Shown here piece after piece: positions 1 to 28,056 of a stretch of DNA of 28,056 bases. The position numbers and the translations under genes are program-made. Source of the DNA: a virus; IMG/VR virus record IMGVR_UViG_3300005915_000084, positions 1-28,056 of that record; one strand, 5' to 3'. The notes beneath the pieces were generated by a model. It was not told where the DNA came from and did not search any database. It saw only the letters and a list, made by a program, of their open reading frames with translations. Positions within the stretch are counted from its first letter, which is position 1. Each line of letters opens with the position of its first letter.

Positions 1-1647
1 GTCGTTATCGGGATGCGATAGATCCATCGCATCGAAGTATTCATTGACATCAGCCATTTCGCCTAATGGTGTCTGTGCCGCGAAGGCACGGCCATCGACA
101 CGCAGAGTGCACCAACCTTGCTGGTGCGCTAGTGCGATGAGCCTGTCAATTGTTCCAGTGAATCCGCCCCATACAACATAGCGGCCCGTATCTTCGTGCA
201 GATCAAGTTGATCGATGAAGAACTTGTCTTTAGGACTACCAGTCTCAATAGCCAATCGCACATACTTGGGCACCGACCCATCACCACCACAATAGTCGCA
301 ACAGGCATCTACCATAGTGAAGTTCTCAGCTTTAACTTCTTCAGGTACGGCACCCTCGGCTAGCTGTGGGATTTTAACCTGCCCCGTACCCAGACAATTC
401 GGGCATTGATCTATACCATCTTGTTCTGATGTATACTGGAACCCGTCGGACAGCTCACGGATACGGGTCAAAGCCTCGATAGCCCTGTTAGCGGTTTGCT
501 TAATCAGCTTAGCGGCTCGGAGTATCTCAGCAGTAGGCGTGATTCGTTCAACCACATACTGCTTATCGGGCAAGTCCAGACAGTCTTTCTTGAACTGTAC
601 TAAAACTAGGCCTGCCATGCGCTTATAAAGATACTCGACCTCATTTTTCGAGGGCTCAAAAGCATGCGGGCCTAATGACGGCTGCTCGGTGTTCGGCTTT
701 GACGCCCTTGCTGGATCGTGTTTCGCGTGATCCGCATACTCGCCACAGGTATTACACTTCTTTGCGTCATCGAGCCATGTCACGATATGCGGGTACACAC
801 CGCCTGTAATCATGTTCTCGCGGGATTCAATGACACTTAACCGAGTACGAAACTTACCCTGCGAACCCTCTTTAATGAATCCAGGGCAAGCCACTTCACA
901 CTGCCACCACCAGTCAACAGGATTCTTTGGGGCGGGAGTGCCTGACATAAGAATAACGTAGCCCAGGTCACCATGCTCGGTACGCACAGCATCAGCTAGA
1001 TGTTTGGCGGCTTGAGATCGTTGCGCGGTGGGATTCTTAATCTTCGAGGACTCATCAAAGATGACTATGCGTGGAGCCGGAGCATTACCTTCCCACTCTG
1101 CTACCCGCTTAGTCAAACGCTCATACGTCATGAGTTCAATAGGTACAGTACAGCGCCATTTACGGATTTCGCGTTCGACAGCAACGACACCTGAACGCGG
1201 GCCGACATACCAGACGGCATAGCCGCCCAGGTCTGCAGCCTCAATCACCTCAATTGCTGAGAGTGTTTTACCTGTACCCATCTCACATGCCCATATTACA
1301 TAATGGTACGTGAGGCCTGTGGCTTTCATGATTAGCTGATGATCGTACAGTGGGCGCTTCGTAGAATCACGATCCAGTGCAAAATCTTCCTCATACCTGG
1401 AGTACGGATTCTTACCTTCAAGATACGCGATTTGAAAAGCGTTACGTGTCGAGTCCGCGATTGACCAGATCTTACGGGGTAGCTCGTCATGGCCATGCCA
1501 CTTGTGCCCTTCCATCTGCTTGATTTCGCTAATCAGTATACGACTGAATGGGAACTGCACAAAGATGCGCTTACCTTGATAGATTAACTTGACTGGAATC
1601 TTATACTTACCGGCAACGAATTTTGTTTGCACCACTCTATCGCTCAT
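1..1647 (-). CDS. SNF2-type DNA helicase/translocase, C-terminus beyond left edge
   Basis: The frame is open from an ATG at 1647 to the window edge, giving 549 codons without a stop. It reads as a superfamily 2 helicase of the SNF2 type, an ATP-driven translocase on double-stranded DNA. Walker A is MGTGKT at residues 123-128, motif II is DESS at 198-201 and motif III is MSGTP at 234-238. Between the two helicase lobes lies a cysteine-rich insertion: CNTC at 298-301, then two CxxCxGxG units starting at C415 and C450, the repeat seen in DnaJ-type zinc fingers. The sequence GGFTGTIDRL after it resembles the start of lobe 2, so the lobe-2 arginine motifs lie outside the window. It starts 3 nt after the stop of the upstream gene, so both are probably co-transcribed. 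Phages commonly carry such helicases for replication or recombination; the exact role here is inferred. Confidence 0.85.
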   Translation of the reverse strand, partial: MSDRVVQTKFVAGKYKIPVKLIYQGKRIFVQFPFSRILISEIKQMEGHKWHGHDELPRKIWSIADSTRNAFQIAYLEGKNPYSRYEEDFALDRDSTKRPLYDHQLIMKATGLTYHYVIWACEMGTGKTLSAIEVIEAADLGGYAVWYVGPRSGVVAVEREIRKWRCTVPIELMTYERLTKRVAEWEGNAPAPRIVIFDESSKIKNPTAQRSQAAKHLADAVRTEHGDLGYVILMSGTPAPKNPVDWWWQCEVACPGFIKEGSQGKFRTRLSVIESRENMITGGVYPHIVTWLDDAKKCNTCGEYADHAKHDPARASKPNTEQPSLGPHAFEPSKNEVEYLYKRMAGLVLVQFKKDCLDLPDKQYVVERITPTAEILRAAKLIKQTANRAIEALTRIRELSDGFQYTSEQDGIDQCPNCLGTGQVKIPQLAEGAVPEEVKAENFTMVDACCDYCGGDGSVPKYVRLAIETGSPKDKFFIDQLDLHEDTGRYVVWGGFTGTIDRLIALAHQQGWCTLRVDGRAFAAQTPLGEMADVNEYFDAMDLSHPDND

Positions 1648-1650
1648 GCC

Positions 1651-2154
1651 TCATCCTCTCAGTGTATATGTCCCATCTATGGCGTGTAGTTTCGTTCGTT
1701 GGCTTAAGATGCCACGAATCACTTTTGATTGTTCAAGGAAGTCCTGACACTGATTCATAGCTGCGCGGTAGCCAGATGTATGATAGTCGCGTAAGCCCAA
1801 GAAGGCTACGATCCATTTTTGCAGTGTGCCGTAAGCTACACAGCAACTATGCTGATCTGCTGATAGCAGCCTAACTGTAAGCTCCGACTCAGTTTGCAGT
1901 GTATAAAGTGCCCCGTAGCTAGCCTCAATCAAGAAGCCATAAGAAGTAAATCGTAAGGCCGGGCACCCAACTAGAGGTACCCGGCCCTGATTAAGTGGAT
2001 CACCCATAGATTGCACAATTGCACCGGCATCCTTCAAGTCGATGCCAGATTCATCTAAGCATTTAGACGGACTGACGCCAGTGTATGTTTTAGCCGTTGT
2101 GATGAATGCTCCCCAATTGACTTGAGTAGCAAGGATGGGTGTGACTTGTGCCAT
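1651..2154 (-). CDS. Hypothetical protein, 167 aa
   Basis: I do not recognise this protein. It is a compact soluble-looking sequence with no signal peptide and no clear membrane helix; a moderately hydrophobic stretch (KWIVAFLGL) lies around residues 113-121. Five cysteines are spread along it without a CxxC pair. Support for being a real gene comes from context: it is leftward like its neighbours, its TGA stop lies 3 nt before the helicase ATG, and it is preceded by a 195-nt leader with strong RNA hairpins. The ribosome binding site is weak (only an A-rich AAAAGA upstream of the ATG). It could be a helicase partner or an early accessory protein, but nothing in the sequence shows this. Confidence 0.7.
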   Translation of the reverse strand: MAQVTPILATQVNWGAFITTAKTYTGVSPSKCLDESGIDLKDAGAIVQSMGDPLNQGRVPLVGCPALRFTSYGFLIEASYGALYTLQTESELTVRLLSADQHSCCVAYGTLQKWIVAFLGLRDYHTSGYRAAMNQCQDFLEQSKVIRGILSQRTKLHAIDGTYTLRG

Positions 2155-2182
2155 AGGTGATCTTTTCTAGGCTTCAGTATTG

Positions 2183-2252
2183 CCCGGATTCTAACCAGAT
2201 TCTTGGAGACTCAAGATTTCAGATCCGGGTACGCCAGGGTCTCGGCGTACCC
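2183..2252 (-). promoter_or_regulatory. Two overlapping hairpins in the leader of the 167-aa gene
   Basis: Within the 195-nt gap between two leftward genes there is a perfect 9-bp hairpin: GGGTACGCC at 2227-2235 pairs with GGCGTACCC at 2244-2252, with an 8-nt loop. A second perfect 7-bp stem pairs CCCGGAT at 2183-2189 with ATCCGGG at 2223-2229 and encloses a smaller TCTTG/CAAGA stem. Both use bases 2227-2229, so they compete for those positions. No T-run follows on either strand, so neither looks like a standard intrinsic terminator. An RNA switch, processing site or attenuator is possible. The rest of the gap (2253-2349) shows a weak ACTGGA/TCCAGT pairing and nothing else I can name. Confidence 0.45.
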
Positions 2253-2349
2253 TATAACGCTTTAAGGATCTAATACAAATGAGACTGGAAACTGGCACCA
2301 GGGATCATTACCCTAAGGTTGCTTGCCTGATGCCTGTCTCCAGTTGCCC

Positions 2350-3030
2350 TTACCTCGCGCGTCCGCCATCGTCACCAACTGCCTCGTCCACGGTCTCAAT
2401 ATCAGACTGCACGGGGTTGTTGAACTTCTCAACAGCCGCATCGAAGTCTGCCTGGGCAGGCAACTGAATCGGATTCGAACACTTCTTGGCCTGCGGCGCG
2501 AACCAAGTATACCTCGGGTTAACAATCTTCTGAGCAGCAATGGTCATGGCCTGCCCGAGATTCGTCAACACCGAACCTGATTCGTTACGTGCAGAAATGG
2601 AACCCATGAAGAAGGTGGCGAACTCCTTGGCTTCTGGTATCCATACCAAGAACTCCGGGCCATACATACAGCCAGAATTCGGCTTCGTTGAATCTCCTTC
2701 GATCCGCTTGAATTCAGGATGCTCTGTGTCGAAGTACACCAGCACCTGATCACCCATACGCATCGCTTTAGGCCGCCAGACGATAATTAATACATCCACT
2801 TCACCACCGAGATCCAGATGCTCTGAACCCTTGACAAGCGCGTAATGATTCGTTGTGAAGTCACCGCTCTTGCACTTCTCTGAGTTAGAGGTCATGAGCT
2901 GCAAGCGTGGCATGAACTGCGAACCTGCGATTTCATCGAAGGTTTCTTTACCGAACTTCTGAACTGCGCCACCCATGTCGAGGCCAGCGGCGACGTCTGT
3001 GTTCTCGTCTGCGGGGATAAGATCAGTCAT
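2350..3030 (-). CDS. Conserved-looking phage protein with acidic tail, possible ssDNA-binding role
   Basis: This 226-residue protein is not assigned to a family from sequence. The central part (about residues 35-180) is rich in beta-prone segments and aromatic residues, and the C-terminal 25 residues are acidic (SDIETVDEAVGDDGG), ending in GGRAR. A compact beta-rich core with an acidic tail is the layout of phage single-stranded DNA-binding proteins, and it sits beside helicase, ParB-like and primase genes, so an SSB-like role is a reasonable inference and no more. The start at 3030 is supported by GGAGA 9 nt upstream. Its leader carries a 7-3-7 palindrome of the GAATCAT motif that is also found at the ParB-like and primase genes, suggesting shared control. 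Confidence 0.75.
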   Translation of the reverse strand: MTDLIPADENTDVAAGLDMGGAVQKFGKETFDEIAGSQFMPRLQLMTSNSEKCKSGDFTTNHYALVKGSEHLDLGGEVDVLIIVWRPKAMRMGDQVLVYFDTEHPEFKRIEGDSTKPNSGCMYGPEFLVWIPEAKEFATFFMGSISARNESGSVLTNLGQAMTIAAQKIVNPRYTWFAPQAKKCSNPIQLPAQADFDAAVEKFNNPVQSDIETVDEAVGDDGGRAR

Positions 3031-3060
3031 GGTTATAGTCTCCGGTCAGTGATTTAGTTA

Positions 3061-3077
3061 ATGATTCGGTGAATCAT
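3061..3077. promoter_or_regulatory. GAATCAT palindrome, candidate operator of the 226-aa gene
   Basis: ATGATTC at 3061-3067 and GAATCAT at 3071-3077 form a perfect 7-bp inverted repeat with a 3-nt spacer. It lies between the tRNA and the gene starting at 3030. The same heptamer recurs in the leaders of the ParB-like and primase genes. Binding by the ParB-like protein or another phage repressor is inferred. The right half abuts the 3' CCA of the tRNA. Confidence 0.45.
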
Positions 3078-3165
3078 TGGTGGACGAGGTGGGATTCGAA
3101 CCCACACGAGAATTAATCTCACAGAATTTTAAATCCTGTGCGTCTGCCTATTCCGCCACTCATCC
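3078..3165 (-). tRNA. tRNA-Leu (anticodon UAA)
   Basis: The minus strand folds as a type II tRNA. The 7-bp acceptor stem pairs 3159-3165 with 3082-3088 (one G-U pair). The anticodon loop TTTAAAA is at 3127-3133 with anticodon TAA at 3129-3131, closed by a 5-bp stem with one G-U. A long variable arm contains GAGA/TCTC, and the T arm is GTGGG-TTCGAAT-CCCAC. The discriminator A and a genome-encoded CCA end the gene at 3078. It decodes UUA leucine. A long variable arm together with UAA fits leucine rather than serine or tyrosine. It is the only tRNA I see in the window and is co-directional with the flanking leftward genes. Confidence 0.95.
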
Positions 3166-3167
3166 GT

Positions 3168-3286
3168 GTGGCGGGTATCACCAAAACTCCGCGTACACTG
3201 CTCCGCGTACACTGCTTCGCGTACATTGCTTCGTGCCTGCTAGCAAGGAGGCAGCCGGGGGATCAGTTAGTAGCAATACCCGCCAC
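3168..3286. repeat. 11-bp inverted repeat enclosing three 14-nt tandem repeats
   Basis: GTGGCGGGTAT at 3168-3178 is perfectly complementary to ATACCCGCCAC at 3276-3286. Between them, three head-to-tail copies of a 14-nt unit (consensus TCCGCGTACACTGC) run from 3188 to 3229: the first two are identical, the third differs at two positions, and a degraded fourth copy follows. The block fills the space between the ParB-like stop and the tRNA, with one arm only 2 nt from the tRNA 5' end. It could be a structured part of the tRNA precursor, a protein-binding array or a small insertion remnant. No open frame of note lies inside. Confidence 0.6.
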
Positions 3287-3293
3287 AATGAAT

Positions 3294-4343
3294 CTACTTC
3301 TTGGCGGGCGCTGGCGCTGGCGGGACCACCTTGAGCGGCTCCTCGCCCTCAAGGACGGCCTTGGCCTTAGCGGCAGCCGTGGCCTTAGCGGCAGCCATGG
3401 CGGCCTCATCAGCAACCTTCTTTGCCTTCTCAGCGGTCTTAGCAGCCTTCTTGGCGTCGCTCTCGACCTTCTTCGCGGCCTTCGCAGCTTCCTTCTCGTC
3501 CCACTTGGCTTGCTGAACCTTGACGCTCTCGGGATCGAGATGCAAGACCCATTGCAGAGCCAGCGCAAACGCGGCTTCGGTGTTACTGGGCTTAACGACG
3601 GCGATCAGATGTTTGGCGATCTCCAGATTCTCCAAATCATCCTTGATGGCCTTGGCGGACTGCATGTAAGCGACAGGAGCAAACGACTTGGGCGCGGCAT
3701 CCTTGCCCTTACGCTTGGCCTCATTAAGCTCCTTCACACGGGCCTGCACCTTGGGCACAAACTCGTTAGGCGGCAGCGTCATGGCCTCATCAACGAAGTC
3801 AGCGCGCTCGTCCTCGGGCAAACGGGCCAAGGCGTAGGCATTGGACAGATTGATCTTGCCGGTGTTGATCAACTTAACGATCTCGGGATTCTGAATCTTA
3901 TTGAGACCAAGACGCTGGGCAATCCAGGCCGGGCTCTTGCCCAACCGCTTCGCCAGTTCAGCCTCAGTCACCATCATGTTATTCGCCAGGATTCGACTAA
4001 GCTGCTGCGAATACTCCGCGGGCTTAGTCTCAACCTTATGCACATTCGCCATAAGCTGAGCTTCGAGAACTTCCACATCCGACATCGTGGCAATATCGAT
4101 ATTGATTTCCGCAAGCCCCGCGTCCTTCGCGGCATTGAGTCGATGAAGCCCATCGATCAGCTCATAAAACGTCTGGCCAGTCTCCTCATCTTTCTTCTTA
4201 CGGACAGTGACGGCACCCAAAAAACCTTGCTGCTTCATTGAATCGACAAGACCGAGATAATCCTCGCGGGTACGGTCACAAGTACGCAACGCAATAGGAT
4301 TATCCCGAACAAGACTAACAGCGACCTTCTTGACTTCGCCCAT
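3294..4343 (-). CDS. ParB/Spo0J-like DNA-binding protein
   Basis: A 349-residue protein with ParB-family architecture. The N-terminal ParB nuclease/CTPase-type domain covers about residues 5-110, with the signature DGLHRLNA at 64-71 (the family's GxRRxxA region) and a following helix MANVHKVETKPAE that matches the usual EN-(5)-L-P-E region. A helix-turn-helix lies at about 125-148 (TEAELAKRLGKSPAWIAQRL). The last 80 residues are a low-complexity Ala/Lys helix ending in Pro-rich KVVPPAPAPAKK, like histone-H1-type nucleic-acid-binding tails. Known relatives in phages act in partition, transcription control or DNA organisation. It is transcribed leftward from the divergent region, diverging from the primase. 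Three GAATCAT copies in its leader suggest autoregulation, which is an inference. Confidence 0.88.
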   Translation of the reverse strand: MGEVKKVAVSLVRDNPIALRTCDRTREDYLGLVDSMKQQGFLGAVTVRKKKDEETGQTFYELIDGLHRLNAAKDAGLAEINIDIATMSDVEVLEAQLMANVHKVETKPAEYSQQLSRILANNMMVTEAELAKRLGKSPAWIAQRLGLNKIQNPEIVKLINTGKINLSNAYALARLPEDERADFVDEAMTLPPNEFVPKVQARVKELNEAKRKGKDAAPKSFAPVAYMQSAKAIKDDLENLEIAKHLIAVVKPSNTEAAFALALQWVLHLDPESVKVQQAKWDEKEAAKAAKKVESDAKKAAKTAEKAKKVADEAAMAAAKATAAAKAKAVLEGEEPLKVVPPAPAPAKK

Positions 4344-4356
4344 CTCTTGTTTCTCC

Positions 4357-4409
4357 GAATCATAAGTGGCGGTGTTACTGAATCATGAATCATATCACGA
4401 TAATGATTC
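4357..4409. promoter_or_regulatory. Cluster of four GAATCAT motifs upstream of the ParB-like gene
   Basis: GAATCAT occurs at 4357-4363, 4380-4386 and 4387-4393 (the last two directly abutting), and the inverse ATGATTC at 4403-4409. All lie between the predicted leftward promoter and the ParB-like start codon at 4343, so bound protein would block the leftward transcript. The motif also occurs in the leaders of the 226-aa gene and the primase. The binding protein is unknown; the ParB-like product is the obvious candidate. Confidence 0.45.
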
Positions 4410-4489
4410 TGGTTCGCCAGTCAAACCGTATTAACGCATGGTTTCCTCCAGTAGACACGCGGTATTATAAATGACCGTGTACGTGCGCG

Positions 4490-4527
4490 ACATACTATTA
4501 TAAGGGAATAGCAACCCCAAAAGTAAA
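4490..4527 (-). promoter_or_regulatory. Leftward promoter in left arm of the inverted repeat
   Basis: Read on the minus strand, TTTACT at 4527-4522 serves as the -35 and a perfect TATAAT at 4502-4497 as the -10, with a 19-nt spacer (an 18-nt spacing with TTACTT is also possible). Transcription would begin near 4490 and run to the ParB-like gene through a leader of about 145 nt holding the GAATCAT cluster. The spacer is longer than the usual 17 nt, so an activator or a phage-specific factor may be needed. Confidence 0.5.
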
Positions 4528-4657
4528 TAAAAATAAAAATAATTTGCTGACGAAAATACCGCCCTACTCTCCCCTATATTTTTATACTTATATATAATAA
4601 TATATAGGTAACATACATACCTATAGTCAGTCAGTCAGTGGAATTATTTTATTTTCA

Positions 4658-4695
4658 TTTACTTTTAGGGTTGCTATCCCCTTATAATAGTATAT
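4658..4695 (+). promoter_or_regulatory. Rightward promoter in right arm of the inverted repeat
   Basis: This is the mirror copy of the leftward promoter: TTTACT at 4658-4663, a 19-nt spacer and a perfect TATAAT at 4683-4688. The predicted transcript starts near 4695 and has a leader of about 85 nt before the primase ATG. That leader contains the 13-bp inverted repeat that brackets the ribosome binding site. Confidence 0.5.
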
Positions 4696-4735
4696 CATTA
4701 TATAGGCTGGCAAAAGGTATTTTGGTCAGTCAGTT

Positions 4736-4781
4736 ATGATTCTGATTCAATATTTTGTCGGGAATGGAGAATCAGAATCAT
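4736..4781 (+). promoter_or_regulatory. 13-bp inverted repeat bracketing the primase ribosome binding site
   Basis: ATGATTCTGATTC at 4736-4748 is perfectly complementary to GAATCAGAATCAT at 4769-4781. The second arm includes the first two bases of the primase start codon (ATG at 4780-4782), and the ribosome binding site GGAGA at 4766-4770 overlaps its edge. In RNA the stem would hide the start codon. In DNA the same symmetry could be a dimer operator, since each arm contains the GAATCAT or ATGATTC heptamer found upstream of two other early genes. Confidence 0.6.
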
Positions 4782-7458
4782 GCCGACTCGGACGCAAGCT
4801 ATTGGCCAACTGTTGAATCATTTGACTCATGCTGATTTGTCGAACCTGTATAACAGTAACATGGAATGTCAAGTAAATGTGGGGCAAGATTCAGGGAATC
4901 GGGTCAACGGTGAATATAAGGGGCGCAAGTGGCACGGGTGGACAGATGGGCTAACCACTTGGAAATCTTTTCGTGTCCCATATTCTGCTAACAAGAACCC
5001 ACACTATGATGATCCTGATATGAGTTTTGATCTCCAGGCTCATGCTGAGGGTATCGGCATGACTGGTTGGGATTGGAAACATCAGCTCAGTAGATGGGTG
5101 GCTTTTGACTTCGATGCTATCATAGGCCACGGAGATTCAGGTAATCAACTCTCGAAAACAGAACTCCAAGAACTCCAGGAAGTTGCACAAACGATTCCAC
5201 ATCTTACAATACGCCGGTCTACATCTGGTCACGGTATACATTTGTACGTGCATCTAGACCCGCCTGTACCTACAGAGAATCACACGGAACACGCTGCGCT
5301 CGCAAGGGCTATACTCGGTCAGCTAGCGGCATTGACGGGATATGACTTCTGTTCGCGTGTAGACGTGTGTGGCAGTAATATGTGGGTGTGGCATCGTAAA
5401 ATGACGGGAACCAATGGCTTAGAGTTATTAAAACAGGGTGAGCCGTTGAATCAGCCACCAGTGAACTGGCGCGATCATCTAAAAGTTATTAAGCAGGGTA
5501 ATCGTCCAGCGCGCATGCAGGACACAAATGACCCATTATCAGAACTTGCCGGGCAACGGGCCATGACAAAATTAGATGACACGCATAAGCAACTCATCAA
5601 TTGGCTCCGTGAGAATAATGCTGTATGGTGGTGGGAACAAGATAAGCATATGCTGGTGACACATACATTTCATCTGGCACAAGCTCATGCTGATTTGAAT
5701 CTAATTGGCTACTATAAAACGATGTCCGAGGGCAAAGAGGCGGGGATCGATCACAACTGTTTCCTGTTTCCTGTGCGTAATGGTGCGTGGTCCTTACGTA
5801 GATACTCGCGTGGCGTGACTGAGGATGCTTCATGGACCCAAGATGGCCAAGGTTGGACACATTGCTACTTCAATAGGCTCCCGGATTTAATGACAGCGTG
5901 TCGGGCCTATGGCGGGTTAGAGGATCAGAAGGGCGGATTCGTCTTCCGCGAGGCTGAGATGGCTATCGCCGCTGCACAACTTATGGGTATAAGTTTGCAG
6001 GTCGATCCCGCGTTCCAGTGTAGGCGGACGATGTTGAAGGAACATAAAGACGGTCGATTGATTATGGAAATCGACCGCGAGCCAAATGACTCACCGGATA
6101 AGATGATTGGTTGGCTCACAGATGGTAAGCAGCCGTGGTCGCGTATCTTCAATTGCAACACTGTTATAACCAAAGATCCCGATACCGCAAACTATGATGA
6201 TTTAGTACGCCATCTTATCACAGCGAATCATGAGGATTCAGGATGGGTCATACATTCTGATGGTAACTGGCGTTATGAACCGATTACGCACATCAAACTG
6301 GGGCTAAAGGCCACGGGCCTGAACCTAAAAGATATTGATAATGTCTTAGGAGCATCAGTATTCCGGGCGTGGCGGTTAGTCAACAAGCCCTTCGAGTCAG
6401 AGTATCCTGGTGACAGAGAATGGAACAGACATGCGGCACAATTCCGCTATATGCCATCGGAGTCTATGGATAATCTAAAATATGGCACTTGGCTCAAGAT
6501 TCTCGATCATTGTGGTAGCGGCCTCAATGATGCGGTTCAACGGAATACTTGGGCACAAGCTAACGGTATACTGACCGGGGCCGATTATCTTAAGTGTTGG
6601 ATTGCTTCGTTGTTCCAAGAACCGACGGAGCCTTTGCCATATCTATTCTTCTATGGCAGCGAGAATAACGGTAAATCGATTTTCCACGAGGCCCTAAGTC
6701 TACTCGTCACACGTGGGTATCAACGTGCCGATTTAGCACTGACTACTCAGTCTGGATTCAACGGCGAGCTAGAAGGTGCCATCTTGTGTGTAGTTGAGGA
6801 AGTGGATTTAAGCAGCAATAAGCAAGCCTACAATCGTATCAAAGACTGGGTAACATCCCGGCAACTCAACGTCAGACATATGTACCGCGCGCCGTACCAC
6901 ATTCCTAATACGACACACTGGGTTCAATGTGCCAATAACAGCGAGTTTTGTCCAGTGTTCCCGGGTGACACACGTATAACACTGTGTTATGTCCCGGCAC
7001 TAGATCCATTTGACATCATACCCAAGAAGGCGATGATCCCGTTGTTGGAGAAGGAAGCATCAGACTTCCTAGCAGCGATACTGGGATTAGAGTTGCCTGT
7101 ATCCCCCGATAGATTAAATGTACCGGTGATTACAACCGTCGAGAAGGAACAAGCACAGCAGCATAATAAATCTGCATTGGTTACTTTTCTGGATGAGTTC
7201 TGTGATTACTCGGCAGGGGCTAAGATTAAAGTTGGAGACTTCCACACGCAGTTTCATACGTGGCTTGATCCAAACGATCGGCCCGATTGGTCGAAGCAGT
7301 CAATGGCTCGTCGCCTACCGCCGGAGTACCCAAAAGGCCGGCAGCATAAAGACGGGCAACATTACATCGGCAACATAGCTTGGAAGGGTGTAGCCCCCAC
7401 AGATATAGCCGCCAATAAGTATGTTTTACGCGGCCTATACTTGGAGGCATTAGACTAA
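4780..7458 (+). CDS. Primase-helicase (AEP primase plus SF3/D5-like helicase)
   Basis: An 892-residue replication protein. The N-terminal half is an archaeo-eukaryotic-type primase: the metal-binding DFD motif is at 110-112 (VAFDFD), the SxH-type motif SGH at 149-151 and a likely third acid, D195, in VDVCGSNMWVW. The C-terminal part is a superfamily 3 / D5-like helicase: Walker A GSENNGKS at 626-633, Walker B ILCVVEEVD at 668-676, motif C with N719/N720 in QCANNSE, and a downstream arginine (GDTRITL) as candidate arginine finger. Such fusions prime and unwind at phage and plasmid origins, which suits its place beside the candidate origin. It is the first gene of the rightward operon; the ATG has GGAGA 10 nt upstream, inside an inverted repeat that could control translation. 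Confidence 0.92.
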   Translation: MPTRTQAIGQLLNHLTHADLSNLYNSNMECQVNVGQDSGNRVNGEYKGRKWHGWTDGLTTWKSFRVPYSANKNPHYDDPDMSFDLQAHAEGIGMTGWDWKHQLSRWVAFDFDAIIGHGDSGNQLSKTELQELQEVAQTIPHLTIRRSTSGHGIHLYVHLDPPVPTENHTEHAALARAILGQLAALTGYDFCSRVDVCGSNMWVWHRKMTGTNGLELLKQGEPLNQPPVNWRDHLKVIKQGNRPARMQDTNDPLSELAGQRAMTKLDDTHKQLINWLRENNAVWWWEQDKHMLVTHTFHLAQAHADLNLIGYYKTMSEGKEAGIDHNCFLFPVRNGAWSLRRYSRGVTEDASWTQDGQGWTHCYFNRLPDLMTACRAYGGLEDQKGGFVFREAEMAIAAAQLMGISLQVDPAFQCRRTMLKEHKDGRLIMEIDREPNDSPDKMIGWLTDGKQPWSRIFNCNTVITKDPDTANYDDLVRHLITANHEDSGWVIHSDGNWRYEPITHIKLGLKATGLNLKDIDNVLGASVFRAWRLVNKPFESEYPGDREWNRHAAQFRYMPSESMDNLKYGTWLKILDHCGSGLNDAVQRNTWAQANGILTGADYLKCWIASLFQEPTEPLPYLFFYGSENNGKSIFHEALSLLVTRGYQRADLALTTQSGFNGELEGAILCVVEEVDLSSNKQAYNRIKDWVTSRQLNVRHMYRAPYHIPNTTHWVQCANNSEFCPVFPGDTRITLCYVPALDPFDIIPKKAMIPLLEKEASDFLAAILGLELPVSPDRLNVPVITTVEKEQAQQHNKSALVTFLDEFCDYSAGAKIKVGDFHTQFHTWLDPNDRPDWSKQSMARRLPPEYPKGRQHKDGQHYIGNIAWKGVAPTDIAANKYVLRGLYLEALD

Positions 7459-7649
7459 TGTTACGTGAGCTACTCGACAAATTAACAGCCGAACAGCAGA
7501 AGCTGCTGCTGTACTCCTTAGAGGAAGGGGCATCACGTTATATACGTGTCGGTGAGAAACAATTCATCGGCGTTAATGTCACTGGTATCCCCAATTTAAG
7601 GATACTAGATACACGGAATCAGTGGGCAGGTGGAGAGATGATCGAATGA
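7458..7649 (+). CDS. Small hypothetical protein, 63 aa
   Basis: A 63-residue protein that I do not recognise. The first 24 residues form a probable amphipathic helix (LRELLDKLTAEQQKLLLYSL), followed by a short mixed region with no motif. It is likely real: its ATG overlaps the primase stop (TAATG), a good GGAGG lies 10 nt upstream, and its TGA overlaps the next gene's ATG. It could be a small regulator or a helicase/primase partner, but that rests only on position. Confidence 0.65.
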   Translation: MLRELLDKLTAEQQKLLLYSLEEGASRYIRVGEKQFIGVNVTGIPNLRILDTRNQWAGGEMIE

Positions 7650-8269
7650 GTAAGGAAACACGAGATCGCGATACTGAAGATATACGCGTACAGCATCGTC
7701 GAGAAGAATTAGACCAGATTGAAGCCGATTTAGATTTTGATGAAATTGAATCACGAATGTACCGTGCAGACCGTGAACGAGGCCGCAAAGACGACAAAGA
7801 TAAGACACGTTGGGATTTACTTAATCAAGAGGTGCTTCGTGGGGTGGCTAATGTCTTAACATTCGGTGCCAAGAAATATGATGATAACAACTGGATGCAT
7901 GTAGAACATGCTGAGTCCAGATATTATGCAGCCATGATGCGACATCTCGACCGGCATCGACTAGGTGCGGAACGGGATCCCGAATCGGGCCGGCCGCATT
8001 GGGCACATTTCATGTGTAACGCGATGTTCTTGGCATGGTTCATGCAGAAGGATCTTGCTATGGGAACCATAGATACCAAGCCGCCATGTAATGATTGTGT
8101 GGCGGGCTTCTGGTGGCGAGATGGCAAGAAACTATTACCAGAAGGACTTCCTGACCCCGGCGCTATTGCTGTGTCGCCAACCATCTACCATGAATCCGAG
8201 ACACCGCCGCCGGGTTCTTATATCCATGAGTATGCGTTTTGTCCCGAGTGTGGAGAGAGAATAGACTGA
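7646..8269 (+). CDS. dATP/dGTP diphosphohydrolase-like protein with C-terminal zinc ribbon
   Basis: A 207-residue protein. Residues 54-125 (TRWDLL, VLTFGAKKYDDNNW, AAMMRHLDRHRLGAERDPESG) match the phage family annotated as dATP/dGTP diphosphohydrolase N-terminal domain (formerly DUF5664), related to MazG-type all-alpha NTP pyrophosphohydrolases that convert dNTPs to dNMP and pyrophosphate. The first 50 residues are highly charged. The C-terminus carries C148xxC151 and C199xxC202, a likely zinc ribbon. I chose the ATG at 7646, which overlaps the previous stop as ATGA and follows GGTGGAGA, over an upstream in-frame GTG at 7622. The role would be to shape the dNTP pool during replication, possibly in connection with base choice or modification; this is inferred from family and operon. 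Confidence 0.75.
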   Translation: MSKETRDRDTEDIRVQHRREELDQIEADLDFDEIESRMYRADRERGRKDDKDKTRWDLLNQEVLRGVANVLTFGAKKYDDNNWMHVEHAESRYYAAMMRHLDRHRLGAERDPESGRPHWAHFMCNAMFLAWFMQKDLAMGTIDTKPPCNDCVAGFWWRDGKKLLPEGLPDPGAIAVSPTIYHESETPPPGSYIHEYAFCPECGERID

Positions 8270-9144
8270 TGAACCTACTCGACGCCTTCAATGATCTAAA
8301 TAATCAGACAGCCCGCTCGGGTGACAAGAAAGTTCTTCGGGCGCCATTTGGTTATCCTGGTGGGAAATCACGATCAATTAAGCATATCTTGCCGCTACTG
8401 CCCTATCGAGATATCTATGTCGAACCTTTCGGTGGATCGGGCGCGGTACTGATTGCGCGGAATTCGTGTAAGCTGGAAGTGTTCAATGATCGCTACGCGG
8501 GTGTTATTGCTTTCTATCGATGCATCCGTGACGGCAACAAGTTAAATCAGCTCATTGATCGCCTTGAACTGTCTATGCATGCCCGCGAAGAATTCGTGTG
8601 GTGTAAAGCTACTTGGGAAGGGTGTGCTGATGATGTAGAACGTGCTGCTCGCTGGTACTGTATGATGCGGATATCTTTTGGTGCCAAGGGCCGCAACTGG
8701 GGACGGGCAACTGGCATCGAAGGCAGCTTAGTCGGTGCTATAACAGGCAAACTGCCACTGTTTCCGCGTATCCATGAACGTATGTGTAATGTACAAATTG
8801 AGAATCAGGATTGGGCAGACTGCATACAAGACTATGACGATGAGGATGCCGTCTTTTATCTTGATCCGCCGTACCTGAACTCAGATGGCAGTATGTATAA
8901 AAACAAAATGCTGCCAGATGATCATCGACGACTGCTAGATACCGTGATGGATATGTCAGCCTTCGTAGCGGTATCTGGTTTCCCGAATCCGCTTTACGAT
9001 AGCTACAACTGGGATGGGGCGTTTGAGTGGCAAGTAACCTCAACGATTAAGGGTCTAAATACCGGCGATGGTAACAACAAGGGTCATCTGCGACACCTTG
9101 AGACCCGTGATAAGCAAACCGAACGTCTTTGGATTAAGGAGTAA
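8269..9144 (+). CDS. D12-class DNA adenine-N6 methyltransferase (Dam-like)
   Basis: A 291-residue enzyme predicted to transfer a methyl group from S-adenosylmethionine to adenine N6 in DNA. It shows the class alpha order of motifs: GYPGGKS at 28-34, motif I VEPFGGSGAV at 51-60 and catalytic DPPY at 199-202. The ATG at 8269 overlaps the preceding stop (TGATG) and has GGAGAGAGA just upstream, so it is preferred over the in-frame codon at 8239. Length fits the Dam family. No restriction endonuclease is nearby, so it is an orphan that may protect phage DNA or mark strands; target specificity (GATC or other) cannot be read from the sequence. Confidence 0.93.
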   Translation: MNLLDAFNDLNNQTARSGDKKVLRAPFGYPGGKSRSIKHILPLLPYRDIYVEPFGGSGAVLIARNSCKLEVFNDRYAGVIAFYRCIRDGNKLNQLIDRLELSMHAREEFVWCKATWEGCADDVERAARWYCMMRISFGAKGRNWGRATGIEGSLVGAITGKLPLFPRIHERMCNVQIENQDWADCIQDYDDEDAVFYLDPPYLNSDGSMYKNKMLPDDHRRLLDTVMDMSAFVAVSGFPNPLYDSYNWDGAFEWQVTSTIKGLNTGDGNNKGHLRHLETRDKQTERLWIKE

Positions 9145-9150
9145 TATGCC

Positions 9151-9780
9151 GTGGCTAAGTGTATGCACCATTGGAACGGGAATCAGGTATGTGCTATTGA
9201 TACAGAGACGACGGGCCTGGACCCCAGTAGACATGAGATTTGGCAAATCAGCATCCTGCCACTGGATTCAAACTTCCGGCCTCGTCAAGACGTGATGCCG
9301 TTTTACATCGAGATGCAGATTGAGAATCCTAATGGTATTGACCCTGATGCAATAAGAATGAATCGGGAGCAACTATCTAGAGCTATGGACCTCGGCCATG
9401 ATCCTCTCAAAGCTATTGATATGCTGCGAGAATGGATCACAAAACTCAAGTTGCCCGTTACGAGATGGGGTAATCCACATAAGATCATTCCCCTGGGTCA
9501 CAATTTTGCGTTTGATAGGGCATTCATGCAGCGGTGGCTTACTGTGGATACTTATGATGAGTTCTTCCACTATCATTATAAGGACTCCATGCTAACTGCC
9601 CAGTTCATGAATGACCGGGCAGCTATGCATGGAGCGAAAGTACCCTACTCGAAAGTAGGTCTACAATGGTTAGCCACAAAACTTAAGATTCAGACGGAAC
9701 GGGCGCACGATTCTCTTCAGGACTGCATTGCGACTGCTGAGGTATATCGTCTACTCTGCTCACAGGGAGTTTGGGGGTGA
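9151..9780 (+). CDS. DnaQ-like 3'-5' exonuclease (DEDDh type)
   Basis: A 209-residue RNase-H-fold exonuclease. Exo I is DTE at 17-19 (AIDTETTGL), Exo II holds N118 and D122 in GHNFAFDRAFM, and Exo III holds H186 and D191 in AHDSLQDCIA, making it the DEDDh subtype of DnaQ/epsilon. It probably proofreads or trims DNA in replication or repair. The start is a GTG at 9151, nine nt after a strong AAGGAG; an ATG at 9146 is out of frame. It closes the rightward operon, and its final 98 nt overlap the 3' end of the convergent glycosyltransferase gene with no room for a terminator between them. Confidence 0.92.
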   Translation: MAKCMHHWNGNQVCAIDTETTGLDPSRHEIWQISILPLDSNFRPRQDVMPFYIEMQIENPNGIDPDAIRMNREQLSRAMDLGHDPLKAIDMLREWITKLKLPVTRWGNPHKIIPLGHNFAFDRAFMQRWLTVDTYDEFFHYHYKDSMLTAQFMNDRAAMHGAKVPYSKVGLQWLATKLKIQTERAHDSLQDCIATAEVYRLLCSQGVWG

Positions 9781-11074
9781 GCCAAATAGTAGACATGCCC
9801 CCGAGTTCGGCATCAATTTTGGCCCGGTGCGCTAAGAATCTATTAGGCGAGCCGCCGTGATGATCAGGAGCATAGCCTATGCAACGTGCATAGGCTGTCT
9901 CTTGATTTACGCAGGCATCAAAACACAACATAGTAAATTGCTTGACGCCCAGTTTCTTAGCTATCCTGATAGCGCATAAGACTGTTAGCGAACTGGAACT
10001 CATCTCCAGATCTACCGGATGGAAGATGATTTTATCCTTGAAGTCCGAGTAGAAATGTCTTGACTGATAGGCCACAAACAACTTGCCTCTGGCAGGTCTA
10101 CATGTACCCTGCAAACTAGTATCCTGTTGCGCGCCGTACACAGGATTTGGTAGATTCAAGCTTTCTACCTTGTGTATAGCATCATTCATCGCAATAACGG
10201 GCCACTTGCGATTAGAGAAATCCGCAGTAGATAGTTCATCTAAGCTTGGACCTTTCCCCACCAAGTAACAACCCCGCCTCTCAAAGTATTCCCTTTCGCT
10301 CCCAAACAGTTGCGATCCCTCGGAATTAGGGTACCATCTCAGCGTACCCGGCACCCTCGTGTACCGAAGATCCAAATACTCCGTGACTTGTTTGTTGCTT
10401 CGTGGAATCCAGATAGTACCATCTGCGGCTCTTCGAATCCGCATACCATATAATTCTGTGGGGACATCCTTGAAGGTATGTACGAACTTCTCTTCTGGCA
10501 TATTCACGGTCTCCTTAAATCTGCGGCTGGCTTGATTATGTGTGATGATGGGTGTAGTATCACCTATACCCATATCTTTGTCAAAGATCTTACAATAGAT
10601 GGCGGGAATATTCGCAATCGTAAGTTCCCCAATCATGAAATATTTAGCCAACACACCGGCTAAAATACGCTGATCCCATACCGTAGGGGAATTCTTCTGG
10701 GCTGCTACCCATAATCCCACTAATTGTCGCGCCCGTTCGGTATTTTTCAGAAAAATCGTGCCACTAAGTAGTTCTTTACCGTCTTTATAGTGGACGCCAA
10801 TATCCGCTTCGAGTTCTCTGAAATAATCTAACGACCCGGTCACGGTAGCATCGGCGTCGATATACAGAATATTGTCTGTTGGGAACAACTTCAGCATGTC
10901 AGCCAGAAACTCGGGCTTAATCCCGCAGTTTGATACCCAATCTCCGCGTGACGGGTAGCCAGCTATATGATGCTTAACACCATTTTCTAGCAACGAGGCC
11001 CGTAATAGTTCTACTTCTTGCTGGTATGGCGTATCTATTGTATAGAAAGCTACGACACGTATGCTATTCACCAA
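9683..11074 (-). CDS. Two-domain protein: nucleotide-sugar glycosyltransferase plus GPSL-motif domain
   Basis: A 463-residue protein. The N-terminal domain (about 1-200) is GT-A-like, with the metal-binding DAD at 73-75 in LYIDADATVTG, a usual feature of glycosyltransferases acting on NDP-sugars. The C-terminal domain (about 270-440) opens with VGKGPSLDEL at 272-281, followed by PVIAMNDAI. A glycine-rich GxGPSL loop followed by an N/ND motif is seen in DUF115/MptE-like and sialyltransferase-like proteins of the GT-B or GT29 type; I cannot decide between them. It is the last gene of the leftward operon: its ATG overlaps the previous gene by 11 nt, and its last 33 codons overlap the exonuclease gene on the other strand. 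The predicted product seems to end naturally near STIWLTP, with a low-complexity extension after it. Confidence 0.8.
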   Translation of the reverse strand: MVNSIRVVAFYTIDTPYQQEVELLRASLLENGVKHHIAGYPSRGDWVSNCGIKPEFLADMLKLFPTDNILYIDADATVTGSLDYFRELEADIGVHYKDGKELLSGTIFLKNTERARQLVGLWVAAQKNSPTVWDQRILAGVLAKYFMIGELTIANIPAIYCKIFDKDMGIGDTTPIITHNQASRRFKETVNMPEEKFVHTFKDVPTELYGMRIRRAADGTIWIPRSNKQVTEYLDLRYTRVPGTLRWYPNSEGSQLFGSEREYFERRGCYLVGKGPSLDELSTADFSNRKWPVIAMNDAIHKVESLNLPNPVYGAQQDTSLQGTCRPARGKLFVAYQSRHFYSDFKDKIIFHPVDLEMSSSSLTVLCAIRIAKKLGVKQFTMLCFDACVNQETAYARCIGYAPDHHGGSPNRFLAHRAKIDAELGGMSTIWLTPKLPVSRVDDIPQQSQCSPEENRAPVPSES

Positions 11075-13589
11075 ACACCCCCTCGGTCAAGATGGTAAAT
11101 GTGTTATCATGCTCGCTACAAGTATCTTCGGACAGGAGGTTATTGTATTTTTGCGCGATATCACTACCACCAAACCAGTGTAGACCTACTGTATCCTTGT
11201 GTAATTGGCCTAAATTATATCTACGCTCGAATACACAACGCATACGACTATACGGCCAGGGGTATACAGTATGCATCGGGATGTTATAGAAACTTAACTC
11301 CGGGTACGTTTCTTTTAAATCCTCCCAGGCAGATCTGTATGTTAGAGCCTTGCTGAATTCTGGGCCATACAGCATCCAATAAATCGAACGGCACCCGACA
11401 CACTGATACTTCTCCGGGTTATAGCAACTGTATGCAAACTTAGCTACATCCCGGAAGAATGGATTATTGGGTGTCGAAAACATAAATCCAATCAACAGAT
11501 TCGTGCCATCGGAACATACCCCAGTGTTATGGCTTCCAGCTACCATACTATCGTGTAATGCATCTAGGCTACGCAGAAACAGAATATCGAAATCTGCGTA
11601 CCAGCCGCCTTCTTCCGCCAGGGTCATCCATTTGAAGAAATTACTCTTATGCGATGGCCCCATTGTATCAGGTAATCTGTCGTAGTAGGCCGGCGGCTCC
11701 CAATTCTCATCGATGGTTATGGGCAACTTACGGGCTTGGTCCATATAGTCTGGCCCGGTATACGCAAAGAAATCTTGAAAGTTGTCATTTTTCCACGGTT
11801 TCCCAGTAATTGCTGCTTGTGCCAGATGCAATGTAACTTGCCAGTTGGGATTCGTCTTACAGAAACTTTTGAGCGTAAGATACCGTAGCCAGGACAACGG
11901 GCTGCTACCCCAAAACAGATGCATGTGTCTCGGTATTTCCGACTGGGCAAGCGATTGACTGAGGATTGGCTGATGTACCAGCTTAAGTAAATCAGTATCG
12001 GGTGCGACTGACTGCCGTGGTTGCAGTGCTGGTGCTAAAGTTGGTAGTACCTTAGCGACTGTAGCCGTGAAAGTGTTCTTATATCCGCCATAATTACCGG
12101 CATTCATGGCGCTATTATACTTCTGTGACAGTGGGTCACCACCATACCAATGTATACCTACCGTTTCATCTGGCAACTCGTGGGTTTGCTCGAACACACA
12201 ATCCAAACTATTGTAGAACCAGGGGTATATCTGCTGTGTCGGTATCCGGTATACCGTAAGATCGGGATATTTGTTCTCGACCTCGGTTAGGGCCGGACGC
12301 GTAGTCAGTATTCTGCGATAATCTTTACCATATAGCATGCGGTAGATAGCATGTATACCCGCGCACTGGTACTTCGTTGGCGTGTAACAGGTATAAGCCA
12401 TCTGTGCCGCGTCCTTAAAGAACGCATTATCCGGCGTCGAACACATGAATCCAATCAGTAGATTCACGCCATCGAAACAGATGCCTGTATTAACAGACCG
12501 GTTCTCCATGACTTCCGCAAGCGGATTCAGACTTTTGACATACAGTATATCTAGATCCGAGTACCAGCCACCTTGTGTAGCTAGTGTAGTCCACTTGAAG
12601 AAATTACTCTGGTGGGAGGCACAGATATCCTTAGGAGTATTCTCAAATCCAGCGGGTGGCTGCCAGTTATCATCCAAAGTTAGCGGCAACTTATCCAATT
12701 GATTCGTATAATCCCTACCGCTGTATGCGAAGAAATCTTGAGTATTGTGTTCATCCCACGTTTTATCGGTGATGGCTGCGCTAGATCGATGCAGTGTAGC
12801 CTGCCAGTCAGGATTTGTTGCACAGAAACTTTGTAGCGTTAGATACCGCATCCAAGACAGCGGGCTGTCGCCCCAGAAGAAATGCATATGCTTGGGGATA
12901 CGGGCCTCTGGTTTCGATTTACTGGGGGCTAGAGTGACGGGGGCTACGATCGTATCCGTTGTTGGCTTCTTATATCTACCTATATTCTCGCGGAACTGTT
13001 GAATCGTAGGCGGATTCCCGCCGTACTTCAAGGGGTGCCACACAGGTAACTCGCCGCTATAAGCTAGGCTTTCCTCAAATATCGGCGAACTAAATAGCTT
13101 GCCGCCAGCAGCTTCAACACTAGCGCTATACACAGGATCGAACTCACCGGGATTATCGGAGTGTAATAACCCGATTTTATCAATCACGCTTCGTGAGGTG
13201 ATATTACAACCACCCCGCACGTAAGCATACCGCTTATCCGGGGAATCGTTACCCACAAGTAACTGTTCACCCGCAGCCCGCTGCGCACGATTAATCAGAT
13301 CCTCGACATCAAAGACTATTGCATCCATATCCAGGCGTATCACAACATCGTAATTATTCCGCCGCTTGAGTAACGTGAACAGCGTGTTACCCTTAACGCA
13401 GAAGTCATTTATACACGAGATGTGATGCCCGCGATATAGTTCCCGAACGCGATTAATACTACCGCCAGAACACAGGAAATAGAAGTCATAGCGGGCACTA
13501 ATATCCTGAAGCGACTTGTTAGCTTCGATGAACTTAGCCACTGCGGGATCGCAACAACTCCAAAAGATGGGCTTACACAAATGATTCAT
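11064..13589 (-). CDS. Triple glycosyltransferase with two tandem GT32-like modules
   Basis: An 841-residue protein with three catalytic-looking domains. The N-terminal domain (1 to about 225) has DMD at 87-89 in VIRLDMDAIVFD. Two modules of about 270 residues then follow, beginning at residues 231 and 552 with the near-identical IPKHMHFFWG and IPRHMHLFWG; each has a DxD (DLD at 345-347, DFD at 666-668) after SNFFKW and GGWY, matching the GT32/DXD sugar-binding class. Their strong similarity shows an internal duplication. I placed the start at 13589, which has AAGGGG about 9 nt upstream and overlaps the radical SAM gene by 17 nt; an in-frame start at 13757 would overlap it by 185 nt. The three active sites may build a short glycan in sequence. 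Confidence 0.88.
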   Translation of the reverse strand: MNHLCKPIFWSCCDPAVAKFIEANKSLQDISARYDFYFLCSGGSINRVRELYRGHHISCINDFCVKGNTLFTLLKRRNNYDVVIRLDMDAIVFDVEDLINRAQRAAGEQLLVGNDSPDKRYAYVRGGCNITSRSVIDKIGLLHSDNPGEFDPVYSASVEAAGGKLFSSPIFEESLAYSGELPVWHPLKYGGNPPTIQQFRENIGRYKKPTTDTIVAPVTLAPSKSKPEARIPKHMHFFWGDSPLSWMRYLTLQSFCATNPDWQATLHRSSAAITDKTWDEHNTQDFFAYSGRDYTNQLDKLPLTLDDNWQPPAGFENTPKDICASHQSNFFKWTTLATQGGWYSDLDILYVKSLNPLAEVMENRSVNTGICFDGVNLLIGFMCSTPDNAFFKDAAQMAYTCYTPTKYQCAGIHAIYRMLYGKDYRRILTTRPALTEVENKYPDLTVYRIPTQQIYPWFYNSLDCVFEQTHELPDETVGIHWYGGDPLSQKYNSAMNAGNYGGYKNTFTATVAKVLPTLAPALQPRQSVAPDTDLLKLVHQPILSQSLAQSEIPRHMHLFWGSSPLSWLRYLTLKSFCKTNPNWQVTLHLAQAAITGKPWKNDNFQDFFAYTGPDYMDQARKLPITIDENWEPPAYYDRLPDTMGPSHKSNFFKWMTLAEEGGWYADFDILFLRSLDALHDSMVAGSHNTGVCSDGTNLLIGFMFSTPNNPFFRDVAKFAYSCYNPEKYQCVGCRSIYWMLYGPEFSKALTYRSAWEDLKETYPELSFYNIPMHTVYPWPYSRMRCVFERRYNLGQLHKDTVGLHWFGGSDIAQKYNNLLSEDTCSEHDNTFTILTEGVFGE

Positions 13590-14523
13590 GAGCCATTTCC
13601 CCTTGTAATGCGTCAAGACAGTTGTTATAACTCTCGTAGTAACATTTCTTGCAACGCGAGCCGTCAAAAACTGCGGCCCCATCGAAACTTTCCCAGCGAC
13701 ACATACGAAAAGACTCTGGCATATGATGTAGATCATCCGTAGCATACTGGACGCCACAGCAGGGATACATATAGCCGTCAGCCCACAACACAGGCTTAAG
13801 CAGACTTATATAGCAATTCTCGGTACCACTAGTATAGTCACTGCGGTACTGATAGATCGCCTTATCTGTCAACGGCGTACAGATACGTTTCACAGCGTCC
13901 ATCTGCATATCATCGGGATCGAAGATATTTTGTACGAATCTAATGTGCGTAATATTGCTGATAGCTGTAGCCAGATTGCATATGCCAATCGCTGTAGACA
14001 TATTAACATTATGGCCCACAACAAAACTGATACCGATGTCTACATTTGGGAGCTTATTGCAGGTTCGAATGATCCGATTATAACTATACTCGTTTTCAGT
14101 ATCCGTTACCGAGATTCTAGCCCAAGTTAACGCGGCGTCAAGATAGGCTAAATCAGCGGCAGTCTTCGAGAGTATGATACCATTGGTAACAAGACCCATA
14201 GCAATAGATTGTTGCTCAAACAATTTGATGATGGTCTCAAACTCTGGATGCATGGTAGGTTCACCACCACCAGTTATGGTAACAGCCTCAGTTCCCAGTC
14301 TCGCGAAATATGATACTATATCCGCGATCTCGCTAATATCAAGTTCTAGTGAGCGATCTTCATCTCGACAAGAGCACCATTTACAGTTACTATTACAACG
14401 ATTCGTGGGGTTGAACTGTAAGTGTATGGGAACGATCATGCCGTCCACAACACAATCAGCTTGGCGCCTTATAACTTTCCAGGGTAACTGGCCGGCTGAT
14501 ACAAAGGCTTGCTTACTGTCCAT
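13573..14523 (-). CDS. Radical SAM enzyme with C-terminal cysteine cluster
   Basis: A 316-residue enzyme with the radical SAM signature CxxxCxxC at C43, C47 and C50 (CNSNCKWC) and the SAM-binding TITGGGEPT that follows. Near the C-terminus, a YPCCG segment and a later CKKCYYESYNNC provide cysteines for an auxiliary iron-sulfur cluster, as in SPASM/twitch-type members. These enzymes generate a 5'-deoxyadenosyl radical to modify peptides, sugars or cofactors. The start at 14523 is set by GGAGGAAAC directly before the ATG and gives an 11-nt overlap with the methyltransferase gene; the longer frame from 14565 would overlap more. Flanked by a methyltransferase and glycosyltransferases, it may act on a sugar or on a peptide side chain; the substrate is unknown. 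Confidence 0.9.
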   Translation of the reverse strand: MDSKQAFVSAGQLPWKVIRRQADCVVDGMIVPIHLQFNPTNRCNSNCKWCSCRDEDRSLELDISEIADIVSYFARLGTEAVTITGGGEPTMHPEFETIIKLFEQQSIAMGLVTNGIILSKTAADLAYLDAALTWARISVTDTENEYSYNRIIRTCNKLPNVDIGISFVVGHNVNMSTAIGICNLATAISNITHIRFVQNIFDPDDMQMDAVKRICTPLTDKAIYQYRSDYTSGTENCYISLLKPVLWADGYMYPCCGVQYATDDLHHMPESFRMCRWESFDGAAVFDGSRCKKCYYESYNNCLDALQGEMAHESFV

Positions 14524-15049
14524 GTTTCCTCCAGGTCGCGAAGATACATCCAGTGGCGGGGGCAATTTTATGGTAGCCAGGTATTAATATGATTTCTTGG
14601 AAACCTAATACTGACACATCAGCGACTTCCCAGTAACTTTTATGCGTCTGATAGTAGTGTTCGCCGAAGCCTGTTGGATCGCGTTTTTGAATGTACTTAC
14701 CAGCCGGCACCATTAGCATCAATTTGTTGAAATTACGCATGATACTGGCTATAAGTTCTTTAGCATCCTTTACCGGTAGATGTTCCAATACATCGATAAT
14801 CATAACACAATCGTATAGTGCGGGGTCAAGCAGCTTATAATAATCTCGTATATCTCCACGTATTGCTGCACAGTTACGTAGTCTGCCCCGTTCGCGAGCC
14901 GCTTTTATGTACTTTGCAGAGATTTCTATGCCAACTTTATACTCACAAGGGGACATGAGTAATCGGGTAAAGAAGCCCGCCCCGAACTCGACCACAGTGC
15001 GGCTATCTCTGGTCTCTTTGTATATCCAGTTAGCCAGTGTTGTGAACAT
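14513..15049 (-). CDS. Class I SAM-dependent methyltransferase (178 aa)
   Basis: A small Rossmann-fold methyltransferase. Motif I is VVEFGAG at 19-25, the acidic residue ending strand 2 is in VGIEIS, and IIDVLEHL is the post-II motif common in methyltransferases of small molecules and sugars. There is no obvious DNA- or RNA-recognition domain. Its ATG directly follows the stop of the upstream GT2 gene with no gap, and its end overlaps the radical SAM start. A methylated-sugar or peptide substrate is inferred from the operon. Confidence 0.87.
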   Translation of the reverse strand: MFTTLANWIYKETRDSRTVVEFGAGFFTRLLMSPCEYKVGIEISAKYIKAARERGRLRNCAAIRGDIRDYYKLLDPALYDCVMIIDVLEHLPVKDAKELIASIMRNFNKLMLMVPAGKYIQKRDPTGFGEHYYQTHKSYWEVADVSVLGFQEIILIPGYHKIAPATGCIFATWRKHGQ

Positions 15050-15805
15050 TTACAATGTCCCCCAATTACTACCGATATTCCGTACAAGTACACCTCTACG
15101 TGCATCATACAATTGTTTGTTGTGCGCCCACCTATGTTGCATATCTAACTCGCGTCCCGGCTGTGCTCGTGGATGGTATAGATGTACGACACGCGAATCA
15201 GACTGAGCATATTCACAGCCATACAATTGCAGCCTATCTACAATATCATTATCATCCCAGGCTTGACCCGTGAAATCCTCATCATAACCCCCGATATCTA
15301 TGAAGTAATCACGCTTAACACCCAAGAAAAACGGTAAATGAACCTTGAGATTTGCACAATGCTGGTACCTATCAAGATCATGTCTACCGGATTCAATTAA
15401 TCTGGTAAGGTAATGACCATTGACATCATTCTTGCCTTGAGGTATCGCTAGTGTATCCTCATTTGCCTCAAGGATGTGTAACAGATCTAATACGGTCTCC
15501 TCGTCAACATGAAACATCTCGGCACAAGTTAATATGATGAAGTCAGCTTCGCTGATTTTGGCACCGATGTTCAGCGCATAGCCGGGTATACGCCAATTTA
15601 GTTCCTGCCCTTCGACCGGACCAGTATGTAGGTATCTGGCTCCGTAGGTCCGACACAGCTCCTCAGCTTTACCGGGGTGCCCGTCGTTCAGAACCAGTAT
15701 ATCCACGCCTTGCTCAGCCAATTTCTGCGCAGCTAGACTCTTTAACCCCCAGTCTAGAAGGCCATCACGCTGGAATGTTGTCATAAGTATCGTGCATTTA
15801 GGCAT
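15050..15805 (-). CDS. Family 2 glycosyltransferase
   Basis: A 251-residue GT-A enzyme. The N-terminal nucleotide-binding strand is TILMTTFQRD (residues 5-14), with LNDGH at 39-43 in the place of the usual DDGS. The C-terminal part has LTCAEMFH and GGYDEDFTGQAWDDNDIVDRL, the galactosyltransferase-type C-terminal motif with a catalytic-base-like DD/ED pair. These features also occur in the second domain of the 606-residue double glycosyltransferase in the same operon, so the two are paralogues. It overlaps the preceding cysteine-rich gene by 8 nt. It should add a sugar from an NDP donor; donor and acceptor are unknown. Confidence 0.9.
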   Translation of the reverse strand: MPKCTILMTTFQRDGLLDWGLKSLAAQKLAEQGVDILVLNDGHPGKAEELCRTYGARYLHTGPVEGQELNWRIPGYALNIGAKISEADFIILTCAEMFHVDEETVLDLLHILEANEDTLAIPQGKNDVNGHYLTRLIESGRHDLDRYQHCANLKVHLPFFLGVKRDYFIDIGGYDEDFTGQAWDDNDIVDRLQLYGCEYAQSDSRVVHLYHPRAQPGRELDMQHRWAHNKQLYDARRGVLVRNIGSNWGTL

Positions 15806-16043
15806 AGTCTTTACATCCTAGACATGAGGTATTGGTACGTGCACAATTTTTAAGACTGCACCATCGTAGACCCCGGCCCCCGCAGCAAGATGATACGACT
15901 TTTTTCATCGTGCGGTAGTGGCAGATAGGCAGTATCGGTATAAATACATAGTAATCCCCACCATCTCGTATATATCCTTCTGGACACGATGGCGGCTTAC
16001 CCCGATGCGGTGCTATAAGTGTAGAGTCTGGACCCTGTCTCAT
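15798..16043 (-). CDS. Cysteine-rich miniprotein, 81 aa
   Basis: An 81-residue protein with eight cysteines at positions 20, 41, 53, 54, 62, 67, 74 and 77, six of them in the last 30 residues (SCCGGRGLRWCSLKNC and SCLGC). I do not recognise a family. The spacing could bind zinc or an iron-sulfur cluster, or form disulfides. Its reality is supported by tight coupling: the ATG overlaps the preceding methyltransferase stop (ATGA), and its own stop overlaps the next gene by 8 nt. A role as small partner or carrier for the radical SAM or transferase enzymes is possible; a peptide substrate of the radical SAM enzyme is another speculative option. Confidence 0.7.
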   Translation of the reverse strand: MRQGPDSTLIAPHRGKPPSCPEGYIRDGGDYYVFIPILPICHYRTMKKVVSSCCGGRGLRWCSLKNCARTNTSCLGCKDYA

Positions 16044-16657
16044 TTAATCACACTCACAATGATTCTGCCTTCGTTGACGGCAGACGGCTGCGATGTTACG
16101 GTGTAGTCCGGCCAGAGATTCTGTATATATTCTGGCATTATGCGTACACGTGGAACGCCTTTAGGGCATTTTTCAATACCCCAGGTCTGGCCGTCACCCT
16201 CAATGGCTGGCGGCGATTCACCAAGGGGCGTAAGTACCAACACGATACGTTTCAGTGCCCAGGCGTCTAGGCGCTGTAATAACGCCGTGGCTCGCTTAAT
16301 CGTTACGCAATGATGTAAAACATTCAGGCATAAGACTGTATCATATGGATGATCCGGGCACCAGTTGTACGCGTTACTGAGCACGAACTCCAGTGTATCG
16401 GGATCACCAAACTGATGTTTCAGTTTGAGACAAGTCTCGTGATAGACTTCAGCGCGATCGACGCCTAGACACTTTGATGCGCCATTCGCCCAAGCCTCGA
16501 AGACATAGTAGCCAATGTTACAGCCCAGGTCCAAGATGCTTTCGCCTACCACACCGTCGGGAAAGATTAAATCATACTCAGGTCTACGGTCTCTACCTTC
16601 ATGTGTCACACCATTAATTTTGAAGCCTTGATAATGTACTCCCGCATGCTTTGTCAT
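16040..16657 (-). CDS. Class I SAM-dependent methyltransferase (205 aa)
   Basis: A Rossmann-fold methyltransferase distinct from the 178-residue one. Motif I is ILDLGCNIG at 41-49, with an acidic residue after strand 2 in LGVDRAE and LCLNVLHHC as the post-II motif, a pattern close to small-molecule and tRNA-wobble-type (CmoB-like) enzymes. The N-terminal region (YQGFKINGVTHEGRDR) may form the substrate lid. Both ends overlap neighbours by 4 nt (ATGA), so it is translationally coupled in the modification operon. Substrate is unknown; a sugar hydroxyl is an inference. Confidence 0.87.
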   Translation of the reverse strand: MTKHAGVHYQGFKINGVTHEGRDRRPEYDLIFPDGVVGESILDLGCNIGYYVFEAWANGASKCLGVDRAEVYHETCLKLKHQFGDPDTLEFVLSNAYNWCPDHPYDTVLCLNVLHHCVTIKRATALLQRLDAWALKRIVLVLTPLGESPPAIEGDGQTWGIEKCPKGVPRVRIMPEYIQNLWPDYTVTSQPSAVNEGRIIVSVIK

Positions 16658-17025
16658 AGGTACTTCACTCCATTCGAAGTTGTTACGTCTAACAGCCTTA
16701 TTGAAACATCATCCTCGCCTATTTGGCGGTAGCCACGGCAATCTTTAGCTAGACTAATTCCAGATGCCTGGAAACTACTTTGCATGGCTTCCCATTCTTC
16801 GTCAGACAACTTCCGTCTACGGATACATTCATAGACTTTACAAACAGCCGCCACGAAACAAGTATCTTTATCGTGATACCCCAGATTGCCGGTGTAATTG
16901 CTGAATATATCGTAGTCATCACGCCAACCCGTATGTTGTATAACCCACCACTTATAGACAACTGGCAAGTATCTATCAGCAGCGCCAGCTTGATTCTTAA
17001 AAGCTTCCCACCTAGCCTGTGACAT
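16654..17025 (-). CDS. C-terminal part of a split paralogue of the 198-aa protein
   Basis: A 123-residue frame whose sequence matches the C-terminal two thirds of the 198-residue protein encoded at 17202-17798: both share HTGW, RRKL(S/T)DxEW, GIxL, DC, RQIG, LLD and a terminal KYL. In the same frame upstream, separated by one TAA and two codons (positions 17026-17034), lies the matching N-terminal part. The ATG at 17025 has only a weak ribosome binding site (ACAGG), so translation may depend on readthrough or reinitiation. Its stop overlaps the next gene (ATGA). It may be a genuine two-part protein or a recently broken gene. Confidence 0.6.
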   Translation of the reverse strand: MSQARWEAFKNQAGAADRYLPVVYKWWVIQHTGWRDDYDIFSNYTGNLGYHDKDTCFVAAVCKVYECIRRRKLSDEEWEAMQSSFQASGISLAKDCRGYRQIGEDDVSIRLLDVTTSNGVKYL

Positions 17026-17031
17026 TGCCTG

Positions 17032-17202
17032 TTATTTTTGTGCTTGTCGTAGTGTGTAAGGGAACTCCGTGAATACTTTTACACCCCGATTCTCGTCTAA
17101 GGGTATCCACCAAGAGCAACTACCAAATGTACCTATTGGATAGCCATCAAGTAATAATGTGGTATCCGTACACAGCCGTATGTCTCCCTGAATATCAAAC
17201 AT
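17032..17202 (-). CDS. N-terminal part of the split paralogue, 56 aa
   Basis: A short leftward frame of 56 codons from ATG 17202 to TAA 17032. Its sequence has IQGDIRL, then GTFGSCSWWIPLDENRGVKV, lining up with LEGNIEL and GTYGATVWWFPLDDDSGLKI at the N-terminus of the 198-residue neighbour. The ATG overlaps that neighbour's stop (TAATG). The TAA is in the same frame as the 123-residue C-terminal part, two codons (CAG GCA) before its ATG. A single base change would join the two into a product of about 181 residues. Confidence 0.6.
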   Translation of the reverse strand: MFDIQGDIRLCTDTTLLLDGYPIGTFGSCSWWIPLDENRGVKVFTEFPYTLRQAQK

Positions 17203-17798
17203 TATAGATACTTCTTGCCGTCGACATCAGCTATATCCAGTAACTTGATGCCGCCTTCAGCATCATACCCAATTTGTCGGCCCCAGATGCAGTCGTTATG
17301 CAGCTCGATACCGTCCTTGAGAAAGGCTATACGCATATCTGCCCATTCGGTATCTGTTAACTTGCGCCTATGCCCACAGTTGTATATCGGCATACGCCAT
17401 ACCGGATAATAGACAATGTCATCGCGTTTCTGTTGAAGAGTAGAACGACCCCTGACATACTCATAATTTGTATGCCAGCCCGTATGACAGGCGAGTGCTA
17501 CACTCAAGACCTGCGGCCAATACCTTAGCGAGTTAGTGGCATCTTTGTACCAACGTAAAAGTTTCTTATATCGGGCGTTAATGATAGCCCAAGCATCTTG
17601 TTCCGTATCACAGCCATAGTTATTAATTATCTTGAGGCCCGAATCATCGTCCAAAGGGAACCACCATACAGTAGCGCCATAAGTACCCACAATATTACCA
17701 AGAGTGCATACAAGAGTTTCCACACCTTCAGATGGGCCAAGTTCGATGTTCCCTTCCAACATGTAGATTTGCTTAATCATATAGATGGGCTTAGTCAT
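17202..17798 (-). CDS. Unknown 198-aa protein with faint kinase-like motifs
   Basis: No family is certain. The order of features resembles a reduced protein-kinase-like fold: VWWFPLDDDSGLKII with K56 where a strand-3 lysine would sit, a later E/D-rich helix, then DGIELHNDC around H167-N168-D169 where the HxD catalytic loop is expected, and IGYDAEGGIKLLDIAD with D188 where DFG is expected. The catalytic Asn is not obvious, so it may be a pseudokinase or unrelated. Its start directly follows the TAA of the double glycosyltransferase, and a related but split copy lies immediately downstream. It probably works with the modification enzymes around it; the function is inferred from position only. 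Confidence 0.65.
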   Translation of the reverse strand: MTKPIYMIKQIYMLEGNIELGPSEGVETLVCTLGNIVGTYGATVWWFPLDDDSGLKIINNYGCDTEQDAWAIINARYKKLLRWYKDATNSLRYWPQVLSVALACHTGWHTNYEYVRGRSTLQQKRDDIVYYPVWRMPIYNCGHRRKLTDTEWADMRIAFLKDGIELHNDCIWGRQIGYDAEGGIKLLDIADVDGKKYL

Positions 17799-19619
17799 TT
17801 ACTGATTCCTTATGATAGTCCCGCTGAGCTTGTTAAAACGGTCCAAATTCTGGTGATATCGTTCCTCATCATGGTAACGTTCATGCGATAAGTGAACTAT
17901 GCGCGCCTCAGAGACATGTTTCTGTAGGCCATAACCCTGAAGGCGCGTAACGAAATCGTGATCTTCGCAGCCCCAACCCAAGAAACCTTCATCGTAGCCA
18001 CCGATAGCTGTGAAATGTTTCTTGTGTATCGCCATGAAGAATGGGAAATCCGTTTGCAAGATACCCATGGTATCTAGTATGGCCTTGGATATATCATCAC
18101 CAGCCCTCACCGCAGCCAACCCATCTCCGTAATCATCCCAGCCTTTACAGGTAGAATATATGGTGTCGCTTACTAGAAGTGGCTCCAGCAGCAATTCTAT
18201 TGTATTGGGTTGCAGATGATAAATCTCAGGACATGTTAGTACGACGATATCCCCAGTAGCCATACGGACACCGGTATTGATTGGCACACTCGGTACGCGC
18301 CTACCCGATTCCTCTAATCGGATATACCGGGCACCAAACTTCTGGCAACAGTCTAATGTGTCTCGTGGCATGTCGCCGCCATCGTCCACAACGATGACTT
18401 CGATATCCGGTTGGGTACGTATGGATCTTAATCCCAGTACTAATAAGTCATCCCGATTATATGTGGGTATGATTATGGATGCCTTTAGGGTATCGGAAGA
18501 TACTGGAGTGGCCGGCGTCTTGAGTAACGTAGTTTTGAGCGGCGGTATACACAGTCTACTCGCTCCGGGTATCTGTAGGAAGTCCGCTAATACCTGCTGG
18601 TCAGACTTGACTTTACCGATTTTCCACTGGCCAGTATCATAGGCTTTGCCGGTCTTAAGGGCAGTTAGCTTCGCCTTCAATGCCGGCACTTGTATGTGGA
18701 CCTCGTTCCGCGCGAAAACCTTATCATAAGTCTCACGCTCAAACAACATAAATAACGCGGCCTGTACATTTAGGCGTAGACCTTCCGCGGATGGCCCACC
18801 CCAAGGTACAGGTTTCCCGTCGCGGTAATAGTGATACACGGTATGATTCGGTACGCCATAAATCGGTATATCTTGCATGTAGGCCCATATAGCCAACGTC
18901 TCTTCTTCATAGCCCCAGATGTCTATAATAGACGGCCAACTCGGCAAACGATTATAGATTTCGCGGGTAAAAAAGTACGCGGCGCCGACTACGGCATCTA
19001 TACGTCGAGGGCCCGCACCGGGTATCACATTATTATACTTAATCACAGGGTAATTGTCCGCGGGGATATACTTCATGTATGCGCCACATCCCTGCGCGGC
19101 TTTATCTGCCATGTTTGCGACTGTCGGGCAAGCTATACACTGATTCTCTAAAACAAACTCAGCCATGCCTCTGAACAGCCCATCAGAGTATTCCTCATGT
19201 GGGTCAATACACACAAACACGTTGCCCGTGGCTGCGGACAACGCGATATTTTGCGATAGGCCCGCCCCGTGTCTTACGGTGGATCGTAAAACCGTGATAT
19301 CAGTCCCCAGATTATCGCAACTACCGTCAGTAGAATTATCGTCACAGATAATTATCTCGGCATTGGGATAATCAGATCGAACGTTATCAATAGTATCCTT
19401 AACCCAATGACCTTCTTGAGCCGAAGCAGCAATGACGGAGAGTCTGATACCTAACTCAGTTTTAAGTGTACTTGCGGCTTTTGTTGCCGCCAGCATCTTA
19501 GCTCGGCCCTTAGCTTTTTGGCAGGGTAAGCAGGGTGGCGGCTTAGGTTTCTTGGTACGTCCAGCTAATAAATCCAGCTTATGCCGGAGTTGCTCGCTTA
19601 CGTTGTTCGAGTCTGGCAT
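17799..19619 (-). CDS. Double family 2 glycosyltransferase
   Basis: A 606-residue protein with two GT2 domains. The first (about 58-300) has LSVIAASAQEG, IICDDNSTDGS at about 90-100 and GYEEETLAIWA. The second (from about 379) has ASIIIPTYNRDD, VIVVDDGG, VLTCPEIYH and GGYDEGFLGWGCEDHDFVTRLQ, closely related to the separate 251-residue GT2 of this operon. The N-terminus carries C30xxC33 in PPCLPCQKAKGRAK, a short basic cysteine motif that may bind metal or nucleic acid. I chose the ATG at 19619 (a TTG precedes it); it overlaps the upstream gene by 41 nt. Two active sites in one chain suggest stepwise addition of two sugars. Confidence 0.9.
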   Translation of the reverse strand: MPDSNNVSEQLRHKLDLLAGRTKKPKPPPCLPCQKAKGRAKMLAATKAASTLKTELGIRLSVIAASAQEGHWVKDTIDNVRSDYPNAEIIICDDNSTDGSCDNLGTDITVLRSTVRHGAGLSQNIALSAATGNVFVCIDPHEEYSDGLFRGMAEFVLENQCIACPTVANMADKAAQGCGAYMKYIPADNYPVIKYNNVIPGAGPRRIDAVVGAAYFFTREIYNRLPSWPSIIDIWGYEEETLAIWAYMQDIPIYGVPNHTVYHYYRDGKPVPWGGPSAEGLRLNVQAALFMLFERETYDKVFARNEVHIQVPALKAKLTALKTGKAYDTGQWKIGKVKSDQQVLADFLQIPGASRLCIPPLKTTLLKTPATPVSSDTLKASIIIPTYNRDDLLVLGLRSIRTQPDIEVIVVDDGGDMPRDTLDCCQKFGARYIRLEESGRRVPSVPINTGVRMATGDIVVLTCPEIYHLQPNTIELLLEPLLVSDTIYSTCKGWDDYGDGLAAVRAGDDISKAILDTMGILQTDFPFFMAIHKKHFTAIGGYDEGFLGWGCEDHDFVTRLQGYGLQKHVSEARIVHLSHERYHDEERYHQNLDRFNKLSGTIIRNQ

Positions 19620-20031
19620 CAATTTCTCGCATAAAAGGCTCTTCGATGTTACGATCTTTGGCTATAGTTAAGCATACGTCATCGGCTAGACCGTGATCAT
19701 AAGCATTGAGTAACACTCTAGCTATGATAGTATCGGGTACACTTGAATCGATATCTAGAATCATACGGCGGAAAGACCTGTTACGCCACTTACCTTCCTT
19801 ATAGCATTCGCGTAGACTCTTGACTTTTAGTATACCTTCAATGGGACCATTAGCAAACAGCGTAACGGTCGGGACTAACTTAACTACATCAGCTGTAGCC
19901 TGTTCAAGCACCATGATATTAACCTGATCATCGACGGTCTGTAGGTTATCGCTGGTGAAAGGTATACCGGCCCCCGAAATCTCCCTGGACTCAGTCGTTG
20001 ACACCCAGATTTCTACATATTCTTTTTTCAC
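19579..20031 (-). CDS. Hypothetical protein at the tail/modification boundary, 150 aa
   Basis: A 150-residue protein that I do not recognise. The N-terminal half is beta-prone (KEYVEIWVST, VVKLVPTVTLFANGPIEGILKV) and the C-terminal half alpha-helical and charged (MREIDARLEQRKRA). It starts with GTG, overlapping the tail-tip gene stop as GTGA, and its end overlaps the double glycosyltransferase start by 41 nt. This position makes it either the last tail gene or the first modification gene. A small structural protein or tail chaperone is possible. Confidence 0.65.
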   Translation of the reverse strand: MKKEYVEIWVSTTESREISGAGIPFTSDNLQTVDDQVNIMVLEQATADVVKLVPTVTLFANGPIEGILKVKSLRECYKEGKWRNRSFRRMILDIDSSVPDTIIARVLLNAYDHGLADDVCLTIAKDRNIEEPFMREIDARLEQRKRATPA

Positions 20032-22910
20032 AGATCACCACCCAAGAAATTATCTAGCATAATTATACCTCTAGTCCCCCAATCCCAATGCCACCCGCCA
20101 AAACCTATCCCCGCCTGTCCTGAAATATCTGCATTAATTGTACTTAGTTTTTCTATGCCGTCAATATAAGCCTTGATAGTTGTGCCAGAAGCAGACAATT
20201 TCAAGGTTCCGCTAACCGCCATTCCTGTGTCAGAAGCCAACGTCGTATAGCTTGATGCGAACCCACACGCGTTATTTTTTGTGATCTGAAGTCGGCCATC
20301 CCCGCGGATAACCGCAAGATACGAGGGGGTGCAATCTGTCTCGTGGATACGCACCCCAACTATCGCCGTTTGGCTTAAATTTTCTTCCGCAAATGAATAG
20401 TCAATTTGTGCCCAACAATCCGCGCTACAGCCGATTCGACGCAGCACGGCCATTTGGTGACCATAACCTACAGGCTTTTGTACCCCACTTGATACCAAGA
20501 CCATATTAGTAGGAGCCTGATCAAAGTTAAGTAGTGTGTATGGCGCGCCTAATGGACTTTCATCTGCACGTGTAAATGAGTCAGAAACTGGGCATCCTGG
20601 CCCGGCGGTAGTGGTAGGCGTTACGGTAGTAGATGTGGTCACCGGTATCGGTGGATCTGTTGTTGTATTAGACCCATTGCCAGATACATACTGAGTAATT
20701 AGCATATTACCGGATACCGAGTCCTCGGGATAATCCACAATATAATCGACTTGAGACAAGCCTGTACCCGGATCAGATACAGAGACAGCAGCTACAGACC
20801 AGAAATCCGAATCCTCTTGTGGCTGGTCTGCTGTATCTGCGTCGCCAGTACGCGAAGCCAGTAATACCTTATATGTGACAGTATCCCCGGCTATTGCGAA
20901 ACTGTGGTCTATAACTATACCGCGTATGGCGTTTGTGCTCAAGATGCTAAGATTGATAGAGACATCATCGAAGATTTGCAACGCCGTAGTCTGTAATGGC
21001 GTAGTAAAAGTCACGATACGCCAAATATTTGAATCCCGGTAACCCCAGAAGTCTACAGAAGCTTTGACGAGAGCCCTGATGTTGTAAATCTCGTAAGTTC
21101 GATCCTCTTCACGTAAGCCGTATGTGTCAATATTGTTCTTGTATACATACGTCTTAGCGGCGTCTTCCTCACCGGTATAGTCTAACGTCCACTCGACATT
21201 GGTACGGGTCTCAACATCTTCGTAAGTCGTGAATGCTAGACCTACAGAACCTTCGACAACGGAATCATCGGTGATGCTAGGTAAGCTGTATCCAGGATCT
21301 TTTGATAAATACTTCAAATACGCCACATTATTATAGACGTATAAGGCGCATCTTGCCTGATAAGCTACTTCTTCACAAAGTTGTATCGCATCTTGTTGAC
21401 TCAAGAAAGCAACGTGTGAAGGGTATGTAGTTAAATCAGCGGCCACAGACGCAAATGACGCCGCATCCACAGTTATGTTAGTATATGTCGTTAATATATC
21501 TTCGATAATATCCGGGGTGCTTGATCCAACAGCCGAGATTAACGATACAAATACTGTACCATCCCACTGTTGTCCGCCGTAGTCAGCTAGAGGCTTCTCG
21601 AAGGTTATAGTAGTACACGTTTTGCCATTGATCGTATCGCTCAGATTTGTGGTGTAATAACTAGAAGGTATCGGCATAAGCACATTATCATTTTTGTACT
21701 GCCGGTAACCGTATACTTCTAGTATCTCTGTAGTCGCACCCAAGTTACAGACATATGTATCCTCGACGCCCGTTACCTGCAGAAATACACTATTAGGCGG
21801 TAGCTCATAGCTGTCTGGTGTGAGTATATACTCGGTAAAGTCACCACTGACTTCCCAGTCACCTAACCGCCAATTGTAATTGTATAATGACGATGGCACC
21901 GTCATGTCAGCTACCCACGACGCTTTCGGGAATCCAGCAATATCGGAAATGATATTGCTGCTGTCCAATGCTATTTGCTGATTTACTGTGCCCCATGGTT
22001 TGGCAAATCGACACTTGGTCCCCTCTTGACGGGTACACCAGTTTGCTACCCACCCGCCAGCAGCGATGTCAAAGAGGATGCAATACTTATCCGTCAAGTC
22101 GTAATCCGTATCAATCCAACATACTGATGTATCAAAGTAGCTCGCATCTGTAACAGGTCTGTCTAATACTGGCACATTTGTATAGAAACTATCATTCATA
22201 GTCACAAATGTGACAATACGCCCGGATACTGTTCCAGTGAATCTAATACCCTCACAGTCAAAGGTTAGAGTTGTAGCCTCCTCGAAGACTTCATCTCTGA
22301 CTATCGTACCGGTACTATAGTCGCCCTGTATCGGGACTGTTATGAGGCTTTTAATCTTCTTATACACTGGAACTGCCGGCACACGTAATACTGTACCGTA
22401 GCACAGGGGCCACGCTTTTTCTATACCATCAGGACTCAGATTAGTGAACTCATCTTCCTCCGGGGCATACCCGACCTCATCTGAGTTGATGACGGATTCG
22501 ATGTCGAAAGATAGCTTCCGATCAAGTTCAGAGTATGCTATATCCCCAGAGATAACGCCACGTATTAGTATCAGTGCATCGGCATTGTCGATATTCTCGA
22601 ACATCATATAGAGTGTAGCAACTGTACGCTCTATTACATCCGTGTCTATGATAGTTTTCAGCGTGGCATCTTTGTCAAACAGTGTTACACTAAAAGCCGC
22701 GGATTCCCCGTAGTTATCCGAGTTTGTCACTGCCGATATGTCACTAACATTCTGGATATACGGCTTGCAGTTTTGGCCGCCAAAAGCCGTATCTTTACTG
22801 GCATAGTAAATAGTGCCGCTATCCCACTCCACTTTAAGCACATAATATGGCTCTGTACCATGTAGCGTGGCGACTCTAGCTGCCAGATTAGTTGAAAGCG
22901 TTCTTACCAT
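20028..22910 (-). CDS. Tail hub/tip protein with Thr-rich linker and LamG-like C-terminal domain
   Basis: A 960-residue structural protein. The N-terminal 700 or so residues are beta-rich with many aromatic and acidic residues (for example VLKVEWDSGTIYYAS and AAFSVTLFDKDATLKTI), like phage tail hub or receptor-binding baseplate proteins. Around 745-770 there is a Thr/Pro linker (TTTDPPIPVTTSTTVTPTTTAG), followed by a C-terminal domain starting SDSFTRADESPLGAPYT, typical of concanavalin/LamG-like jelly rolls that bind carbohydrate. The ATG at 22910, with GGAG 10 nt upstream, is chosen over a TTG at 22928. It lies downstream of the tape-measure and minor tail genes in the usual tail order. It should sit at the tail tip and may bind host glycans. 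Confidence 0.8.
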   Translation of the reverse strand: MVRTLSTNLAARVATLHGTEPYYVLKVEWDSGTIYYASKDTAFGGQNCKPYIQNVSDISAVTNSDNYGESAAFSVTLFDKDATLKTIIDTDVIERTVATLYMMFENIDNADALILIRGVISGDIAYSELDRKLSFDIESVINSDEVGYAPEEDEFTNLSPDGIEKAWPLCYGTVLRVPAVPVYKKIKSLITVPIQGDYSTGTIVRDEVFEEATTLTFDCEGIRFTGTVSGRIVTFVTMNDSFYTNVPVLDRPVTDASYFDTSVCWIDTDYDLTDKYCILFDIAAGGWVANWCTRQEGTKCRFAKPWGTVNQQIALDSSNIISDIAGFPKASWVADMTVPSSLYNYNWRLGDWEVSGDFTEYILTPDSYELPPNSVFLQVTGVEDTYVCNLGATTEILEVYGYRQYKNDNVLMPIPSSYYTTNLSDTINGKTCTTITFEKPLADYGGQQWDGTVFVSLISAVGSSTPDIIEDILTTYTNITVDAASFASVAADLTTYPSHVAFLSQQDAIQLCEEVAYQARCALYVYNNVAYLKYLSKDPGYSLPSITDDSVVEGSVGLAFTTYEDVETRTNVEWTLDYTGEEDAAKTYVYKNNIDTYGLREEDRTYEIYNIRALVKASVDFWGYRDSNIWRIVTFTTPLQTTALQIFDDVSINLSILSTNAIRGIVIDHSFAIAGDTVTYKVLLASRTGDADTADQPQEDSDFWSVAAVSVSDPGTGLSQVDYIVDYPEDSVSGNMLITQYVSGNGSNTTTDPPIPVTTSTTVTPTTTAGPGCPVSDSFTRADESPLGAPYTLLNFDQAPTNMVLVSSGVQKPVGYGHQMAVLRRIGCSADCWAQIDYSFAEENLSQTAIVGVRIHETDCTPSYLAVIRGDGRLQITKNNACGFASSYTTLASDTGMAVSGTLKLSASGTTIKAYIDGIEKLSTINADISGQAGIGFGGWHWDWGTRGIIMLDNFLGGDL

Positions 22911-22951
22911 TAGGATGATGCTCCGCAAACAAGTTGGAATGGCTGTGTCGC

Positions 22952-25204
22952 TTACCCCTCTGCTAACGTGCCTCCAGGCTCATCGCCTAGCACGGCCGTG
23001 TATTCACCCAGCGCGACTGTGCCGGGTATCCCAGCTCTATCATAATGGGCCAAGAAATCACCCTTGTCTGGACTTATGTTCCATTCCTCATCACCGTCCC
23101 ACCATAACCAATAATCTCCGCTTTCAATCTCGTAGCATGGTACGCTATTGTAGGTGCCGTTTTCACAATAATCACCGTTACATCCGGCGGTTCCAGCCCC
23201 TGAAAACACATAGTCCGCTCCCGGTGCAGCTGTAGTAGTCGTAGGCGGCACAGTCGTAGTTGTAGGCGGCACCGTCGTAGTCGTGGGCGCAACAGTAGTA
23301 GTTGTAGGCGCCACAGTCGTAGTCGTGGGCGCCACCGTCGTGGTTGTAGGAGCGACAGTTGTAGTAGCTCCACATGGGCCGGAGGTTACAACTGCCGTGG
23401 CGCCTATGCTGTTGGTGCAGGAATCAGTGTCTGTGCATGCAGTAGCGCCGCAAGCATGTTCTGCAATTGTATCATTCCAGGGGTCGCAGGCGTGGGTATA
23501 AGGTGTTCCCGCCCACTGCTTAGTGCAATGCCCACCGCCAACACGTTGGATATTGAGATACCAGACAACGCCCGCCTGCCAGTAAAATCTTATGGTAAAA
23601 GCCTCGTCGCCCCCCAGCCAATTACAACTAGCTGTATTCGTTAAGGTCTGACTGCCATTGTAGGGTGCAAAGTCACCAGCAAGCCCTGCGAACGTTACGC
23701 ACATTTGATTTGGCAAGGCCGGATTACAACTATTACAAGCTATGGGGGCCACCGTCGTGGTCGTGGGCGCAACAGTAGTAGTTGTAGGCGGCACAGTCGT
23801 AGTCGTGGGCGCCACAGTCGTAGTCGTGGGCGGCACCGTCGTAGTCGTGGGCGCAACAGTAGTAGTTGTAGGAGCGACAGTTGTAGTAGCTCCACAGGCA
23901 CCTGAGGCGACGGTTCCTATGGCAGAGGCAGCTTCGCCGCCGCAGTTATCTGTATACACGTGCTCAAATACCGCGTTCCAAGGGTCACAAGAATGTCCCC
24001 CCCAGTACTCGCAAATAAGTGTTTTACAACTGCCGGTGTAGAGCTTCAATACCCAGTAAGTGGGGATTTGTACTGCACCGAACTGTAGCCGCAAATACCC
24101 GGCCCCAACGGCAGCGGAATCCCAGTAGCAGGGAACGACATCGCGGCGATATGTCACGAGAGTGTCGCCATTAAAGACCGCTAGGGAACCAGTGAGTCCA
24201 GTTAGTGTTACACACATTTCTTCTGGCAACGGTGGATCACAACTATTGCAAATCGGCGGCACAGTTGTAGTTGTCGGAGCCACCGTCGTAGATGTTGGCG
24301 GCACAGTCGTAGATGTTGGCGGTACCGTCGTAGATGTTGGCGGCACAGTCGTAGTGGTACAGATACCAGAAGCCACAGCAGCCGTTGCGCCAATGCTGTC
24401 GGTACAAGTATCTGGATCAGTACAGGCTACAGCATTACAAGCTATCTCGGTGAACGTATCATCCCACGGCGCGCATTCATTCGGGATAGCGTCCCCAACA
24501 AAAGTCTTGATACAATTGTTCACGGATTTAACGAAGATGTACCAGAGATCGCCTACATACTGTAAGGTGACATGCGGCGTATCCGCGTCATCCGTCCAGG
24601 TACAGCTAGACCGGAACGTGACATCATTCTGGCCATTGTACGTAGCAAGGTCGCCGGCCAAGTCAGCTAGTGTCACGCACAAATCATCCGGGATCGCTGG
24701 GGCACAACTATTACAAGCTGGTGCCACAGTTGTGGTTGTAGTAGGCGCGACTGTTGTGGATGTGGGCGGTACCGTTGTTGTGGTAGGTGGTACCGTTGTC
24801 GTTGTAGGAGCAGCTGTTGTCGTTGTAGGCACGTCGGAGACTAATATGCCTTCAAGCTGAAGCGTCAATTTATAATTGTTATCGCGGGCATCTTCATAAT
24901 CTAACGGCTGATTTAATACAACAACACGCCAGACTGCGGCATCATGGTCTGTATAACTGATATCTTCACCTGCCGCCGTCTCAAAGAATGTACGTACAGC
25001 CGCGATCTCTGTATCACAGATGCCGCGGAAGTTAAGCAGGAACTGGCGTAACACTGGTGTACGTTTGTACGTATAGATACCCCCGCCGATGACCTTGAGG
25101 ATATTCGGACGATTATTCAGTATATCCGCGTCACCCAAATCGGGATTACGGACTGTCAAAGATAGTGTCGGCGAATCATATGGGTATTGAAACACCACTG
25201 ACAT
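22952..25204 (-). CDS. Mucin-like tail protein with three Cys-rich modules
   Basis: A 750-residue tail protein. Residues 1-126 form a minor-tail domain (FQYPYDSPTLSLTVRNP, FFETAAGEDISYTDHD). Three homologous modules of about 120 residues follow, starting at C164, C319 and C490 with CNSCxPxxPxxxCVT and the motif YNG or FNG, each with many cysteines and ending SGxC. They are separated by (TTTTV-A/P-P)n linkers, and a different domain (about 660-750, with DYWLWWDGDEEWN) ends the protein. Stalk-like Thr/Pro linkers with disulfide-rich knobs suit an exposed fibre. The ATG at 25204 overlaps the preceding stop (TAATG) with GGAG upstream. The linkers are plausible O-glycosylation sites for the transferases encoded in the same operon. 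Confidence 0.82.
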   Translation of the reverse strand: MSVVFQYPYDSPTLSLTVRNPDLGDADILNNRPNILKVIGGGIYTYKRTPVLRQFLLNFRGICDTEIAAVRTFFETAAGEDISYTDHDAAVWRVVVLNQPLDYEDARDNNYKLTLQLEGILVSDVPTTTTAAPTTTTVPPTTTTVPPTSTTVAPTTTTTVAPACNSCAPAIPDDLCVTLADLAGDLATYNGQNDVTFRSSCTWTDDADTPHVTLQYVGDLWYIFVKSVNNCIKTFVGDAIPNECAPWDDTFTEIACNAVACTDPDTCTDSIGATAAVASGICTTTTVPPTSTTVPPTSTTVPPTSTTVAPTTTTVPPICNSCDPPLPEEMCVTLTGLTGSLAVFNGDTLVTYRRDVVPCYWDSAAVGAGYLRLQFGAVQIPTYWVLKLYTGSCKTLICEYWGGHSCDPWNAVFEHVYTDNCGGEAASAIGTVASGACGATTTVAPTTTTVAPTTTTVPPTTTTVAPTTTTVPPTTTTVAPTTTTVAPIACNSCNPALPNQMCVTFAGLAGDFAPYNGSQTLTNTASCNWLGGDEAFTIRFYWQAGVVWYLNIQRVGGGHCTKQWAGTPYTHACDPWNDTIAEHACGATACTDTDSCTNSIGATAVVTSGPCGATTTVAPTTTTVAPTTTTVAPTTTTVAPTTTTVPPTTTTVPPTTTTAAPGADYVFSGAGTAGCNGDYCENGTYNSVPCYEIESGDYWLWWDGDEEWNISPDKGDFLAHYDRAGIPGTVALGEYTAVLGDEPGGTLAEG
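23220..24835 (-). repeat. Four coding arrays of 21-nt repeats (TTTTVAP/TTTTVPP linkers)
   Basis: Within the mucin-like tail gene, four arrays at about 24720-24835, 24253-24360, 23740-23893 and 23220-23373 repeat a 21-nt unit encoding TTTTVAP, TTTTVPP or PPTSTTV. Codons vary between copies (ACT, ACC, ACA and ACG for Thr), so the protein repeat is kept more strictly than the DNA. On the opposite strand the arrays create long artificial open frames rich in VVVVGAT. Confidence 0.85.
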
Positions 25205-25575
25205 TACTGGGACTCCATGAACGTGAAGGAGACTTCCCACACCATGTTATCACGTAGCTCTACGAATTGTATTGGATTCGTGATAATGAATCCAGTACGT
25301 TCTACACTATTGTGATCTGTGACTTTGATTTCCAGGCCGGTTGTAGCTTCCAAGAAATCCCGCAACAGCGTCTCGTCATCAAACACAATGAATCGGTAGT
25401 CAAACATTGTCCACACGCTACGTCCAGATACAGCTCGCGTCATCGCATCGCCGAAGTCACTACGGGCAATGATAGCATTCATCTCTACCTTACGCGTGTT
25501 TGCAAACTCCGGGCTACGCAGGGTCACTGTCTCGGTCGTCGAGCCAGTTTTAGGATAGCTCATTACGAAGCTCAT
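25204..25575 (-). CDS. Minor tail protein, 123 aa
   Basis: A 123-residue protein with the look of a small phage minor-tail component. The segments TETVTLRSPEFANTRKVEMN, WTMFDYRFIVFDDETLLRDFLEATTGLEIKVTDHN and WEVSFTFMES are beta-rich. The phrase FLEATTGLEIKVTDHN resembles FFETAAGEDISYTDHD in the N-terminal domain of the next gene, so the two tail proteins share a domain. The ATG at 25575 overlaps the tape-measure stop (ATGA) with GGAAGGG upstream. It likely acts at the tail tip beneath the hub. Confidence 0.78.
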   Translation of the reverse strand: MSFVMSYPKTGSTTETVTLRSPEFANTRKVEMNAIIARSDFGDAMTRAVSGRSVWTMFDYRFIVFDDETLLRDFLEATTGLEIKVTDHNSVERTGFIITNPIQFVELRDNMVWEVSFTFMESQ

Positions 25576-28056
25576 GACAATGATACCCTTCCACGCCGTA
25601 TCTCACGCCGTAAGCCCTTAGCCACTGCTCGGATATCAGTATCCGTGCTGCCTGTAGAATTGACACTAATATTCCAGTCGCCAGTGATATTGTTATTCGG
25701 CGCATCAGCACGGTGCACACCGGCATTCATAGCCTGTAGTTGGCCGTAGAACTGATTCGATGCAGCAGGATTCATTACGAATTCGCCAGGACTCAGTGAC
25801 CGTTTTATTGTATCCAAGCCACGTGTGTAGCCGCCAGCGATCTTCCCCACTGGGGTGCCCGTATCTGGCGGTGCGCTACCGGGGATTTTAGAGGTGTTAA
25901 GGCGCGTTATAAAGAACTCCAGTGCCTTATCTGCTGCGCCAACCCGTAATGCAAACGTCTCAATGATCTTGCCGCTCGTGTCCAGTTTCTTGTCTGTTGT
26001 GGCGCCCATCTTCGCTGATAGTGCCTCGACACGGTTTTTAGCGCTAACTAACGCCGCCTGATACCCGGCCATTTTAGCAGCGATATCATCGATAGCCTGT
26101 GGGACTTTGATATCTTTGATAGCTGTAGTGGCTTCCTTGATAACAGCATCAAACATATTCGCGCTAGATTTATGACCAATCAACTGAGCATTTAGATGCC
26201 TAAGTAGTGCTTCTTTGATTTCTAGCGTGGGGTTCTTTACAAATCCCTCGACCAGAGTTTTTATGTATTCTGCGTATCTCTCAGATATCTTACCAGTTTT
26301 AAGATTCTTACGGATTCCAGTAAGTACAGCAGCCATCTTATCGCCAAGTACCTCAGCTTTTTCCTTATCAGCTTTACCGCCTACAGCGTTACCCGCAAAA
26401 TACTCATCCCGAGTTGCTTGCAACTTCTCTAGTTGATCCGTAAGTGCTTTAACGGCGGTTTTAGCCTTCTTGAGATTCTCAAGATCAATAGCCACAGCAT
26501 CCTTGCGCGCGATGTTGGCAGCCATCTTCTTGTATAATGTTGCCAATTGTCCCGTAAGTTCCACTTCGACTTTCAGACGGGCAGTCGGATCTTCTTTTAC
26601 TCGTGCCTGAAGGGCCGCCAGCTCTTTCTCAAGTTTGAAGCTGGCCTGTTGAGCCTGGAAGCGTCTAGCTGTTTTTACGCCCGTGGGGTCATTGCCTCTA
26701 TTTGCAACTCTTATGCTGTCCAACTTAGCAATCTTAGCCTCAAGTTCACGGACACGATCGCTAGCAAGCTGCCACTTAGGAACACCCTTACCAGTTTCGA
26801 TACCTTGAATCTTATTCAATAGCGCTTGTTGCGCCAGCAACTTGTCTTTGAGTTCGGCCTCGGTTTTAATGCTAGTTAAGTCCTTGACCTTGAACTTAGC
26901 AGCCTCAGTACCGAGTTTCTTGAGTTCCGCTGCACGAGCCTTTTCGATAGCTGCCTGTGCGGCCAGCTTAGCTTGTGTCGCAGCGGCTTTCTTGGCACGA
27001 GTCTCTTGAGCTGCGTAAATCTTGTCTCGGAGTTTTATTTCTTCCGCGAGTGCATCACGAATTTTCGTAACCACATCGAATCGCAAACCTTCAACGGTCT
27101 TCTGCTTGTTCATTACAGCTAAGAGCGCCTTGGCCTTTGTCTCATGGTCCGCGGCGGCTATTGCCTTCTTACGATCTAGGGTTACCTGTGTTCTTAACAG
27201 CTTATCCAGTGCAGCTTGTGCCTTCTCAATAGTTCTGCCGGCGGCTCCACGTTTGGCTGCTGGCGCCCGCTCCTCAGCAGTCGTGGCCCGAGCTACTTTC
27301 CTACGGGCCGCGGCAATCTTGACTTCTAGTTCTTTCTGTTTCTCTAAGAAGTTTTGCACCTTGCGTCGATAGGCGAGACCTTCTTTGGAATCTTTGATTG
27401 CTGCCTTGTTGGCTGCTTCTCTACTCTTCTTCTCACGCTCCTGAACTTCCTTATTATAAGTCTTGACTAAATCATGCTGCTTACGGATCAGTGTATTCAT
27501 ACGATCCGTGGCGCGTTCGAAGTCCTTAAGCTGATCAGCATTTAACCCACGGCGTATTTTCGCCAGCCGCTTTACTTCATTTTCAATCATTCGAATCTTG
27601 GTCTTGGTACCCTTATCTTCGAGACCGATATCGAAGATATCTACATTAGCTTTTTGCGTGTTAGAGGCACCCTTACCCGTGACGCTTGTCATAGCGTCAT
27701 CGGCCTTCTTGAAGGCATCCTTTGTCTCGGTGATCTGCTTTTTGATGTCGGTCAGAGACACCTTTATAGCTGTCTGTACATCAGCAACAGTCTGCTTCAA
27801 ACTGGCTTTGATCTTATCCTGCGCTTCCAGTTGCTGATTCAGCCAAGCATTATAGACTTTCTGAACTTCAGCAGTTGCCCGTAGACGCGCCCCAGCAATG
27901 TTATCCAGAGCCTTAATGATGCTTTCTTCCAGATTAACTATCGCGGCGCGATCATTCTTTATATCCTCGGAAATACCCTTGGACCACTCTGCGGACAGCT
28001 TCTTAGAAGCAGCGGTAGCTTGCTGTAGGTATAATACAACAGCAAACAGTGCGGCG
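25572..28056 (-). CDS. Tape-measure protein, N-terminus beyond right edge
   Basis: The frame is open from the right edge to TGA at 25572, giving about 827 codons; the start lies outside the window. Most of it is charged, Ala/Lys/Glu-rich and almost free of Pro and Gly, predicting long coiled coils that span the tail tube and set its length. The visible N-terminal end AALFAVVLYLQQATAASKK may be a membrane-like segment. The C-terminal tail GGYTRGLDTIKRSLSPGEFVM is the SPGEFVMN-type ending common in siphovirus tape measures. Its place directly before the minor tail genes fits the conserved tail order. A TTG inside the frame at 27800 should not be taken as the start. Confidence 0.9.
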   Translation of the reverse strand, partial: AALFAVVLYLQQATAASKKLSAEWSKGISEDIKNDRAAIVNLEESIIKALDNIAGARLRATAEVQKVYNAWLNQQLEAQDKIKASLKQTVADVQTAIKVSLTDIKKQITETKDAFKKADDAMTSVTGKGASNTQKANVDIFDIGLEDKGTKTKIRMIENEVKRLAKIRRGLNADQLKDFERATDRMNTLIRKQHDLVKTYNKEVQEREKKSREAANKAAIKDSKEGLAYRRKVQNFLEKQKELEVKIAAARRKVARATTAEERAPAAKRGAAGRTIEKAQAALDKLLRTQVTLDRKKAIAAADHETKAKALLAVMNKQKTVEGLRFDVVTKIRDALAEEIKLRDKIYAAQETRAKKAAATQAKLAAQAAIEKARAAELKKLGTEAAKFKVKDLTSIKTEAELKDKLLAQQALLNKIQGIETGKGVPKWQLASDRVRELEAKIAKLDSIRVANRGNDPTGVKTARRFQAQQASFKLEKELAALQARVKEDPTARLKVEVELTGQLATLYKKMAANIARKDAVAIDLENLKKAKTAVKALTDQLEKLQATRDEYFAGNAVGGKADKEKAEVLGDKMAAVLTGIRKNLKTGKISERYAEYIKTLVEGFVKNPTLEIKEALLRHLNAQLIGHKSSANMFDAVIKEATTAIKDIKVPQAIDDIAAKMAGYQAALVSAKNRVEALSAKMGATTDKKLDTSGKIIETFALRVGAADKALEFFITRLNTSKIPGSAPPDTGTPVGKIAGGYTRGLDTIKRSLSPGEFVMNPAASNQFYGQLQAMNAGVHRADAPNNNITGDWNISVNSTGSTDTDIRAVAKGLRREIRRGRVSLS

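Follow-up and report, generated by a model that had tools for sequence, protein, structure and literature searches.

The analysed window spans the entire IMG/VR record IMGVR_UViG_3300005915_000084 of a virus (28,056 bases), which is classed as linear and is thus possibly a fragment of its genome. Its minus strand carries an operon that runs from tail-type genes through glycosyltransferases, methyltransferases, and a radical SAM protein to further glycosyltransferases, and all genes described at this locus lie on that strand. A two-domain GT2 glycosyltransferase of 607 residues (17799..19622) is followed by an intact gene for a 198-residue protein (paralogue 1, or copy 1; 17202..17798), which has an ATG start and an AAGGA-type Shine-Dalgarno sequence. 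The ATG of the next open frame overlaps the stop codon of paralogue 1 (TAATG), and this frame encodes 56 residues and a TAA (17032..17202). After a spacer of two codons, CAG GCA, an ATG at position 17025, 6 nt past the TAA and without a Shine-Dalgarno sequence, opens a frame of 123 residues (16654..17025), the stop of which overlaps the start of the following gene (ATGA). The array is tightly packed on both sides of the split gene. The downstream neighbour encodes a methyltransferase-like protein of 205 residues (16040..16657) and has its own Shine-Dalgarno sequence (GGAG; duplex energy −8.1 kcal/mol). The 56- and 123-residue frames are the upstream and downstream parts of a second paralogue (copy 2), split by the in-frame TAA at 17032..17034, which aligns with Ala69 of paralogue 1. 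A preliminary description of this DNA had given the coordinates, the frame, the three lengths (198, 56, and 123 residues), the single TAA, and the two-codon gap, and every one of these proved exact.

That description had also called the genes tandem paralogues, one of them split, and comparison of the two copies bears this out. A tblastn search of the whole window with paralogue 1 as query hit copy 2 (E = 6e-25) in an alignment interrupted by a single TAA. The 56-residue part aligned to the intact copy with a score of 85, compared to a maximum of 49 in 1000 shuffles, and the 123-residue part scored 160, compared to a maximum of 54 in 1000 shuffles. Homology to the intact gene thus spans the TAA, and the frame is identical before and behind it. 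Both parts had been said to align well, which holds in that the scores are far above chance, but overall identity between copies 1 and 2 is only 33–34% and synonymous sites are saturated (pS 0.83). The same residue occupies 41 alignment columns in copy 1, in copy 2, and in the copy of the related contig G002, and these columns lie on either side of the stop.

G002, a 68-kb contig (locus L004) found through a neighbour protein, is collinear with the window over 20 kb, with protein identities of 40–84% for most genes and ~30% for a repeat-rich tail protein. The 607-residue glycosyltransferase is 63% identical and collinear there. At the place of the tandem pair, G002 has one intact copy of 192 residues, which is 47–48% identical to copy 1 (over 192 residues) and 29% identical to copy 2. 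The methyltransferase-like protein, 70–71% identical, directly follows this single copy, beginning 17 nt later. Copy 2 is the sole gene of the shared stretch without its own counterpart in G002. Either the duplication arose in the lineage of the window and copy 2 diverged quickly, or a copy was lost in G002. In the same stretch, the 251-residue glycosyltransferase (15050-15805) and the C-terminal half of the 607-residue one match each other's G002 relatives at ~32% identity, a cross-match that represents another duplication in this operon, and a Cys-rich protein of 81 residues (15798-16043), which matches no Pfam family above the cut-off, is 74% identical in G002.

Scans of viral contigs with each copy and with profiles of the paralogues found no relative beyond G002. 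The genome contig collection yielded none, and DNA and protein searches of the phage collection yielded no match to this gene. Among 17 primase-related records, only G002 carries the gene or its methyltransferase neighbour, although many of these records are fragments and absence from them means little. No relative carrying a second copy, split or whole, was found in these collections, and our literature search found no report of the locus. The preliminary description had proposed comparing relatives to see whether the split is conserved; G002, the only relative with the locus, has no second copy, and the comparison does not support conservation of the split. Three records nearly identical to the window (99.8–99.99%) do not reach the TAA, none of them extending past window position 13005. 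They differ from the window at 1–14 positions over 8–13 kb, differences which suggest that variants segregate in this phage population. One of these contigs (G001) ends at position 13005, inside a gene for an 897-residue glycosyltransferase whose two Gly_transf_sug domains form an internal repeat (11064-13757), perhaps reflecting assembly trouble.

The age of the duplication and the age of the break can be considered separately. Because synonymous sites are saturated, the duplication appears old; judged from the sequences, the two copies may have separated long ago or may evolve very fast. Apart from the one TAA, the copy 2 frame is open over 182 codons, with no second stop or frameshift. In a neutral simulation of copy 2 after inactivation, the probability of finding no further stop was 0.24 at 0.05 substitutions per site, 0.08 at 0.10, and under 0.03 at 0.15, indicating that any inactivation of copy 2 was recent. 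Compared to the intact copy, pN was 0.45 for each half of copy 2, and thus the segment past the stop shows no faster decay; its codon usage still matches that of the genome's genes. Saturated synonymous change in an otherwise open frame indicates that copy 2 encoded a protein during most of its existence. The stop itself may then be recent, both halves may still be in use, or the stop may be an error, and the data separate these readings incompletely.

We conclude that copy 2 is probably a dispensable duplicate that was recently hit by a nonsense mutation. The presence of just one copy in G002 suggests that the second copy is dispensable. A recent break had been one of three options offered at the outset, and it fits best, given the lack of a further stop or frameshift and the equal pN of the two halves; read-through, another of the three, does not fare well, as described below. 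The operon bears, among its glycosyltransferase, methyltransferase, and radical SAM genes, a tandem pair of a fast-evolving protein of 180–200 residues. Copy 2 kept its reading frame over the greater part of its past, and in the course of events that we envisage it would recently have gained a single nonsense codon. Full-length protein 2 would no longer be produced, and the phage would depend on copy 1. As the methyltransferase has its own Shine-Dalgarno sequence, it need not be silenced by a non-functional copy 2, and its translation is probably unharmed. The locus resembles an interrupted coding sequence or a young pseudogene after tandem duplication in having one nonsense codon in an otherwise intact frame, a redundant neighbour, and no counterpart in a collinear relative. 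It differs in that both halves are open, a start codon adjoins the stop, and residual expression is possible. As a broken duplicate, copy 2 would represent ordinary phage gene decay. Several points count against decay: the same pattern would be expected if both halves were still translated and under selection, an ATG closely follows the stop at a distance compatible with reinitiation (PMC10666635), and phages are under pressure to shed dead DNA. The window consensus is the one record found that covers 17032-17034, and the recent age of the stop, and even its reality, are presumed.

If both halves are in use, the route would be termination-reinitiation, in which ribosomes that terminate at the TAA begin again at the ATG 6 nt downstream and produce 56- and 123-residue chains that fold together. 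Two assembling chains, the last of the three options, are the main rival reading; we regard them as unlikely, although several features are consistent with them. The gap lies within the ~10–20 nt range for termination-reinitiation (PMC10666635), the gene sits in a dense array with TAATG and ATGA junctions at its flanks, and the two halves are equally conserved. The TAA falls at the start of a helix predicted with low confidence (residues 66–86) rather than in a clean linker, a position that speaks for decay; a restart at the ATG would keep most of this predicted helix. Coupling drops steeply with distance: in E. coli, reinitiation fell by 5–70% at a gap of 2 nt (30–95% was kept) and by 80–100% at a gap of 38 nt (0–20% was kept) (PMC10666635). 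Removal of the Shine-Dalgarno sequence reduced reinitiation in four of five E. coli gene pairs, but such a sequence is not strictly needed (PMC6728339). At the second ATG of copy 2, the corresponding duplex energy is +1.6 kcal/mol, in keeping with the absence of a Shine-Dalgarno sequence and arguing against a restart. The RNA just downstream of the stop has a raw folding energy of −14.2 kcal/mol per 60 nt. An ATG this near is also expected by chance at about 6% of positions; in the window's genes, 6.3% of codon positions are followed by an in-frame ATG no more than three codons on, a share that rises to 14.5% when GTG and TTG are counted with ATG. The nearby ATG past the TAA is thus unremarkable, and no relative with the split was found. 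Copy 2 resembles the termination-reinitiation gene pairs known from bacteria and archaea (PMC6728339, PMC10666635) in its 6-nt spacing between stop and start within a crowded polycistronic array, but it differs from them in lacking an overlap and a Shine-Dalgarno sequence and in that its products would be parts of one ancestral protein; coupling here is putative. Were the halves made and paired, the case would carry more weight, as an example of a protein divided into two subunits through one nonsense mutation that reinitiation rescued.

An assembly or sequencing error, with a sense codon at 17032-17034 in the real phage, is distinctly less probable. In favour of an error, the stop is one codon of one metagenomic consensus sequence, with no second record found over the site. 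An indel at the AAAAA run, however, cannot explain it, because the frame is unchanged across the stop; a substitution error would be needed, an uncommon event in consensus sequences built from short reads, and elsewhere only 1–14 differences over 8–13 kb separate the window from the near-identical contigs. Programmed read-through of the TAA, which would yield some full-length protein 2, seems highly improbable. The frame does go on and is conserved behind the stop, but TAA is the genome's main terminator, ending 14 of the 24 genes in the window, and neither copy 1 nor the G002 copy has a stop at this site. TAA is also the least leaky stop codon in bacteria. The earlier suggestion that the stop is read through therefore finds no support. 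The same use of TAA as a terminator led us to reject an alternative genetic code or TAA recoding, as the code is standard, and frameshift recoding does not apply to a site with the identical frame on either side.

Sequence searches of Pfam, PHROGs, NCBIfam, and the PDB gave no convincing match to the paralogues; none of the three family libraries describes this family, which belongs to a phage operon rich in glycosyltransferase and methyltransferase genes and with a radical SAM gene. We modelled copy 1 with AlphaFold2 from an alignment of only three sequences. Mean pLDDT was 58, with values of 74–79 in blocks covering residues 61–100, 86 around the helix at 150–160, and under 50 for residues 1–45. 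Foldseek gave no significant match to this model (best E 0.05 for viral entries and 0.17 for the PDB), with several kinases among the matches, and VIA-align listed 50 entries, mostly protein kinases, at weak Z scores of 3.8 to 5.1 (best match Z 5.1, rmsd 5.1 over 130 residues). Several of these alignments end with model residue 188 at, or 189 just after, the DFG aspartate of the matched kinase (AceK 475, MPS1 664, MEK1 208, BRAF 594). All three sequences share G34, G38, G41, K56, D169, and D188, with roughly kinase-like order and spacing, the motifs being assigned by eye and from weak structural alignment. A model of read-through copy 2 was too poor to use (pLDDT 44.7), with no match above Z 2.5.

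The weak structural matches of copy 1 suggest, as a lead rather than as membership, that the family has a small protein-kinase-like fold, perhaps that of a divergent kinase or pseudokinase. The possible likeness lies in the predicted order of strands and helices, a Gly-rich stretch, Lys56, Asp169, and Asp188. Unlike protein kinases, the family matches no kinase profile: a PF00069 search of the window and G002 at E values up to 10 gave no match, and no kinase family was matched in Pfam, PHROGs, or NCBIfam. The chain also stops soon after the DFG-like D188, the HRD-like His is lost in copy 2, and there is no Asn five residues past the catalytic Asp. If the kinase-like fold is correct, the TAA would part the nucleotide-binding section with the beta3 lysine from the catalytic aspartates. 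It is conceivable, but very unlikely, that this is a minimal phage kinase-like protein of which one tandem copy now works as two chains, the 56-residue chain supplying the Gly-rich loop and lysine and the reinitiated 123-residue chain the catalytic aspartates; such a two-chain protein might work together with the intact copy or control it.

Elsewhere in the window, the radical SAM protein inside the glycosyltransferase operon (13573-14565) has distant relatives (23% identity) in Pelagibacter and Synechococcus phages. A tail-type protein of 762 residues (22952-25240) has repeated Cys-containing domains and long TTTTV/PPTTTT linkers, and weakly matches the PHROG 'major tail protein'. A tRNA-Leu gene with anticodon TAA lies at 3078-3165.
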